Assembly (NCBI RefSeq): GCF_007991655.1
Contig: NZ_BJYT01000001.1
Span: 496,001 to 560,000, forward strand
Reading direction: 5' to 3'
Source of the DNA: Segetibacter aerophilus
GTDB lineage: Bacteria; Bacteroidota; Bacteroidia; Chitinophagales; Chitinophagaceae
DNA: 64,000 bases
Both the position numbers and the translations under genes were made by a program. The notes under the pieces were generated by a model. It did not search any database. It was not told where the DNA came from and saw only the letters and a list, made by a program, of their open reading frames with translations. Shown here piece after piece: positions 1-64,000 of this stretch; the stretch's first letter is position 1; every line of letters starts with the position of its first letter.

Positions 1-2607
1 CGCATTACAAAATCGATCTAGTTCAGTTTTGGGTTCACTCTCTGTTGGCTCAATCATGATTGTTCCGGCAACAGGGAAACTTAAAGTAGGAGCGTGGAAG
101 CCATAATCCATTAAACGTTTTGCAACATCTTCTGCTTCAATCCCAAGGCTTTTAAATGGACGGAGGTCAACAATAAATTCATGGGCGCAAGTATTGTTCT
201 TGCCACTATATAAAATTTTATAGTGTCCTTCGAGCCTTGCCTTCATGTAGTTCGCATTTAAAATAGCATATTCAGTTGCCTTTCTCAACCCTTCTGCTCC
301 CAGCAGTTTGATGTAAGCGTAACTAATCAGCAAAATACTTGCAGACCCATAAGGAGCGGCGCTTACTGCATTGGCGCTACTTCCTTTATGGATGTTTACG
401 TGCCCCGGTAAGAAAGGTGCAAGTTTATCATTCACGCAGATCGGTCCCATTCCGGGTCCGCCACCGCCATGGGGGATTGCAAAGGTCTTGTGTAGGTTAA
501 GGTGACAAACGTCAGCTCCAATAAACCCCGGGGCAGTTAAGCCTACCTGCGCATTCATGTTAGCGCCATCCATATAAACCATTCCTCCATTCTCATGAAT
601 GATGTTACAAATCTCACGAATACTTTCTTCGAATACCCCGTGGGTGCTCGGGTACGTAACCATTAAGCCTGCCAGGACATCTTTATATTTTTCGGCGTTC
701 TTTCTTAAATCTTCCACGTCAATATTTCCAGCTTCGTCACATTTTGTAACTACAACTTTAAATCCAGCCATCACTGCACTTGCAGGGTTTGTTCCATGTG
801 CAGAAATAGGGATGAGTATTACGTTTCTGTGGGCGTCGTTCCTGTCTTCATGATAGTCGCGGATCGCCAGCAAACCGGCGTACTCTCCTTGTGCACCACT
901 GTTCGGCTGTAATGACGTAGCTGCAAAGCCGGTAATATTACTAAGCCATTTTTCCAATTCAATCACTATTTGATGGTAACCTTGCCACTGATCTGTTGGC
1001 GCAAAAGGATGCATTTTTGAAAATTCAGGCCAGCTTACAGGAATAAGTTCTGTAGCCGAATTTAATTTCATTGTACAACTACCCAAGGGGATCATTGAAT
1101 TGTCAAGACTGAGGTCTTTGTTTTCCAAAGACTTTAAATAACGCATCATCTCCGTCTCGCTGTGGTGCGTATTGAAAACCGGATGCAAAAGAAAAGTAGA
1201 CGTACGAGTCAGAGACGTTGGAATATTTTCAAGGTGGTCATTGTATTCAAACATAACTCCCGCATCTCCCATCCCTTTGATCTCGGCAAACAGGTGGAGT
1301 ATATCAAGCACGTCACATTGCGCGGTTGTTTCATCTATTGCTATTCCAACAAAACCATCGTTAAAATAATGAAAGTTGATTTGCTGCGCTTCAGCGAGGT
1401 TACGTATTGCAGCAACATCATCCACTTTTACTTTTATCGTATCAAAGTAGTGCCTGTTCACCTGTTCGAAGCCCATCTCAACAAGCTCATTGCTGAGAGA
1501 ATTTGCAAGAAGACTAACGCGCTTCGCAATGTTTTTCAATCCTTCTGGTCCATGATAAACCGCATACATTGCAGCCATGTTTGCAAGCAAAGCTTGAGCA
1601 GTACAAATATTGCTGGTTGCTTTTTCACGACGGATATGTTGTTCGCGGGTCTGCAACGCCATACGCAAAGCCCTGTTACCTTCAGTGTCAATGCTTACAC
1701 CTATTATGCGTCCTGGAATAACCCTTTTAAATTCATCCTTAGTAGCAAAGAAGGCTGCATGTGGTCCGCCAAATCCCATGGGTACTCCAAAGCGCTGGCT
1801 TGAACCAATTGCTACATCAGCACCCAATTCTCCCGGGGGGGTCAATAATGTAAGAGCAAGCAAATCAGTAGCGGCAACGACTTTCGCATCTACGGCGCGA
1901 GCTTTTTCGAAAAAGCTTCGATAGTCTTCAACGGCACCATCACTATTTGGATATTGAACAATTACACCAAAAAATGTTTCATCCAGTACCGCAGTTTTAA
2001 AGTCACCTGTTACCAACTCTACCTTAATCGGAGTGGCACGGGTAAGAAGCACATCCCTCGTTTGAGCAAACACGTTTTGATCAACAAAAAATCTAGGGGC
2101 GGTTATCTTATCGCCCTTATTCTTGTTGTTAAACAACATAGCCATTGCTTCCGCGGCAGCAGTTCCTTCATCAAGCAATGATGCATTGGCAATTGGTAAC
2201 GCTGTCAGGTCACTAACCATCGTTTGAAAGTTCAAAAGACTTTCCAAACGTCCCTGGGCAATTTCTGCCTGGTAGGGCGTGTATTGTGTGTACCAACCTG
2301 GATTTTCAAAAAGATTTCGAAGGATGACAGTTGGGGTAATGGTGTCGTAGTAACCTTGTCCTATATAGTTTCTAAAGACTTTATTTTTCGATGCTGTTTT
2401 CCTAAGTTCTTTTAAATATTCATGTTCGCTTACCGGGCCTGCAACATCTAAAGCACCTGCAAGTCGAATATCTTTCGGCACTGTTTTCTCTACCAGTTCA
2501 TCAAGTGTTGCCACCCCGATGGTTTGCAACATTTCTACGGTCTCTTGTTCACTCGGTCCAATATGTCTTTCCTGAAATTCCCTTGCCTGTTGTTCAAATA
2601 AGTTCAT
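1..2607 (-). CDS. gcvP: Glycine dehydrogenase (glycine cleavage P protein), 3' end cut by window
   Basis: P protein of the glycine cleavage system: a cytoplasmic PLP enzyme that decarboxylates glycine and hands the aminomethyl group to lipoylated GcvH. The frame opens at ATG (complement of 2605-2607) and stays open for 869 codons to the left edge. Family members have about 950 residues, so some 80-90 C-terminal residues lie outside. The N-terminus has the family motif ERHIGPSE. The PLP lysine is in LHKTF near residue 707, followed by the glycine-rich PHGGGGPG. Both halves (gcvPA-like and gcvPB-like) are in one chain, as in Gram-negative bacteria. No gcvT or gcvH is visible. A copy of the dispersed repeat lies 64 bp upstream in the leader. 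Identification is secure. Confidence 0.97.
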
Positions 2608-2670
2608 ATACTGGTTATAATGTTTGTATTATAGTAGTTGTTTTGTTGCCTGCTTTTCCCATGTATGTAA

Positions 2671-2694
2671 CATCGTTGTGTCACTCACTTTTAC
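2671..2694 (-). repeat. Dispersed GAGTGACACAAC repeat, copy 1
   Basis: On the minus strand this reads GTAAAAGTGAGTGACACAAC followed by GATG. It lies in the presumed gcvP leader, same direction as the gene. Confidence 0.75.
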
Positions 2695-2824
2695 GGTAAC
2701 TCTTTACGCTGCTTTTCTTAATGTTTAAAATAAACACAGGCGGCTACTAAAGGTTTGATCAGGCAAATTAGTTGATTGCATACTTGTCTTGTTACCCGGT
2801 AAATAGGCAAGAAAAAAAGATTTG

Positions 2825-2832
2825 CAAATTTA
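2825..2832 (-). promoter_or_regulatory. Candidate Bacteroidota -7 element for gcvP
   Basis: The minus strand reads TAAATTTG, a full match to the Bacteroidota -7 consensus TAnnTTTG. No convincing -33 TTTG is seen at the right distance, and the gcvP start is about 218 bp away. The motif is short and expected by chance, so the call is weak. Confidence 0.25.
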
Positions 2833-2983
2833 GGGTGATGGGGCCAGATTTCCAGAAGCGCGAGAGTTAGTGACCAGCGGCCACTTCTATTTAACATCCC
2901 CTTTTTTCTGTTAAGCTAGCCCCTTTTGTATTTCTTGAAGCTTCAATACAATCATTTATAAAAACCCTTACCTTTTAAAGGCT

Positions 2984-2991
2984 TACTTTTG
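2984..2991 (+). promoter_or_regulatory. Candidate Bacteroidota -7 element for era
   Basis: TACTTTTG matches TAnnTTTG and ends 58 bp before the era ATG, a sensible leader length. No clear -33 TTTG is visible upstream. Confidence 0.35.
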
Positions 2992-3049
2992 TGGATTAAT
3001 TAAAGTAGGAAAACGCATCCCCAAATGCTTTTTGCTTAGGTCACAATTC

Positions 3050-3925
3050 ATGAAAGTAGGTTTTGTAAACATATTTGGAAAGCCAAATGCTGGTAAGAGC
3101 ACACTCTTAAATGCTTTGATAGGTGAGAAAATGGCTATAGTTAGTCATAAAGTACAAACGACACGGCATCGCATCAAGGCTTTTTTAAACAAGGAATGGG
3201 AATACCAAATAATTTTCTCCGATACTCCCGGCATTATTGAGCCAAAGTACAAGCTCCACGAAAAAATGATGAAGGCTGTAAAAAGCAGTCTTGAGGATGC
3301 AGACGTTGCGCTCTTATTGGTTGAGATAAATGACAACTGGGAGGAGGCCGACAAAATCTTCTCGTCATTGAAGCTCAAAGTTCCGTGCATTGTTATTACG
3401 TCAAAAACTGATCTGGCTAAAGATAATAGGGAGGAAGAGGCGAAGGCCTTCTTTTCATCTAAATCATATTGCAAAGAATGGATTGGGATTTCTGTAACAG
3501 CAGGGAAGAATGTCGACAAATTGCTGGAACTGATCTTGAAGTATCTTAAAGAAGGCCAACCTTTTTATGATGAGGAAGATTTGACTGATTTACCAACAAA
3601 ATTCTTTGTAGGCGAAATTGTCAGAGAAAAAATCTTTGAATTATTTGAGCAGGAGATTCCATACGACACGACAGTAATGGTGAATGAGTTTAAAGAAAAA
3701 ACTAGCCTTATAAAAATACAGGCAGACATCATCGTTCAGCGTGAAAGTCAAAAGGCGATTATTTTAGGCGAAGGCGGAAAAATGATAAAACAAGTTGGAA
3801 GCCTGGCAAGAAAAGACATTGAAGAATTTTTAGGACAAAAGATCTTTTTAGAATTGTTTGTGAAGGTGAAAAATAAGTGGCGCGATGATGATTTTAAGCT
3901 GAGGGAATACGGGTATAATTCTTAA
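3050..3925 (+). CDS. era: GTPase Era
   Basis: Ribosome-assembly GTPase that binds the 3' end of 16S rRNA and helps 30S maturation. The 291 residues match the family. G1 is GKPNAGKS (10-17), G3 is DTPG (58-61), and a C-terminal KH domain has GEGGKMIK near 240-247. The G4 motif reads SKTD (118-121), where NKxD is usual; Ser for Asn at the guanine-specificity loop is a small oddity. ATG at 3050 was chosen because the G1 loop then starts at residue 10 as in other Era proteins; a TTG 18 bp upstream is less likely. It is followed after about 180 bp by der, another ribosome GTPase. Confidence 0.96.
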   Translation: MKVGFVNIFGKPNAGKSTLLNALIGEKMAIVSHKVQTTRHRIKAFLNKEWEYQIIFSDTPGIIEPKYKLHEKMMKAVKSSLEDADVALLLVEINDNWEEADKIFSSLKLKVPCIVITSKTDLAKDNREEEAKAFFSSKSYCKEWIGISVTAGKNVDKLLELILKYLKEGQPFYDEEDLTDLPTKFFVGEIVREKIFELFEQEIPYDTTVMVNEFKEKTSLIKIQADIIVQRESQKAIILGEGGKMIKQVGSLARKDIEEFLGQKIFLELFVKVKNKWRDDDFKLREYGYNS

Positions 3926-3929
3926 TAAT

Positions 3930-3977
3930 GAATAGTGAATAATGAATAGTGAAGGAAGAATTCGTTGTTCAATGCTC
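3930..3977 (+). repeat. Short heptamer repeat (GAATAGT) after era
   Basis: Three GAATAGT-type units (GAATAGT, GAATAAT, GAATAGT at 3930-3950) start just after the era stop. They are followed by TTCAATGCTC (3968-3977), whose reverse complement GAGCATTGAA occurs in the larger GAATAGT array after the HtrA gene (23159-23168). The two arrays appear related. Confidence 0.65.
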
Positions 3978-3984
3978 GTTACAG

Positions 3985-4008
3985 GTACAAGGGAGTGACA
4001 CAACGATG
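3985..4008 (+). repeat. Dispersed GAGTGACACAAC repeat, copy 2
   Basis: Reads GTACAAGGGAGTGACACAAC followed by GATG. It lies between era and der, about 100 bp before der. Confidence 0.8.
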
Positions 4009-4108
4009 TTGAGAAATGGACGGGGGCTTTTGTCAAAAAATTAATAACAAAATCTTTCCCGGTTGGGTAAGAATTAAAAACAACAGCCTTGTAAGGGCTT
4101 AGGGTCTT

Positions 4109-5422
4109 ATGGTATTTACAGTAGCAATAGTTGGACGCCCGAATGTGGGTAAGAGTACATTTTTTAATCGTCTGCTTGAGCAGAGAAAGGCAATTGTGGA
4201 CGATGTGAGTGGTGTGACCCGCGATCGCCAATATGGTGTAACGGAGTGGATCGGTAAATCTTTTAATGTCATTGACACGGGTGGTTTTGTGGCCAATACT
4301 TCTGACATTTTTGAGACAGAAATTCGTAAACAGGTAAAAATTGCGATAGAAGAAGCGAACGCCATCATTTTTATGGTGGACGTAACAACAGGAATAACGG
4401 ATCTTGATCAATCAGTAGCCGATCTTTTAAGACGCAGCACAAAACCTGTTTTTTTATGTGTAAACAAAGTTGATAACAGCGAGCGCATGCTTGAAGCAAC
4501 AGAGTTTTATAGTCTTGGTTTTGAAAAGATTTTTTTTGTTAGCAGCATAAGCGGCAGCGGAACAGGAGAAATTTTAGATGCTGTAGCTGAATTAATAACT
4601 CCCGAAGCTTCGGAAGACGCGCTTGAGAAGAATGACTTACCAAAGTTTGCAATCATCGGGCAACCGAATGTGGGAAAATCTTCTTTGCTCAATGCATTAG
4701 TAGGGCAGGAGCGAACCATTGTAAGTGACATTGCAGGTACTACCCGCGATACGATCCATACGCACTACAACATGTTTCAAAAGGAGTTCATCCTTATTGA
4801 CACGGCCGGTATCCGTCGCAAGACAAAGGTGAATGAAGACCTTGAATTTTATTCTGTCATCCGGGCTATCCGCGCTATGGATGAAGCTGATGTTTGTCTG
4901 TTACTGCTAGATGCTTCGAGTGGTATAACAGCCCAGGACTTAAACATCTTTAGCCTTGCTGTTAAAAAGGGCAAGGGAATAGTTGTGCTTGTAAACAAAT
5001 GGGACCTGATAGAAAAAGAAACTAATTCAGCCCGGGATTACGAAAAGAGGTTGAAAGAGAAACTAGCTCCATTTACTGATGTGCCCATTATCTTCATATC
5101 GGTGAAGGAGAAAACCCGGATTATGAAGGCGATGGAAGTAGCGCTGGAGGTGTATGAAAATAAGACGCAAAAAGTACAAACGTCAAAGTTGAACGATATT
5201 ATGCTGAAAGCTGTTGAAGCTTATCACGCCCCGGTTGTGAGAGGAAATGCAGTTACCATAAAATATGTGACTCAACTTCCAACGCACGTTCCTTCGTTTG
5301 CATTTTTTACAAATTACCCTGATGATATACGAGCTCCTTATAAGAACTACCTCGAAAATCAACTAAGGCAAAACTTTAAATTCACAGGTGTTCCTATTAG
5401 AATTTTCTTTAGGAAAAAGTAG
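4109..5422 (+). CDS. der: Ribosome-assembly GTPase Der (EngA)
   Basis: Double GTPase needed for 50S subunit assembly. Its 437 residues contain two G domains and a C-terminal KH-like domain. Domain 1 has GRPNVGKS (8-15), DTGG and NKVD; domain 2 has GQPNVGKS, DTAG and NKWD. Both G domains look intact. Translation starts at ATG 4109 and gives the typical MVFTVAIVGRPNVGKS start. It lies downstream of era on the same strand, with a gap filled by repeats, so it may have its own promoter. The next reading frame begins right after its TAG. Confidence 0.97.
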   Translation: MVFTVAIVGRPNVGKSTFFNRLLEQRKAIVDDVSGVTRDRQYGVTEWIGKSFNVIDTGGFVANTSDIFETEIRKQVKIAIEEANAIIFMVDVTTGITDLDQSVADLLRRSTKPVFLCVNKVDNSERMLEATEFYSLGFEKIFFVSSISGSGTGEILDAVAELITPEASEDALEKNDLPKFAIIGQPNVGKSSLLNALVGQERTIVSDIAGTTRDTIHTHYNMFQKEFILIDTAGIRRKTKVNEDLEFYSVIRAIRAMDEADVCLLLLDASSGITAQDLNIFSLAVKKGKGIVVLVNKWDLIEKETNSARDYEKRLKEKLAPFTDVPIIFISVKEKTRIMKAMEVALEVYENKTQKVQTSKLNDIMLKAVEAYHAPVVRGNAVTIKYVTQLPTHVPSFAFFTNYPDDIRAPYKNYLENQLRQNFKFTGVPIRIFFRKK

Positions 5423-5482
5423 GTGGCAAAAAAATTGCTAATCATTCTAATATTATTATCCTACTTATTTAAAAATTGTTTC

Positions 5483-5743
5483 ATGAAAAAAATATTGTCA
5501 ATCATTCTTGTAGCCGCCACGTTAACGGCTTGTGGCGGAGGAGAAAGTAGCGAATCGACTACTAACGTTGGGGAGGATAGCTTGAAGAAGGCTTTCGATA
5601 GCGTGCAACAGACTGGGGATACTACTGCACTAAATCGTGTGATGGGTGATTCTACATCTGCCAGCGGCACTCATGGTGCGGGTTCAGGCTCGAGAGTAGG
5701 CGGCGGTAAATCTGCAGGTCCACAAAAGCAAGGTGGCAAATAA
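5483..5743 (+). CDS. Small glycine-rich lipoprotein, unknown function
   Basis: An 86-residue protein with a clear lipoprotein signal: a MKK start, hydrophobic stretch and lipobox LTAC near residue 18, followed by GGGESSE. The mature part is low in complexity, with acidic/Ser/Thr stretches and a Gly-rich tail ending KSAGPQKQGGK. I do not recognise a family. A GTG at 5423 would add 20 residues, but only the ATG at 5483 gives a normal signal peptide. It is 60 bp after der and is followed by a good terminator, so it probably ends that transcript. The C-terminal GSGSRVGGGKS-type tail may be disordered. Confidence 0.75.
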   Translation: MKKILSIILVAATLTACGGGESSESTTNVGEDSLKKAFDSVQQTGDTTALNRVMGDSTSASGTHGAGSGSRVGGGKSAGPQKQGGK

Positions 5744-5771
5744 GGTGGATAAATAGCTGGAGAAATACTTT

Positions 5772-5799
5772 AACCTTCCTGTCAAAAGGAGGGTTTTTT
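5772..5799 (+). terminator. Rho-independent terminator after the small lipoprotein gene
   Basis: A nine-pair stem, AACCTTCCT with AGGAGGGTT (one G-T pair), has a 6-nt loop and is followed by a T run. It sits 28 bp after the lipoprotein stop. Confidence 0.8.
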
Positions 5800-5874
5800 A
5801 TTGAAACCTTAAAGAGGACTCTTCTAGCCTTTTTAATAAAACAAGCCTTAACAGCTTTTGTATTCTCAACACAG

Positions 5875-6486
5875 ATGACACCAGAACGTAGAGAAAAATT
5901 GTTGGCGGTACTACAAAAGAGACAAATCAACCTTACGGTGGTTTTGGAAAACGTTTTTGATCCACATAACGAGTCGGCAGTGATGCGTACCTGTGATTCT
6001 GTTGGTATACAAGACATTTTTATCATCAACAACAGGAAACCTCCAAAACGGGCATGGGGTTTTAGAAGTGGTGGCAGCGCAAAGAAGTGGCTTACTGTTC
6101 ATGAGTTTACACATGCTGAGGAATGCTTTAAGGAATTAAGAACGAGGTATAATAAAATATTAACAACGCACCTAGGTACCGATTCCGTAAGTCTTTATGA
6201 TATTGATTTTACAAATAGTATCGCTTTGGTCTTTGGCAATGAACGCTTTGGAGTAAGTGACGAAGCAAGGGCTTTATCGGATGGGAATTTTGTAATTCCT
6301 CAGATGGGCATTGTTCAAAGCTTAAACATTTCTGTGGCATGTGCTGTCAGCCTTTACGAAGCGTATAGACAAAAGGAGCAGGCCGGTCATTATCAGCGGC
6401 AAAATTTGCCTGACGATCAATTGCACACGCTTTTAAACGAATGGGGTTTTAAACAACAGGACATCCCTGAAAGGGAAGAAAATTAA
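5875..6486 (+). CDS. trmH: TrmH-type tRNA/rRNA 2'-O-ribose methyltransferase (SPOUT)
   Basis: SPOUT-fold, S-adenosylmethionine-dependent RNA 2'-O-methyltransferase of 203 residues. Motif 1 is NVFDPHNESAVMRTCDSVG (catalytic Arg in MRTCD, near residues 25-45), motif 2 is LVFGNERFGVSDEA (~120), and motif 3 is IPQMGIVQSLNISVACAVS (~143), which forms the knotted cofactor site. The DPHN-x2-A-x2-R arrangement and short length fit TrmH (Gm18 in tRNA) better than RlmB, which has an extra N-terminal domain. The exact target base is inferred. The thioredoxin gene follows 4 bp later, so the two are probably cotranscribed. Confidence 0.88.
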   Translation: MTPERREKLLAVLQKRQINLTVVLENVFDPHNESAVMRTCDSVGIQDIFIINNRKPPKRAWGFRSGGSAKKWLTVHEFTHAEECFKELRTRYNKILTTHLGTDSVSLYDIDFTNSIALVFGNERFGVSDEARALSDGNFVIPQMGIVQSLNISVACAVSLYEAYRQKEQAGHYQRQNLPDDQLHTLLNEWGFKQQDIPEREEN

Positions 6487-6490
6487 GTAT

Positions 6491-6985
6491 ATGAAAAAAG
6501 CTATTTTTTTAGTTGCCTTTATTGCAAGTGTGGTATCAATAAATGCTAGCGCACAGAAAGCTTCATCAACGCAGATTAAAAAGGTAACAGCAAAGGAAGT
6601 TAAAAAGATGATCGACAATAGTACAGGTCCTATGATTGTTAATTTCTGGGCTACATGGTGCGGTCCGTGCATCAGAGAAATCCCTTGGTTTGATAGTATT
6701 ATGACTAAGAAGAATTCGCCTGTTAAGCTCGTCTTAGTAAGTGTTGATTTTAAATCAGAATATTCAAAACTGGCTGCGTTTGTAAAAAAGCACGGCTATA
6801 AAGGTGAAGTGTTGTTCCTGGACGAAATAGATGCTGACAAATACACGGCGGCGATTGAGCCGAAATGGAAGGGTGCAATTCCTGCGTCAATATTTGTAAA
6901 CAATGCTACTAAGTACTACCAGGTCTTTCTGGAGCAAATCCCAAAGCAACGATTTGAAATGGAGCTGGATAAGTTGGCGAAATAA
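6491..6985 (+). CDS. Exported thioredoxin-like protein (TlpA/ResA type)
   Basis: A 164-residue periplasmic thiol-disulfide oxidoreductase. It has a signal peptide (MKKAIFLVAFIASVVSINASA, about 22 residues, cleavage near ASA-Q) and a thioredoxin fold with active site FWATWCGPCIREIPWF near residues 54-69. The cis-proline region is seen in GAIPASIFVN near 132. Length and motif fit TlpA/ResA-like proteins that reduce envelope cysteines, but the substrate is unknown. It is likely cotranscribed with trmH. The following 120 bp hold an AGCT-rich repeat, and the next gene is convergent. Confidence 0.88.
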   Translation: MKKAIFLVAFIASVVSINASAQKASSTQIKKVTAKEVKKMIDNSTGPMIVNFWATWCGPCIREIPWFDSIMTKKNSPVKLVLVSVDFKSEYSKLAAFVKKHGYKGEVLFLDEIDADKYTAAIEPKWKGAIPASIFVNNATKYYQVFLEQIPKQRFEMELDKLAK

Positions 6986-7000
6986 GGTGCGAGATGTGAG

Positions 7001-7104
7001 CTTTAAGCTGCTAGCTTATCGAAGCGAGGTTTATTCAATTTCGTAAAAAATTCCGAAGAAAAACATCAAGCTCGAAGCTCCGCAGCTACTAGCTTATCGC
7101 TTCT
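7001..7104. repeat. AGCT-rich imperfect direct repeat
   Basis: The segments AGCTGCTAGCTTATCG (near 7008) and AGCTACTAGCTTATCG (near 7082) are near-identical direct repeats. Each is embedded in alternating AGCT/AAGC sequence between two convergent genes. Local foldback is possible, but no T run is seen. Confidence 0.5.
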
Positions 7105-7105
7105 C

Positions 7106-7357
7106 TTACGTTGCTTTTCCCTTCAACTCCCAATGGTCTTTGAAGATTTTTCCTTCGCGGTCTTTTTTCAACGTCCGTCCGTAGCGTTCACCTTTGATTG
7201 TGCCTTGTTCTGTTTTTTTACCTATAAACAACAGGACTGCGTTTCCTTCGTCATCCGTTTTAAATGAGAGGTCGTAGCCTTTGTATTTCATTTCCACAAA
7301 CGAGGAGGGTTCAAACTTTTTAGATAGTTTTTTCTGTAAGTCTTCACCTAAAGCCAT
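7106..7357 (-). CDS. Small basic protein, unknown function
   Basis: An 83-residue soluble, lysine-rich protein that starts MALGEDLQKKLSKKFEPSS and ends ELKGKAT. I do not recognise a named family. The middle (YKGYDLSFKTDDEGNAVLLF) looks like two beta strands, followed by GTIKGERYGRTLKKDREGK. No signal or membrane segment is seen. It lies 19 bp after the pyrophosphatase gene on the same strand, so it is probably the last gene of that transcript. The codon use and clean ATG make it a likely real gene. Confidence 0.7.
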   Translation of the reverse strand: MALGEDLQKKLSKKFEPSSFVEMKYKGYDLSFKTDDEGNAVLLFIGKKTEQGTIKGERYGRTLKKDREGKIFKDHWELKGKAT

Positions 7358-7376
7358 AGCCGCTTATTTTATTAAG

Positions 7377-7910
7377 TTAAGGTTTGATGCTTTCTGAGGC
7401 CTTTTTTATACTTCTGTGAATTAGTTTGATTGCAACGTCAGGTCCCTCGTTGCCGAGCGGGTTAAAAACGTCTTCACTTACCTGGTTATAGGAAGCAAAG
7501 AAATTGACAATCTCTTTGACAAGACCTTCAGGAAGATCATCAATATTGTTGGCGGAGGAATACATTCGCGAATGTAGTTGAACCGCAATCACCCTGTCGT
7601 TTCGAACCTTTTCGCCATCTTCTTCCTGCTCTACTTTTATTATTCCAAGCACTTTACTTTCTACAAGACAGCCTGGAAAAGTAGGCGCGTCGGTAAGAAC
7701 AAGAATATCCATGGGGTCCCCGTCTTCGGCGATGGTTGATGGAATGAAACCAAAATCAAAAGGAAATACCATACCCGCAGGTAAAGCCCTCTTTAGTTTG
7801 ATGATGTCATTCTCCTCGTCGTACACATACTTGTTTCTACTTCCTTTTGGAGTTTCTACAATGGCGTTAATGTGATCAGTTCCTTCTATGAACGGTTCCG
7901 GTATTTTCAT
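7377..7910 (-). CDS. ppa: Inorganic pyrophosphatase, family I
   Basis: Cytoplasmic soluble pyrophosphatase that hydrolyses PPi to 2 Pi and so pulls biosynthetic reactions forward. It has 177 residues. The family I signature with metal-binding aspartates is EDGDPMDILVL near residues 61-71. The other acidic site residues lie in DFGFIPST and in the later D-rich segment (RNDRVIAV). The ATG (complement of 7908-7910) gives MKIPEPFIEGTDHINAIVE, a typical start. The small gene downstream may be cotranscribed. A dispersed repeat lies about 90 bp upstream in the opposite direction. Confidence 0.95.
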   Translation of the reverse strand: MKIPEPFIEGTDHINAIVETPKGSRNKYVYDEENDIIKLKRALPAGMVFPFDFGFIPSTIAEDGDPMDILVLTDAPTFPGCLVESKVLGIIKVEQEEDGEKVRNDRVIAVQLHSRMYSSANNIDDLPEGLVKEIVNFFASYNQVSEDVFNPLGNEGPDVAIKLIHRSIKKASESIKP

Positions 7911-8001
7911 GCCTTACCAGTTCAAAAGTTATACCGATGACTTTTGCTACTATTTATTGGTTTAAGAAAAATGTGCGAAAAAAGGTGCTCAACGAGCTGC
8001 T

Positions 8002-8025
8002 GTATAAGTGAGTGACACAACAATG
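8002..8025 (+). repeat. Dispersed GAGTGACACAAC repeat, copy 3
   Basis: Reads GTATAAGTGAGTGACACAAC followed by AATG. It lies between two minus-strand genes, antisense to them. Confidence 0.78.
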
Positions 8026-8059
8026 TCAGGTGAAGAACAAATGGAGATTAAAAAAGAGA

Positions 8060-8668
8060 CTAACTAAAAAGCTTTACTTTTTCCTCAAGCCAATAAAAGT
8101 CTTCATTGTCTTGTAATCGATCAAACGGAATCCATTGACTATCGCTAGACTCTTCCTCACAAATAGCTAGTACCTGCGGCGTGGCACATTTAAAAAGAAA
8201 TCGAAGGTCGTGATGAATGTGAGCAGGTTCTTGTTTGCGGGGATTTTCAGGAATGTGATGACTATCGACATCAAAAATTTTGGGAGAGAGCAATTCAAGA
8301 TTGTCTGGCGCCAGGCCGGTTTCTTCAAAGGCTTCACGAAGAGCGGCGGATTGTAGAGAAGTGTCTGTGCTGTCAACATGACCTCCCGGCTGGAGCCAAC
8401 GATTGAGTGACTTATGCTTAAGCAATAGAACGCTGGATGCATCCTGGTTTACGATAAAGGCGCTGGTAGTAATGTGGCCGTGAAAGTTTTTCCGGTCAAT
8501 CAAATCGTGCCCTTCATGTTCCTTCAAAAATTGACCAAGTTGACTTACCTCTTCTTTTTCGTTTGGAAATTCTTCAAGATATATATCAATCAGTCCTAAA
8601 ATTTCTTCTTTCGACTCCATTAAAAATAGTTGATCAATGACCGCTTTTACTTTAGTAGTTGCAGGCAT
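8060..8668 (-). CDS. NUDIX hydrolase
   Basis: A 202-residue hydrolase of nucleoside-diphosphate-linked substrates; the substrate is unknown. The Nudix box is around residues 97-121: GGHVDSTDTSLQS then AALREAFEETGL. The REAFEETGL half is canonical. The first half has Asp where Glu is usual and one extra residue, a variant I associate with a GGHVxxTDxSL subgroup. The N-terminal 60 residues are helical with no known domain. The first 22 bp overlap the end of the upstream lactonase-like gene, so translation is probably coupled. A dispersed repeat follows the stop. Confidence 0.87.
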   Translation of the reverse strand: MPATTKVKAVIDQLFLMESKEEILGLIDIYLEEFPNEKEEVSQLGQFLKEHEGHDLIDRKNFHGHITTSAFIVNQDASSVLLLKHKSLNRWLQPGGHVDSTDTSLQSAALREAFEETGLAPDNLELLSPKIFDVDSHHIPENPRKQEPAHIHHDLRFLFKCATPQVLAICEEESSDSQWIPFDRLQDNEDFYWLEEKVKLFS

Positions 8669-9762
8669 ACAGGCATAGACACTTTAATTTGTTCGCCTGT
8701 TTCCTGAAGCATGCCGGTTTGTTTATTTCTTTTAAAAATTACAATGTTGTCGCTGTCCTGGTTAGCTGCCAATAAATAGTTTCCGGAAGGGTCAATAATG
8801 AAATGACGCGGAGCTTTGCCTAGCGTGGACTGATAACCTTTTAACTGCAATTTTCCATTTGCAGGATTAACTGAGAAAATGGCTATATTATTTTCCTGGC
8901 CCCGGTTAGAGGCGTATAGGAACTTGCCATCGGGAGATAAGTCAACCTCCGCACTACCGGGCTGGCCTTTGAAGTCAGCTGGATGCGTGGCAATAGTTTG
9001 TATAGAAGTAAGCTTTCCGTTGCTATAGTTGTAAGCTCCGACCGTACCGCTCATTTCCTCTATGACATAGGCAAACTTTCCATTTGGATGAAAGGTGATG
9101 TGACGAGGCCCATTGCCCGGGTTAACTTGAACGAATGGGGTAGGTGCAGGGCTAAGCGGTTTGGCAGCCGATGTATTAAATTTATAGACGACTACTTTAT
9201 CGGTTCCTAAATCTGGTGCAAATAAATAATCGCCCGTAGGGCTAAAAACAGTTTCGTGCACGTGCGGTTTTTCCTGGCGTTGTTTGTTTACGCTGCTTCC
9301 CTCATGTTGAATGGATTGACTAAAAGGATTTAAGGAACCATCATTATTGACCGGAAAAACAGCCAAACTACCGCCACCATAATTTGCCACTGTGACCCAT
9401 TTATTGTTTTTACTAACTGCTACATGACACGGTCCGTCGCCACCCGTTAGTTGTTGATTTACTAAGGACAATTTGCCGGTACTTTTATCAAAAGCATATG
9501 AACTGACCTTGGAAGGATTTTTTCCACCTGTTTCACTTACCGCATATATGTGCTTTTTATCAGGAGCGATGGCGATGAAAGATGGATTTGCTGCACTGTC
9601 AGTATTGCTCACCCACTCAGCTTTTCCGGTGGTTGTATTGAAGCGATAAACGTAAATTCCCTTACTACCTTTTTGAGTGTATGTTCCTACAAGTAAATAA
9701 TAGTCCTGGGCAGAACAACAGAAGGATAAAAACAAGAAGGCGGCAAGGAGGCAATGGCGCAT
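8647..9762 (-). CDS. Exported lactonase-family beta-propeller (6-phosphogluconolactonase-like)
   Basis: Seven-bladed propeller of the YbhE/Pgl lactonase family (371 residues from the chosen start). A signal peptide, MRHCLLAAFLFLSFCCSAQ, shows export, so a role on cytoplasmic 6-phosphogluconolactone is unlikely; the family name is the only clue to the substrate. Blade repeats are seen as YLLVGTYT, HVAVSKNNKWVTVANYGGG, HETVFSPTGDYLFAPDLG, HITFHPNGKFAYV and FIIDPSGNYLLAANQDSDN. The ATG at 9762 was chosen over a TTG at 9795 because it gives a proper signal peptide. Its end overlaps the NUDIX gene by 22 bp. Confidence 0.88.
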   Translation of the reverse strand: MRHCLLAAFLFLSFCCSAQDYYLLVGTYTQKGSKGIYVYRFNTTTGKAEWVSNTDSAANPSFIAIAPDKKHIYAVSETGGKNPSKVSSYAFDKSTGKLSLVNQQLTGGDGPCHVAVSKNNKWVTVANYGGGSLAVFPVNNDGSLNPFSQSIQHEGSSVNKQRQEKPHVHETVFSPTGDYLFAPDLGTDKVVVYKFNTSAAKPLSPAPTPFVQVNPGNGPRHITFHPNGKFAYVIEEMSGTVGAYNYSNGKLTSIQTIATHPADFKGQPGSAEVDLSPDGKFLYASNRGQENNIAIFSVNPANGKLQLKGYQSTLGKAPRHFIIDPSGNYLLAANQDSDNIVIFKRNKQTGMLQETGEQIKVSMPVCLQLLK

Positions 9763-9875
9763 AAAACAATTAATTAAGTGATAGTTAGAAGCCAAATATA
9801 AAGAATAGAAAGTAAAACGGAATTGTCAATCGGTTGGTTGACACCCTTTTGAATGATGCTTGTAGTGAGTGTAGA

Positions 9876-9900
9876 TAAACGGAGCGCCGCAGCTATGCCG
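9876..9900 (+). repeat. Dispersed repeat, diverged copy (GAGCGCCGCAGC form)
   Basis: Reads TAAACGGAGCGCCGCAGCTA followed by TGCCG. It aligns with the GAGCGTGGCAACGATG branch of the dispersed repeat, with several changes. It lies between two minus-strand genes. Confidence 0.45.
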
Positions 9901-9975
9901 CTACAAGTGATAGAGCTTGTTACAACAAAAAAGGTCAGCTTTATTAGCTGACCAAAAATCATTTATGTTAGGAGT

Positions 9976-10992
9976 TTATTTAATTATAGTCTCGGCAAAT
10001 CTTTCCATCTCTTCCAATTGCGGACTGCATTGCAATAAAAACAAATCAACGCCCGCCCTTTCGAATTCACCAATTTTATCTTGTAACTGTGCAGGTGTTC
10101 CTGTTAGTCCGCTGCGTAAGCCACGGTTGGAAACTGAATAATCATACAACGACGGCTTTTTTTCTAACTGCGTTCCCGACAGCCACTGCTGATAATTATT
10201 GTAACCGGGAGAGCCAGGATTGACATTTGTGATGCGCTCAATTTCGGCTTTAACTTCTGCTTCGGTGTGGCGAACAATGCTGTATGCTGCTACTCCAAAC
10301 TGCATTGGGGGTAAGCCTTTTTTATCGCGTCTTTCGCTCAGGTCTCTAATTCTTGCTGCAATTCCTTCGGGCGAATCACCATGCATAACGTACGCATCAC
10401 ATTGCGATGCAATCAGCTCTTTAGCTGCTTCAGACTCTCCACCTGCATAAATTTTTGGTCTCGGTTTGGATAGAGGTTTTGGCTGTAATACATTATTATT
10501 TACGTTGTAGTACTTGCCCGAGAAACTAAAATTATCCTGCTTCCAAACGTTATCAATTACTGTGAGCCATTCTGCAGTTCTTGCGTAGCGGTCGTCGTGT
10601 TGTTCGAAGTGTACACCATATTTCTCCGCTTCATCTTTCCACCAGGAAGAAACGACGTTTAATGAGAGTCGTCCATTACTAATATGGTCAATATTCGCCG
10701 CCTGCTTTGCAAGCAAAGCTGGATTGTGAAAGGTAGGACGAACGGCGACCATCAACTCCAACTTGTTTGTAACTGCAGCAACAGCAGCAGCAGTTGACCA
10801 GGCATCAAGCGAAGGAGCATTTTCGCCTTTGATATCGTTTAGGTTTAATTCAGCAATCAATGAAAGATCGTAACCAAGTTCCTCGCTTCGGATAGCAAGT
10901 TTTTTTACATATTCCCAGGATGCCTCCATTTGCTCATCTTCCACGTTTCTCAGCCATCCGCCAAAGACAGGCATCCAATATCCGTACTGCAT
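9976..10992 (-). CDS. LLM-class flavin-dependent monooxygenase (SsuD/SfnG-like)
   Basis: Luciferase-like TIM-barrel monooxygenase of 338 residues that would use reduced flavin and O2. It starts MQYGYWMPVFGGWLRN, like dimethylsulfone or alkanesulfonate monooxygenases. Other family features are LMVAVRPTFHNPALLAKQAA near residue 80, GRLSLNVVSSWW near 108, and KIYAGGESEAAKELIA near 182. The substrate cannot be read from sequence. No flavin reductase or sulfonate transporter is nearby. It starts 9 bp after the ATP-grasp gene, so the two form an operon, and the pairing rather than sulfur scavenging may be the real clue. Confidence 0.87.
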   Translation of the reverse strand: MQYGYWMPVFGGWLRNVEDEQMEASWEYVKKLAIRSEELGYDLSLIAELNLNDIKGENAPSLDAWSTAAAVAAVTNKLELMVAVRPTFHNPALLAKQAANIDHISNGRLSLNVVSSWWKDEAEKYGVHFEQHDDRYARTAEWLTVIDNVWKQDNFSFSGKYYNVNNNVLQPKPLSKPRPKIYAGGESEAAKELIASQCDAYVMHGDSPEGIAARIRDLSERRDKKGLPPMQFGVAAYSIVRHTEAEVKAEIERITNVNPGSPGYNNYQQWLSGTQLEKKPSLYDYSVSNRGLRSGLTGTPAQLQDKIGEFERAGVDLFLLQCSPQLEEMERFAETIIK

Positions 10993-11001
10993 AAGTTTGT
11001 T

Positions 11002-11982
11002 TTATAGCTGTTCTGCTGTTTCCAATACCGGGGCAACCTCGGCCTTTGCTTCTAAGAAATCAACCAGCTTTTTGTGTGGATTAAACCCGATCACATTTAC
11101 TGCATCCGCCACAAAATTCGACAAGGCGTTTACATCGTAGTACAATATTTCGCCGTCCCTGTCATCGATGATGTACTCAATTCCGCCAACGTCAATTCCG
11201 CTCTTTTCCATAATTGTTTCAACAGTGTCAATTACTTCTTGCGGCGGCGTGTAAGCTTCTACCTTCAAACCGTTTTTTGGAGCGTCTACTGCGCATGCAT
11301 TTCTGACAAGTTCTGTCCCAGCTGTAGTCTGGCAAATATCCGCAGGGCAGAGGTTAAAGCTTTCTCCTGATGTATATACTTTAATAGCATAAAGATATTT
11401 TCCGCCTAAAGTTTCCACACGGGTAATGTATCCTCCGCGAGCAGGAATAAATTCCTGAACAAGCGCAGTATGGTCAATACCAAGATCAATTGTATTGTTG
11501 TCGACTGCTTGCTGGAGATCTGCAGGAGTATTGTATTTCGTAATGCCCGCACCACTTCCTCCGATGTTAGCTTTTACAACCACCGGAAAACGTAAACCTT
11601 TTGAAGCTTCCACTGCACGGCTTGCATGGTTTATTACATGCGCTTTTGGAAACTTAATTCCTAAAGACTGCATTAAAGTAAGTTGTTGAGCTTTAGACGT
11701 TTCATAGGTAAAAGCTTTAAAACCGTTAATCACCTTTACACCCAGAGTCTCCAGGTGTTTTAGGTAGTTCAGCGTATAATAAACTCCCTGGACACCATCG
11801 CGCAAATATGCTGACGGACTCATCCGATTAAAGAACAAACTTACTTGCGGCTTTTCTTCTTCTATCGCAAAAAAATGATAGCGGGGGTCTTGTTGTTCGT
11901 AGCGGATTCCGCGCTCAGAAAGTTCGTTCATAAGGGGTTTAAACCAATCGGGATGCTCGTGGTAGATTATGAATGGATGCAT
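11002..11982 (-). CDS. RimK-type ATP-grasp ligase
   Basis: A 326-residue ATP-grasp enzyme expected to join a carboxylate to an amine (peptide-like bond) with ATP. ATP-binding features are FPVVVKANIGGSGAGITKY near residue 137, VQEFIPARGGYITRVETLGG near 180, and the metal-binding end GGIEYIIDDRDGEILYYDVN near 272. The ATG at 11982 starts MHPFIIYHEHPDWF, a normal domain start. The same frame stays open upstream to an ATG at 12261, adding 93 residues that look partly coding-like; I prefer the shorter form. It is cotranscribed with the LLM monooxygenase. The substrate is unknown. Confidence 0.87.
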   Translation of the reverse strand: MHPFIIYHEHPDWFKPLMNELSERGIRYEQQDPRYHFFAIEEEKPQVSLFFNRMSPSAYLRDGVQGVYYTLNYLKHLETLGVKVINGFKAFTYETSKAQQLTLMQSLGIKFPKAHVINHASRAVEASKGLRFPVVVKANIGGSGAGITKYNTPADLQQAVDNNTIDLGIDHTALVQEFIPARGGYITRVETLGGKYLYAIKVYTSGESFNLCPADICQTTAGTELVRNACAVDAPKNGLKVEAYTPPQEVIDTVETIMEKSGIDVGGIEYIIDDRDGEILYYDVNALSNFVADAVNVIGFNPHKKLVDFLEAKAEVAPVLETAEQL

Positions 11983-12360
11983 AATGGTCGCTGTTTTTCG
12001 TTCGGCAAATGTAGAAGAAAAACGAGGTTCAACTGAACAATAGTTGTTTTGAGAAGGGGGAGAGAAGGGCGATTTATTTATTATGATTTTTACATTTTTA
12101 AAAAATGCGTTAATCTCATCTAAAGCTCGAGCCGCTGGGCTTCGTTCTTGCAACGGGACTCCACCCGCTTGTTTCAAAAACTGCTTCGGATGTTTTTGAA
12201 TTCCTTCGCCTTGGCTTGGAGCCCAACCGGCTGATGTCCCTTGTGCAAGAACTGTTGTCATAAAAGAGATATGGGTAAATTTTTCTTACGCTGACAAGCT
12301 TTTTTAAACTTAATTGTCTTTATTGTTTTGCCACGAGCGGAGGTACGTTGTGCAGCTCCC

Positions 12361-12380
12361 GTTGTGTCACTCACTTGTAC
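12361..12380 (-). repeat. Dispersed GAGTGACACAAC repeat, copy 4, overlapping a stop codon
   Basis: The minus strand reads GTACAAGTGAGTGACACAAC. The TGA within it is the stop codon of the DUF998-like gene, so the repeat supplies that protein's last two codons (Tyr-Lys). Confidence 0.8.
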
Positions 12381-13045
12381 AAAATCTCTACCGGCATCTG
12401 CTCCGCTTTCTTAGCAATATGAAGCTTTTTGAGCACAAAAATGTCAATTAAACAAATCCACGTTAGAAAGAATAGGAAGGTGATTTTTTGAACAACAGGC
12501 AGGTATTTTAATAACCCTGCTGAATAGTATAGGATGTTATTTACAATGATCAGTAACAGGTTGAAAAGGCCCATCACAAAAAGTGGGTAGGATCTCTTTT
12601 TGTATAACCCTGCATAAGTACCGGCAAGGGCAATCAACCCAAAACCACCTGCGACATTGATTACAGCATCATGAAAACTGGTAAATAAAAACATTGTAAT
12701 CGTCATGGAAGCGATACCGGAAAAAGTAATCAACCTTCGGATAGATTTTGAGAAATTAATTCTGCGGGCAAATAAAAACCAAAAAACGGCAAGCGTAGCA
12801 CATAGTATAAACATTGCTGTCATAGCATAAGGGCGTGCAGAATTTACTGCGCCATTTATAGCATTCTCATCTAAAAGATTACACCAATAATTGTGGAGCC
12901 AGCTAAAGCCTTTGGACTGTTTATTTTCCTGGTAACCGCCAGGATAGAGTAAAGTGGAAACGATATAAAGAATACTAAAAACTAGAACACCAAATGTGGG
13001 CAGGAGGATAGTAAAGTGTTTTGTTTGACTTGTTTTGGTGGTCAA
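12371..13045 (-). CDS. DUF998-like integral membrane protein
   Basis: A 224-residue inner-membrane protein with about six hydrophobic segments (near 12-34, 72-92, 103-125, 131-150, 155-177 and 186-206). The first external loop has YPGGYQENKQSKGFSW and NYWCNLL, a pattern I associate with DUF998-type proteins. No enzymatic motif is visible and the function is unknown. It starts at ATG (complement of 13043-13045). The stop lies inside a dispersed-repeat copy, so the C-terminus may have been trimmed or set by repeat insertion. Confidence 0.72.
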   Translation of the reverse strand: MTTKTSQTKHFTILLPTFGVLVFSILYIVSTLLYPGGYQENKQSKGFSWLHNYWCNLLDENAINGAVNSARPYAMTAMFILCATLAVFWFLFARRINFSKSIRRLITFSGIASMTITMFLFTSFHDAVINVAGGFGLIALAGTYAGLYKKRSYPLFVMGLFNLLLIIVNNILYYSAGLLKYLPVVQKITFLFFLTWICLIDIFVLKKLHIAKKAEQMPVEILYK

Positions 13046-13566
13046 TTTATTAGAGTTGTATGAACAGTACAGAAAGGTAAAAATTCTTAAAGATTAAAAT
13101 AAAGCGTCTTAAATTATTAATCTTACGATCGATACTTATAATGGTTTGAAGAAGCTATTTTTTTGCAATCAATCAACCTGTCAACTTCACACTCGTATGT
13201 TCATGATAAATGTAGTTCAAACGTTTCCATTAACACCTGATTTAGTAAATGTTATCAAACCGTGCCCCTCGCTTTGTTTATCCACAGTAGTGCATCACTC
13301 AATCCTTTCGCTAAACGTAATCTTACCTTTATCTATCTTTTAAGTTGGGTTAATTGTGTTGTTATTTTCTTCTGTTTTGGAAAGTCGAATAAAGAATTGA
13401 TCTGTACAAGGGAGTGACACAACAATGTTGAAAAAAGGTAAAATGCGGGTTCAAATAAAACTAATCATGCACCTTTTTCTTAAATACCTGGTAGCGAAGA
13501 CTTTTGCTTTTTATTAAGATTGACAATTGTAATATTTATAGAAATATTCCAAATTAACCCAGAGCT
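13046..13566. other. Divergent intergenic region before the TPR operon
   Basis: This 521-bp gap holds one dispersed-repeat copy (13404-13427) and an isolated TTATCCACA (13278-13286) that I regard as chance. A possible 65-codon frame at 13146 has no signal, domain or coding character. The promoter of the TPR operon should lie here, but no strong -7/-33 pair is seen. Confidence 0.6.
13404..13427 (+). repeat. Dispersed GAGTGACACAAC repeat, copy 5
   Basis: Reads GTACAAGGGAGTGACACAAC followed by AATG. It is 140 bp before the TPR gene, same direction. It differs from copy 2 at one base in 24, and both are followed by TTGA. Confidence 0.8.
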
Positions 13567-16500
13567 ATGATCGCAATAGTTAAGAGAAGTTTGTGCGCAG
13601 CAGCGCTTGTTTTGGCGGTACACAGCCATCCTTTAGCACAGGCTACGCAGGCTAATATTGATCCTGATGCTAACTTTAAGCTGGCAAAAGAACTTTACCA
13701 GAAAGAACAATTTAGCCTTGCTTATCCATTATTTAAAAATATTTCATTTGCTCATTCTCCAAATAGTAAGCTTCCTGTAAGTACGCAGCTTGAAGCAAAA
13801 TATTATACAATTGTATGTGGGCTTAAGTTAAATGAAAGTACCTCTGAAGGCGCTGCAAAAGAATTTATAGAATCTGAGCATAATGCACCCCGCATTCAAA
13901 TGCTAAGTTACCAGTTAGGCGAGTACTATTATCGTCAGCAAAAGTTTGCGGAGTCGCTGACTTACTATGAAAAAGCGGGGATTGACAATTTAAGTAATCG
14001 GGAGATTGCGGAGATGCAATTTCACCAGGCATACTCTTATTTTACCCTAGAGCAGTTTGATAAAGCGAAGCCGCTTTTCAATTCCATCCGCCAAATTTCC
14101 TCTGACCCAAATTACCTGGATGCTAACTACTACTTTGGTTTCATATCTTTTTACGAAAAGAACTACCCTCTAGCACTCGAAGCTTTTCGTAAGGTAGAAA
14201 ACCAGCCGACTTACCAAAAAATAGTACCTTATTATATTGCTGAAATTTTGTACTTCAACGGAGAGAAAGACAAAGCAATCGCTTATGGTGAAGAGAAATT
14301 AAATAGTGGGGGACAGTACTATGATTTGCAATTAAGGCAGTTGATTGGTCACGCTTACTTTGAAAAAAAGAATTACCAGAAGGCGCTGCCTTACTTGCAG
14401 GAATACAATACAAAAGCAGGGAAGGTTAGTCGCGAAGATTTGTATGAGATTTCCTACACTTATTACGAAACCAACCAACTGCCGAAAGCAATTGCAGGTT
14501 TTAAAGAGCTGGGAGGAAAAGAAGATTCTCTTGCGCAAAACAGTATGTACCTGTTAGCAGATGCTTATTTAAAAACAGGGCAGAAAGTAAATGCAAGAAG
14601 CGCCTTTTTGTTTTGCGCTTCTAATAGCAGCAATCCGGTTCAGAAAGAAATTTCTCTTTTTAATTACGCCAAGCTTTCTTTTGATTTAGGCTACCAGGAT
14701 ATTGCGTCCAGCGAGTTGCAAAGCTTTATAAATACGTATCCGAGGTCTACGTATTTGCCGGAGGCAAAAGAGTTGCTTGTAAATGTTTTGGCCAATACCA
14801 ATAACTACAAAGACGCGCTTACCTTATATGAAAGCTTGCCTGGGAAGAGTGAAACGGTAAAAAAAGTATATCCAAAAATTATTTATGGGAGAGCAGTTGA
14901 ACTTATCAACGAACAACAATTAGATAAAGCGGATGCTTTGCTGGATGAAGTAATCAAAGCTCCTTACAATACAACACAGTTGCCTTTTGCTTATTTCTGG
15001 AAAGGTGAAATAGCATATCGCAATAAGAAGGTAGACCAGGCGATTGAGTATCTGAGTAACTATCTAAAAAATCCTGTATCAGGAGGCGAGGTGAATGTAA
15101 CCAACGCGCGTTATGACCTCGGCCATGCAAATTTGCAAAAAGAAAATTACAGGCAGGCTCTCGGTTATTTTGAGCAGGTTACAAAACGTGTAGACAGGAA
15201 TTCAACACCGGTGGAGCAGGATGCGTATTTAAGAAGTGCAGATGCGCAGTTTATGAATCGCAACTACCGCCAGGCTCAAACGATGTACGAAACTGTGATC
15301 AACAACAACCTTGCGTCTGCCGATTACGCCTTGTATCAAAAAGCAATTATCTCCGGCGCTGCAAATAGGAACACAGACAAGATTAAGGAGCTGCAGTCTT
15401 TAGAACAACGTTATCCAGGGTCTTCACTAATACCAGATGCAAATCTTGAAATTGCAAATACTTACCTGGCAGCAGAAGATTACAGATCGGCAATAACTCC
15501 ACTGAATAAGATAGTTAAAAACAAGAATGCTACTTCGTTACACCCACAGGGTTACCTAAAGTTGGGTGTTGCTTATTTTAACCTGGATAATAACCAGGAG
15601 GCCCTCGCTAGCTTTAAAACTTTAATCTCTTCTTTTCCCAACTCTGCTGAAAGCGATGCGGCTGTAGAGTACGTTCGTGACATATTTGTCTCTGAACAAA
15701 AGCCTTCAGAATACGTCGCTTTTATGAAAGCAAACGGTAAGGATGTAAGTTATACAGAAGCTGACTCGCTAACTTATGCTTCCGCAGAAACAAGGTTTAA
15801 TAACAACGATCAGCAAAACGCGCTGAACGGTTTCAAGGATTACTTAAACAAGTTTCCTAACGGACGTTATTCTATTGATGCTAATTATAAAGTCGCAGAA
15901 ATTTATAATGGCAAAAAAGATTATCCTAACGCCTTGATCGGTTATACTTATGTAGCCTCTAAAGCGCCTAATAAATTTGCCGAGAAAAGTGTTTTGCAGG
16001 CAGCAAGGATAAATTTTTTCGAGTTGAAAAATTACGAGGATGCAGAACTTTATTTCACCCAATTGAAAGGATTGGCTACTCAACCTGATATTCAGTTGGA
16101 AGCGATGAGAGGTTTGCTTCGTTCGCAATACCGGTTAAACCAATGGAAAGATGCTGTTCCAAATGCACAGGAACTATTAACCCAAAAAGGCGTTGCGACT
16201 GATGATAAAATGATGGCGAATATGGTGATAGCAAAAAGTCACCAGGCTAATAAAGATATTGATGCTGCTACGTCTGCTTACCGTACCGTAATTGCTTTAG
16301 GTAAGTCAGAATTTGCTGCTGAGGCTCGTTACCAACTCGCCTTTATTGCGTTCCAGCAGAATAAGTATGCAGAAGCTGAAAAGGCTGCTTTCGAAGTAGT
16401 CAACAAAGCAGGTTCTTATGAGTATTGGACAACCAAATCTTACATTCTTTTAGGCGACATATACTTTAAACAGAAAGATTATTTCAACGCAGAAGCTACA

Positions 16501-16614
16501 CTAAAGAGTGTGTCAGAAAATGCAACGATACCAGAATTAAAACAGGAAGCACAACAAAAACTCGATGCAGTGATTGCTGAAAAAAATGCTAATAGTAAAG
16601 TGGCCAAACAATAA
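13567..16614 (+). CDS. Large exported TPR-repeat protein
   Basis: A 1015-residue periplasmic or outer-membrane-associated protein. A signal peptide (LCAAALVLAVHSHPLAQA) is followed by many TPR and Sel1-like repeats along nearly the whole length, for example YQKEQFSLAYPLF, YFEKKNYQKALPYLQEY, ALGYFEQVTKR and YAEAEKAAFEVV. Such solenoids act as scaffolds for protein partners; no catalytic motif is seen. The following barrel gene is 12 bp downstream and the HU-CCDC81 gene follows, an arrangement I associate with Bacteroidota envelope operons (tol-pal/YbgF-like annotations are common). The function is inferred only from fold and context. Confidence 0.85.
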   Translation: MIAIVKRSLCAAALVLAVHSHPLAQATQANIDPDANFKLAKELYQKEQFSLAYPLFKNISFAHSPNSKLPVSTQLEAKYYTIVCGLKLNESTSEGAAKEFIESEHNAPRIQMLSYQLGEYYYRQQKFAESLTYYEKAGIDNLSNREIAEMQFHQAYSYFTLEQFDKAKPLFNSIRQISSDPNYLDANYYFGFISFYEKNYPLALEAFRKVENQPTYQKIVPYYIAEILYFNGEKDKAIAYGEEKLNSGGQYYDLQLRQLIGHAYFEKKNYQKALPYLQEYNTKAGKVSREDLYEISYTYYETNQLPKAIAGFKELGGKEDSLAQNSMYLLADAYLKTGQKVNARSAFLFCASNSSNPVQKEISLFNYAKLSFDLGYQDIASSELQSFINTYPRSTYLPEAKELLVNVLANTNNYKDALTLYESLPGKSETVKKVYPKIIYGRAVELINEQQLDKADALLDEVIKAPYNTTQLPFAYFWKGEIAYRNKKVDQAIEYLSNYLKNPVSGGEVNVTNARYDLGHANLQKENYRQALGYFEQVTKRVDRNSTPVEQDAYLRSADAQFMNRNYRQAQTMYETVINNNLASADYALYQKAIISGAANRNTDKIKELQSLEQRYPGSSLIPDANLEIANTYLAAEDYRSAITPLNKIVKNKNATSLHPQGYLKLGVAYFNLDNNQEALASFKTLISSFPNSAESDAAVEYVRDIFVSEQKPSEYVAFMKANGKDVSYTEADSLTYASAETRFNNNDQQNALNGFKDYLNKFPNGRYSIDANYKVAEIYNGKKDYPNALIGYTYVASKAPNKFAEKSVLQAARINFFELKNYEDAELYFTQLKGLATQPDIQLEAMRGLLRSQYRLNQWKDAVPNAQELLTQKGVATDDKMMANMVIAKSHQANKDIDAATSAYRTVIALGKSEFAAEARYQLAFIAFQQNKYAEAEKAAFEVVNKAGSYEYWTTKSYILLGDIYFKQKDYFNAEATLKSVSENATIPELKQEAQQKLDAVIAEKNANSKVAKQ

Positions 16615-16626
16615 TCAACAAGACTC

Positions 16627-18258
16627 ATGAAAAAATTACTTCTAATATTATTCTCGATTGTTTCATTGTCTTCTGTGCATGCGCAAAAAGATACTACCAA
16701 GAAAACAGTTGTGGTAACGTCTGCTTATAAACCTGTTTTAAAACCTGCTGCTAAAATCAACTTTAGTGCAGCTGTTCCTTCTGCCGATTCTTCAAGGCCT
16801 CCTTTAACCTACAATGTGCCTGCCCAAAATTTGTTTTTTTCTTACCAGCCCGCGGCTTTGAAGCCCCTTGCACTTTCTATCGACACATCTTTTTCCTGGG
16901 AAAATTCAAATTTTGTAAAACTAGGTGTGGGTAGTTATACTACTCCTTTTGCCCAACTTGGTTTGTCGTTCGGAGACGGAAGAACTTCGCTCGTAAATGT
17001 GCATGCCAGGCATATCTCACAAAAAGGAAGCCTTCCCTTACAGCAATACAGCCGTACCAACGCCGACGTTTCCGGAATTTTTAGCGGCAAGGGTAATATT
17101 GAATGGCATGGAAAAGCAGGGGTTGATTTAAGTAATCAATATTATTATGGATATAGTCCGGATACCTTAAAATACAGCAAGGATAGTCTGAAACAACGGT
17201 TCAAGACTCTCAGTGCGATGATAGGATTTAGGAATAAGGAAGTGAACAGTTATGGCATAACCTATGATCCAACTTTGTCAGTAAATTTCTTTGCAGATAA
17301 CAGGAAAGGCAAAGAGGCAAATCTTGTTTTGAATGCCCCGGTTACTAAGACATTCAATGAAGACCTTGCATTTAATGTTGAGTTTACTGCAGACATCACG
17401 AGCTATCACACTTATAGCAGTAGAAAAATTACAAACAACCTATACTACTTATCTCCTTCGGTAGGATTTAAGAAACCAACATTTAGCGTGAATGCAGGCA
17501 TCACTCCATCCTGGGATAACAAGGAGTTTAAGCTGCTTCCCAATTTTACTGCCCTTATTAAAATGCAGGATGAAAGATTTGTTTTGCAAGGGGGGTGGAT
17601 CGGTTATTATCAGAAAAACACTTTTCAATCTCTGGCTGCATTCAATCCATGGATAGCCCAACCTAATACACTTTTAAATACCCGTATCATTGAGTCTTAT
17701 GCTGGCTTTAAAGGTTCGGCTGGAAGTCATTTTACATTCAATGCAAAATTGTCTGCTTTAAAGTATACCAACGCTGCACTTTTCACCAACGATTTTGTTG
17801 ATGGTAAAACTTTTCAAACGGTGTACGAGCCCAGCATGAGAGCACTAAAAATTCATGGCGAAGCAGGTTACACAGCCCAGGAGAAATTTAGCTTTCTTGG
17901 AGGAATAACAATTAGTAAATATTCTGCTTTGAAAGAAAATTCTAAAGCCTGGGGATTAGTACCGTTGGAACTTACGGGTGCTTTGAGATGGCAGGTTTTG
18001 AAAGATCTTCAATTTAAATCCGATGTGTTTTTATGGGATGGGGCTCAATTCGTAACAAAGGGCGGCGTAACTACTAAGCCAAAAAGTGCGTATGATTTAA
18101 ATGCAGGTGTTGAATTTACTATTATGCCGAAGCTGAATTTATGGTTGCAGTTTAATAACATTCTGAATAATAAATACCAACGCTGGAACCAGTACCAGGT
18201 GTTAGGATTTAATGTAATCGGAGGAATAGTATATTCGTTCTCCCAACCAGGAAAATAA
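16627..18258 (+). CDS. Outer-membrane beta-barrel protein, TonB-receptor-like
   Basis: A 543-residue exported protein: signal peptide MKKLLLILFSIVSLSSVHAQ, then a short basic segment (KDTTKKTVVVTSAYKPV) and alternating hydrophobic/polar strands typical of an outer-membrane barrel. It ends GGIVYSFSQPGK after YQVLGFNVIG. It resembles the C-terminal barrel of TonB-dependent receptors without a clear plug or CarboxypepD domain, so active TonB-driven uptake is doubtful. It lies 12 bp after the TPR gene and 1 bp before the HU-CCDC81 gene, so all three are cotranscribed and probably work together at the envelope. Confidence 0.82.
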   Translation: MKKLLLILFSIVSLSSVHAQKDTTKKTVVVTSAYKPVLKPAAKINFSAAVPSADSSRPPLTYNVPAQNLFFSYQPAALKPLALSIDTSFSWENSNFVKLGVGSYTTPFAQLGLSFGDGRTSLVNVHARHISQKGSLPLQQYSRTNADVSGIFSGKGNIEWHGKAGVDLSNQYYYGYSPDTLKYSKDSLKQRFKTLSAMIGFRNKEVNSYGITYDPTLSVNFFADNRKGKEANLVLNAPVTKTFNEDLAFNVEFTADITSYHTYSSRKITNNLYYLSPSVGFKKPTFSVNAGITPSWDNKEFKLLPNFTALIKMQDERFVLQGGWIGYYQKNTFQSLAAFNPWIAQPNTLLNTRIIESYAGFKGSAGSHFTFNAKLSALKYTNAALFTNDFVDGKTFQTVYEPSMRALKIHGEAGYTAQEKFSFLGGITISKYSALKENSKAWGLVPLELTGALRWQVLKDLQFKSDVFLWDGAQFVTKGGVTTKPKSAYDLNAGVEFTIMPKLNLWLQFNNILNNKYQRWNQYQVLGFNVIGGIVYSFSQPGK

Positions 18259-18259
18259 A

Positions 18260-18853
18260 ATGCTACAGACCTTATACAAGTATCTAATCCTACATAAAAA
18301 AGCGACCATCGCAGGCATAGGAACCTTTAGTGTTCATCGTACACCTGCGTCTCTCGACTTTGCTAATAAAGCGTTTATTGCTCCTGTTAATAGGTTCGAA
18401 TTTGATAACGATGAAGCCGCTGAGGATAAAAATCTTTACTCCTTTATTTCAAAAGAGCATACAATCGAAGAGCGTGAAGCTATGGATACTTTTGGTGCGT
18501 TTTCTCGTAATCTCAAAGAGAATCTTCAAACACAAGGCGCAGTAGAACTGCCCAGGCTTGGGTCATTGACGAGAGATGTAGCGGGAAAAATAACCTTTCG
18601 ACCAGTTGATCCAATTGCTTCTTTTTATCCTAATGTTCCCATAGAAACAACTTCAAACGAAGTGTTGAAAAAAGAGCCGGTCGCAGTCGAAGTGGAAGAA
18701 GAAGAGGTCCATGCCGAGGCGGAAATAGAGACAGAAGAGGTTAAAAGTAATTTAACTAAAAAAGAATACTGGTGGATCTTCGCCGTCGTGCTTGCTATTG
18801 CGGCTATAGCCGCAATCGTTTATTATTATAACGAGAATGGAAGTTTGAGATAA
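18260..18853 (+). CDS. HU-CCDC81-type protein with C-terminal membrane anchor
   Basis: A 197-residue protein. Residues 1-120 look like two HU-like CCDC81-type domains (YKYLILHKKATIAGIGTFSV near the N-terminus; VELPRLGSLTRDVAGKITF near 93-111). An acidic linker (VEVEEEEVHAEAEIETEE) follows, then a membrane helix (WWIFAVVLAIAAIAAIVYYY near 172-191). Many Bacteroidota relatives have a C-terminal SPOR domain after the helix; here the chain ends six residues after it (NENGSLR), so a SPOR domain is absent. The cytoplasmic HU part may bind protein or DNA. It is the last gene of the TPR-barrel operon. Confidence 0.83.
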   Translation: MLQTLYKYLILHKKATIAGIGTFSVHRTPASLDFANKAFIAPVNRFEFDNDEAAEDKNLYSFISKEHTIEEREAMDTFGAFSRNLKENLQTQGAVELPRLGSLTRDVAGKITFRPVDPIASFYPNVPIETTSNEVLKKEPVAVEVEEEEVHAEAEIETEEVKSNLTKKEYWWIFAVVLAIAAIAAIVYYYNENGSLR

Positions 18854-18940
18854 TCAGCGCGGTAAGAAGACGTTTATATTTTCGATGGCCCTTAATTAGT
18901 TTTTTTATTGGTTTACCAACCTACTCTCCCGATTTTTCTT

Positions 18941-18960
18941 TCGTTGCGACGCTCCGTTCA
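18941..18960 (-). repeat. Dispersed repeat, GAGCGTCGCAAC form
   Basis: The minus strand reads TGAACGGAGCGTCGCAACGA. It belongs to the GAGCGTGGCAACGATG branch and lies after the HU-CCDC81 gene. Confidence 0.65.
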
Positions 18961-18994
18961 TCTATTGTAATTCCAATTGGGCTTTAAAAGAAAT

Positions 18995-19023
18995 AAGTGA
19001 TAGTAACATTAAAACTATCACTT
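18995..19023. other. Perfect 10-bp inverted repeat
   Basis: AAGTGATAGT and ACTATCACTT are separated by 9 nt. On the minus strand the stem is followed by a T-rich stretch, so it may end the minus-strand 40-residue gene, whose stop is about 108 bp away. It may equally act on the plus strand after the HU-CCDC81 gene. Confidence 0.45.
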
Positions 19024-19130
19024 GTTATTCTTTATCATCAACAATAATGAGGGATAGCTCATGAATACAGCGAGATCGTATATTATACCTTTTTGACTAA
19101 TCTCTTGCATATTCAATCAAACCTCTGGTG

Positions 19131-19253
19131 CTAGTTGTTGCACTGTCCCAAAGCGTACCAAAGGATTATAAAAATGAGTATAGTACTAAAACATCCACCG
19201 CCTAATTTTTTTGCACCATAACCAGCTAATAGCCCTCTAAATAAATTGTTCAT
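19131..19253 (-). CDS. 40-residue single-pass membrane peptide
   Basis: A small frame with ATG (complement of 19251-19253) and TAG (complement of 19131-19133). It starts MNNLFRGLLAGYGAKKLGGG and continues with the hydrophobic CFSTILIFIILWYALGQCNN. The first half is basic and Gly-rich and the second is one membrane helix, so the layout is N-in with a short tail. Upstream is the A-rich AAAAATAGAAAAAC, normal for Bacteroidota initiation. I do not know a named family, but the composition is far from random and no other gene explains the region. Confidence 0.6.
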   Translation of the reverse strand: MNNLFRGLLAGYGAKKLGGGCFSTILIFIILWYALGQCNN

Positions 19254-19382
19254 GTTTTTCTATTTTTAGAATAAGACTTAAAAATTGTGCCATCAGAAAT
19301 TTAACGAGCGAAGAATAAGCTAGTAAACTTCGAGAGGACTATTAGGTTAGCTAATCATTTTTATTTTTTTATTTCGCGTACT

Positions 19383-19595
19383 ATGATCAACTCAAAAGAT
19401 CCATTGCATGGTAAAACGTTAGAGACAATCTTAACTGAACTGGTTAATTTGTACGGGTGGGAAGAACTCGGCAAAATCATTAAGATCAACTGTTTTAATA
19501 GTAACCCCAGCATTAAATCGAGCCTTACTTTTCTTAGGAAAACATTGTGGGCGCGCAAGAAAGTGGAGGAACTATACGTTAACTCTTTTAGCTAA
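19383..19595 (+). CDS. VF530 (DUF2132) family DNA-binding-type protein
   Basis: A 70-residue protein nearly all conserved family sequence: [16 protein letters not shown] (6-21), [15 protein letters not shown] (24-38), [20 protein letters not shown] (41-60) and [10 protein letters not shown]530 proteins are small, mostly helical and thought to bind DNA, though a precise role is not established. The ATG at 19383 gives the standard start. It stands alone on the plus strand, with the 40-residue membrane peptide divergent upstream. The assignment is confident; the function is not. Confidence 0.9.
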
Positions 19596-19719
19596 CAACG
19601 CTGCCCTAAAAAAGACGGCATCTCTTTTCTGACAATATGGGATTATTACAGGAAGTTTGTACCTCTAAATAATTCTTAGCCTGCAAGTTTTCCTACGGGA
19701 AAACGATAATTTAATTTTG

Positions 19720-20490
19720 ATGAAGAAAGTAGTTTTACTTATTGCGATTATTTTTTGTTTCAGTTCTGCATATTCTCAGCAAAAAACACTTACCGAAAAC
19801 TTTTTAAATAATGTAGGAGATACCGTAGTTGTTGTAGGGAAAATTTATGGCGGTGCTTTTCTTATTCACGTAAAAACAAAACCCACTTTCTTAAACCTTG
19901 GCGACACTAGCCCAACCCATAGGCTCATCATAAGAATTGAACCGGAGGACAGAGACAAGTTCCCGTCTCCCCCTGAAACTTTTTTTCTAAACAAAATAAT
20001 CCAGGTTAGAGGAAAATTGCAAGAGTATAAGGGATCAGCCCTCATACAAGTATCAGAACCTTCAATGATAAAAACAGAATTTTCGGCTGGCTTAAATAGT
20101 AAAGCAGACACAGCTACATCCGGTGGTTATATTGGTATAGGTGCCATAAAAACAACTGATTTTTCTCCTAAGATTACTTCTTCTTTAAGGCTGATTGTTC
20201 CTGACTCCATTCTGCAAACGACCTGGATAAAAAGTGTCGCAGAAAAAGCGGCCGAAGAAAAGAAACGAAATGTTCATGTTGTGCAAAAAAATATCGATCT
20301 AAGAACAGCACCTACAAGTGACGCACCGTTAATAGCCCAACTAAAACCCGGGATGCTGGTATCGGTTCTATACACTTCTAAAAAGTGGAGTTATGTAAGT
20401 ATTGGTTCAGTAGATGGATTCAATAATGTCAACGGTTTTATCAAGCATAAAAGATTTAAGCATTTAAGGAAGTTGCCGGTCCAAGAATAG
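19720..20490 (+). CDS. Exported protein with SH3-like C-terminal domain
   Basis: A 256-residue secreted protein. The signal peptide is MKKVVLLIAIIFCFSSAYSQ. Residues 25-120 (NNVGDTVVVVGKIYGGAF to VRGKLQEYKGSALIQVSEP) look like an OB-type small beta fold. The C-terminal 70 residues form a bacterial SH3 domain: NVHVVQKNIDLRTAPTSDAP, then LKPGMLVSVLYTSKKWSYVS and GFIKHKRF. SH3b domains often bind peptidoglycan or peptides. ATG at 19720 directly follows a TTG that would add one Met. No partner gene is evident. The function is unknown. Confidence 0.75.
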   Translation: MKKVVLLIAIIFCFSSAYSQQKTLTENFLNNVGDTVVVVGKIYGGAFLIHVKTKPTFLNLGDTSPTHRLIIRIEPEDRDKFPSPPETFFLNKIIQVRGKLQEYKGSALIQVSEPSMIKTEFSAGLNSKADTATSGGYIGIGAIKTTDFSPKITSSLRLIVPDSILQTTWIKSVAEKAAEEKKRNVHVVQKNIDLRTAPTSDAPLIAQLKPGMLVSVLYTSKKWSYVSIGSVDGFNNVNGFIKHKRFKHLRKLPVQE

Positions 20491-20603
20491 TTTGCCGTTT
20501 TTTGAATTTGTACCTGTTTTGTTTCAAACCTTCTATCACTTTTTAAATAGTTCAAGTGACTACTTTAACCATTTCTTTTAATTGCATCAACTAGTTTTAT
20601 TAG

Positions 20604-21329
20604 GTGAATTCAATACTTAAACAAACTCTTACGTTTATCATTCTACTTTTCATCACGCTTAGCGGGATGGCTCAGAGAAAAATGATTAATGGTGTGTTAC
20701 GAGATAGTACAACTCTTTTTCCTATCGCAGCTGGAACTATAACAAATAGTGCAACTGGTAAAACGGTTAAGACCGATAATGTTGGTTTCTTTAAATTGGA
20801 AGCAGGTGCAAACGATTTCATTTACGCTTCTGCAAAGTCTTATCGATTCGATACATTGAAGTATTCACTGATGTTCACAGATACCATTACCATTTATCTA
20901 CCATTTTCCGGCAACGTGCTTCCTGTGGTTACAGTGAAGGGACAGTACACGCGGTACCAACTTGACAGCATCGAGCGAAAAAAAGCTTTTGAAGAAAACA
21001 GGGGAACAGTTTTAAAAACACTTTCAACTGATCACCCTTCAGGTTTCGGGCTGACGTTCAACCTGGATAATGTTTTTAAGAAAAAATACCGCAACCAGAA
21101 GGGTGAGGAAAGAGTTTTTAGCATTCTTGAAAAAAGCGCTTATGTCGACTACAGGTTCTCTCCAAACCTTGTTGCTTACTATACAGGTTATAAAGGCGAA
21201 AAGCTTAGAACGTTTATGAACCTTTATTCTCCATCTTTCGAATGGTTGAGGCAACATCCAACGAACGAAGATGTGCTGTACTATATTAATGACAAGCTGA
21301 AAATTTTTAAGGCAAAAGGTTCGAAATAA
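20604..21329 (+). CDS. Exported protein with CarboxypepD-regulatory-like domain
   Basis: A 241-residue exported protein starting at GTG: signal peptide MNSILKQTLTFIILLFITLS then GMAQ. Residues 25-100 resemble the CarboxypepD-reg-like domain seen at the N-terminus of TonB receptors (MINGVLRDSTTLFPIAAGTI and DNVGFFKLEAGAND). The rest has no barrel; it is charged and helix-rich (LDSIERKKAFEENRGT) and ends KIFKAKGSK. I do not recognise a function. The GTG start is chosen because no ATG gives the signal peptide. It is probably monocistronic. Confidence 0.75.
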   Translation: MNSILKQTLTFIILLFITLSGMAQRKMINGVLRDSTTLFPIAAGTITNSATGKTVKTDNVGFFKLEAGANDFIYASAKSYRFDTLKYSLMFTDTITIYLPFSGNVLPVVTVKGQYTRYQLDSIERKKAFEENRGTVLKTLSTDHPSGFGLTFNLDNVFKKKYRNQKGEERVFSILEKSAYVDYRFSPNLVAYYTGYKGEKLRTFMNLYSPSFEWLRQHPTNEDVLYYINDKLKIFKAKGSK

Positions 21330-21401
21330 TTTTGAACTAAAGGTCAACGGAAAGCCTTCTTACCTATTTTTTTATACCGCAACTCTTAGATCAGATCCTC
21401 C

Positions 21402-21417
21402 AAATACGGACGTATTT
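21402..21417. promoter_or_regulatory. Inverted repeat upstream of the HtrA gene (possible operator)
   Basis: AAATACG and CGTATTT surround a 2-bp centre, about 128 bp before the protease ATG. A second small inverted repeat, AGCGT/ACGCT, lies at 21445-21459. Either could be an operator for a stress regulator, but there is no direct evidence. Confidence 0.35.
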
Positions 21418-21544
21418 CTAAAACACTGCTCTATTCATTGTTTCAGCGTTTAACACGCTATTTACAAATTTCCTCAGAATCGCTTCAGAAGTGGATAGTA
21501 AGATTGTATAGTAATTAAATCTAAACTTAAAATTTTTGAAAGCC

Positions 21545-23065
21545 ATGACATCAAAACAATTAGTAGCAGTAGTTCTAATTAGCGCAGCTACTTCAGTTGG
21601 AAGTGTTTTGGGAGTTAGCAAATATCAGCAACAACAACTTGCATCTAATCTTCCTGAAACAACTTCTATTTTTCAAAATGCCCGCTATACCGGGGAAAGT
21701 GCGGTAGGCGGACCAGTAGTTGACTTTGAAAAGGCAGCTACAAAAGCAGCTCCGGCTGTAGTTCACATTAAAGTTCGTATTAAGCCGAAGCAGGTTGCAG
21801 CAGGTCCGGAAGACGTGCAGGACAATCCGTTTAAGGATTTCTTCGGTGATGGTTTTGGAGACATGTTTGGTGGAAGAGGAGGATCTCGTCCATCGCCTGA
21901 ACAAAGAGGATCAGGATCTGGTGTCGCTATTAGTGCTGATGGTTATATTGTAACCAACAACCACGTAGTTGACAAAGCGGATGAAATTGTTGTGACCCTT
22001 AACAACAAAAAAGATTACAAGGCAAAAGTGATCGGAAAGGATCCAAGTACAGATTTAGCCGTTATTAAAATTGAGGCCAATAATCTTCCATACCTCACGT
22101 TTGCAAACTCTGATGACGTTCACCTTGGACAGTGGGTTTTGGCAATTGGTTATCCTCTAAACCTTGAAACTACCGTTACCTCTGGTATCGTTAGTGCAAA
22201 GTCAAGAAGCATTGGAGTTAACAGCCGTAACAGTAGCTCTCCGATTGAATCTTTTATTCAAACCGATGCTGCAGTTAACCCGGGAAACAGTGGCGGTGCG
22301 TTAGTAAATACTGATGGTGACGTGATTGGTATCAACAGTGCGATTGCTTCTCCAACAGGTTCTTATGCAGGTTATGCTTATGCTATTCCTTCAAACCTTG
22401 TCAAAAAGGTTGTGAATGACATCGTAAAATATGGTGCTACTAAAAGGGCTTACCTCGGCATCATGTACGGCAACGACCAGATGAGTGAAGAGGATCGTGC
22501 AAAGAATAATGTGAAAGAAGGTGACGGTGTCTTTGTAATGGACGTTGCTAAAGGTAGTGCGGCAGATGAAGCAGGTGTGCAAAAAGGTGACTTCGTAACC
22601 AAAGTAAACGGACAAACCATCAACTCTGGTAGCGAAATGGTGGAGAAAATTGCTTCACTACATCCTGGTGATAAAATCTCTTTGACTTACCAGCACAACG
22701 GTGTAGAGAAAACTGCAACTGCAACCTTAAAAGGAACTTCAGGTACTTATGCAAGCATCAAGCAACAAGTGGTTGAGCAACTTGGTGCAAGTTTCGAAGA
22801 ACTTGACAAGAGCAAAGCTGCACAGTTACGCCTTTCAAATGGTGTTGTTGTGAAAGATCTTGGACAAGGAATCTTAACCGAACAAACAAGAATTAAAGCA
22901 GGTTTTATTATTACTAAAGTGAATAATACAAGAATTAATACTATTGATGAATTAAAGGCTGCTTTGAAAAATGCCGGAAATAGTGCGATCATCAGTGGAG
23001 TGTATCCGCAACAACCGCAGACTGAATATCAATACGCTTTAAACGATCTAAACGGACAGGAATAG
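21545..23065 (+). CDS. Periplasmic HtrA/DegP-type serine protease
   Basis: A 506-residue Do-like protease/chaperone of the envelope. The N-terminal membrane anchor or signal is LVAVVLISAATSVGSVLG. The catalytic triad is His140 (NNHVVD), Asp170 (DPSTDLAVIK) and Ser249 (GNSGGAL). Two PDZ domains follow; the first holds YLGIMYG and GDGVFVMDVAKGSAADEAG, the second GVVVKDLGQG. The loop after residue 80 is Gly/Phe-rich (FFGDGFGDMFGGRGGS). The ATG at 21545 is preferred over a TTG 9 bp upstream. The stop codon is inside the first unit of a heptamer array. A strong terminator follows about 180 bp later. Confidence 0.95.
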   Translation: MTSKQLVAVVLISAATSVGSVLGVSKYQQQQLASNLPETTSIFQNARYTGESAVGGPVVDFEKAATKAAPAVVHIKVRIKPKQVAAGPEDVQDNPFKDFFGDGFGDMFGGRGGSRPSPEQRGSGSGVAISADGYIVTNNHVVDKADEIVVTLNNKKDYKAKVIGKDPSTDLAVIKIEANNLPYLTFANSDDVHLGQWVLAIGYPLNLETTVTSGIVSAKSRSIGVNSRNSSSPIESFIQTDAAVNPGNSGGALVNTDGDVIGINSAIASPTGSYAGYAYAIPSNLVKKVVNDIVKYGATKRAYLGIMYGNDQMSEEDRAKNNVKEGDGVFVMDVAKGSAADEAGVQKGDFVTKVNGQTINSGSEMVEKIASLHPGDKISLTYQHNGVEKTATATLKGTSGTYASIKQQVVEQLGASFEELDKSKAAQLRLSNGVVVKDLGQGILTEQTRIKAGFIITKVNNTRINTIDELKAALKNAGNSAIISGVYPQQPQTEYQYALNDLNGQE

Positions 23066-23180
23066 TGAGGAGTGAATAGTGAATAGTGAATAGTGAATAG
23101 TGAATAGTGAGTATTGAAAATGAATAGTGAACAATGAATAGTGAATAGTGGGAAGAGTGAGCATTGAAAATCGAGGCGAT
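23060..23180 (+). repeat. GAATAGT heptamer tandem array starting in the HtrA stop codon
   Basis: Seven-base units GAATAGT are repeated at least five times perfectly (23074-23108), with variants such as GAACAAT and two GAGTATTGAAAAT/GAGCATTGAAAAT spacers. The first GAATAGT (23060-23066) includes the TAG stop of the protease. A partial relative follows era. Confidence 0.85.
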
Positions 23181-23243
23181 CAAGGGTAATTCTCATTATT
23201 CATTTTTCATTAAAAAATTTCATTTCGTTGTTTAGGTTTAGTT

Positions 23244-23273
23244 AGCCCCGTCTGGTAGCAGGCGGGGTTTTTT
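23244..23273 (+). terminator. Rho-independent terminator after the HtrA gene
   Basis: AGCCCCGTCTG pairs with CAGGCGGGGT around a GTAG loop, followed by a T run. It is a strong GC-rich terminator just before the response regulator. Confidence 0.88.
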
Positions 23274-23285
23274 ATGCGGTATGTA

Positions 23286-23293
23286 TAATTTCG
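23286..23293 (+). promoter_or_regulatory. Candidate -7 element for the response regulator
   Basis: TAATTTCG has one mismatch to TAnnTTTG and lies 17 bp before the ATG. It is weak, but it is right after the terminator and would give a very short leader. Confidence 0.25.
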
Positions 23294-23309
23294 GCAAAAA
23301 GTTTATGCA

Positions 23310-23990
23310 ATGAAAATTTTGATAATAGAAGATGAAATTGCTTTGCAACAATCAATTCAAAAATATCTTGAACACCAGGGATATGTTTGCGAAACGGCGA
23401 GCGACTTTAAAGCAGGATTAGAAAAAGTTAGATCCTTCAACTATGACTGTGTTTTGGTAGATATAGGCTTGCCATACGGAAGTGGGCTAGACATTGTAAA
23501 AGAGCTGAAAGAAATTGAGTCGAAATCAGGTATCATTATTATTTCGGCAAAAAATGCTTTGGAAGATAAATTGAAAGGACTCGAATATGGCTCTGATGAT
23601 TATCTCACGAAACCTTTTCATTTGTCCGAATTAAATGCCCGTGTAAACGCGATCCTTCGTCGTAGAAATTTTGGGGGAAGCAAGATTATACAATTTGAGG
23701 AAATCAAAATAAACCCTGACGGACAGCAAGTCTTTGTAAATAACAAACCTATAGAATTAACGGAAAAGGAATACCAGTTGCTTGAATACTTCATAGCAAA
23801 TCAGCGACGTGTTTTAACAAAGGCAGCGATAGCAGAGCACATTTGGGGCGATGAATATGAGCAGGTAAGTAACTACGATTTCATTTATACTCACATAAAA
23901 AATCTTCGGAAAAAACTGGTAGATGCAGGTTGCGAAGACTATATAAAAACAGTGTACGGAACTGGATATCGTTTTACAGAAAACCAATAA
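23310..23990 (+). CDS. OmpR/PhoB-type response regulator, orphan
   Basis: A 226-residue two-component regulator. The receiver domain (1-120) has the acidic pair Glu7-Asp8, phospho-acceptor Asp51 in VLVDIGLP, Ser/Thr in IIISAKN, and Lys in LTKPFH. The winged-helix DNA-binding domain (about 128-224) has IELTEKEYQLLEYF, the recognition region YDFIYTHIKNLRKKL and the terminal wing KTVYGTGYRF. No histidine kinase is adjacent: the next gene is convergent and the preceding gene is behind a terminator. The cognate kinase must therefore lie elsewhere. Confidence 0.93.
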   Translation: MKILIIEDEIALQQSIQKYLEHQGYVCETASDFKAGLEKVRSFNYDCVLVDIGLPYGSGLDIVKELKEIESKSGIIIISAKNALEDKLKGLEYGSDDYLTKPFHLSELNARVNAILRRRNFGGSKIIQFEEIKINPDGQQVFVNNKPIELTEKEYQLLEYFIANQRRVLTKAAIAEHIWGDEYEQVSNYDFIYTHIKNLRKKLVDAGCEDYIKTVYGTGYRFTENQ

Positions 23991-24040
23991 CGCCTGGAAG
24001 CTTTAATTGATTTTAGCATAAATAATCAAAAACTTCAAAA

Positions 24041-24853
24041 TCACCCCATCTTCCTGTTTCTTACATACACCAGGATAATATTATTTTTTCCAGTGTTTCT
24101 TTCGTCTATTTCAAATCTATTCAGGTTTTTAATTAAAGGAACAAGCTTTTTAAAGCCATAGTTGCGGGGATCAAAGTCCGGTTGTCTTTTTAAAATAAGG
24201 TTTCCAAGGTCTCCTAAAAATGTCCATCCTTCTTCGTCAGCAAGGTCGTTGATGCTGTCTTCAATTAATTTTACAAGGTCCGTATCAACCTTCTCAATGG
24301 GTTCTATTTCAGTTTTAACTGGTACTACGTCAGGTGCTTCCGGCTTTGGTTTTTTCCTTGATCTCGATTTTTTCGGTTCTGGCTTTTCTGACTTTTTCAA
24401 GGGAGCTGCATCTGCCTTTAAAATTTCGATATAGATGAATTTATCGCAAGCCGAAATAAAAGGCACAGGGGTTTTCTTTTCACCAATGCCAAACACCTTC
24501 ATGCCCGCTTCTCTAAGTCTTATTGCCAGTCTTGTAAAATCGCTATCGCTGGAGACAATACAAAAACCGTCTACCCGGCCTGAATATAAAATGTCCATCG
24601 CTTCAATGATCATTGCCGAATCAGTGGCATTTTTCCCGGAGGTGTAACTGTACTGTTGTACCGGTGTTATTGCACTTTCCAAAAGCACACCTTTCCATCC
24701 GGAAACTGTCGGCTTTGTCCAGTCCGCATAAATCCTTTTAAATGTTGGCGTCCCGTATTTGGCAATCTCCTCCAACATCTCTTTAATGTTACTATATGGA
24801 ACATTGTCTGCGTCTATTAATACAGCAAGCCTTAAATCTTTAATGGTCTCCAT
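24041..24853 (-). CDS. NYN-domain ribonuclease-like protein with OST-HTH/LOTUS domain
   Basis: A 270-residue protein. Residues 1-150 form an NYN (LabA/DUF88, PIN-like) domain with acidic metal-site residues in LAVLIDADNV (9-18), KNATDSAMIIEAMDIL and GFCIVSSDSDFTRLAIRLR. A Lys/Pro-rich linker (KKSEKPEPKKSRSRKKPKP) follows, then a C-terminal OST-HTH/LOTUS winged helix (about 190-265, with EGWTFLGDLGNLILKRQPDF and YGFKKLVPLIKNL). The NYN fold cleaves RNA and LOTUS binds RNA, so it is probably an RNA-processing or silencing factor. It is convergent with the response regulator and stands alone on its strand. Confidence 0.9.
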   Translation of the reverse strand: METIKDLRLAVLIDADNVPYSNIKEMLEEIAKYGTPTFKRIYADWTKPTVSGWKGVLLESAITPVQQYSYTSGKNATDSAMIIEAMDILYSGRVDGFCIVSSDSDFTRLAIRLREAGMKVFGIGEKKTPVPFISACDKFIYIEILKADAAPLKKSEKPEPKKSRSRKKPKPEAPDVVPVKTEIEPIEKVDTDLVKLIEDSINDLADEEGWTFLGDLGNLILKRQPDFDPRNYGFKKLVPLIKNLNRFEIDERNTGKNNIILVYVRNRKMG

Positions 24854-25147
24854 AACGCAAATTACACTTTATACAGTTATTCGATTATGCACATAATTTT
24901 AATCTAAATAGATTGAACACTATAGAGCGCTGCATTACAAGGAGGCGACTAAAACCGCATTATTATTCGGGAGTTTGTACTATGAACAGCGATTTTAATT
25001 GATTTGACAGTAGATTTTCAAAAAGGAGAATAATTTTATTATCATTTTTTTATTTCTTAATATTAACAGAGCGTTTTAAAAATCCTGTTTTGGGAAATCT
25101 AAAACGAGGTGTTGTATCATTCGAAAAGCTAAAACTAAACTTGCCAT
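24854..25147. other. Divergent intergenic region before susC-like gene
   Basis: This AT-rich 294-bp gap must contain the promoter of the SusC/SusD pair. No repeat copy, small gene or good -7/-33 pair is seen, and no sensor or anti-sigma gene that usually controls such pairs is nearby. Confidence 0.5.
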
Positions 25148-28100
25148 ATGAGTTCTGCCAAACGTACCTTACCCGGGCTTCTGTGCCTGTGTGTTATTTT
25201 GGGTTATCATCCCTTTTGTGAAGCACAAACAAACATTTCTTCTGGCAATCACAAAATCACTAATCAATCTGTTCAAAGCGGGGAAAGCAAAAAATCCTTT
25301 GTAGACGAATTGCAAAGGAAGGAGCAGGTAAGTACCGATGCAAATGCTTCTACGCAAGAGTTCCGTCAGGAACCCGTTAGAGGAAAAGTCACGTCAACAA
25401 AAGACGACACACCGCTTGCAGGTGCAACAATTACAGTTAAGGGAAAAAACCGGTCAGTAGTTTCAGATGCTAACGGAAATTTTCAGATTAACGCCGTAAG
25501 GGGAGATGTGCTATTAGTTGAGTATGTTAACCACGAACCAAAGGAAGTATCTGTAAGTGGTCAGTCTGTAGGGTCAGTTTCTCTGACGCAAAAGGAAACC
25601 AACATAGGGGAGGTTGTAGTAACTGCTTTAGGCATAACGAGGCAGTCGCGCAGTATCGGATATTCGGCGACTAACGTGAAGGCTGATGAACTTACAGTTA
25701 ATCGTACCCCTAACCTTATGAATGCACTGCAAGGAAAGGTTGCAGGTGTAAATATTAGTGGAATGGGAACAGGACCTGCAGGTACATCCAAAATTCGTAT
25801 AAGAGGACAGTCCTCTATTTCAGGGCAGAACAATCCGTTGATTGTAATAAATGGAATTCCCGTTGATAATACCAATTTCGGAACCAATCCAAATAATACG
25901 GGCTCCGACAATTCAATCGGAGTGAGGGGCGGAGGAAATACTTCTGATGGTGGAGACGGGCTGTCAAGCATCAACCCAGATGATATAGAAAGCATGACCA
26001 TTCTTAAAGGTGCACCCGCGGCAGCGTTGTACGGATCACGCGCACAAAATGGTGTCATTATGATTACCACCAAAACACGTGGTGCTGGTAAGGGTCTTGG
26101 TGTATCTTATAATATTAACTACACAAACGACAAGCCATTAGATTTTACAGACTATCAATACGAGTATGGTCAGGGGGAATTGGGTGTTCGTCCTACGAGT
26201 GCAAATCCAACTTCCGGGCAATGGTCATTTGGTGAAAAGTTTCAACCGGGAATGACACAGGTATTATTCAACAACCTTGTTGTTCCATACGAGCCTGTCT
26301 ATAACAGGATTAGCAAGTTTTTTAGACATGGACAAAATCTTACAAATACTGTAACGCTAGAAACAAGCGATGAAAAAGGAGGGATACATCTTTCTCTCGG
26401 TAATATGGATAGTAAGGGAATTGTTCCAAATAATTCGTTTAACCGTAAGACAATAAACCTTGGATTTAACTATAAACTTTCAAACCAGTTTAGTTTTTCC
26501 GGTAACGCCAACTATTCCAGAGAGACTAATAAAAATCCGCCTAATATAGCAAACCAGGACAATTCAATTCCTACATCTATTTACAACCTCGCGAACTCAA
26601 TGCCCCTTGAGGTATTGGACGCAAACAAATACAATGCGCAGGGAAATGAATATATCTATTCCCGTTTTATGAATAGAACAAATCCGTACTGGGTATTGGC
26701 GGAACAATTTCAAAACATTAGACGCGACAGGATCTTTGGAAACCTCTCAGCTAAGTATGATATATTGCCTGGCTTGTATATCCAGGGACGTATAGGACAA
26801 GACTTCTGGACACGCGACCAGGATTATAACAACTTCCCTACAGGTCATGCCTCAAGGGGACCGGCTCCGGCCGGTTTTGTAAACGGGGTGTATACCCAGG
26901 AGGCCAGGAGGTTTAGAGAATTCAATGCAGATGTTTTAGTTTCTGGTAGTCGCACGTTTGGAAAAGTTGGCGTAAACGTTACCGCAGGGGCTAATCAAAT
27001 GCGGAGAAGATCTGATTTAAACAGTGTGCAGGTAACAGACTTCGTAATCCGTGGACTCTACACCGTACAAAATGGAAGAGCGAAGGATCCTCTTTATGAT
27101 CTGTCTCAAAGAGGCGTTAACTCAGTCTATGGTTCCGCTGAATTTTCTTTCAATCGCGCCTTTTATTTAAATGGAACACTTCGCAATGATTGGTTTTCGA
27201 CTTTGTCTGAACAGAACCGCAGCATCATATATCCATCTGTCACAGCCAGCTATGTCTTTTCCGAACACTTTCAGCCGCAGTGGTTGTCGTTCGGAAAGCT
27301 AAGAGTAGGGTATGCCGAAGTAGGAAGTGATACCGATGTACCACCTTATGCAAACCTCTTGTTTTACGGCATCAACTCTAATTTACTTCCTAATCCGGCT
27401 GGAGCACCCCAGCCTGTTGGCGGACCTAATGGAACAACAGTTCCAAATGCTAACTTAAGGCCAATGCGTATCTCTGAAGCCGAAGTGGGTCTTGAACTAA
27501 AAATGTTTAACAGCAGGGTAAATCTGGACGTCGCAGCATACCGCAAAATAACCACCGATCAGATTGTACAAGCTCAAATCTCCGATGCCTCCGGTTTTGT
27601 TGATACACGTATTAACAGCGGCCGAAGCAGAAATTTAGGGATTGAAGGTCTTTTAAATCTTGTGCCCTTTAAAACAAGAAATTTTACATGGGAGTTTACT
27701 GCAAACACTTCTTATAACATAACCAAAGTATTAAGCCTTAAAACCGATGTACCCGGTGAAAGAATTACAGTGGGTACACACGTGTTTAATGGTGAGCTAA
27801 GACAAATTGTGGGAATGGAAATGGGGCAAATTGCAGGCTTTGGTTATTTAAGGGATGACAAGGGTAATAAAGTTTTTGGGTCTAACGGACTTCCGCTAAG
27901 AACGCCGGACCTGGTAAATTTTGGAAGTGCATTGCCAAAGTGGGTTGGAGGTTTTGCCAATTCATTTAACTACAGGGGAATTTCATTAGCCGTTTTAATT
28001 GATTATAAGCTTGGAAATAAAATGTTGTCCGGAACCAACTTCAATTTAGTTCGTCACGGACTTCATAAGATGACGCTTCAAGGAAGAGAAGGCGGGGTAG

Positions 28101-28456
28101 TAGGTGAAGGGGTAAACGTGAGCGGAGGCAAAAACACTATTGTCGCCCCTGTTCAAACTTATTGGGAAGTGGTACGTTCCCAAGCGCTTATCGAACCAGT
28201 TGTATACAACGGAGGTTATTGGAAATTACGCCAAATATCTTTAGGCTACGATTTTAGTAAATACCTCCCTTCAAATCTGTTTGTAAAAGGGGTACGTTTA
28301 AACTTTGTAGCTAACAATGTTTTAATCTTGAAAAAGTGGATTGACAATATAGATCCTGAAACTTTTGGTTACACCTCTGATAACCTCGTTGGAATGGAAT
28401 CAACCGGCCTTCCTTCAACAAGGAGTATGGGTTTGAACTTAAATATTAAATTTTAA
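25148..28456 (+). CDS. SusC/RagA-type TonB-linked outer-membrane transporter
   Basis: A 1102-residue outer-membrane nutrient transporter. A signal sequence (LLCLCVILGYHPFCEAQ) is followed by about 45 polar residues, then a CarboxypepD-reg-like domain (VRGKVTSTKDDTPLAGATIT near 77), the SusC signature region IGEVVVTALGITRQSR and the plug (TPNLMNALQGKVAGVNISG, then IRIRGQSSISGQNNPLIVIN). The 22-stranded barrel fills the rest and ends STRSMGLNLNIKF with a C-terminal Phe. No N-terminal anti-sigma-interacting STN domain is seen. It forms a pair with the SusD-like gene 12 bp downstream. The ligand is probably a glycan or sugar-acid oligomer, given the enolase-superfamily gene after it. Confidence 0.95.
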   Translation: MSSAKRTLPGLLCLCVILGYHPFCEAQTNISSGNHKITNQSVQSGESKKSFVDELQRKEQVSTDANASTQEFRQEPVRGKVTSTKDDTPLAGATITVKGKNRSVVSDANGNFQINAVRGDVLLVEYVNHEPKEVSVSGQSVGSVSLTQKETNIGEVVVTALGITRQSRSIGYSATNVKADELTVNRTPNLMNALQGKVAGVNISGMGTGPAGTSKIRIRGQSSISGQNNPLIVINGIPVDNTNFGTNPNNTGSDNSIGVRGGGNTSDGGDGLSSINPDDIESMTILKGAPAAALYGSRAQNGVIMITTKTRGAGKGLGVSYNINYTNDKPLDFTDYQYEYGQGELGVRPTSANPTSGQWSFGEKFQPGMTQVLFNNLVVPYEPVYNRISKFFRHGQNLTNTVTLETSDEKGGIHLSLGNMDSKGIVPNNSFNRKTINLGFNYKLSNQFSFSGNANYSRETNKNPPNIANQDNSIPTSIYNLANSMPLEVLDANKYNAQGNEYIYSRFMNRTNPYWVLAEQFQNIRRDRIFGNLSAKYDILPGLYIQGRIGQDFWTRDQDYNNFPTGHASRGPAPAGFVNGVYTQEARRFREFNADVLVSGSRTFGKVGVNVTAGANQMRRRSDLNSVQVTDFVIRGLYTVQNGRAKDPLYDLSQRGVNSVYGSAEFSFNRAFYLNGTLRNDWFSTLSEQNRSIIYPSVTASYVFSEHFQPQWLSFGKLRVGYAEVGSDTDVPPYANLLFYGINSNLLPNPAGAPQPVGGPNGTTVPNANLRPMRISEAEVGLELKMFNSRVNLDVAAYRKITTDQIVQAQISDASGFVDTRINSGRSRNLGIEGLLNLVPFKTRNFTWEFTANTSYNITKVLSLKTDVPGERITVGTHVFNGELRQIVGMEMGQIAGFGYLRDDKGNKVFGSNGLPLRTPDLVNFGSALPKWVGGFANSFNYRGISLAVLIDYKLGNKMLSGTNFNLVRHGLHKMTLQGREGGVVGEGVNVSGGKNTIVAPVQTYWEVVRSQALIEPVVYNGGYWKLRQISLGYDFSKYLPSNLFVKGVRLNFVANNVLILKKWIDNIDPETFGYTSDNLVGMESTGLPSTRSMGLNLNIKF

Positions 28457-28468
28457 TAAGACAGAACT

Positions 28469-29995
28469 ATGAAAAGTATATCTCAGGTTACGCTCCTTAT
28501 AGCTTTACTGTTTTTTGCTACTTCTTGTGAAAAAGGTTTAAGTGAGTTGAATGAAAACAAGACAAGCGCCACTGCTATAGACCCGGTGTTTCAACTTAAC
28601 AATGCTATTGTTAATGCTTCGTTTCCTTCTGCAACAACGCTCAATTATGAGCTGCCTATTGTACAACAGCTTGTGACGCCAAATTCTGGTATAATTAGCG
28701 GAGGAAACTACAACCAGGATAATCGCGATAATACCCAGGTTTTGTGGCAGAATTATTATCGGAACGTGATACGCAATACCAGGGACGTAATCGTTAGAAC
28801 AAAAGACTTACCTGCCAGAAGTAATCTAATGAATATGGCAAGAATAATACAGGCAATGGCTTTCATGACACTTACCGACACTTATGGCAATATCCCTTAT
28901 ACAGAGGGTGGCTTAGGTTATATCTCGCAAACATTTTTACCTAAATATGATCAGCAACAAGATATCTATCCCAAACTAATTACTGAGCTTACTGAAGCGT
29001 CTGCTGCTCTAAATGCTGGTGGAACAGTAGAAACGGGAGATGTATTGTACGGCGGCAACATTGCGCAATGGAAAAAATTTGGTTACTCTTTGCTGTTACG
29101 GGCAGGTATGAGGTTGACTAAAGTTGATCCGACAAAAGCCCAGCAAGTTGCCCAAGCTGCATTTGCAGGAGGCGTTATTCTTTCAAATACTGATAATGCT
29201 TACCTGAGAACTACTAACGATTACCAGGCAAATCTTAGCGCCACTCTCAATTCTACTGAAGCAGCCAATTACTATCTCACAGAACCTTTTGTAAATTTTC
29301 TAAAAAGTACGAATGACCCCCGATTGTCGTCAATAGCGATAAGATACGTAGGTGCTACATCCGGCCCGGAACAAGTTCCTGCTGTTGGATCCACTGATCC
29401 TGCCAAACAAATAGGCATGCCGATGGGCTACGACAATGGAACAATAAAAGCAGTCGCTACGAGCAAAGGTCTTGCAAGCTTTTATGAATTTAGCCAGCTC
29501 GATCGAAGGAGAATGGCGAAGCTAACTGCGCCGGTTTACTTCGTAACGGCCGGTCAGACAAACCTATTGCTTGCAGAAGCTGCACAAAGAGGTTGGATTA
29601 CAAGCGGTACCGCCGCCGATTATTATAAGACAGGAATACGTTCTCATATGGAACAGCTTGCTACTTACGATGCCGGTTCTGCCATTGCGCCTTCTGCTAT
29701 TGCAGAATATGTGAATGCAAATCCTTTAAACCCTGCCAGGGCGTTGGAGCAAATAAACTCTCAGTACTGGGTCGCTTCATTTTTAAACGGTCCTGAAACA
29801 TGGGCGAATTTCAGGAGAAGTGGATTTCCGGTACTAACCCCAAATCCTTATCCGGGAAAGACTATTTCAGGTGCTTTCATCAGGCGGCTTACTTATCCTA
29901 ATTCTGAAATTTCTGTGAACCCCGAAAACCTTAAAGCTGCTGTTGCTTCTCAGGGCGCCGATAATTTAGATACAAGGGTATGGTGGGATAAGTAA
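28469..29995 (+). CDS. SusD/RagB-like lipoprotein (SusD-like_2 type)
   Basis: A 508-residue surface lipoprotein that caps the SusC barrel and binds ligand. The signal is MKSISQVTLLIALLFFATSC (lipid Cys near residue 20). Typical TPR-like features are NYYRNVIRNTRDVI, the MARIIQAMAFMTLTDTYGNI helix with YTEGG, and the later FLLRAGMRL-like helix (FGYSLLLRAGMRLTKVD). The end FRRSGFPVLTPNPYPG then RRLTYPNSE is standard for the family. It belongs with the SusC gene upstream. Confidence 0.94.
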   Translation: MKSISQVTLLIALLFFATSCEKGLSELNENKTSATAIDPVFQLNNAIVNASFPSATTLNYELPIVQQLVTPNSGIISGGNYNQDNRDNTQVLWQNYYRNVIRNTRDVIVRTKDLPARSNLMNMARIIQAMAFMTLTDTYGNIPYTEGGLGYISQTFLPKYDQQQDIYPKLITELTEASAALNAGGTVETGDVLYGGNIAQWKKFGYSLLLRAGMRLTKVDPTKAQQVAQAAFAGGVILSNTDNAYLRTTNDYQANLSATLNSTEAANYYLTEPFVNFLKSTNDPRLSSIAIRYVGATSGPEQVPAVGSTDPAKQIGMPMGYDNGTIKAVATSKGLASFYEFSQLDRRRMAKLTAPVYFVTAGQTNLLLAEAAQRGWITSGTAADYYKTGIRSHMEQLATYDAGSAIAPSAIAEYVNANPLNPARALEQINSQYWVASFLNGPETWANFRRSGFPVLTPNPYPGKTISGAFIRRLTYPNSEISVNPENLKAAVASQGADNLDTRVWWDK

Positions 29996-30244
29996 TGGAG
30001 TTATTACGTAAATGAGAATTAAGCTAAAAAACTTTCAAACTGTGTTTCTGGTCTCATGGCTTATACATATGATTCACGCGTAAAAACTACTGGTGTTCTT
30101 ATTTAATCTCATTGTATCACATCTTTTGCAATTCTGATTTTAACTGCTGTAAAGGCTTAAAGTAATTCACTAAAAAATTGTCTTCATTCTTCGATAATAT
30201 TGAACTGCTTTTTTAATTTTTAAAATTAATATTCCAAAATCGAC
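29996..30244. other. Intergenic gap after SusD-like gene
   Basis: A 249-bp AT-rich gap with no recognisable repeat, hairpin or gene. The enolase-superfamily gene may have its own promoter here. Confidence 0.4.
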
Positions 30245-31732
30245 ATGACTCCATCTCAAAAATTTCTGACGAAGCTTGGTCTTAAAGACCCTGAAATTAT
30301 TGAACCGGCTCAGCAAAATCCAGTAGAGGAAAATAGCCGACGTTCTTTTTTTAAAAAATCAACTTTAGGCGGTATCGCTTTAGGTAGTTCCTTTTTGTTT
30401 ACGCCAATTGAAGATGTGATTGCGCAAACAACGGGAGGTGTAAAACGCTTCGGGGCTCCTTCCGACTTAAAGATCACCGATGTCCGTTATGCTGTTACAA
30501 CCGTTTTAGGGCGTACTGCTATGCTTCGTATTGATACTAACCAAGGTATTTATGGCCTTGGAGAAGTACGAGATGGAGCGGACGAGCGATATGCTTTGAT
30601 GCTTAAGAGTCGTATTCTCGGCCTTAATCCCTGTAATGTTGAAATGATTTTTAAAGCTATCAAACAGTTTGGCGGACCCTCAAGGCAGGCAGGTGGAGTA
30701 TGCGGCGTAGAGATGGCTCTATGGGATCTTTGCGGTAAAGCATATAATGTACCTGCCTGGCAGTTGCTAGGTGGACGCTATCGCGATAAAGTGAGATTGT
30801 ATGCTGATACACCTGAGTCAAATTCTCCGGAAGAACAAAAGAAATTGATGAATTTTCGGATCAACGACCAGGGGTATACATGGCTTAAGATGGACCTTGG
30901 AATTGGTGAGCTGAAAGACATGCCCGGTGGATTAGTTAACTCTCAATTTTGGATGAATGAGCAGAAGAACCTTCAGCAGTGGGGAACTAACAATTACATG
31001 GCCTATGGAAATACAAGGCATCCATTTACACAGATACAAATTACTGAGAAAGGTTTAGACGGACTGGCGAAATTGGTAGACAATGTGAGAGGCATGTTAG
31101 GTTATGACATTCCGCTTTCAACTGACCACTATGGTCACTTTGATTTAAACAACGGAATAAGGCTGGGCAAGAAGCTCGAGCAGTATCGCCTAGCATGGAT
31201 GGAGGATGTAGTGCCCTGGGATTATACAGAGCAATGGAAAACGTTGTCTACAGCACTCGAAACGCCAATGCTTACGGGCGAAGATATTTATCTTCTCTCC
31301 GGCTTTAAACCGTTAATTGACTCTCGCGCCGTTGACATTATTCATCCTGACCTGGCTTCTTCTGGAGGGCTTCTGGAGACGAAGCGTATTGGAGATTATG
31401 CAGAAGAATACGGCATCGCTATGGCGATGCACCAGGCTGGTACTCCTATTTCATTTATGGCTAATGTGCATTGTGCTGCGGCTACGCAAAACTTTCTCGC
31501 ACTAGAGCACCATTCAATTGATCTGCCGTGGTGGGAGAGCCTTGTAAAAACGACCGACGGAAGACAATTGATAACAAAGGGATTTGCCAATGTACCTCTT
31601 ACAGCCCCGGGATTGGGAATTGATTTGAACGAGGATGTAATCAAGCAACATCTTCATGCGACTGATAAAAGCTATTTCGCTCCCACACCACAATGGAACG
31701 ACAGGCGCTCTCACGACAGGATTTTCAGTTAA
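30245..31732 (+). CDS. Tat-exported enolase-superfamily enzyme (mandelate racemase/dehydratase-like)
   Basis: A 495-residue enzyme with a Tat signal (SRRSFFKKSTLGGIALGSSF, about residues 31-50) and a mandelate racemase/muconate lactonizing fold. The first metal ligand is in STDHYGHFDL, then Glu in WMEDVVPWD and Glu in LTGEDIYLL; the catalytic His is in IAMAMHQAGTP. The Lys in YTWLKMDLGIGE may be the second acid/base. This layout fits the acid-sugar dehydratase group (RspA/galactonate-dehydratase-like). Export is unusual for that group. Following SusC/SusD, it probably acts on a sugar acid outside the cytoplasm. A terminator follows. Confidence 0.88.
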   Translation: MTPSQKFLTKLGLKDPEIIEPAQQNPVEENSRRSFFKKSTLGGIALGSSFLFTPIEDVIAQTTGGVKRFGAPSDLKITDVRYAVTTVLGRTAMLRIDTNQGIYGLGEVRDGADERYALMLKSRILGLNPCNVEMIFKAIKQFGGPSRQAGGVCGVEMALWDLCGKAYNVPAWQLLGGRYRDKVRLYADTPESNSPEEQKKLMNFRINDQGYTWLKMDLGIGELKDMPGGLVNSQFWMNEQKNLQQWGTNNYMAYGNTRHPFTQIQITEKGLDGLAKLVDNVRGMLGYDIPLSTDHYGHFDLNNGIRLGKKLEQYRLAWMEDVVPWDYTEQWKTLSTALETPMLTGEDIYLLSGFKPLIDSRAVDIIHPDLASSGGLLETKRIGDYAEEYGIAMAMHQAGTPISFMANVHCAAATQNFLALEHHSIDLPWWESLVKTTDGRQLITKGFANVPLTAPGLGIDLNEDVIKQHLHATDKSYFAPTPQWNDRRSHDRIFS

Positions 31733-31747
31733 TTGAGCAGAGATTAA

Positions 31748-31764
31748 GATAAACCGTGTTTATC
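31748..31764 (+). other. Short perfect inverted repeat
   Basis: GATAAAC and GTTTATC surround a 3-nt loop, 15 bp after the enolase-family stop and before the true terminator. Confidence 0.3.
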
Positions 31765-31778
31765 TGTGTAGTGAAATA

Positions 31779-31807
31779 AAAGGTCTTCCTTAGTTGGGAG
31801 ACCTTTT
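31779..31807 (+). terminator. Rho-independent terminator after the enolase-superfamily gene
   Basis: AAAGGTCTTCC pairs with GGGAGACCTTT (one G-T pair) around TTAGTT, followed by T residues. Confidence 0.85.
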
Positions 31808-31879
31808 GATTTTACCCATAGGCCCGCCAGTTACGATTAGTCTTTCTATAGCTTTTTAGTGTACTATTGTATTTTTCGT

Positions 31880-33040
31880 ATGTCACGATTTTATTCCCAT
31901 GTAAACACTGCTAAAAGTATTCTCGGCACTTATAGTGGACAAGTTCCTTTTAGCGTCTTTTTGAAAGCCTTTTTTGCAAAGGAGAAAAAGTTTGGAAGCC
32001 GTGATAGAAAAAATATTTCCAGCTTTTGCTATAGTTATTTTCGTCTGGGATATGCATTCAAAGAGCAAAGTATAGATGAAAGATTGATGACTGCGTTATT
32101 CTTATCGACTGATGTTTCTATCGAATGGTTGCAAAAAGAAAAGCCTGAATGGGTTGCCTCGATAGCACTTTCTTTAAAGGAGAAGATTAGAGTAATTGGC
32201 TTAAACCTAAAAACTGTTTTTCCTTTTGCAGACGAGCTATCACAAGGGATAGACCTACTGCAGTTCAATCTATCGTTTCTTATTCAACCGGATCTTTTTG
32301 TGAGGGTGAGGCCGGGAAAAATGGAAGCGGTGGAAACTAAACTTCATAATAGTCAGATTAATTTTAGTCGAGTAAATGAAAGCTGTCTTGCTTTTGCAAA
32401 CGGAACTAAGCTTGATGACGTTTTAGAAATCAACAAAGAGGCTGTTATACAAGACCTGAATTCACAAAGGGTTGCTGAATTTTTTCCAATGAAGGAGCGG
32501 CAGTCTTGGAGTGTTTGGGATTGTTGTGCGGCTAGCGGTGGCAAAGCCATCATGGCTCACGACTACATTGCTGGTATGCATCTCACCGTTTCAGATATTC
32601 GGCAAACCATTATTCAAAACCTTCATAGTCGTTTCAAAGAAGCAGGAATAAGACAGTATAAATCGTTTGTTGCTGATCTCGTAAATCCCGAAAGTCTTCA
32701 GTCTTCACTACAGGACTTAAAGTTTGATTTGATTATTTGCGACGCTCCTTGTTCGGGTTCCGGCACCTGGAGCCGTACGCCTGAAGAGATGGTTTTCTTT
32801 AAGCAGGAGGAAATAACTAGATATAGCAATCTTCAAAAAAGTATCGCCACAAATACTATTCGCTATTTAAATAAAGGTGGGTATTTGTTATATATCACCT
32901 GCTCAGTTTTTAAAAAAGAAAATGAAGAAGTCGTTGATTTTCTACAACAGGCTGCCGGACTGGAATTGATAAAAATGGAACTACTGAAAGGGTATGATGT
33001 AAAAGCAGATACAATGTTTTCAGCACTGTTTAAATTATAA
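31880..33040 (+). CDS. RsmB/NOP2-type RNA m5C methyltransferase
   Basis: A 386-residue S-adenosylmethionine-dependent RNA cytosine-C5 methyltransferase. The catalytic Cys is in motif VI (YITCSVFKKENE) and the releasing Cys in motif IV (CDAPCSGSGTWSR). The cofactor loop is WDCCAASGGKAIM. The N-terminal half is an NusB-like/RNA-binding region without known motifs. RsmB has a Pro-Cys motif like this one. The ATG at 31880 was chosen over an upstream GTG at 31859, because SRFYSHVNTAKSILGTY is the usual type of start. Target probably 16S rRNA or tRNA; not resolvable here. Confidence 0.88.
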   Translation: MSRFYSHVNTAKSILGTYSGQVPFSVFLKAFFAKEKKFGSRDRKNISSFCYSYFRLGYAFKEQSIDERLMTALFLSTDVSIEWLQKEKPEWVASIALSLKEKIRVIGLNLKTVFPFADELSQGIDLLQFNLSFLIQPDLFVRVRPGKMEAVETKLHNSQINFSRVNESCLAFANGTKLDDVLEINKEAVIQDLNSQRVAEFFPMKERQSWSVWDCCAASGGKAIMAHDYIAGMHLTVSDIRQTIIQNLHSRFKEAGIRQYKSFVADLVNPESLQSSLQDLKFDLIICDAPCSGSGTWSRTPEEMVFFKQEEITRYSNLQKSIATNTIRYLNKGGYLLYITCSVFKKENEEVVDFLQQAAGLELIKMELLKGYDVKADTMFSALFKL

Positions 33041-33076
33041 TGATGGTATAAAGTACCTGTCGACTTTAAATAGAAA

Positions 33077-33096
33077 GTACAAGAGTGCGACGCAAC
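33077..33096 (+). repeat. Dispersed repeat, GTGCGACGCAAC form
   Basis: Reads GTACAAGAGTGCGACGCAAC in the gap between convergent genes. With copies at 39865 and 59273 it forms a second subfamily, GTGCGACGCAAC. Confidence 0.75.
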
Positions 33097-33135
33097 ATAA
33101 GATGATTAGTAATCCTATTGCGGGGCTCCGCAATA

Positions 33136-35070
33136 TTATCCTTTAAATAATCGTAAAGTTCGTTTTTGAGTTTTGCCGACGTATTGAATAAAATATACTC
33201 CGGGAGGGAGTTTTTGTGCATTATTAAAACGGATGGTCAGGTTTTCGTTTTGAGTGATTTGGGTAGCAATAGTCTCAATTACACTTCCTTTCGGATCTAT
33301 AAGACGCAGGCTAATTTCTCCGGTTTCCTGGCCTTTTATGAAAACTGTAAAATCGTGAGAAGAGGGATTTGCGAAGGCAACAAGCCAATCCTTATCAAAA
33401 ATGTTTCCCTTTTGCACGGGGAGAGTACGGGTCGTTGTACTGTCGAAATATTTTACAACATAAAGGCCAGATGGGAGATTTCCGAGATTTGAAAACGCGG
33501 CATTGTACACCTCTTCTTTTTCACCGTTGATGTTTTGTGTTGCTATAACCTGCCCACCCGCACTCGACAATGTCAGTGTTACAGGTCCATTTATTCTCGC
33601 AATAAATTTTACAACAACCTCAGTCGTAAAAGGATTTGGTGTAGCGAAGAGCCACTCATTTCCATAAAGAGCGATATTCTCGTCGTGTTTTAGGGACAGG
33701 TATGCTAAGCGGAAATTGGGGATACCGTAGCCGTAGCGGTCATCAGGAGTAGCGTACTTATCTGAGCTTTTATAAACTGCACTAAGGATATTCATATTGC
33801 TAACCCGCGGGAACGCTTGCCAAAGACAGGCTATTAAACCTGCAACATTGGGGTTAGAAAAAGATGTTCCGTTGCCCGTTGTTGGTTGGTTGTTTAAACC
33901 CGCTATCACTGTACCTGCACCCACTGATACAATGTTTGTCTTTATCTTGCCCGGGTATCCATAGCTGCTAAAGCCGGCGATTACTCCTGTAGAGTTTACT
34001 GCTCCTACCGTACAAACGCTGTCCACATCTGCGGGGAACGAAATGTATTTCCAGTTGCCAGCGCCTTCGTTTCCTGCGCTTACCGATACAATCATTCCCT
34101 TTTTTACCGCTATTGCTGCGCCTTGGGAAACCATTGTTGTGTTCTTATAAAAGTCAGCATAGCTGTGATTTAAAGAAGGGTCATCGAAAGTGGTATAACC
34201 GAGCGATGTAGAGATGAGGTCAGTTCCGGCGCTGTCCGCAAATTCTGCTCCGGCTACCCAATTGTGTTCTTCGATAGGATATTCGGTTTCGGCGTTTTCT
34301 GTTCTGATTAGCCAATAATTTGCTTTCGGCGCTGTACCTACCATTCTGCCGGGCCAGTTTGCAGATAGAATGCTGAGACAGTACATTCCATGCGAGTCAT
34401 CTTCATCGACGCTGTTATCAAAAGCCACGAAATCACGCTCACCTAAAACCTGCCGATTGTTTCGAATGCTATCAAAAGCGGTAATGGTTTTATACTGAAG
34501 AAAGCCCCCATCTAGCACGGCTATCTGCATGCTTTCTCCGTGAAAGCCTTTGTTGTGCAAGAATTCGCCCTCGTGAATATGTACCTGTTGGTAGTTGCTC
34601 CCGTAATCATAGGCATTTGCCGCAGTTTCAGCTAAGCGATTTGCCTGGGGTAGGAGCGGAGTGCTTGGTGGATCTTTGAATTTATTATTAAGAGTAATGT
34701 TAGCGCTTCGGAACCCAACCCCTCGCGTTGATTTTACAAACGAGAAAGATTTGATTTTGCTTAATGCATTCTGATCTGTTGTTTCAATCAATACCTGGTT
34801 TAACCATTTAGAGGTGCTTAGAATGGTAACTCCTCCTGACTGCCTGATGCTGTCTATGTACCTGGAAGAAACCGGAAGGTCAATACTGTCGACAGGGATG
34901 TTATAACGCGAACGTCTTTGAATGGCTCGTACGGAGAGATACTGCAAAGGATTATTTAAGTTGAATGTATTACCTCCTTTATCCTTTAATTGGATAATCA
35001 ATTTTGGAAATTGGGCATTGACTTGTAGAACTGAGGAAATGAACAGAAGCGAAATAATAAAATTTCTCAT
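33136..35070 (-). CDS. Subtilisin-like S8 protease with two por/T9SS C-terminal domains
   Basis: A 644-residue secreted protease. The signal peptide is MRNFIISLLFISSVLQVNAQ and residues 20-175 are a propeptide. The catalytic triad is Asp in IAVLDGGFL, His in DDSHGMYCLSI and Ser in NGTSFSNPNVAG; the oxyanion Asn is in SAGNEG. Two tandem beta domains follow: NEWLFATPNPFTTEVVVKF to GLYVVKYFD, then LVAFANPSSHDFTVFI to the end (GVYFIQYVGKTQKRTLRLFK). The last has the usual type IX sorting-domain shape. The protein should be exported through the type IX system and anchored or released. It overlaps no other gene and may share a transcript with the lipoprotein upstream. Confidence 0.93.
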   Translation of the reverse strand: MRNFIISLLFISSVLQVNAQFPKLIIQLKDKGGNTFNLNNPLQYLSVRAIQRRSRYNIPVDSIDLPVSSRYIDSIRQSGGVTILSTSKWLNQVLIETTDQNALSKIKSFSFVKSTRGVGFRSANITLNNKFKDPPSTPLLPQANRLAETAANAYDYGSNYQQVHIHEGEFLHNKGFHGESMQIAVLDGGFLQYKTITAFDSIRNNRQVLGERDFVAFDNSVDEDDSHGMYCLSILSANWPGRMVGTAPKANYWLIRTENAETEYPIEEHNWVAGAEFADSAGTDLISTSLGYTTFDDPSLNHSYADFYKNTTMVSQGAAIAVKKGMIVSVSAGNEGAGNWKYISFPADVDSVCTVGAVNSTGVIAGFSSYGYPGKIKTNIVSVGAGTVIAGLNNQPTTGNGTSFSNPNVAGLIACLWQAFPRVSNMNILSAVYKSSDKYATPDDRYGYGIPNFRLAYLSLKHDENIALYGNEWLFATPNPFTTEVVVKFIARINGPVTLTLSSAGGQVIATQNINGEKEEVYNAAFSNLGNLPSGLYVVKYFDSTTTRTLPVQKGNIFDKDWLVAFANPSSHDFTVFIKGQETGEISLRLIDPKGSVIETIATQITQNENLTIRFNNAQKLPPGVYFIQYVGKTQKRTLRLFKG

Positions 35071-35135
35071 GCACCAAATTTATCTATCTGGAAAGAACAG
35101 AAAGCAGGCCAAATATGTTCAAACTAACTCCGGTT

Positions 35136-35879
35136 CTAATTATGGCTTATAAGACGAAGTTTTATTCCATAACTGCCATCCTCATATTTTGCAGGTGGGG
35201 GAGTTGTTTGCCATGTCCAATGTAAAAACTCCTTGTAAATCATTCCAACACCTTTTGCATATACCTCTGTACCTAAATTTCTTTGCTGATAATTCTTAGG
35301 GTCAAAAGGTCCCGGAGGAGTTGTTTCGTCTTGTTGAAAAACAGTAACGGTATTGTCGAAAGTGGTATTAAAAGCTTTAAAAGGTTGTCCAAAATTTTTG
35401 TATTCATATTGCCATTCGTCAAGGTAACCCACAGTGGTGTTTAGCGATTTCGTGTCGATATAAGAATGGCCCTTCCAGGTGTACCCCTCAGAAATTGGCG
35501 CATGCAATTTTATAAACCTCAGGTTGTTGTCTATATACTCTACGTTTTCGTGAGTAGGTGTAGCCACGAAAGTAGCCAGTGACTGCCATGGTTTTAAACC
35601 GGCAGTATCCCTGATAAATCTAAAAATGCGGTAAGAAAGCCGGCCCTGATTATCTGTAAAAGTAGACTCAACAGAGTCTTTTGCCTGGAAGCTTTTTACT
35701 GCAAGGGAAGATCCGAACGATGCAAGAACTGTAGAGTCTAGCCTGTATAAAAAGGTCTTTCCGACAGCAAGAGGATAGTATTCGTTTATGTTGCCTGCGT
35801 CTAACGTTTCAGTTTCTTTTTTACATCCTACCACCATCAGCAAAAACAACGCAAGAAATAAATTCAATAATTTTTTCAT
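35136..35879 (-). CDS. Lipoprotein, unknown function
   Basis: A 247-residue lipoprotein with signal MKKLLNLFLALFLLMVVGC (lipobox VVGC). The mature part is beta-rich (YYPLAVGKTFLYRLDSTVLA; SYIDTKSLNTTVGYLDEW) and ends YGIKLRLISHN. The phrase EYYPLAVGKTF at its start recalls a Bacteroidota lipoprotein family of unknown role. It is 65 bp upstream of the S8 protease on the same strand, so both are probably cotranscribed; a chaperone or inhibitor role for the protease is possible but unsupported. Confidence 0.75.
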   Translation of the reverse strand: MKKLLNLFLALFLLMVVGCKKETETLDAGNINEYYPLAVGKTFLYRLDSTVLASFGSSLAVKSFQAKDSVESTFTDNQGRLSYRIFRFIRDTAGLKPWQSLATFVATPTHENVEYIDNNLRFIKLHAPISEGYTWKGHSYIDTKSLNTTVGYLDEWQYEYKNFGQPFKAFNTTFDNTVTVFQQDETTPPGPFDPKNYQQRNLGTEVYAKGVGMIYKEFLHWTWQTTPPPAKYEDGSYGIKLRLISHN

Positions 35880-36092
35880 TCAGATAAATTCAACTGTAAG
35901 ATAAATACTTTCTTAACCCGCCAACTCTTGCAGACGTTAAAACCAACACTGCAGCCTCCTTGCCCTTTGCTCCAATTCAAAGCACACCTCATAATAACGT
36001 TACTATTTACTTGGCATTGTGCTTTACCTGTCAATCAAATTATCATCACCCTTTTATGTTATTTAAGCACATTTTCAATAACAGCAAAAAGC

Positions 36093-36911
36093 TTAAATAT
36101 TCCCTGTCCTAAAATATTCTTTAAAAAATAGTAACTGGTACTTTAAGGCTTCTCTCCAATAATCCCAATCATGTTTTCCGGGCCTTTCGGTATAATCGTG
36201 AGGGATTTTTAGTTGTAACATTTTTGCATGGGTTCTCCTGCTCATATCGATAATGCGATCCTCAGTTCCACAATCAATAATAATAGCAAGCGAGTCCTTT
36301 GGGTATTTTTCTACCACATTTACTACTGACCAGTCAAGGTATTGTTGCTTGTTAATCGTGGTGTCACCTAATCTTTTTTCCACATCGTAACCTCTTGTTA
36401 TCCTGCTGATGTCCAATGCGCCACTCATGCTTCCGCATGCGCCAAAAAGGTCGGCGTGCCTAAAGCCAAGAAACAATCCACCATGGCCGCCCATGCTAAG
36501 ACCGGTAATCGCCCGTCCTTTACGGTTCTTGATAGTGTGATAAACAGAATCGATATAAGCTGGAATTTCAACGCCAACATTAGTCTCGTAATGCATCGTT
36601 AAATCTATAGGGCTATCAAAATACCAGCTACTAAAAGCTCCATCGGGACAAACAATCATCAGCTGGTGTTCGTCGGAAAGTTTTTGTAGTTCTGCGTCTT
36701 GTTGCGCCCAGTCACTATATTTTCCACTATAGCCATGAAGCAGGTAAACGACAGGAAAAGCAGGGCCAGTTTTCTTATAATTTGTTGGAGTAACCACTAC
36801 ACATTTTACGTTTTTGAACATGCTGTTGCTGTAAATGCTGATGGTATCAACAGAGGCAGACGAGCAGAATGAAAAGGTAGCAAAGATGGTGAGGAGTAAG
36901 AGTTGTTTCAT
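36093..36911 (-). CDS. Exported alpha/beta-hydrolase (putative esterase family)
   Basis: A 272-residue secreted hydrolase of the esterase-D/acetyl xylan esterase type. A signal (MKQLLLLTIFATFSFCSSAS) precedes the domain. The oxyanion/strand motif is VVYLLHGYSGKYSDW, the nucleophile elbow GLSMGGHGG (Ser near 144), the acid IDCGTEDRI and the catalytic His GKHDWDYW. All catalytic residues are present. It could deacetylate or deferuloylate sugars, but no polysaccharide genes flank it. It is 57 bp after the HupE/UreJ gene on the same strand. Confidence 0.9.
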   Translation of the reverse strand: MKQLLLLTIFATFSFCSSASVDTISIYSNSMFKNVKCVVVTPTNYKKTGPAFPVVYLLHGYSGKYSDWAQQDAELQKLSDEHQLMIVCPDGAFSSWYFDSPIDLTMHYETNVGVEIPAYIDSVYHTIKNRKGRAITGLSMGGHGGLFLGFRHADLFGACGSMSGALDISRITRGYDVEKRLGDTTINKQQYLDWSVVNVVEKYPKDSLAIIIDCGTEDRIIDMSRRTHAKMLQLKIPHDYTERPGKHDWDYWREALKYQLLFFKEYFRTGNI

Positions 36912-36968
36912 ATTGCTGGATTTTTGGTTAAAAATAAATAATGCATCGCAAAAGCTGAAAGTAAGAAT

Positions 36969-37547
36969 CTAGAAAGGAACTCTTTGCAAAGCCATTTGAA
37001 GAGCTACGGCCAAAACTCCTCCGCTTAAAAATAAAATATATTCCCGCCTGTTGACTTTAAAAATATTGATGCACACAAATGTTAGCAGCAGTATAGCAAG
37101 CACAACCAAAAGTTGACCTGCTTCGATACCGATAACAAAACCAATTATTTTAAGAATGATTTTACCCGTTCCCGAAAAACCTATGAAAAAGCTTGTAAAG
37201 GTGAAGCCGTGTATGAGCCCAAATAGCAGGGCGAGGAAATAAACGGGAGGGTATTTGTGGCGGTACACAAATTTCTTGACGAACAGGTTGCTGATGGCAG
37301 CAACAATAATCGAAAATGGAATTAGAAACTGTAGCCATCTTGCCGACACCTGGAAAATATCGAAGACACTTATGGTCATGGTAATTGCATGGCCTATGGT
37401 AAAAGCGGTAATTAATATCACTACTTTTTTCCAGTCGGTAAACAGGTAGCGAACACATAGTGCGGTAACCAACAGGATATGATCAAGGCCTCTGAAATCC
37501 GTGATATGATGCCAGCCTGCATTAAAATACTTTATTAAATCATGCAT
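36969..37547 (-). CDS. HupE/UreJ-family membrane protein
   Basis: A 192-residue integral membrane protein with about six helices. The signatures are GLDHILLVTAL (near 20), TIGHAITMT (near 50) and FGLIHGFTFTSFF (near 108); the conserved His residues suggest metal (nickel/cobalt) handling. In hydrogenase and urease operons the family moves Ni; here there is no hydrogenase or urease gene, so the cargo is unknown. The ATG at 37547 was chosen over an upstream TTG, since the conserved region starts soon after. It is 57 bp upstream of the esterase gene. Confidence 0.82.
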   Translation of the reverse strand: MHDLIKYFNAGWHHITDFRGLDHILLVTALCVRYLFTDWKKVVILITAFTIGHAITMTISVFDIFQVSARWLQFLIPFSIIVAAISNLFVKKFVYRHKYPPVYFLALLFGLIHGFTFTSFFIGFSGTGKIILKIIGFVIGIEAGQLLVVLAILLLTFVCINIFKVNRREYILFLSGGVLAVALQMALQRVPF

Positions 37548-37733
37548 AGGTTGTCGCTGCTTTTGCAAGCGTTAGCGAGGCAAATTAAGCAATTAAAAGA
37601 ATTGGCAATATTGGAAACGGCTCACTTAAACATCACCATAGGCCCGGTACTAATGATGTTTTTGATATGATTATTCGCTTTCCCCAAAAAGCGGATGGTA
37701 TGTTAATTGTACCCTTTATATAAAATATTCTGT

Positions 37734-37973
37734 ATGAGTAAAGACCAAAATGGAACGTTTCACCCTGGAAAAGGCAAGCCGTCAGGGGCGAATAAAGAGG
37801 AGGGATTAGGGTTTCAAGCAACGCCTCCGGAGAAAATGGAAGAATATCTTGAGATCACAGATAGGTATACTGACGGAGCAGATCAATTGGCCGAAGACGT
37901 TCCCGTTCGACATCCAAACCGAAACACCAGCAAAGGTGAAACAACTAAAACCGGCGAAAACTATAACCAATAA
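37734..37973 (+). CDS. 79-residue KGKPSG/RHPNRNTSKG domain protein
   Basis: A 79-residue soluble protein that aligns nearly end to end with the N-terminal 80 residues of the eRF1-like protein 500 bp downstream. Shared blocks are FHPGKGKPSG (9-18), NKEE, QATPPEKM (about 27-34), EYLE and VPVRHPNRNTSKGE (about 56-69). Few hydrophobic residues are present, so it may be disordered or a short adapter. No known family is recognised. The ATG at 37734 was chosen because it gives MSKDQNG, parallel to the M-x-K-D-x-NG start of the paralogue. It begins a three-gene run on the plus strand, 3 bp before the next gene. Confidence 0.78.
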   Translation: MSKDQNGTFHPGKGKPSGANKEEGLGFQATPPEKMEEYLEITDRYTDGADQLAEDVPVRHPNRNTSKGETTKTGENYNQ

Positions 37974-37976
37974 ATA

Positions 37977-38156
37977 ATGGCACTAAGCAAGCGTGAAAGT
38001 AAAGACAACCCAGTTACCCAGGATGAACCTGCAACGCTACCGGGACCTTTACAAGGCGAGGAGGAATTAAAAGATTACAGTAAGGATGAAGGCGATGACT
38101 TAATTGACAACATGCCTGACAGTCATCCTGAGCCTAGCCCAACAGCAAGCAGTTAA
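37977..38156 (+). CDS. 59-residue acidic protein
   Basis: A short gene from ATG 37977 to TAA 38154-38156, starting only 3 bp after the previous stop. The protein begins MALSKRESKDNPVTQDEPAT and contains LPGPLQGEEELKDYSKDEGD, then a Pro/Ser tail (MPDSHPEPSPTASS). It is highly charged and probably disordered. I know no family. The tight spacing and clean start support a real gene cotranscribed with the 79-residue protein. The third gene follows 86 bp later. Confidence 0.68.
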   Translation: MALSKRESKDNPVTQDEPATLPGPLQGEEELKDYSKDEGDDLIDNMPDSHPEPSPTASS

Positions 38157-38242
38157 CGATAAAAGCATCTCAATCAAGTAGTAGTTACGGTATGTTAACG
38201 AGTTGGCATACCAATTTTAATTAGTCATTTAAAAAGTAGATT

Positions 38243-39730
38243 ATGGCAAAACAAACCATGGGAAAAGACGATAACGGTGTATTTCATCCGGGAAAAGGAA
38301 AACCATCAGGAGTAAATAAAGAAGAGAGCGGTGCCGGAATACAAGCAACGCCACCTGAAAAAATGGATGAATACCTGGAGGTTACAGAAAAATATTTTGT
38401 AAATGATGATGAGCTAGATCCTTCTGTGCCTGTTAGACATCCTAACCGCAACACTTCAAAAGGCGAAGACAGGTATAAAAACGGGGAGAATAAAGAAGAA
38501 ACGAATAAGAGCAACAACCAAACTTTTACCGAGGAAAGAGCGCCCGTAGTTGCCGAGCAATTGCCGGGAGTTCTGACAAGGGAGCGGTTTAAAGAATTAG
38601 CAGATTACAAAGCTGATTATTGCATTTCTATTTTCCTCGGTTCACACTCCTCAGGTGTAGAAGTAAATGAACATTTTGACCCTATTAATTTCAAAAACCA
38701 GTTACAGGAAGTTAGCCGTCGGCTGAGTGATAAAGGACACGACCAGGCGTTTATAGAGCGTTTGCTCGAGCCAGGTTTCGAACTGGTACGCGACAACGAC
38801 TTTTGGACAGAACTATCGCCAGGCCTGGCAGTGTTTATCGCAGACGGATTTTTTAAATACATAAAGATGCCGGTAGTGCCTACTGAAGAGTTGGTGATAG
38901 AGCCATCTTTTTATGTAACGCCACTAATACCAATAATGGCCAGCACCGAATATTTTTATCTGTTGGTTATTAGTAAGCAATGTGCAAAGCTGTTTAAGGC
39001 TGACGCATGGGGTATGCAGATAGTTCCGGTTGAAGGGCTACCACAAAGTATCGAAGAGGTGAAAAGAGTTTCAGGGCTCGATGCAACAACTTATCGAAGC
39101 AGTGAATCTGGACGAAGGGCACCAGCTGTAAGTTTGCCTGGTTCAGTTCATGGCGGAGGTGGAGGTAACCCCGATGGAAAAGACAACATGCTTGTGTACT
39201 TCGAAGCAGTTGACGACCTGCTGTGGGATAAGGTATTACACAAGGAAAATGCACCGCTTCTACTCGCGGCGGTGGAGTATGAAATTCCGATTTATAAGAG
39301 CGCTTGCGATTATCACAACATTTGGCCTGTTGCCTTGACGGGTAATTACGAGCGTGCACAAACTCATGAGCTATACCAGGAAGCAAAAAAGGTAATGCAA
39401 CCTTATTTTGACCAAAGGGTCAATAAGGCGCTAGAGCTTTATATGAACAATTCAGCTAATGGTAAAACTTCGTCCATTGCTGCTGACATCATACCTGCTA
39501 CTTATTACTCCCAGGTTTCTCATTTATTTGTTTGTAAAGGCGAACACATCTGGGGCACTTTCGATGAGATGAACATGCAGCTTCAATTTCACGACACACC
39601 TGATGAAGATGGCGAAGACCTGCTCGATAATGCAGTTGAAAAGACGCTTGCAAACGGTGGAGAGGTATTTTTATTAGAGAAAGAAAAAATGCCGGTCGAG
39701 AGTCAACTGGCAGCAATCATGAGGTTTTAA
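38243..39730 (+). CDS. Fusion of KGKPSG domain with bacterial eRF1-like (baeRF family 3) protein
   Basis: A 495-residue protein. Residues 1-85 repeat the small KGKPSG domain (FHPGKGKPSG, QATPPEKM, VPVRHPNRNTSKGE). A linker rich in Lys/Glu/Asn follows (about 86-105). Residues 110-495 match the bacterial archaeo-eukaryotic release factor family 3: LPGVLTRERFKELADYKADY, the SIFLGSHSSG and DPINFKNQLQEV stretch, FWTELSPGLAVFIADGFFKY, a central HGGGGG, and the last domain LLLAAVEYEIPIYK, then VSHLFVCKGEHIWGTFD and AAIMRF. The release-factor GGQ tripeptide is absent, as in baeRF relatives. It probably acts on ribosomes or RNA under stress (inference from the family). Confidence 0.85.
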   Translation: MAKQTMGKDDNGVFHPGKGKPSGVNKEESGAGIQATPPEKMDEYLEVTEKYFVNDDELDPSVPVRHPNRNTSKGEDRYKNGENKEETNKSNNQTFTEERAPVVAEQLPGVLTRERFKELADYKADYCISIFLGSHSSGVEVNEHFDPINFKNQLQEVSRRLSDKGHDQAFIERLLEPGFELVRDNDFWTELSPGLAVFIADGFFKYIKMPVVPTEELVIEPSFYVTPLIPIMASTEYFYLLVISKQCAKLFKADAWGMQIVPVEGLPQSIEEVKRVSGLDATTYRSSESGRRAPAVSLPGSVHGGGGGNPDGKDNMLVYFEAVDDLLWDKVLHKENAPLLLAAVEYEIPIYKSACDYHNIWPVALTGNYERAQTHELYQEAKKVMQPYFDQRVNKALELYMNNSANGKTSSIAADIIPATYYSQVSHLFVCKGEHIWGTFDEMNMQLQFHDTPDEDGEDLLDNAVEKTLANGGEVFLLEKEKMPVESQLAAIMRF

Positions 39731-39800
39731 AAGCTAGAGGTTTAAAGCTTTTAAAGAGGATTTTGAGGGAAATAGAAATAATCCTGGTTTTAATGAAAAA

Positions 39801-39831
39801 AGCAGCACTCGTACGGGTGCTGCTTTTTTTT
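39801..39831 (+). terminator. Rho-independent terminator after the eRF1-like gene
   Basis: AGCAGCAC pairs with GTGCTGCT across a short CG-rich loop (TCGTACGG), followed by a T run. Confidence 0.88.
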
Positions 39832-39864
39832 GTGTACAAGCTGCATTGCTACTATGTAGCTTTT

Positions 39865-39884
39865 GTTGCGTCGCACACGTGTGC
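39865..39884 (-). repeat. Dispersed repeat, GTGCGACGCAAC form with palindromic head
   Basis: The minus strand reads GCACACGTGTGCGACGCAAC. The first 12 bases, GCACACGTGTGC, are a perfect palindrome. Confidence 0.65.
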
Positions 39885-39929
39885 ATTGATTCCCATTCGG
39901 CTCTAACTTCAACGGTAAATCAAAGCATA

Positions 39930-39963
39930 AAAAAAAACCTCCCGTTTTTGTACGAGAGGTTTC
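39930..39963 (-). terminator. Rho-independent terminator of the M16 peptidase gene
   Basis: On the minus strand AAACCTCTCG pairs with CGGGAGGTTT (one G-T pair) around TACAAAAA, followed by a long T run. It is 17 bp after the peptidase stop. Confidence 0.86.
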
Positions 39964-39979
39964 TTCGATAATTATTATT

Positions 39980-42826
39980 CTACAGTTGCCTTGAGGCATT
40001 TCCGTCTGAGTCTAGCTCGACAACTTCATAGCCTAACTTCTGTATTCCGGGTAAGATTGTTTTTTTATCTCCCACCAAAACAATGTTCATCTTATCAGGA
40101 TTTAGGTATTTCTTAATAATAGCATCCATATCGTTTTTAGTGATTGTCTTTCTTATTTCACTTTGCTGCTTTACAAAATCAGCAGGAAGATTGTACTCTA
40201 GAATACGACTGATGAAAGTTGCTTTTTGGAAACCTGTTTCATAGTTGCGCGCATCACTTTGGCCGATTGAATTTACCATAAATGAAATCTCTTCAGGCTT
40301 TACACCTGTAGTGGCATATTCTTTCAATTCGCGCATTACTTCACTTAAGGCGCTGTCTGTAGCGTTTGCTCTTATTCCGCTGCTAAAAGAAAAAGTACCT
40401 GTATACTTAGTTGCATCGAAGCCACTGCGTGCACCATAGGTCCAGCCTTTGTCTTCACGCAAGTTTAGGTTCAAGCGGCTGTTGAAACCTCCACCCAATG
40501 GATAGTTTGTAAGGTAAGAACGGTAGTATTCTCCCGTGGCATCATAAGGAGTTGCGGTTACATAACCGACCCTGAATTCTGTTTGAGCTGCATTCGGAAC
40601 ATCTACCAAATAAACCTTTGTTTTTGCTACATCAATTCCTTTTGCAGGAACCGTTGGCAGGGTAACAGGTTTGTTAGGAAGTTTATTCAAGAATGCAAGC
40701 TGCGGAAGAATTTCGTTCTCTTTTATATCACCAACGATCACTACCCGTGCATCTGCAGATGAAATGTAATTGCTGTAATAGTTTTTCACATCATCCAGCG
40801 TTATGTTTTTAACGGTTTCCATAGTTCCTTGGACCGGGTAAGACCAAAGGCTTGATGGCCCAAAGTTTATTTTATTGTATACCTGGCTCGCTATTAACGC
40901 AGGTTGGCTTTTAGCATTTCGAATACTCTCCGTTAGTTGATTCTTATTACGATTGAAGTCGTCTTCATTGAAGAGCGGTCTCAACATGCGCTCTTCGAGT
41001 AACTGCAGCGTTTTAGCCAAATTCTTTTTCAGGGATTGAACAGAAAAGATAGTAGCGTCGTCTGAAGTGGAAATATCGATGCTACTTCCCAACTTATCCA
41101 GCTCAATGCTCATTTGCTCGCTGGTAAAGTTTTTTGTGTCCTCTTCCATCATGCCTGTGAAAAGGTTTGCAAGACCAGCTTTGGTTAGATCTGTCGCTTC
41201 AGCCAAACGTCCACCCTTTAAAGCAATACGAAGGGTAACTACGGGTATCTCATTATTTTCTGCACCTATTACCTGTACATTATTTGCCAGCGTTTTCTTC
41301 CAATAAGGTGGCACATTTACAACGGGGTTAGGACCGCTTGGAGGAACGGCTTTACGGTTAAAATTATCTTTAGGCTTGCTATACTTTAGACCTGCATAGC
41401 CATAATCCGGTTTTTTATAACCGGTAGTATCGACGGTATAATTGTCTGCAGCTGCCCTCATATTTTCCTGTCCCTTTGGTAACACACTTAGTATAACTGC
41501 ACCTTTGCCTTTGATGTATTGATTATATACCCTCATTACATCTGCTTTTGTAACCTTGCGGTACATCTCCAGTTCCTTACCAATTTTGTTAGGTGTGCCG
41601 GTGAAAGTTTGGTAAGCTGCAAGTTGATTTACTTTACCATTTACACTTGCCAGGCTGTTAATTAGCTGTGCTTCTACAGAGTTTTTAAATTTCTCCAAGT
41701 CATCATCTGTTATGCCGCGTGTTTCAAATTCTGCAATTGATTGCCGTACGACCTTTTCCATATCCGCTAACGACTTGCCAGGAAAAGGGATAACCCTAAT
41801 GCTAAATTCGCCCGTTAACTCTGTTTGTTGATTGAAAGAAGATGCCTGGCGCGCTAACTGCGTTTTCACCATGTTCTTATATAAAATGGAATTGCGTCCT
41901 TGTCCTAATATTTCAGCAAGACAATCCAAAGCAGGTCCATCGGGATGAAAGTTTGGAACAGAAACAAACGTCATTTGCAATAATGGCGTCCTAGCATAAT
42001 TGTCTATATAACTTGTATACCTGTCTTTTGCAATCTTTACAGGGTCCAGTTTTGTTGGCGTTACTTTTGGCCCTGCGGGAATAGGTCCGAAATATTTTTC
42101 AACCATTTTGACTACATCTTTAGCCGCTACATCACCACCAATTGTAAGCGTTGCGTTGTTGGGGCCGTACCAGCGAAGAAAGAAGTTCTTTAAGTCGTTT
42201 ACGTTACTACGGTTCAAATCTTCGATATAGCCAATGGTCATCCACGAGTACGGGTGACCGTAAGGATACAAGGTCTTAGAAGTTACTTCACCTGCAAGTC
42301 CGTATGGGCGGTTGTCATAGTTCTGCCCACGTTCATTTTTAACTGTAGACCGTTGTACTTCAAACTTTTTTTGGGTTACTGCATCAAGCAAAAAGCCCAT
42401 GCGGTCTGCTTCAAGCCAAAGCATTTTTTCAAGCTGGTTACTTGGTACAGTTTCGTAATAATTCGTACGGTCACGGTTAGTACTGCCGTTTAATGTTCCG
42501 CCTGATTCTGTAATCAGCTTAAAATGCTGCTCGTCAGCCACGTTATCGCTTCCCTGAAACATCATGTGTTCGAAGAAATGCGCAAAGCCTGATTTACCAA
42601 TTTCTTCCCGGGCAGAACCTACGTGATAAGTTACATCAACGTGTACAACGGGATCGGAATGGTCTTCGTGAACCACCAGCGTAAGGCCGTTTGGTAACAC
42701 ATATTTTTCGTAGGGGATAACAATTTCATCTCCTTTTTTGGTCACTTTTTCTACCAATTTTGCCTGGGCAAAAAGAATTGCAGGGCAAAAGGCTACAATA
42801 CTTAATAGGATTAGGGGCTTTCTCAT
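39980..42826 (-). CDS. Exported M16-family zinc peptidase
   Basis: A 948-residue periplasmic peptidase with four homologous domains. The signal MRKPLILLSIVAFCPAILFAQ precedes the N-terminal active half, which has HxxEH in HFFEHMMFQGS (near residue 77) and the distal Glu in KNERGQNYDNR. The second half, starting near residue 500 (GPNPVVNVPPYWKKTLANNV), lacks HxxEH and is the structural partner, as in pitrilysin-type single chains. The ATG at 42826 gives a clean signal peptide; the frame is open for 42 codons upstream but without coding character. It likely degrades small unfolded peptides. A terminator follows. Confidence 0.92.
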   Translation of the reverse strand: MRKPLILLSIVAFCPAILFAQAKLVEKVTKKGDEIVIPYEKYVLPNGLTLVVHEDHSDPVVHVDVTYHVGSAREEIGKSGFAHFFEHMMFQGSDNVADEQHFKLITESGGTLNGSTNRDRTNYYETVPSNQLEKMLWLEADRMGFLLDAVTQKKFEVQRSTVKNERGQNYDNRPYGLAGEVTSKTLYPYGHPYSWMTIGYIEDLNRSNVNDLKNFFLRWYGPNNATLTIGGDVAAKDVVKMVEKYFGPIPAGPKVTPTKLDPVKIAKDRYTSYIDNYARTPLLQMTFVSVPNFHPDGPALDCLAEILGQGRNSILYKNMVKTQLARQASSFNQQTELTGEFSIRVIPFPGKSLADMEKVVRQSIAEFETRGITDDDLEKFKNSVEAQLINSLASVNGKVNQLAAYQTFTGTPNKIGKELEMYRKVTKADVMRVYNQYIKGKGAVILSVLPKGQENMRAAADNYTVDTTGYKKPDYGYAGLKYSKPKDNFNRKAVPPSGPNPVVNVPPYWKKTLANNVQVIGAENNEIPVVTLRIALKGGRLAEATDLTKAGLANLFTGMMEEDTKNFTSEQMSIELDKLGSSIDISTSDDATIFSVQSLKKNLAKTLQLLEERMLRPLFNEDDFNRNKNQLTESIRNAKSQPALIASQVYNKINFGPSSLWSYPVQGTMETVKNITLDDVKNYYSNYISSADARVVIVGDIKENEILPQLAFLNKLPNKPVTLPTVPAKGIDVAKTKVYLVDVPNAAQTEFRVGYVTATPYDATGEYYRSYLTNYPLGGGFNSRLNLNLREDKGWTYGARSGFDATKYTGTFSFSSGIRANATDSALSEVMRELKEYATTGVKPEEISFMVNSIGQSDARNYETGFQKATFISRILEYNLPADFVKQQSEIRKTITKNDMDAIIKKYLNPDKMNIVLVGDKKTILPGIQKLGYEVVELDSDGNASRQL

Positions 42827-43252
42827 GTACACATTTTTATTAAAAAATAATTCGCAATCTATCAAATAACTTTTACTAAAAACCTTTTCATCGATGTTTT
42901 CGCCTAGTATTAAATTTTTTTTAGCGCTATCCCCTGGCACTTTGCAGAACACCTCACAAGCAGTAGCTATGTGCGATCAATTCTCTTCTGTTTTACCATA
43001 TTCTTCTAAATCACGAAATTCTTACGTCTGACATTTAGGAAAAAATCACAACGAATACTTGCATTTTATAGATATGTTTTTCATTTTTATAAAGTAACGA
43101 GAGATGGAATAGAACGGGCTTAGCCAGGAAAGCTGCACTCACATTTAAATCACTTCTTTTTTATACCAATCAACTATGCTTTAAATTTTTGCTCAAAGAT
43201 TGGAAGCGTAGATCATAATTTTTATAGCCATTAATCACTAACAAATCCCGTT
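42827..43252. other. Divergent intergenic region between M16 and M19-like genes
   Basis: This 426-bp AT-rich gap must contain both promoters. I see no repeat copy, RNA gene, hairpin or convincing -7 element. Confidence 0.5.
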
Positions 43253-44725
43253 ATGCTTTCCATCGATTTTTCTATTGATTTGCACTGTCATCCCACCTTA
43301 AAACCAATAGGTCATTCTTCGGGCACACAGTCTATTGACCCTGCTAATAAAAGTAGTTTGTGGTTTTATGATCCACCAAAATTGTCTGAAAAACTTTTAA
43401 ACCAGGTATTGAGTGTCACCAAGTTTTCGCAGGCTAACCTTACTGCTTGCGCCTATGGAAAGGTTTGGGTAATTGTAGTTGCATTAGGTACAATAGAAAA
43501 GTGGTTCTTCAATAATAAGTTGGGTACCGGCATTATCGCTGATGTGCTTGAAGATTTTGCAACGCAAGTGGGAGCACATCGTATAAACGAGATACAAGGG
43601 ATTCAAAACTACTTTAAAGATTTATTGAAGGAGTTTATCTACCTGGAGCAAGCCCATGGAATGATTGTAGATATTGATGGCAATCGATATGCTTATGAGA
43701 TTGTTCACAATTTTAAAGAGCTGAAGGCGCTGGCTGAGCAAAACGAAGCGGAGTTAAATTTAAACGACGACGATAAAGTAATTCGAATAGCCATCATTCC
43801 TTCAGTGGAAGGAATGCATGTGCTGAATGGAGGATTAGATCCCGCCCGCAGTCCTGCCAATATAAAAGCTAATCCTGCTGAGATTAAAGCAAATGCGCAA
43901 GCTTTAAAAAATCATCCTCACCGGCCATGGTTCGTAGCTTTCACCCATCACTTCTATAACGAGTTGTGCGGTCATTCTGAAAGTTTAAAAGGTCTTATTG
44001 CAAAGAACTGCGACCAGCACCTTGGCCTTGACACCGGCTTCACTCCACTTGGTAAAGAAGTGTTGAATATGTTGCTTGACAACTCAGGAGGAAAGCGGAT
44101 ACTGGTAGATATTAAACACCTCAGTCCGCTTGCACGAAGACAGTTTTTTGAAATGCGCAAAAATCAGTACACTGATATACCCGTGATTATTAGTCATGGT
44201 GTCTGCAATGGTTTGCCAACCATGGGTGCTACCCATTCTCAATATCCTGAACTGGGAAGTACGTTCAACGATAAGGAGATTAATTTTTATGATGATGAGA
44301 TTATCGATATGGTCAAATCAAATGGCATCATGGGGCTGCAGTTGGATGAACGAAGGGTTGCTAACGATGAGACAATCAAGGGCACAAAACATTCTTTTTT
44401 CAGGAACAAGATTATGCACTACAGAAGTGAGTTAGTATGGAAACAAATTCAGTATGTAGCCGAGTTGTTAGACGCGAACGATTTATTTGCGTGGGGCAAC
44501 CTTGCAATCGGATCAGATTATGATGGTATCGTTGATCCTCTCAATAGCTTTTGGACCGTAGAACAATATCCTGATCTGAAATCATTTCTTGAAAGGCACG
44601 CCTTCAACTACATGCAAAATAATAGCGGCAGGTTAAAGAATAATTTCAATAAAATAAAGTCCGACGTTATTGTTCAGAACATCTTCCAGACAAATGCGTG
44701 GAAGTTTTTTGAAAGGTGGTTTTAA
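43253..44725 (+). CDS. Membrane dipeptidase (M19)-like TIM-barrel hydrolase
   Basis: A 490-residue metal-dependent hydrolase of the renal-dipeptidase/amidohydrolase fold, apparently cytoplasmic (no signal peptide). Metal-site residues: DLHCHP at 9-14, a Glu in SVEGMHVLNG, His pairs in FTHHFYNELCGH, and KRILVDIKHLS, IISHGVCNG and IGSDYDGIVDP. The last, GSDYDG, is the conserved M19 end motif. Length is above the usual 330-400, because of long insertions (e.g. residues 60-150). Substrate could be a D-amino-acid dipeptide; a peptidoglycan link with the dipeptide epimerase 8 kb away is only a thought. Confidence 0.78.
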   Translation: MLSIDFSIDLHCHPTLKPIGHSSGTQSIDPANKSSLWFYDPPKLSEKLLNQVLSVTKFSQANLTACAYGKVWVIVVALGTIEKWFFNNKLGTGIIADVLEDFATQVGAHRINEIQGIQNYFKDLLKEFIYLEQAHGMIVDIDGNRYAYEIVHNFKELKALAEQNEAELNLNDDDKVIRIAIIPSVEGMHVLNGGLDPARSPANIKANPAEIKANAQALKNHPHRPWFVAFTHHFYNELCGHSESLKGLIAKNCDQHLGLDTGFTPLGKEVLNMLLDNSGGKRILVDIKHLSPLARRQFFEMRKNQYTDIPVIISHGVCNGLPTMGATHSQYPELGSTFNDKEINFYDDEIIDMVKSNGIMGLQLDERRVANDETIKGTKHSFFRNKIMHYRSELVWKQIQYVAELLDANDLFAWGNLAIGSDYDGIVDPLNSFWTVEQYPDLKSFLERHAFNYMQNNSGRLKNNFNKIKSDVIVQNIFQTNAWKFFERWF

Positions 44726-44781
44726 GGACAAATTGCCTGTTTTGAAAAAATACCCTTAAAAAGATCCATACTGATTTCTCG

Positions 44782-44804
44782 TTGAACCGAGCGTGGCAAC
44801 GATG
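44782..44804 (+). repeat. Dispersed repeat, GAGCGTGGCAACGATG form
   Basis: Reads TTGAACCGAGCGTGGCAACG followed by ATG, after the M19-like gene. A near-identical copy is at 51089. Confidence 0.75.
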
Positions 44805-44837
44805 TCTCTTTATCTTGATACTGCGGGTAAAAAAAGA

Positions 44838-44940
44838 TGACAGTTGTTGGTTGACAGATGACAGAATAAAATGATGGCAGTTGCTGGTTGACAGATGACA
44901 GAATAAAAATATGGCAGTTCTTGGTTGGCGGTTGACAGAG
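44838..44940 (+). repeat. 37-bp tandem repeat, three copies
   Basis: The phrase CAGTTGTTGGTTGACAGATG starts at 44841 and recurs at 44878 and, diverged, at 44915, so the unit is 37 bp. Each unit ends ACAGAATAAAA. A single related segment (GACAGTTGTTAGTCGAT) is at 51253, just before prfC. Confidence 0.8.
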
Positions 44941-44947
44941 TTAAATA

Positions 44948-47512
44948 TTATCCTTCGCCTCTTAAAACCTCTAATGGACTTCTCTTTAATACTCCCCGGA
45001 TGTTTATTAAACCAATTGCAACAGTTAGTAAACAGATTAAAGCAAACACAATTATAAGTGGGAGAGGGTTGATGGTGAAGACAGTTTTAAAAGTATATTT
45101 TGCCAGCGCCCACGAAGCAAATAGTGATAGTACAATTCCCGTTAAGGACGCCAATGCGCCGAGGAAAAAATATTCGAGGGCGGTAATGGTGAGGATCTGC
45201 CGTCTGCTTGCGCCCAGGGTCCGAAGAAGTACACTTTCCTGTATTCGCTGGTATTTGCTAATTAGCACAGATGCAATTAAAACGATTAATCCAGTGATGA
45301 TACTAAAGCCGGCCATGAAACGGATGACAAAACCAATCTTTCCGAGAATGTCATCAAGGGTTTTTAGTACGAGGCCAAGATCGATAATAGATACGTTAGG
45401 AAAGCTTTTTACCATCGCCTGCTGAAAACGGGCAGAAGCTTCCTCCGATGTTACCCGGGTAAGTAACACATTAAATTGCGGCGCATCTTCCAGCACACCT
45501 TTGGGAAACACGACAAGGAAATTTGTTTGAACACGGCTCCAGTCAACTTCGCGAAAGCTGCCGATAATTGTTGAAACCATGGCGCCTTGTACATTGAAGA
45601 CCATCGTGTCGCCAATCTTTAGTTTTTGTCGCCTTGCCCAACCATCTTCAACGGAAATGTAAATTGTTTGATTGGAGGGACTAACGGTAGGACGCCACGT
45701 CCCTGCCGTAAGCTTTTCGGAGGCGGTTAGTCCATCGCGGTAGGTCACCCGGTACTCTCTTGTAAAAGCTCCCCGTCGTAGTCCGCTGTCTTTACCATTA
45801 GTGGTTCCTGCAGTTCTTCCATTAATGGATTCGAGGCGCATGTTTACGATGGGTACCTGTTGCAGCACAGGCAAATGATATTCTTTTGTGAGTGCTGTCA
45901 CGGGCTCCTTTTGTGCACTTTGTATATCAAACAAAACCATATTGGGTTGGTTGCCACTCGAGGCCAATGATATGCGGCTAAGCAAGATGGATTGAATGGA
46001 AAATAGGGTGCAGATAAAAAAAGTACCGAGGCCGATAGAAACAATCAGGATAATAGTTTGGTTATTTGGACGATATAGATTTGCAAGGCCTTGCCGCCAT
46101 AAATAGCTCCATGATGATGGAAAGAACTTTCTTACAAACCACATGGTCAGTTGTGCAATGGCGGTGAGAATTCCAAAAGCTACTAATATCCCTATCGTAA
46201 AGAAGACGGCTTCTTTCCAGTCTCGCAATTGTTGCCTCGTAAAGAAAAATATGAATAAAAGAATTAAACCGTAAACCGGCCACTTCGCTTTATCGCGCTT
46301 TGCAGTGCTATCGGTGAAGGAGAGACGAAGTGTATTAAGCGGCGAAATCTTTCGTAAAGACACCAGCGGCAATAACGCAAACAGTACGGAGATAAAAATT
46401 CCTAGAAGGAGCCCCTGACCGATTGCTGACCACGAGATGGAAGTGGTTATTTCAACGGGAATAACATCTTTTAAAACAACCGGAAGAAATTGTTGAATGA
46501 CCGTTCCAATGACGGCGCCGAGAGTGGAGCCGATCAAACCTATCCCGAAAATTTGTATGAGGTAGATTAAAAAAGCTTGCATCGATTTTACTCCAAGACA
46601 TCGGAGTATTGCAATGGAGCCTACTTTTTCTTTCATGTAAATGTGAATGGCACTTGCGACACCAATGCAACCGAGCAATAGGGCGATAAAGCCAACAAGA
46701 GATAGGAATTTAGTGAGATCGCTAAACGACCTTCCTGTATTTTCTTTTTGATTTTCGATTGTATTGTAATTGTAACCTTCCCTGTCAAGGCGCGGCTCCA
46801 GCGTTTTTACAAGCTGCTCTATGTTTACAGGTTTGTCATACTTGTAATAATATTTGTAGTTAATCCGGCTCCCTTTCTGCGACAAGCCAGTCGCATCCAA
46901 ATAACTAAGCGGAATATATACAGTTGGTGCAACAGAGGCTGAGATACCTGTTTGCCCCGGTGCTTTAAGTAGCGCCCCCGCAATCACAAATGACAGTTGA
47001 CCAATTTTTACACTGTCACCGACCTTCGCATTGTATTGTAACAGGAGTGTCTTATCAACTAAAGCTGATTGAGTATTTCTAAATGATGCGCCCGCTGCAA
47101 CCGGCGTTGTTTCTAATGCACCATAGTACGGGAAGTCTCCTTTGAGTGCTTTTATTTGCACAAGCCTTGTGCCCTGCGTTTTTGGGAAATAGACCATGGA
47201 GGCAAAAGACCGTTCTTCAGACTTTCGGTCACCTAAAGAGTCCAGCAGTGTTTTCATGGTTGGCTCAACTGCCTTGCTTGTTGAAATTTCAAGATCAGCG
47301 CCTATTAAACCTGCTGCCTGTGCATCGATATCCTTTCTTAGATTATCTCCCAAAGAATAAATTGCCACCAACGCTGCAATACCTAAAATGATGGAAGAGA
47401 CAAACAATAACAACCGAGAGAAGTTGCGACGGCTATCTCTCCAGGCCATTAGAAAAAGCCAGCCCCCCGCCCTAAAGGGAGCTTTGGCACCATCAATTTT
47501 GTAATTACTCAT
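44948..47512 (-). CDS. ybbP: ABC transporter permease of the YbbP/FtsX type
   Basis: An 854-residue inner-membrane permease. The N-terminal helix is LLLFVSSIILGIAALVAIYS and a periplasmic MacB-type domain follows (about 55-260). Two FtsX core domains follow (about 265-390 and 720-850), joined by four helices (415-515), as in E. coli YbbP. The permease is expected to extract or pass lipid/lipoprotein cargo in the envelope with the ATPase YbbA. Residues 9-16 (AKAPFRAGG) are encoded by a CTCCCTTTAGGGCGGGGG-type repeat segment. The ATPase gene is 98 bp upstream on the same strand, separated by three repeats. Confidence 0.88.
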   Translation of the reverse strand: MSNYKIDGAKAPFRAGGWLFLMAWRDSRRNFSRLLLFVSSIILGIAALVAIYSLGDNLRKDIDAQAAGLIGADLEISTSKAVEPTMKTLLDSLGDRKSEERSFASMVYFPKTQGTRLVQIKALKGDFPYYGALETTPVAAGASFRNTQSALVDKTLLLQYNAKVGDSVKIGQLSFVIAGALLKAPGQTGISASVAPTVYIPLSYLDATGLSQKGSRINYKYYYKYDKPVNIEQLVKTLEPRLDREGYNYNTIENQKENTGRSFSDLTKFLSLVGFIALLLGCIGVASAIHIYMKEKVGSIAILRCLGVKSMQAFLIYLIQIFGIGLIGSTLGAVIGTVIQQFLPVVLKDVIPVEITTSISWSAIGQGLLLGIFISVLFALLPLVSLRKISPLNTLRLSFTDSTAKRDKAKWPVYGLILLFIFFFTRQQLRDWKEAVFFTIGILVAFGILTAIAQLTMWFVRKFFPSSWSYLWRQGLANLYRPNNQTIILIVSIGLGTFFICTLFSIQSILLSRISLASSGNQPNMVLFDIQSAQKEPVTALTKEYHLPVLQQVPIVNMRLESINGRTAGTTNGKDSGLRRGAFTREYRVTYRDGLTASEKLTAGTWRPTVSPSNQTIYISVEDGWARRQKLKIGDTMVFNVQGAMVSTIIGSFREVDWSRVQTNFLVVFPKGVLEDAPQFNVLLTRVTSEEASARFQQAMVKSFPNVSIIDLGLVLKTLDDILGKIGFVIRFMAGFSIITGLIVLIASVLISKYQRIQESVLLRTLGASRRQILTITALEYFFLGALASLTGIVLSLFASWALAKYTFKTVFTINPLPLIIVFALICLLTVAIGLINIRGVLKRSPLEVLRGEG
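47453..47484 (-). repeat. CCCTTTAGGG-type repeat inside the permease reading frame
   Basis: On the minus strand the 5' part of the permease gene reads CTCCCTTTAGGGCGGGGGGC, resembling the 35-bp repeat that begins about 60 bp away (in the opposite strand sense). It encodes APFRAGG without breaking the frame. Confidence 0.55.
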
Positions 47513-47546
47513 GCTATAAGCAGTTTTGTCTTTTCAATTAATAAAT

Positions 47547-47651
47547 CCTACTCTCTTCTACCTTTAGGGTTGGGGCTCATGCCTACTCTCTTCTCGCTTT
47601 AGGGCCGGGGCTAATGCTGACTTTCTTCTCCCTTTAGGGTTGGGGCTTGCG
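47547..47651 (+). repeat. 35-bp tandem repeat (three copies) reaching into the ABC ATPase 3' end
   Basis: Units start near 47547, 47582 and 47617 with CCTACTCTCTTCT then CCTTTAGGGTTGGGGCTCAT. The third unit covers the last codons of ybbA (47611 onward), so its C-terminal tail (QAPTLKGEESQH) is repeat-encoded. Confidence 0.8.
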
Positions 47652-48321
47652 GTTCGTCAGCCACTATTTTTCCGCCTTTGATTCTTATAATTCTTTTTGT
47701 TTTGGAGGCGAGATCGTTGTCGTGCGTTACGAGTACGAGTGTAGTACCCGCTTCTTTGTTCAACCCAAAAATTAAGTCGATCACTTTTTCACTTGTTTCC
47801 GCATCGAGACTTCCTGTCGGTTCGTCGGCAAACAGTATTCGAGGTTTGTTTGAAAAGGCTCGCGCAAGTGATACTCTTTGTTGCTCGCCGCCGCTAAGCT
47901 GAGCGGGGTAATGATGAGCCCGGTCTGCGAGACCGACTTTTTCAAGTAAGTCCATTGCGATGGGTTTTATTTTCCGTTCGCCTCTTAGTTCCATTGGGAC
48001 CATCACATTTTCCAGGGCAGTTAACGTTGGCATTAGCTGGAAGTTTTGAAAGATGAATCCCACATATTGATTGCGAACCTGCGCACGCTGATCTTCGCTT
48101 AAATCATCCAGCTTTACGTTGTGCAACTGTATGCTGCCCGTGCTTGACCTATCCAAGCCTGCACATAATCCAAGTAGTGTTGTTTTACCACTTCCTGATG
48201 GACCAACGATCGACATGGTCGTACCGCTTTCCACTGAAAAGTTGATGTTGTCTAACACAGTCAACGTACGGCCTGTACTTTGATAGGTTTTGCTTACATT
48301 TTGTATATCTAGAATAATCAC
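47611..48321 (-). CDS. ybbA: ABC transporter ATPase of the LolD/YbbA type
   Basis: A 236-residue ATP-binding subunit. Walker A is GPSGSGKTTLLG (39-50), the Q-loop region is FIFQNFQLMPTLTALENV, the signature is LSGGEQQRVSLARAF (about 141-155), Walker B is ILFADEPTG (about 160-168), and the switch His is in LVLVTHDND. It should drive the FtsX-type permease encoded next. The tail beyond IVADEPQ is encoded by a 35-bp repeat unit, so its length may vary between strains. The tesA-like gene is divergent 106 bp upstream, matching E. coli tesA/ybbA. Confidence 0.95.
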   Translation of the reverse strand: MIILDIQNVSKTYQSTGRTLTVLDNINFSVESGTTMSIVGPSGSGKTTLLGLCAGLDRSSTGSIQLHNVKLDDLSEDQRAQVRNQYVGFIFQNFQLMPTLTALENVMVPMELRGERKIKPIAMDLLEKVGLADRAHHYPAQLSGGEQQRVSLARAFSNKPRILFADEPTGSLDAETSEKVIDLIFGLNKEAGTTLVLVTHDNDLASKTKRIIRIKGGKIVADEPQAPTLKGEESQH

Positions 48322-48427
48322 CTTTATGTTTTTAATTTGCTGAAGTAGATTAAAAGTAAACGATTAATTGCCAAGCGGATGTTGGTAGTTTGAAGGATAA
48401 AGAGTTAAATTTTCAAAGTAGCTAAAT

Positions 48428-49147
48428 ATGATTTCAATACATCGCCTCTCAGGGTTTGTTGTTTTAAGTGCAATCTTTTCTTTCATGCTGCTCAATTTGA
48501 CTTGTACAAATGGAGACAAAAGTGAAAGGCCTGCAGAACAGCAGGAAACAAACACAGCAGCAACGACTGCAAATGAACCGGTGAAAACAATTCTCTTCTT
48601 TGGCAATAGTCTTACTGCCGGGTATGGTTTAGATCCTACTGAGTCGTTCCCTTCAATTGTTCAGCAAAAAATAGACTCAGCACATCTTACTTTTAAAGTG
48701 GTAAATGCCGGGGTAAGCGGTGAAACGTCTGCCGGCGGAAACGGGCGAATAGACTGGATTTTAAAGCAACCTGTAGACGTGTTTGTATTGGAGCTGGGTG
48801 GAAATGATGGACTTCGTGGTATACCTGTTGATGAAACAAAGAGAAACCTACAGGCAATTATTAATAAAGTAAAAAACAAATACCCCCAGGCGAAACTAGT
48901 TCTTGCCGGAATGCAAATACCTCCAAGCATGGGACAGGAGTATTCGCTGAAATTCAGAAACCTGTTTCCCGAGTTGGCTAAGAAAAATGACATGACCCTC
49001 GTTCCCTTTTTACTCAAAGGGGTTGGAGGGATCAGGGAACTAAACCAGCAGGACGGCATTCATCCTACTGCAACAGGTGCTAAAATACTTGCTCAAAATG
49101 TCTGGAACGTAATGGAACCTGTGCTACGGAAGCTCAGCGATAGTTAA
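48428..49147 (+). CDS. tesA: TesA-like GDSL/SGNH arylesterase
   Basis: A 239-residue exported SGNH hydrolase (thioesterase I / lysophospholipase L1 / arylesterase type). A hydrophobic N-terminus is followed by Cys26-Thr-Asn (possible lipoprotein site) and a Thr/Ala-rich spacer. Block I is FFGNSLTAGYGLDP with Ser near 62 (Asn replaces the usual Asp of GDSL), block II has Gly in VSGETSAGG, block III is ELGGNDGLRG, and block V is DGIHPTATG (Asp/His). All four functional positions are present. It is divergent from the ABC ATPase and permease, as in enterobacteria. The cargo of the ABC system and the ester it cuts may be linked. Confidence 0.9.
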   Translation: MISIHRLSGFVVLSAIFSFMLLNLTCTNGDKSERPAEQQETNTAATTANEPVKTILFFGNSLTAGYGLDPTESFPSIVQQKIDSAHLTFKVVNAGVSGETSAGGNGRIDWILKQPVDVFVLELGGNDGLRGIPVDETKRNLQAIINKVKNKYPQAKLVLAGMQIPPSMGQEYSLKFRNLFPELAKKNDMTLVPFLLKGVGGIRELNQQDGIHPTATGAKILAQNVWNVMEPVLRKLSDS

Positions 49148-49209
49148 TACTAAGAACGCTAAACCTGGTCACGAAAACTTGGTGAAACAGGTTTAGCCTT
49201 GAAAGCTAA

Positions 49210-50148
49210 TTATGGTATTAGAACTCTAGTGACACTGAATGGTAACACGGGCGGAGTAGTCCCTCCGCGGCGATTAAGTTGTCCATTAACGACTAAAAAA
49301 TAATTACCTGCTTTTGCAATCGTCGTATTGAATAAAAGGTTGGTACCAAATCCGCTGCCGACGGTACCCTGGCTATAATCAGCATTTAGAGTAACCGGAA
49401 ATATAAGGTTAGTTGCGTTTCGCGATACATACAGTGTATTGCCTTCCAGGTACTGACCATCACCTGAAGTAACCGGGGTGTTTAAGGTTATCTCGTTTAT
49501 TGCTTTTGTTGTTTTATCAATTCTGTACAATTTGCCTGAGCCTGACACAACAATGATTAAGTATTTATTGTCTGGTGTGGCAACGATACCGTTAGCGTTT
49601 GTTCCTGTTGCTGTGTAGGGAATTTGAGCATCGGTAAACGTGAGCCATTCTTCCATATTGCCCGGCGTACTTTCCGTAACACTCGTTCTGTAAATTTTTC
49701 TAACTCTTGAATCGGTGAAATAAATATGGGTATTATCATAGATGCAATCATTAATAAAGCCTGATCCAAACAGTGCTTGTGTATCCCAGCTTTTGATTAA
49801 TGTTCCATTTAAGTTTAAAACCTGTATTTTATTATCAGGCCCGCCACATACCCAAAGCCGTTGCATTTGGTCGATTTTAAGTCCTGTAGCAGCTTTCCGG
49901 TTTTGAGCAGCACCAGTTGCAAAAATTCTGGCTGCACCGGTTTCTACATTTACTTCCAGGAGATCACCACTGCTAACACTTCCAGTATAAAAGTTGCCGG
50001 TTTGTTCGTTGTATGCTATCCCTTCCGGAAATAACGTGTCAATGGGTAAGGCATAAGTTTCTTTGGCCACATTTATTTGCTGTTCGTCTTTTGAACACGA
50101 TACTGCTAAGCTTGCTATTAAAATAGCTACAAGTATTTTGTTGATCAT
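49210..50148 (-). CDS. Beta-propeller lipoprotein (SMP-30/gluconolactonase-like)
   Basis: A 312-residue lipoprotein. The signal MINKILVAILIASLAVSC ends at a lipid Cys. Blades are seen as FPEGIAYNEQTGNFYTGSV, GLKIDQMQRLWVCGG, FINDCIYDNTHIYFTDSR and IVATPDNKYLIIVVSGSGKL. This looks like a six-bladed SMP-30/NHL-type propeller; a metal-binding catalytic set cannot be assigned with confidence, so lactonase activity is not claimed. It is convergent with tesA and divergent from the methyltransferase gene. Confidence 0.8.
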   Translation of the reverse strand: MINKILVAILIASLAVSCSKDEQQINVAKETYALPIDTLFPEGIAYNEQTGNFYTGSVSSGDLLEVNVETGAARIFATGAAQNRKAATGLKIDQMQRLWVCGGPDNKIQVLNLNGTLIKSWDTQALFGSGFINDCIYDNTHIYFTDSRVRKIYRTSVTESTPGNMEEWLTFTDAQIPYTATGTNANGIVATPDNKYLIIVVSGSGKLYRIDKTTKAINEITLNTPVTSGDGQYLEGNTLYVSRNATNLIFPVTLNADYSQGTVGSGFGTNLLFNTTIAKAGNYFLVVNGQLNRRGGTTPPVLPFSVTRVLIP

Positions 50149-50286
50149 AGAAAAAGTTTATATCAGGTAACATAAAAAAAGTGCCAGCGGCAAGTGCTTT
50201 AGGAACAATTTTCCATCGTTTTGGTTTTATCATTAACTTATATCCTTTGCCGAACCAACCTAACTTTTGCTTGTTAAAACCTTTAT

Positions 50287-51021
50287 ATGAAAAGTTTAAT
50301 TCTATACGCAATCATCGGTATTCTTAGTTGTTCCGTCGGTTGTACGAATGCGCAGGTAAAAGCTGATAAAAAGTCTTCTGATACTTTATATACGTATCGT
50401 GCTGCAAGCTCAGGAGGTATTGGAAAATTCTACCTGGGAAGGGAGATTGCTTATGTAATGGGTGCATCAAATTCATCCTGGTTGGATAGAAACAGTCGTC
50501 CACAGGAAGAGAATACACAGCTTGCCATCGACAAGATTGATGTGCCCGCAACAGCTGTAATCGCTGATATAGGTGCCGGTACCGGCTACTATACTTTTAA
50601 GCTTGCTCCTAAAGTTCCGAAGGGAAAAGTGTACGCTGTAGAAATCCAGGATGAAATGATAGAGATAGTAAAGGAACGTGCAAAGAAAATGAACGTTACA
50701 AATGTGGAGGTGATTAAGGGAGGCTTCTCATCACCTAACCTTCCTGAAAATTCAGTTGATCTTGCTATTATGGTCGACGTCTATCACGAATTTGAATACC
50801 CGGTTGAAATGCTGCAGGCAATAAGAAAGTCTTTAAAGAAAGATGGCAAGCTATTGCTGATTGAATATAAAGGCGAAGACCCGGAAGTGGCAATAAGACC
50901 ATTGCATAAAACAACCGTTGCGCAGTTGAGAAAAGAGTTGGGAGCAAACGGTTTTAAGCTCGACTACAACGGACAATTTATGCCGATCCAGCACTTTTTA
51001 CTTTTTAAGAAAACAGAGTAA
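50287..51021 (+). CDS. Exported class I SAM-dependent methyltransferase
   Basis: A 244-residue Rossmann-fold methyltransferase with an N-terminal signal (LILYAIIGILSCSVGC; either Cys could be lipid-modified). Motif I is VIADIGAGTGYYTF (near 90), motif II VYAVEIQDEMIEIV, motif IV DLAIMVDVYHEFEY and motif VI LLLIEYKGED. All cofactor-binding features are intact. Location outside the cytoplasm is odd since S-adenosylmethionine is cytoplasmic; the leader may instead be a membrane anchor with the domain inside. The target is unknown. It stands alone between a divergent propeller gene and prfC. Confidence 0.82.
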   Translation: MKSLILYAIIGILSCSVGCTNAQVKADKKSSDTLYTYRAASSGGIGKFYLGREIAYVMGASNSSWLDRNSRPQEENTQLAIDKIDVPATAVIADIGAGTGYYTFKLAPKVPKGKVYAVEIQDEMIEIVKERAKKMNVTNVEVIKGGFSSPNLPENSVDLAIMVDVYHEFEYPVEMLQAIRKSLKKDGKLLLIEYKGEDPEVAIRPLHKTTVAQLRKELGANGFKLDYNGQFMPIQHFLLFKKTE

Positions 51022-51088
51022 AAATGTTTGAAAGCTAACAGGTGCGATTACTAAAAAAGGCTAGCATGGTTGCTATGAAAAACTGCAC

Positions 51089-51111
51089 TTGAACCGAGCG
51101 TGGCAAGAATG
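51089..51111 (+). repeat. Dispersed repeat, GAGCGTGGCAAGAATG form
   Basis: Reads TTGAACCGAGCGTGGCAAGA followed by ATG. It matches the copy at 44782 except for one base of 23. Confidence 0.75.
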
Positions 51112-51231
51112 ATTCATAGAATTCCATCTGCTAGCGACCCAAAGATTCATTGATCAAAATGCAGTGTTGCTTTTAACTAAACGTAGTACAAACGTTTTTC
51201 TCCTCAATTCCTTTTTTGTTTTTCCATACGT

Positions 51232-51239
51232 TACCTTTG
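51232..51239 (+). promoter_or_regulatory. Candidate Bacteroidota -7 element for prfC
   Basis: TACCTTTG fits TAnnTTTG, about 93 bp before the ATG. No -33 TTTG is found at the expected distance. Confidence 0.35.
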
Positions 51240-51252
51240 CGGCCGAATAAAG

Positions 51253-51280
51253 TTGACAGTTGTTAGTCGATCGATGACAG
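51253..51280 (+). repeat. Single segment related to the 37-bp repeat
   Basis: GACAGTTGTTAGTCGAT then CGATGACAG resembles the 37-bp unit at 44838-44940. Confidence 0.5.
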
Positions 51281-51298
51281 CAGATTTAGCCTCATGAT

Positions 51299-51326
51299 TT
51301 TGACTTTTAACTTTTGCCTTTTGACT
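51299..51326 (+). repeat. TTTTGAC heptamer array abutting the prfC start
   Basis: Four seven-base units (TTTTGAC, TTTTAAC, TTTTGCC, TTTTGAC) end 6 bp before the ATG, so they occupy the ribosome-binding region. Confidence 0.75.
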
Positions 51327-51332
51327 TACAAC

Positions 51333-52919
51333 ATGAAATACGAAAAAGAAATAAACCGCCGCAAAACGTTTGCGATTATCAGTCACCCGGACGCCGGTAA
51401 GACTACATTGACTGAAAAGTTTTTGTTGTTTGGTGGTGCGATACAAACTGCGGGTGCGGTTAAGAGCAATAAAATAAAGAAGCATGCGACCAGCGACTTT
51501 ATGGAGATCGAGCGCCAGAGAGGTATCTCTGTAGCCACCTCTGTGATGAGCTTTGAGTACAAAGACATGCTGATAAATCTGTTGGACACACCGGGTCACA
51601 AAGACTTTGCTGAAGATACCTACCGCACACTGACTGCTGTCGACAGCGTGGTGTTGGTAGTTGATAGTGTAAATGGAGTGGAGGAACAAACTCGCCGGCT
51701 AATGGAAGTTTGCCGCATGCGTGATACCCCTGTAATTGTTTTCATTAACAAGATGGATAGAGACGGTAAGAACCGTTTTGATTTGCTGGAGGAAATTGAA
51801 AACGAATTGAAGATTTCGCTTCACCCGATGACGTGGCCGATAAACCAGGGTAAGGACTTTAAGGGCGTTTATAATCTGCATGATAAGAACCTCGTACTGT
51901 TTACTGCAAGCACGAAAGGTGGAGATGAAAATACGGTCGAGATCAAAGACGTGGCTGACAAAATACTCGAAGAAAAAGTAGGAGAGAGAGACGCTGAAAC
52001 CTTGCGTGAAGATGTTGAGTTGATCGATGGGGTTTATGGAGAATTAAAAGCTGGGGATTACTTGTCTGGTAAAATTGCACCTGTTTTCTTCGGTAGTGCG
52101 GTTAACAATTTTGGCGTGAAAGAATTGCTCGATACATTCATTCGTATTGCGCCAACTCCACGTGACAGGCAAACAAATGCACGTGCAGTTAGTGTTGCTG
52201 AACCAAAGTTTAGTGGCTTTATTTTTAAGATCCACGCTAACCTTGATCCAAAACACCGGGACAGGATTGCATTCTTGCGGGTATGTAGCGGCAAGTTTGA
52301 AAGGAACAAATATTTCCACCATGTCCGGATCGATAAAGATGTTCGTTTCAGCAATCCTTATAGTTTTTTAGCAAGAGATAAAGAGGTGGTCGATGAAGCT
52401 TTTCCCGGCGACGTAGTGGGGCTTTTTGATACAGGGAACTTCAAAATTGGTGATACACTTACTGAAGGGGAGGATTTTTATTTTACCGGTATTCCGACTT
52501 TCTCTCCTGAAATCTTCAAAGAGGTCGTTAACAAAGACCCGATGAAAACCAAGCAGCTTGAGAAGGGTTTGATGCAGTTAACGGATGAAGGTGTTGCACA
52601 GTTGTTCACACAGTTCGGAGGTACTAAAAAGATTATTGGTTGTGTTGGAGAATTGCAGTTTGAAGTAATTCAATACCGCCTGTTGCATGAGTATGGTGCG
52701 TCTGTTCAGTTTAACCACCTGCCTTTTTATAAAGCCTGCTGGCTTACTTCTAAAGATCCTAAGAAGTTGGAAGACTTTGCCCGCTTTAAGTTAGCTAATA
52801 CCGGCGAAGACAAAGATGGCAACATGGTGTACCTCGCAAATAGTGAGTGGTTTTTGAATACCGAGATGCAAAACAATCCTGATATTCAGTTTCACTTTAC
52901 AAGCGAGATACACAAGTAA
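51333..52919 (+). CDS. prfC: Peptide chain release factor 3
   Basis: GTPase that removes RF1/RF2 from ribosomes after peptide release. It has 528 residues. G1 is [13 protein letters not shown] (about 17-29), switch-II region is [11 protein letters not shown]4 is INKMD, and the EF-G/EF-Tu-like domains II and III follow, with the RF3 features [10 protein letters not shown] and the C-terminal [10 protein letters not shown]. Domain order and length match bacterial RF3. The ATG at 51333 was chosen over an ATG at 51294 because the latter begins inside the heptamer repeat. Translation may respond to repeat number. Confidence 0.96.
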
Positions 52920-53018
52920 AGCGTTCAATTGCGCATTGGTAGTTTTGAAGTTTTCCTTCTTTTTTTTGTTCAAAGCGTCAACGATTAATAGTAGCTGCTT
53001 TAACTGAAAACGTACACA

Positions 53019-54032
53019 TTGAAAGTAAAATACTGGTCATTTAATCTTCCTTTCAAATACCCTTTTACTATATCAAAAGGTACGAAGATGCATCAGCCGA
53101 CGTTCGTAGTAGAGTTGTCTCTTGGTTCATTTACCGGTTACGGCGAGGCGCCTGCAATCAGTTATTACAACATACCTGTTGAAAAGATGATCGCTGACCT
53201 CGAAAGCAAAAAGCCTTTTGTTGAGAAATTCGCGCTCACTGATCCCTCACGTTACTGGCACTATTTACACCACCTGTTTCCTCAAAATCCTTTTTTGGTT
53301 TGTGCGCTCGATATTGCTGCATGGGATCTATGGGGAAAGATGAAGGGACAGCCATTGTATCAAATGTGGAATACATCTCCTGGTACATCACCTCTTACAG
53401 ACTACACAATAGGAATTGGCACTATTGAAAACATGGTTGCTAAGATGAAGGAGAAGCCATGGCCCGTGTATAAAATCAAATTGGGAACGGCTGAAGACAT
53501 TGCTATAATGGAAGCTTTGCGACAGCACACAACTGCTGTTTTTAGAGTCGATGCTAATGCAGGATGGACAACAGAGGAAGCACTCGAAAAAATACCACTT
53601 CTTGAAAAGTTGGGTGTTGAATTGGTTGAGCAACCGCTGGCGAAAGACAACTGGGAAGGGATGAAAATCCTGTTTGAGAAATCGTCGCTGCCGTTGTTAG
53701 CGGATGAAAGCTGCGTGTTTGAACAAGACGTGGAAACGTGCTTTAAACATTTTCATGGGATAAATATCAAACTGACGAAATGCAGCGGGATTACACCAGC
53801 ACGACGAATGATTACGAAAGCAAGAGAATTAAACATGAAAGTCATGGTGGGCTCAATGAACGAGTCTACTATTGGTTCAGCAGCGATAGCTCATCTTATG
53901 CCCGAAGTTGATTACGCAGATGCAGATGGCCCACTACTGCTAAGCGAAGATCTCGCAACAGGACTTATCTACAATTATGGAAAGGTAGAAATCCTACCTT
54001 CTCCCGGGCTCGGTATAACTACTACTTTTTAA
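53019..54032 (+). CDS. Dipeptide epimerase (L-Ala-D/L-Glu type), enolase superfamily
   Basis: A 337-residue enolase-superfamily epimerase. The N-terminal capping domain starts with TTG: (M)KVKYWSFNLPFKYPFTISKG. Acid/base residues are KIKLG (Lys at about 154-156) and NIKLTKCSG; metal ligands are in RVDANAGW, LVEQPLA and LLADESC. The substrate-cap GSMNESTIGSAAIA and DADGPLLL features are typical of dipeptide epimerases that act on murein peptides. The TTG start fits the known N-terminus and no ATG gives it. No peptidoglycan gene is adjacent. A 31-nt hairpin lies after the stop. Confidence 0.9.
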   Translation: MKVKYWSFNLPFKYPFTISKGTKMHQPTFVVELSLGSFTGYGEAPAISYYNIPVEKMIADLESKKPFVEKFALTDPSRYWHYLHHLFPQNPFLVCALDIAAWDLWGKMKGQPLYQMWNTSPGTSPLTDYTIGIGTIENMVAKMKEKPWPVYKIKLGTAEDIAIMEALRQHTTAVFRVDANAGWTTEEALEKIPLLEKLGVELVEQPLAKDNWEGMKILFEKSSLPLLADESCVFEQDVETCFKHFHGINIKLTKCSGITPARRMITKARELNMKVMVGSMNESTIGSAAIAHLMPEVDYADADGPLLLSEDLATGLIYNYGKVEILPSPGLGITTTF

Positions 54033-54084
54033 GCTTATACCTCAAGCTTTACTTTAAAGAAAATAAATTCCTTTTTTGGGATAC

Positions 54085-54115
54085 GCCTTAGTGTTTTTTG
54101 GAAAAAAACTAAGGC
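54085..54115. other. 31-nt near-perfect hairpin between the epimerase and sigma-factor genes
   Basis: GCCTTAGT pairs with ACTAAGGC and the T6/A6 arms pair inside, with one bulged G and a central GG. It is not followed by a T run, so simple termination is unlikely on the plus strand. It is 86 bp before the sigma-factor ATG. Confidence 0.7.
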
Positions 54116-54201
54116 AATGATTAGTTAAAGTGTTGATTCTCAGTACTTGTCCTTTTCGGCATCAATATAGTAAAACTGGAACTGCACCTAAACTAATTAC
54201 T

Positions 54202-54768
54202 ATGAATAAAACTTATACTCCTGAAGGCCAATTGATAGAAAATTGCATAAAGGGGGAAAGAAAAAGCCAAAAAGAATTGTACGATTTGTACTCGTCTAAA
54301 ATGTATTCTATCTGCCTGCGATATTCGAAGAACCAAATGGATGCCGAGGATATTCTCCAGGAAGGTTTTGTTAAGCTATTTAATAACTTAAGTAGGTTCA
54401 GGGGTGAAGGATCGTTTGACGGCTGGGTACGCAGGATTTTTGTAAACACAGCTATCGAGCACATCCGGCGGAAAAGCTTGAATACCTCGGTAGGTGAAGG
54501 GTTGGAAAATACTATCGCAGACCGGCATCACAATGCGCTTGACAGGTTGTACGAAAAAGACATCATCAACAGTTCTCTCACATTAAGTGACGGCTATCGC
54601 ACTGTCTTCAACCTATATGCTATCGATGGGTATTCCCATAAAGAAATTGCCAGCAAGCTGGGTATTACAGAAAGTACAAGCAAGTCGCAGTTTTCGCGAG
54701 CCAAAGCGTTATTAAGAAATATTATCCAAAACAAATCAAACAAAAAAAAGACTGCCGTTGGAACATAA
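54202..54768 (+). CDS. ECF-type RNA polymerase sigma factor
   Basis: A 188-residue sigma-70 family ECF factor. Region 2 (about 15-90) contains LYSSKMYSICLRYSKNQMDA, the -10 binding stretch EDILQEGFVKLFNNLSRFRG and FDGWVRRIFVNTAIEHIRRK. Region 4 (about 125-180) has the HTH DGYSHKEIASKLGITESTSK, then SQFSRAKALLRNII. No anti-sigma gene follows, which is unusual for ECF factors; the next gene is a hybrid sensor kinase after a terminator. The ATG at 54202 gives MNKTYTPEGQLIENC; the upstream frame shows no coding character. Regulation is unknown. Confidence 0.92.
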   Translation: MNKTYTPEGQLIENCIKGERKSQKELYDLYSSKMYSICLRYSKNQMDAEDILQEGFVKLFNNLSRFRGEGSFDGWVRRIFVNTAIEHIRRKSLNTSVGEGLENTIADRHHNALDRLYEKDIINSSLTLSDGYRTVFNLYAIDGYSHKEIASKLGITESTSKSQFSRAKALLRNIIQNKSNKKKTAVGT

Positions 54769-54793
54769 ATTTACTTTTTAAATCTTTAGAAGA

Positions 54794-54815
54794 AAGTCCC
54801 GAAAGGGGCTTTTTT
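54794..54815 (+). terminator. Rho-independent terminator after the sigma-factor gene
   Basis: AAGTCCC pairs with GGGGCTT (one G-T pair) around a GAAA tetraloop and ends in a T run. Confidence 0.88.
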
Positions 54816-54905
54816 CATTTTAGCCAACGAGTGAGTTTTCTCCCCCTTGTATTACATCCTCCATAATCTTTCCTTTATTTATATCTCGCGGAATTGGAAA
54901 GGAAA

Positions 54906-54931
54906 TAATAATATCTTCATCAATATTATTA
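54906..54931. promoter_or_regulatory. Inverted repeat before the hybrid kinase gene
   Basis: TAATAATAT and ATATTATTA are separated by 8 nt, 20 bp before the ATG. It may be an operator or just AT-rich sequence. Confidence 0.35.
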
Positions 54932-54950
54932 CAATACTTATTTGCAACAG

Positions 54951-57900
54951 ATGGATAGAAAGATAAAACGACAGGTTAAAACAGGATTTGCTTTTGCAAT
55001 TCTATTAGTACTGTTGGTGGGTTTAATATCTCTAATCATTTTCGAGAAGCAGTTCCGCCAAGGGGAGTTGGTGAAGCATACCTACCAGGTCATTAACCAA
55101 CTTCAATCTATACAAAGCATCCTGATCGACATGGAAACGGGACGCCGTGGATTTAGGAGTACTAATGAAAAAAAGTTTCTTCAACCATACACTGAAGGTT
55201 TAAATCAAATACAACCAACTTTAGCTGATTTACAAAATTTAATAAAAGACAATCTTCAACAAACACAAAAAGCACAGAGCTTAAAGAATTCAGTGAATGA
55301 CTTGTTGAAATATTGGAACAATCTCGGCGAGGACGCAAGTACTTATACAAGACAAAGAATTGTTGAGATAACAACGTTTGAAAAGAGTAAGATGGACGGG
55401 ATAAGGCAGCAACTATTGGAAATGGAAACGGTTGAAAAAGAGCTGCTGCGCCACAGGGAAATAGAGGATAATAATTCGGTAAGCAATGCAAAATGGGCCC
55501 TGGTAATTGGAATACTGTTGATACTGGGGATCGTGATTATTTTAATAAACCAGATACTTCGCGAGTTCAATAGCAGGAGGAAAGTCGAGGAAGATTTACT
55601 GAGCAATAACAAAGAGTTGTCAGTTGTCAACGAGGAGAGCGCTGAAAGAAACTGGCTGTTGCAAGGCTTAGCAAGAGTAAACGACATATTGCAGGGACAT
55701 CTTGATGTTGCAGCTTTATCGCAACTGGTATTAGACACAGTAATCAAATATTTGGAATTAAAAGCTGGAGCATTTTATGTGTATGACGAAGAGAGCAAAA
55801 AGATCATTCTCACAGCTTCTTACGCTTTACCTAACTCTGCCAAAAAAGAATATGATTTACATGAAGGCCTGGTTGGCCAGGCTGCTGTAGAAAAAGAACC
55901 CATTATTATATCAGATATTCCTCCTAAGTATGCTACCATCGACAGCGCTACTGTAAGGCTCGAGCCTGTTCATGCTATCTATGCTTCTTTGTTTCATAAC
56001 AACGAGCTGAAGGGAATTGTAGAGGTACTTTCATTTGAACGTATTCCCAATGAGTCCCTGCAGTTCTTGAAGCTGATTAGTAACAACATTGCTGTGGCCT
56101 TACATGGAGTAAAAGAAAGAGAAAAAGTACAGCGCTTGTTAGAACAGGTTCAACGACAAAAAGAAGTACTCGAACACCAACAGGAAGAGCTAAGGCAAAC
56201 GAACGAAGAACTTACTGTGCAGGCAGAAGTGCTGCAATCTTCAGAAGAAGAGTTAAGGGTGCAGGAAGAAGAATTAAGGCAGATCAACGCCGAACTAAAA
56301 GAAAAGAACAACGCTATCGAAAAAGCAGGACAGTCGCTTTCGCGAAAAGCGAAAGAACTTGAGGAGTCGAGTAAATATAAATCAGAGTTCTTGGCAAACA
56401 TGTCGCATGAATTACGCACTCCGCTAAATAGTGTCCTAATTCTTGCAAAGCTGCTATCGCAGAACAAAGATCAAAACCTTACAGAGAAGCAAGTTGCTCA
56501 TGCGAAAATTATTCACAAGTCGGGCTCTGATCTCCTGGAGTTGATAAACGACATTTTAGACCTGTCGAAAATCGAGGCTGGAAAAGTTGATCTGCATGTC
56601 GAGAATGTTTCAGTAAAAAGTATTGCAACAGATTTAGATCAGTTGTTTGCTGTCGTTGCTGAAGAAAAAGGTATCAAATACTTGGTTGAAATACAAAACG
56701 GAGTTCCTGAACAAATAAAAACGGACAAGCAAAAAGTTGAACAAGTTCTAAGAAATCTTCTTTCAAATGCTTTCAAGTTTACTCCTCGAAATGGCCACGT
56801 CAAGCTACTTTTTGATAAGGTAATGGAAGACAACAAAGAATACTTGTTGATGTCTGTAACGGATAGCGGAATTGGTATTCCAGCCTCAAAGCAACAAGTT
56901 ATTTTCGAAGCTTTTCAACAGGCAGACGGTTCTACAAACAGAAAATATGGGGGAACTGGTCTGGGCCTTTCTATCACAAAAGAATTGATGCGAATCCTAA
57001 AAGGGAAGCTTTCCATTGAAAGCCAGGAGCATAAGGGGAGCAACTTCCGTGTACTTATTCCCTTGGATTATGGTGATGCCGACAATTCTCTCAGCATAGC
57101 TAAAAGCCAATCAAACCCGGTTAAAACTGACATCAAAGTAGTTGAACAAACAGTTATACCGGATGAAAGAAAGAACCTGGCAAAAGAAGACAGGGTAATG
57201 CTAATAATTGAAGACGATAGAGACTTTGCTATCATCATCCGTGAGTTTGCAAAATCAAATGGCTATAAAGCTATTATTGCATTGTCGGGTGACGAAGGTT
57301 TGTATTGCGCAAAAAAATATCATCCTTCTGCTGTTATCTTAGATATGAAGTTACCGGGCATTCATGGTGCGACATTGTTGAAGATGTTTAAAGATGATGA
57401 GCAGTTGAAAAATATTCCCGTCCATGTTATTTCCGGGTCAGATGAAACGGACCTGCTTACTTCCGGCGCCCTCGCTTTTTTAAAGAAGCCAGTCAAAAAG
57501 GAAGACCTGAATAACGCTTTCACCCTTATAAGCGAGTATTTGAATTCTTCTGTGAAAAGGGTGCTCATTTTTTCAAGAGATAATTTGACTGAAGAAGTAG
57601 GAACCACGTTAACGAACGAAAAAAATTACGACGTTGTATGTGACTCTGCCACTTCGTTGCAGGAGGGAATTGAAAAGCTGGACAAAACCAAGTATGACTG
57701 CATTATAGCAGATATTGGTGCAAACATAGAAGAAGGCATTGCGAAATTATCAGAACTGAATGAACATTTATTGCCGGAACATATTCCCACAATTATCTAT
57801 CTGGATAGCGATATCACGAGTGCCAATGAATTAGAAATGAAAAGGATTGCAGATGTTGTCGTCAGAAAATCTTCGTCAAGTAATAAAAGATTGTTGGACG

Positions 57901-58358
57901 AACTGGAGCTGTTTTTATACAAAGTGCAGGAGAAGAAAACGGTACCTCAAAACAAGTTGCAAAAATCGGTAGATCTTGAAGTGACACTTCAAGACAAGCG
58001 GGTTTTGCTCGTAGATGATGATATGCGCAACGTCTTCGCGCTAAGTGCCGCCCTCGAGCGTCAACATATGGAAATTATTACTGCAAATGACGGCAAAGAA
58101 GCGCTACAGGTATTGAAAGACGATAAAGACATTGACATTGTTTTGATGGACATCATGATGCCTGAGATGGATGGTTACGAGGCCATGAGAATTATTCGGC
58201 AGGAGATGAAGCTTACACGCCTTCCCCTGATAGCACTAACCGCAAAAGCCATGGCCGGAGACCGTGAAAAATGTTTGGCGGCAGGTGCTTCTGATTATAT
58301 TTCGAAACCTGTAGATATTCATAAACTTGTATCATTAATGAGAGTTTGGCTTTCTTAG
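54951..58358 (+). CDS. CHASE3-GAF hybrid histidine kinase with three receiver domains
   Basis: A 1135-residue membrane sensor kinase. Helices at about 14-34 and 183-203 flank a CHASE3-type periplasmic domain (40-175, including IDMETGRRGFRSTNEKKFL). A GAF domain follows (about 240-395), then a long coiled coil (400-475), a HisKA domain with phospho-His486 (ANMSHELRTPLNS) and an ATPase domain (NLLSNAFKFTP, DSGIGIP, GTGLGLS). Receiver 1 has Asp798 (VILDMKLPG), receiver 2 (about 870-990) lacks the acidic pair (LIFSRDN) and is degenerate, and receiver 3 has Asp1067 (VLMDIMMPEMDG). It forms a tight operon with CheR (1-bp gap). Confidence 0.94.
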   Translation: MDRKIKRQVKTGFAFAILLVLLVGLISLIIFEKQFRQGELVKHTYQVINQLQSIQSILIDMETGRRGFRSTNEKKFLQPYTEGLNQIQPTLADLQNLIKDNLQQTQKAQSLKNSVNDLLKYWNNLGEDASTYTRQRIVEITTFEKSKMDGIRQQLLEMETVEKELLRHREIEDNNSVSNAKWALVIGILLILGIVIILINQILREFNSRRKVEEDLLSNNKELSVVNEESAERNWLLQGLARVNDILQGHLDVAALSQLVLDTVIKYLELKAGAFYVYDEESKKIILTASYALPNSAKKEYDLHEGLVGQAAVEKEPIIISDIPPKYATIDSATVRLEPVHAIYASLFHNNELKGIVEVLSFERIPNESLQFLKLISNNIAVALHGVKEREKVQRLLEQVQRQKEVLEHQQEELRQTNEELTVQAEVLQSSEEELRVQEEELRQINAELKEKNNAIEKAGQSLSRKAKELEESSKYKSEFLANMSHELRTPLNSVLILAKLLSQNKDQNLTEKQVAHAKIIHKSGSDLLELINDILDLSKIEAGKVDLHVENVSVKSIATDLDQLFAVVAEEKGIKYLVEIQNGVPEQIKTDKQKVEQVLRNLLSNAFKFTPRNGHVKLLFDKVMEDNKEYLLMSVTDSGIGIPASKQQVIFEAFQQADGSTNRKYGGTGLGLSITKELMRILKGKLSIESQEHKGSNFRVLIPLDYGDADNSLSIAKSQSNPVKTDIKVVEQTVIPDERKNLAKEDRVMLIIEDDRDFAIIIREFAKSNGYKAIIALSGDEGLYCAKKYHPSAVILDMKLPGIHGATLLKMFKDDEQLKNIPVHVISGSDETDLLTSGALAFLKKPVKKEDLNNAFTLISEYLNSSVKRVLIFSRDNLTEEVGTTLTNEKNYDVVCDSATSLQEGIEKLDKTKYDCIIADIGANIEEGIAKLSELNEHLLPEHIPTIIYLDSDITSANELEMKRIADVVVRKSSSSNKRLLDELELFLYKVQEKKTVPQNKLQKSVDLEVTLQDKRVLLVDDDMRNVFALSAALERQHMEIITANDGKEALQVLKDDKDIDIVLMDIMMPEMDGYEAMRIIRQEMKLTRLPLIALTAKAMAGDREKCLAAGASDYISKPVDIHKLVSLMRVWLS

Positions 58359-58359
58359 T

Positions 58360-59190
58360 ATGTCCGAAAGAACAAGTGATATAAGTGACGAGGAAATTGA
58401 AGAGATTTTACACCTGGTGTACCACCAGTACGGCTACGATTTTACTAACTACTCCCGCGCTTCGATGCAACGGCGCATTACCAGGTTTATAGATTCATCC
58501 GGTTACAGAAATATCGATAATTTAAAAAAACATCTCGGAAACGATAAAAGTGTGTTTGATCTTTTCCTGCAAAAAATTACGGTAAATGTTACCGAGATGT
58601 TTCGCGACCCTGAGTTTTATAAAGTCATTCGAACGCAGATCATTCCCGCCATTGCGTCTTATCCAACCATTAAAATTTGGCATGCAGGCTGTTCATCAGG
58701 TGAAGAGGTTTTTTCTATGGCCATACTTCTGCACGAGGCCGGTTTGCTCAACCGTTCGAAAATCTATGCTACTGATATAAATCCTCACAATATTGAAAAA
58801 GCGAAAATTGGAATCTTGCCGCTGGATGTGATGAAAGAGTATGTCGCAAATTATATTCAGGCCGGTGGTGAGCGGGACTTTGCTTCTTATTATACCGCCG
58901 GGTACGATCATGCAATTATCAGGAAAGACCTTCGATCAAACATTGTTTTTTCGCAGCATAACCTTGTTACTGACCAGGTTTTCAATGAATTTCAATTGAT
59001 TTTCTGTAGAAACGTAATGATTTATTTCAATCGTGCTTTGCAAAACAAGATTATACACCTCTTCTACAACAGCCTTTCAACATTCGGTTACCTGGCGTTA
59101 GGTATTAAGGAGTCACTTCTGTTTTCGGATCTGAAAAGCAAATTTGATGTTGTCAGTAGCCAGGAAAAAATTTTTAGGAGAACACGATAA
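58360..59190 (+). CDS. cheR: CheR-type protein methyltransferase
   Basis: A 276-residue glutamate O-methyltransferase. The N-terminal all-helical domain has YDFTNYSRASMQRRITRF, and the cofactor domain has the CheR signature ITVNVTEMFRDPEFY, then IWHAGCSSGEEVFSMAILL (motif I), ATDINPHNIEKAKIG and the later FQLIFCRNVMIYFN. All key family motifs are present. No chemoreceptor gene is in the window, so the methylated protein may be the adjacent hybrid kinase or an unlinked receptor. It is cotranscribed with the kinase. Confidence 0.93.
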   Translation: MSERTSDISDEEIEEILHLVYHQYGYDFTNYSRASMQRRITRFIDSSGYRNIDNLKKHLGNDKSVFDLFLQKITVNVTEMFRDPEFYKVIRTQIIPAIASYPTIKIWHAGCSSGEEVFSMAILLHEAGLLNRSKIYATDINPHNIEKAKIGILPLDVMKEYVANYIQAGGERDFASYYTAGYDHAIIRKDLRSNIVFSQHNLVTDQVFNEFQLIFCRNVMIYFNRALQNKIIHLFYNSLSTFGYLALGIKESLLFSDLKSKFDVVSSQEKIFRRTR

Positions 59191-59272
59191 AGTGGGTATC
59201 TGATTGGCATCTTATAGCCCGGTTTATACTTTCATTATTTTTTGGCCGACTTTAGTATTTCTCCTAAACGTC

Positions 59273-59292
59273 GTTGCGTCGCACACTTGTAC
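59273..59292 (-). repeat. Dispersed repeat, GTGCGACGCAAC form
   Basis: The minus strand reads GTACAAGTGTGCGACGCAAC. It lies in the 213-bp gap that splits cheR from cheB. Confidence 0.78.
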
Positions 59293-59403
59293 AGAAGTTT
59301 TATAAGCATCAGACACAGAACTTTTGAATTATCTTCTTTCAAACTGTTCCTTCCAATTTCCGTTAACCCATTCCATTAACTTTACCCGCAAAAACAACAC
59401 TAT

Positions 59404-59985
59404 TTGAAGAGCCCGGACAATATAAAGCTGATTGTGATTGGAGGTTCCGCCGGAAGTTTCCCGGTATTATTGCACTTGATAAAAATGCTACCTGAAGACT
59501 TTTTCATCCCTATCCTCATTGTTATCCACCGGCAGCGAAATGTGTTGAGCGAGTTTACCAGGATTGTTGCAGAAGCAAATAAAAATAAAAAGATCCTGGA
59601 GCCAGACGACAAAGAGTTGATAGAAAATTCGTGCATTTATATCGCCCCGCAAAACTATCATACTTTGCTTGAAAAGGATTACTCCTTTAGCCTCGACTAT
59701 TCTGAAGTTGTAAAATTTAGTCGTCCATCTATTGACGTTACTTTTGAAAGTGCTGCCCACGTTTACAAAGAACATTTGCTTGCAGTTCTTTTAAGTGGTG
59801 CAAATAATGATGGCACCAGTGGCTTACAGGCTGTCACTAAAAATAGCGGTCGTGCTATCGTACAAGATCCTTCAACTGCCGAATTCGCTGCGATGCCCTC
59901 TTCTGCAATAGCCAGCATAGCAAATGTTGTTGTACTCGATGCTAGCGGAATTTCAGACTACATAAATAGCTTAAACAGTAAATAA
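59404..59985 (+). CDS. cheB: Receiver-less CheB-type protein methylesterase
   Basis: A 193-residue methylesterase that removes methyl groups added by CheR. The catalytic Ser is in VIGGSAGSF (near residue 14), His in VIHRQRN (near 40) and Asp in LSGANNDGTSG (near 139). The regulatory receiver domain of classic CheB is absent, so activity may be constitutive or set by a partner. It begins at TTG (59404); no ATG is nearby and the catalytic loop would otherwise be lost. A dispersed repeat separates it from cheR. The next gene follows after 11 bp. Confidence 0.9.
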   Translation: MKSPDNIKLIVIGGSAGSFPVLLHLIKMLPEDFFIPILIVIHRQRNVLSEFTRIVAEANKNKKILEPDDKELIENSCIYIAPQNYHTLLEKDYSFSLDYSEVVKFSRPSIDVTFESAAHVYKEHLLAVLLSGANNDGTSGLQAVTKNSGRAIVQDPSTAEFAAMPSSAIASIANVVVLDASGISDYINSLNSK

Positions 59986-59996
59986 ACAACTGATAC

Positions 59997-61100
59997 ATGA
60001 GTTCAAACCTTACAAGAGAATTTAGAGTTCTTTTAGTTGATGACCGACCGGAAAACCTCGTATTGTTGCAGGAGATACTCGAGAAAGACAATAGAACATT
60101 CATCACCGCATCATCCGGAAATGATGCTCTTAAAACTGTTTGGAAAGATCCTTCTATAGGCCTTATCATGCTGGATGTGCAGATGCCTGAAATGGATGGA
60201 TTTGAAGTGGCCAGGATGTTGAAGTCAAACGCAAAAACCAGGGACATTGCTATCATTTTTGTAACTGCCATTAACAAAGATGAGCAATATGTAATGCAAG
60301 GCTTTAGTGAAGGTGCAGTTGATTACTTGCAAAAGCCGCTTGATATTAATGTCACGAAAGCAAAAGTGAACGTTTTTGAGAAGCTATATTTTTATCAGCA
60401 GGAGTTAAAAGAGTCTTTGGCAGAGATAGAGAAAGTAAACCGGCAGCTCGAGAAGTTCGTGTACATGGTTTCGCATGATCTAAAATCTCCGTTAGCTTCC
60501 ATTATCACTATGATGTCTTCTTTAAAGGGAAATTCAACAATAGAAAGTGATCCCCTGACTTCTCAAAAGATAGACTTGGTTTACATGGCTTCAAACCATC
60601 TTTCTGACATGATCAGTGCCATTCTCGAATATTCAAAGCAGAGTTATACACAGCAGACCATTGAAGAAGTGGATGTTTCTGAATTAGTTAACCAGACGGC
60701 ATTCTTACTTTTTCCGCCGCCGCATATAAAGATTAAGGTCGCTGAGAACCTACCGGTTATTCTTACGAGAAAAATTAAACTACAGCAGGTTTTTCAAAAT
60801 CTACTCAGCAATGCAATCAAGTATAATGATAAGCCTGAAGGCTTCATAGAAGTGGATGCAGTTGAAAAAGAAGAGTTTTATATTTTTTCTATAAGGGATA
60901 ACGGGCCTGGTATGGCAAGGGATGATTCTGACAGAATTTTTAAATTGTTTGAAACAGGAACAAACGCCTCAAATAAAGATAGCAGCACTGGAGTGGGACT
61001 CAATATTTTGAAAGTTTTAGTAGAGGAACAGGGTGGTAAGATTTGGGTAGAGTCAGTTAAGGGAGAAGGCAGTACTTTTTATTTCGAATGGCGGAAATAG
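59997..61100 (+). CDS. Receiver domain-histidine kinase hybrid
   Basis: A 367-residue cytoplasmic protein with an N-terminal receiver (about 9-125: LLVDDRPENL, phospho-Asp in IMLDVQMPEMDG near 60, KPLD) and a C-terminal kinase: HisKA with SHDLKSPLASIITM (His near 160) and ATPase with NLLSNAIKYND, IRDNGPGM and GVGLNIL. It has no membrane segment, so it takes input through the receiver, perhaps from the large hybrid kinase upstream. It is cotranscribed with cheB (11-bp gap). The output regulator is not seen. Confidence 0.92.
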   Translation: MSSNLTREFRVLLVDDRPENLVLLQEILEKDNRTFITASSGNDALKTVWKDPSIGLIMLDVQMPEMDGFEVARMLKSNAKTRDIAIIFVTAINKDEQYVMQGFSEGAVDYLQKPLDINVTKAKVNVFEKLYFYQQELKESLAEIEKVNRQLEKFVYMVSHDLKSPLASIITMMSSLKGNSTIESDPLTSQKIDLVYMASNHLSDMISAILEYSKQSYTQQTIEEVDVSELVNQTAFLLFPPPHIKIKVAENLPVILTRKIKLQQVFQNLLSNAIKYNDKPEGFIEVDAVEKEEFYIFSIRDNGPGMARDDSDRIFKLFETGTNASNKDSSTGVGLNILKVLVEEQGGKIWVESVKGEGSTFYFEWRK

Positions 61101-61173
61101 CTAACTCGTTCGCTCTTGATAAACGGGCTGGCATACTTTAAGTAGCACCATAAGTATAACTCAAACTAAAGAA

Positions 61174-62283
61174 ATGCAAGAAAAACAATACCCATTTTTT
61201 ATTAAAAGCACGGTAGTTCTTTTTGGACTTATCCTGCTTACTTATTCATTAATTAACCTAAGAGATATACTTGTACCGGTCGCTTTCTCAGTCATCATCG
61301 CCATTCTGCTTAACCCTTTGGTAAACAAGTTTAAGGGCTACAAGATTTCTCATGTGTTTTCTATTATTATAGCGATGTTGATTGCAATAGTTATTATTGC
61401 TGCAATACTTTACTTTCTCTCTTCTCAGATAGCAGGTTTCGGTGAAAACATTCCGCTTTTAAAAACAAAGTTTGCTGCTTTGAGCCACCAGTTACAGGAG
61501 TATGTGCAAGCAAAATTTGGAATTGCTATTGGCAAGCAGGTGCAATTATTAAATGATGCGCTTAACAGCAGTAAAGCCATGGTGGGGCAGACGGTGGGGA
61601 CTGCATTGGGAACGCTTGCAGTCATTTTCTTACTTCCGGTATATACTTTCCTGTTGCTTTTTTACAAGGCACTGATACTAAATTTTCTTTATGAAGTCTT
61701 TGCTGAAGAGAATACAAAGCAAGTAGGCGACATCTTGAGCCAGACAAAAACAGCGATACAGAGTTATATGGTAGGGCTGCTATTAGAAGCGCTTATAGTG
61801 GCAGTTTTAAATTCAACAGCTTTGATGATTTTAGGAATAGATTATGCGATTCTGTTAGGAGTTCTCGGCGCGATACTAAACATGATCCCTTATTTGGGAG
61901 GTATTATCGCTATTGCTTTGCCGGTCTTGATGGCAACCGTTACGAAAGACGGGTTCTCGTCACAGCTTGGAATTATAATTGCCTATGCCATCATTCAGTT
62001 TATAGACAACAACATATTGGTACCACGGATCGTATCGTCTAAAGTGCAGATCAACGCGTTGTTTTCAATAATAGTGGTATTGTTGGGAGGAGCTTTATGG
62101 GGAGTGCCAGGTATGTTTCTTTCAATCCCTGCGGTAGCTATTGTAAAAATTATCTTTGATAGAATTGATGATTTGAAACCATGGGGAAAATTGCTCGGAG
62201 ATGAAGTACCTACCCGCCACAAAGGACAAATTTGGATACGTCGTAGAAAGAAGCCGTCAGTTGCAGAAAAGATTGTTGAATAA
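61174..62283 (+). CDS. AI-2E family transporter (PerM/UPF0118)
   Basis: A 369-residue integral membrane protein with about seven to eight helices: three in the first 100 residues (STVVLFGLILLTYSLINL; VAFSVIIAILLNPLV; FSIIIAMLIAIVIIAAILYF), then a long extra loop and four more. Family motifs are GIDYAILLGVLGAILNMIPY, GGIIAIALPVL and IQFIDNNILVPRIVSSK. The family includes autoinducer-2 exporters and Na+/H+-type transporters, so the cargo is not known. A basic tail ends the chain (RRRKKPSVAEKIVE). Confidence 0.9.
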   Translation: MQEKQYPFFIKSTVVLFGLILLTYSLINLRDILVPVAFSVIIAILLNPLVNKFKGYKISHVFSIIIAMLIAIVIIAAILYFLSSQIAGFGENIPLLKTKFAALSHQLQEYVQAKFGIAIGKQVQLLNDALNSSKAMVGQTVGTALGTLAVIFLLPVYTFLLLFYKALILNFLYEVFAEENTKQVGDILSQTKTAIQSYMVGLLLEALIVAVLNSTALMILGIDYAILLGVLGAILNMIPYLGGIIAIALPVLMATVTKDGFSSQLGIIIAYAIIQFIDNNILVPRIVSSKVQINALFSIIVVLLGGALWGVPGMFLSIPAVAIVKIIFDRIDDLKPWGKLLGDEVPTRHKGQIWIRRRKKPSVAEKIVE

Positions 62284-62333
62284 CATCTAACACTTTTAAT
62301 GATTTTGGGAGAGAAAACACAAATCAGCGATAT

Positions 62334-62867
62334 CTAAACATCGCCTTTAAAATATACATCCTTCATTTTTTCGTAACGTCCCTGGCCGGAGCGTTTGAAG
62401 TATATTCTTAAGAACGTAGCTTCAAACGCTACAGGCTCTTTAGTAAGATACTCGTCAGCAAGTATTTTCATGGCTGCAAAGTCTTGTCTTGTAAATCCGC
62501 ACCAACCGCGTCCTAGTGTTAGATGAGGATGGAACGACTGGTTTTGCTGTTGCCTGTTGTCGGCTTGTTCATAAGGTTGTATGGCCGGAATGAGTGCGCT
62601 ATGTAATGTTGTAAGAGGTGCCGATTGTACACTGATAAATAAAACACGAGTACCGAAGTTCCCAGTTCCAGGCAAAGAGATAGGGAAGGGTTGAAAGGAA
62701 TTGCAGGTGTTTTCAATTGCATCCAGCCATGCTGTTTCGTTCAATACTGTTACCGGCGGCTGCAAGGTGATGTGTGGCTCCAGCCTGTTATCTCCAAACT
62801 GCTTCTGAATATTTACAACAGTTTCACAAATATCATCGGGAGGAACAAGTCCAATAAAATGTTTCAT
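62334..62867 (-). CDS. 2H phosphoesterase (2'-5' RNA ligase/ThpR family)
   Basis: A 177-residue RNA-end-processing enzyme with two HxTx motifs, PHITLQPP (about 32-39) and PHLTLGRG (about 113-120), which form the 2H active site. It should open 2',3'-cyclic phosphates to 2'-phosphate or join RNA ends. The start MKHFIGLVPPDDICE is like ThpR-type proteins. It is convergent with the AI-2E permease, with a 50-bp gap and no clear terminator. Confidence 0.85.
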   Translation of the reverse strand: MKHFIGLVPPDDICETVVNIQKQFGDNRLEPHITLQPPVTVLNETAWLDAIENTCNSFQPFPISLPGTGNFGTRVLFISVQSAPLTTLHSALIPAIQPYEQADNRQQQNQSFHPHLTLGRGWCGFTRQDFAAMKILADEYLTKEPVAFEATFLRIYFKRSGQGRYEKMKDVYFKGDV

Positions 62868-62962
62868 AGCGCTTTATGAATTTTCGAAAAAATCAGTTGA
62901 AATACTTGAAAGCGTTGTTAGAGGGAGTATCTTTTTTAATGTCGATGAAAGAAAAACTAGTT

Positions 62963-62982
62963 GCAGTGAGTGACAACGATGC
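62963..62982 (+). repeat. Dispersed repeat, GAGTGACAACGATG form
   Basis: Reads GCAGTGAGTGACAACGATGC. It has the 16-bp core with two bases missing, and lies antisense between two minus-strand genes. Confidence 0.6.
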
Positions 62983-63068
62983 CGAATAAAGAAGTAATGC
63001 GCGCATAAAAAAAGTAATTATACACTTCTTTCATCTACAATAATAATTGCCGTTCGAGGCTGGCAACT

Positions 63069-63278
63069 TTATTTCTTTGCCTTCTTTGCGGCTGCTTTTT
63101 TTGCAGGCGCTTTCTTAGGTACCTTATCGCCTTCTTGCCTTGCTTCAGACAATCCAATCGCTATAGCTTGTTTGCGACTCGTGACCTTTTTTCCTGTTCC
63201 TGTCTTGAGCTTTCCTTCTTTCATTTCATGCATCACTTCCTCCACTTTTTCGCCTGCTTCCTTAGAATACTTTGCCAT
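63069..63278 (-). CDS. DUF6496 protein with lysine/alanine-rich tail
   Basis: A 69-residue basic protein. The DUF6496 core is VEEVMHEMKEGKLKTGTGKK and VTSRKQAIAIGLSEARQEGD; the tail KVPKKAPAKKAAAKKAKK resembles histone H1 tails and likely binds nucleic acid. The ATG at 63278 gives MAKYSKEAGEK, the usual family start; the frame is open 25 codons upstream without coding character. Function unknown; these small proteins are often stress-linked, which is inference. Confidence 0.85.
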   Translation of the reverse strand: MAKYSKEAGEKVEEVMHEMKEGKLKTGTGKKVTSRKQAIAIGLSEARQEGDKVPKKAPAKKAAAKKAKK

Positions 63279-63478
63279 GGTATTGAGGTTATTTAGGTTA
63301 AAATTTAAAATGATTAAAAAAATATACCAGCGGAAGAAAGCCTGCTTTTTCAAAAACGAACCTTAAAGAAATCTAAAAAAACTTTATAAAGATTAAAACT
63401 AGCATAAATCATTTCTCGTAGGTTGAAGAGGAAGGCAGATAACCTTTTGAAAAAACATTTAATAATAAAAACACCGTT

Positions 63479-64000
63479 ATGACAAAGAACACGGCTTTAT
63501 TTGAAAACAAAATAGTAGCGGACCGCGACTCTGGTTTTGCTAATATGTCGAGAAGGAAATTCTTAAACTACGCAGGAGCGTCTACCGGGTTAGTATTACT
63601 TGCAGCATGCAGCAAAAATGATAACAACGGAGTAGATCTTGGCAGTGGCGATACCGGTATTTTAAACTATGCTTATGCATTAGAGCAACTGGAAGCAGCC
63701 TTCTACATCCAGGTAGCAAAGACATTTTATACCGGCATCACTGAAGACGAAAAAGCTTTGTTGACCGACATTCGCGATCATGAAGTAGCTCACCGCGAAT
63801 TTTTCAAAGCAGCCCTTGGTGGTAGTGCAATACAAGCGCTTGAAGTTGATTTTAGTTCAATAAATTTTGCTGACCGTACGAGTGTTTTAGGAACTGCTAA
63901 GGCTTTTGAAGATTTAGGAGTCTCGGCTTATAACGGCGCCGGTCCTTTATTTCAATCTGCTGCATTCCTAACATTGGCTGGAAAGATCGTTTCTGTAGAA
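63479..64000 (+). CDS. Tat-exported ferritin-like domain protein (3' end cut by window)
   Basis: 174 codons are visible before the right edge. The N-terminus has a twin-arginine signal (MSRRKFLNYAGASTGLVLLA) with a lipobox LAAC at the end, so it is exported folded and lipid-anchored. The ferritin-like four-helix domain follows: ILNYAYALEQLEAAFYIQVA (about 60-80), then DEKALLTDIRDHEVAHREFF (about 90-110). The Glu/His pattern (YALEQLEAAFY; DHEVAHREFF) fits the family, whose role (metal binding or oxidase) is not established. It usually occurs as tandem paralogues; the next gene is outside the window. Confidence 0.9.
   Translation, partial: MTKNTALFENKIVADRDSGFANMSRRKFLNYAGASTGLVLLAACSKNDNNGVDLGSGDTGILNYAYALEQLEAAFYIQVAKTFYTGITEDEKALLTDIRDHEVAHREFFKAALGGSAIQALEVDFSSINFADRTSVLGTAKAFEDLGVSAYNGAGPLFQSAAFLTLAGKIVSVE

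Follow-up and report, generated by a model that had tools for sequence, protein, structure and literature searches.

Three adjacent genes lie on the forward strand of the window, by which we mean the whole stretch of 64,000 nucleotides that was analyzed, from Segetibacter, a soil bacterium of the Chitinophagaceae. The first gene (37734..37973) encodes a 79-residue protein that is a free-standing copy of a sequence module (KGKPSG ... RHPNRNTSKGE). The second (37977..38156) begins 3 nt past the module gene and encodes an acidic protein of 59 residues with a pI of 4.1. The third (38243..39730) encodes a 495-residue fusion, in which the module (residues 6-84; 38258..38494) is followed by a variable linker (residues about 76-103) and a three-domain core of the Balon/baeRF7 type (residues about 104-495; 38555..39727). 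Because the long flanking genes are oppositely oriented (an esterase gene and a gene for a HupE/UreJ-type membrane protein upstream, an M16 peptidase gene downstream), we consider the three genes a unit of their own. A sigma54-type -24/-12 promoter-like element, TGGTATGTTAATTG (37696..37709, forward strand), ends 24 nt ahead of the start codon of the first gene. Past the third gene, a strong hairpin whose 3' arm contains a T run (39795..39830, forward strand; -22.7 kcal/mol, z -5.5) is the likely transcription terminator of the unit; it is missing from the list produced by the pattern scan. The position of the element ahead of the first gene and not the second, together with the terminator past the third, suggests that the genes are co-transcribed. 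At E ≤ 0.001, the genome contains no module copies other than the 79-residue protein and the N terminus of the fusion, and it contains one baeRF7 match. A search of the 79-residue protein against a plasmid collection gave zero matches, leaving plasmid carriage unsupported.

The earlier note had described the large protein as an eRF1-like protein of baeRF family 3 that lacks GGQ. A string check agreed with the latter part, as neither GGQ nor NIKS is present. The family assignment did not hold: all three Pfam matches were above their cut-offs, and family 7 scored highest (PF18849, 113.5 bits), ahead of family 3 (PF18845, 84.2 bits) and family 6 (PF18848, 75.8 bits; families of Burroughs and Aravind, PMC6514570, a source covered in part). 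We therefore dropped the baeRF3 label and regard Balon-like as the more informative name. The sole NCBIfam match was the Balon family model NF052287, the "AOC03_06830 family ribosome hibernation factor," at 130 bits against a cut-off of 330; by this score the 495-residue protein is a relative, not an equivalog. In a phmmer search of the PDB, a single sequence was matched, that of Balon (8rd8_B, E 5.8e-13), over query residues 115-495. A core profile built from 21 relatives matched Balon with an E value of 2.3e-31, the next match being at 0.065, and its positions 9-389 aligned with residues 2-369 of 8rd8_B, covering all three domains. These comparisons demonstrate homology between the core and Balon, a ribosome hibernation factor, over the whole length of the core. 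The structural model is in agreement, as a Foldseek search with the predicted core returned Balon and Msmeg1130 at ranks 1-5 (best E 2.0e-22, TM to target up to 0.76), supporting a predicted three-domain aeRF1-like fold, with pLDDT values mostly of 80-95 outside the loop at residues 277-309.

Balon of Psychrobacter urativorans (PDB entries 8rd8, 8rdv, and 8rdw; PMC10901736, covered in part) thus shares with the core whole-length homology, the predicted fold, the absence of GGQ, and a stress-type context, at about 20% identity. The Balon chain has 369 residues; the core profile begins at its residue 2, which leaves no space for the module. The mycobacterial homologues Msmeg1130 and Rv2629 (8v9j, 8v9l, and 8v9k) have the same fold (Foldseek ranks 4, 5, and 11), with 13-14% identity in the structural alignment and chains of 362-375 residues, compared with 495 here. 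Other baeRF7 matches in our class search lie in frames of only 265-427 residues (plus one 62-residue fragment), compared with 496 here, and are therefore taken to be unfused. Among the 30 baeRF7 loci listed from that search, the module was found beside a core only in G633 and beside a core remnant in G707. The part of PMC6514570 covered mentions HPF among baeRF neighbors and does not mention the module.

The module spans ~75 residues, with a KGKPSG block, a helix, and an RHxNRNxxKGE block. The shared blocks to which the earlier note had drawn attention are real: residues 1-77 of the 79-residue protein and residues 6-84 of the fusion are 71% identical (E 3.6e-30), far above chance. The module is also unnamed, as the note had supposed, with no explaining match in Pfam-A, NCBIfam, PHROGs, or the PDB. 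Fourteen diverse members gave nothing in Pfam at E ≤ 1, the NCBIfam search found none, PHROGs gave only matches of E 0.056 or worse, and a PDB profile search gave only matches of E 1 or worse. The PKG(K/R)P stretch is AT-hook-like; we rejected this reading, as Pfam gave no match, and do not use it as an argument. Literature listings outside bioRxiv, with PMC10901736 and PMC6514570 covered in part, showed nothing on the module.

In composition the module is very hydrophilic (GRAVY -1.46) and free of Trp and Cys. AlphaFold predicts it to be mostly disordered save for one helix region, whether fused or alone: in the fusion, residues 1-8, 17-35, and 63-100 have pLDDT <50 and the helix covers residues 38-51, and in the 79-residue protein alone 36 of the 79 residues reach pLDDT 70-90. 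Because AlphaFold docks the module nowhere on the core with confidence, direct module-core contact is unsupported.

A conserved trio is contradicted by the distribution of the 59-residue gene. It occurs in only 3 of 10 Segetibacter genomes and, as a weak match (E 0.004, inside an 822-residue frame), in one other of the 59 genomes searched. Even among the six Segetibacter loci in which a free module stands beside the fusion (the window and L023-L027), it is present in three. We therefore rejected a three-gene cassette as the conserved unit, since this gene is missing from most relatives; judged by its occurrence, it is a lineage-specific, local addition that rides in the unit and lies outside the conserved system.

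In the Chitinophagaceae, a single-sequence query detected the module in 15 of 195 genomes, and the core profile detected the core in 18 of 195 (E ≤ 1e-20). A close core encoded in one long frame is present in eleven of these 18 genomes and is always fused to the module; of the others, G095 has a fragment only and six have distant core relatives. Four of the 15 module-bearing genomes (G038, G048, G049, and G129) have no core at E ≤ 1e-20, three of the four being 75-83% complete. Using the pattern HPNRNT[SIA]K, we collected 28 named loci in GTDB species genomes, comprising 23 fusions and five free modules only. A free copy is found just upstream of the fusion at 6 of the 23 fusion loci, the Ilyomonas copy being truncated.

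A second Bacteroidota family, f61, contains the module in 26 of 201 genomes and the core in 43 of 201 (E ≤ 1e-20). The core was present in 24 of 26 genomes with the module versus 19 of 175 without it (Fisher p 3e-17, uncorrected for relatedness and a guide only); for the close core (E ≤ 1e-120), the counts were 19 of 26 versus 4 of 175. Of the 23 close-core f61 genomes, 16 encode the module in its own gene, with a gap of 2-29 nt to the core gene downstream; this split two-gene form is new here. Co-occurrence of the module, alone or fused, with the eRF1-like protein in other Bacteroidota is thereby supported, with 16 split f61 loci and 28 fused rows in the tree described below. These comparisons show a tie between module and core through adjacent genes in one family and within a single protein in the other.

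This linkage has exceptions in f61. In 10 of the 26 module genomes, no intact core adjoins the module, and two of these have a DUF892-type gene beside it; of the 22 f61 cores included in the tree, 6 lack an adjacent module (1.5 kb on each side), and in two of these six (G1074 and G1115) the module lies ~28 kb from the core, adjoining a DUF892-type gene. One genome (G707, L093) has an intact module beside a decayed core remnant, and in another (L121/L140) the core gene is frameshifted. A module remnant ahead of the frameshifted core of G1244 was considered and rejected, as it consisted of one 27-residue match (E 2.6e-4) that was absent from the profile scan of L140.

We also observed neighbors of free module genes. 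In one f61 genome, a DUF892 (YciE-type) gene identified with Pfam lies directly downstream (L101:1766-2281), and in another f61 genome a like 171-residue ORF lies directly 3' of the module gene (L104:940-1455). In L114, L115, and L117 (about 1736-2029), a conserved ORF of ~93 residues lies no more than 40 nt beyond a more distant module gene; this ORF in L114 had no Pfam match at E values up to 0.01; DUF421 genes lie beyond it in L114.

A midpoint-rooted tree of 61 cores comprised 28 fused rows, 22 f61 rows, and 11 deeper outgroup rows. The fused rows form a single clade (99/88) that is sister to the f61 rows (97/96), and all 50 together are supported at 100/99. In the 11 outgroup rows, the module is neither in the core nor within 1.5 kb on either side. 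Read most simply, the module and the core were joined once, at the base of the 50-row group, whether as neighbors or within one protein, and a single event either created the fusion or split it. Dyadobacter (Spirosomataceae) is nested among the Chitinophagaceae fusions in the core tree, which points to lateral transfer. In the module tree, free and fused rows are intermingled. The taxon label of the metagenome-assembled genome "Williamsia" E01 (L029 and L037) looks wrong, the core of L029 being placed among the Chitinophagaceae fusions.

The cores also differ from Balon in one loop. Where Balon reads THREHP, the 495-residue protein reads SHSSGVEVNE, so the HP motif is missing, and most of the module clade reads TH-x-S/A-G-x-x-V-N-E. 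We take the His-Pro of the Balon loop to be the published HP motif at the decoding center, because it is the sole HP in the Balon chain as aligned. An HP loop was found in 0 of 28 fused rows, 0 of 16 split rows, and 6 of 17 rows without the module. The loss looks older than the module, because the outgroup rows L063, L064, L066, and L067 also lack HP.

To gauge constraint, we compared the window with its nearest relative, L023. The 79-residue gene (pN 0.027, pS 0.60), the fused module (pN 0.005, pS 0.45), and the core (pN 0.044, pS 0.46) yielded substitution patterns that show strong purifying selection on the module, both free and fused, and on the core. The 59-residue gene evolves faster, and its purifying signal is less clear (pN 0.31, pS 0.70). 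Across the Segetibacter-group pairs, the fused module was below the core in nonsynonymous differences per site in 13 of 15. The free copy was below the core in 9 of 15, with one tie and five opposite pairs, all of them involving Segetibacter sp. 3557_3 (L027), whose free copy is more divergent than its core in 5 of 5 pairs. RHPNRNTSKGE had appeared as the conservation peak of the whole protein; we discarded this result as biased by the motif-based choice of loci, and constraint was remeasured on loci from profile or protein searches (16 split pairs and 13 fusions), where this block leads in the fused but not the split set. Mean identity was 0.572 for the module versus 0.557 for the core in the split pairs and 0.550 versus 0.502 in the fusions. 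For windows of 5 and 10 residues, the best of the core surpassed the best of the module in conservation in the split set, where the best-conserved module stretch was PPKGKPSG. By these measures the average conservation of the module roughly matches that of the folded core, although the module is predicted to be mostly disordered.

The upstream element, which the earlier note had missed along with the split form, the single fusion clade, and the predicted disorder, recurs among relatives. The pattern.GG[TC]A[TC]N5TTG. was found ahead of the first gene at 20 of 23 Chitinophagaceae-group loci (all but L029, L032, and L035), compared with a mean of 0.1 and at most 2 in shuffles; it lies at -36 to -52, with 17 of 20 at -36 to -39. 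The element alignment used 18 chosen upstream sequences. Scans elsewhere found it ahead of none of the 7 second genes, none of the 6 Dyadobacter genes, and none of the 16 split operons. Its spacing equals that of the sigma54 consensus, TGGCACG-4N-TTGC(T/A), as given in the part of PMC7910581 covered; GG, A, and TTG stand at the right spacing in the 20 loci, whereas the C after TTG (-12) is present in only 5 of them. Genome-wide, TGGYATRNNNATTG occurs 11 times, barely above the 10 of a reversed-pattern control. Ten of the 11 sites fall outside frames of at least 120 codons, although an AT-rich motif itself favors intergenic DNA, and 9 of 11 lie 24-51 nt ahead of a start codon, that of dnaK included. 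Sigma54 may control the unit through this promoter-like element, but the absence of the element from the split operons and Dyadobacter, the seldom-kept -12 C, and the small margin over the control speak against this.

The element (37696-37709 in the window; L174-L184) is common to the module locus and, within this genome, to the genes of DnaK, a protein of the metallo-beta-lactamase fold, and a beta-barrel outer-membrane protein, which possibly constitute a stress regulon. Two other promoter types were tried and rejected. The housekeeping promoter motif of Bacteroidota is TTG-17..21-TAnnTTTG; it occurred in 1 of 40 upstream regions, a count that shuffled sequences reached as well, and a sigma70 promoter scan gave fewer matches than shuffles. 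Chaperone genes under sigma54 control in Bacteroidota are described in PMC12316311, a source covered in part.

The reading that we favor, with confidence slightly better than even, is that of a stress operon encoding a Balon-like A-site blocker and a dedicated disordered adapter that is supplied in cis or in trans. The sigma54-type promoter would switch the unit on under stress, and the core, by analogy with Balon, would enter the ribosomal A site and block it. The module, as a mostly unfolded peptide whose helix is flanked by the short conserved ends KGKPSG and RHxNRNxxKGE, would dock on a fixed ribosome surface, be it rRNA or a ribosomal protein close to the A site, or else on a co-factor, and this docking would place or hold the core. 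Fused to the core, the module would act in cis; the free 79-residue copy would act in trans and would either increase the occupancy of the same site or be a competitor of the fusion. That the module and the Balon-like protein cooperate at the shutdown of protein synthesis is probable from their genomic association, and the conserved motifs suggest an adapter role for the module, one of the roles that the earlier note had considered. A more specific version, which we consider unlikely, is a two-component Balon hibernation system in this Bacteroidota branch, in which a blocker deprived of its His-Pro contact to the decoding center would need a dedicated, intrinsically disordered peptide, folding upon the ribosome and provided by a neighbor gene or by fusion, with the Segetibacter free copy tuning the system. 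In this version, the tree would suggest that the HP loop was gone before the module arrived and that the two-gene form and the fusion came afterwards.

Hydrophilins and other small disordered stress proteins are hydrophilic and unfolded, and the module shares both traits. It might therefore be a general stress hydrophilin that is merely co-regulated with the core, the fused tail keeping the core soluble in desiccation or cold. Its composition and predicted disorder fit this explanation, as do the free copies beside the DUF892 gene of L101 and the like ORF of L104 or near the DUF421 genes of L114, and the few genomes that have the module without a core. Hydrophilins, however, conserve composition and not sequence, whereas the module has two short, near-invariant ends, an average conservation equal to that of the folded core, and one linked partner, with which it is specifically associated at the 16 two-gene loci and in the 28 fused rows. 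We prefer an adapter to a protective tail because a disordered chain whose exact letters are kept usually binds via short motifs, and we judge the hydrophilin explanation to be somewhat unlikely.

The module may instead recruit a co-factor, such as EF-Tu or HPF/RaiA, in place of the ribosome, and bridge that co-factor to the core. Balon works with EF-Tu and can share a ribosome with RaiA (PMC10901736, covered in part), and this genome has one gene of the HPF/RaiA family; that gene lies on another contig, however, and is thus unlinked to the module, and we hold such recruitment to be decidedly improbable. The mixing of free and fused rows in the module tree would also allow the free 79-residue copy to be a functionless, decaying duplicate of the N terminus of the fusion, and the Ilyomonas limi free copy fits such decay, lacking the second motif (L030), with a match that crosses an in-frame stop (L019). 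The copy in the window, on the other hand, is constrained and carries the conserved promoter-like element; its substitution pattern strongly disfavors decay at this locus, and we give that explanation very little credence.

In its 2024 description, Balon is a lone protein that acts with EF-Tu, and the papers covered by the literature search describe no conserved small partner that occurs both as a neighbor gene and as a fused tail. Under the adapter reading, the two short motifs of the module offer mutable targets, and the locus is a natural case for testing by what means an A-site blocker that lacks the HP loop would hold the decoding center.

Two further observations concern the surroundings of the module. 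A gene for an SPW-repeat membrane protein lies directly upstream of the fusion at 4 of 6 Dyadobacter loci (one BLAST cluster; L042:6507-6962 was scanned), near the fusion in L029 (6157-6573), and about 3 kb off in L027. The free module of L035 (6986-7252) opens with MAKQT, a start otherwise seen on Segetibacter-group fusions, and is perhaps a fusion stripped of its core.
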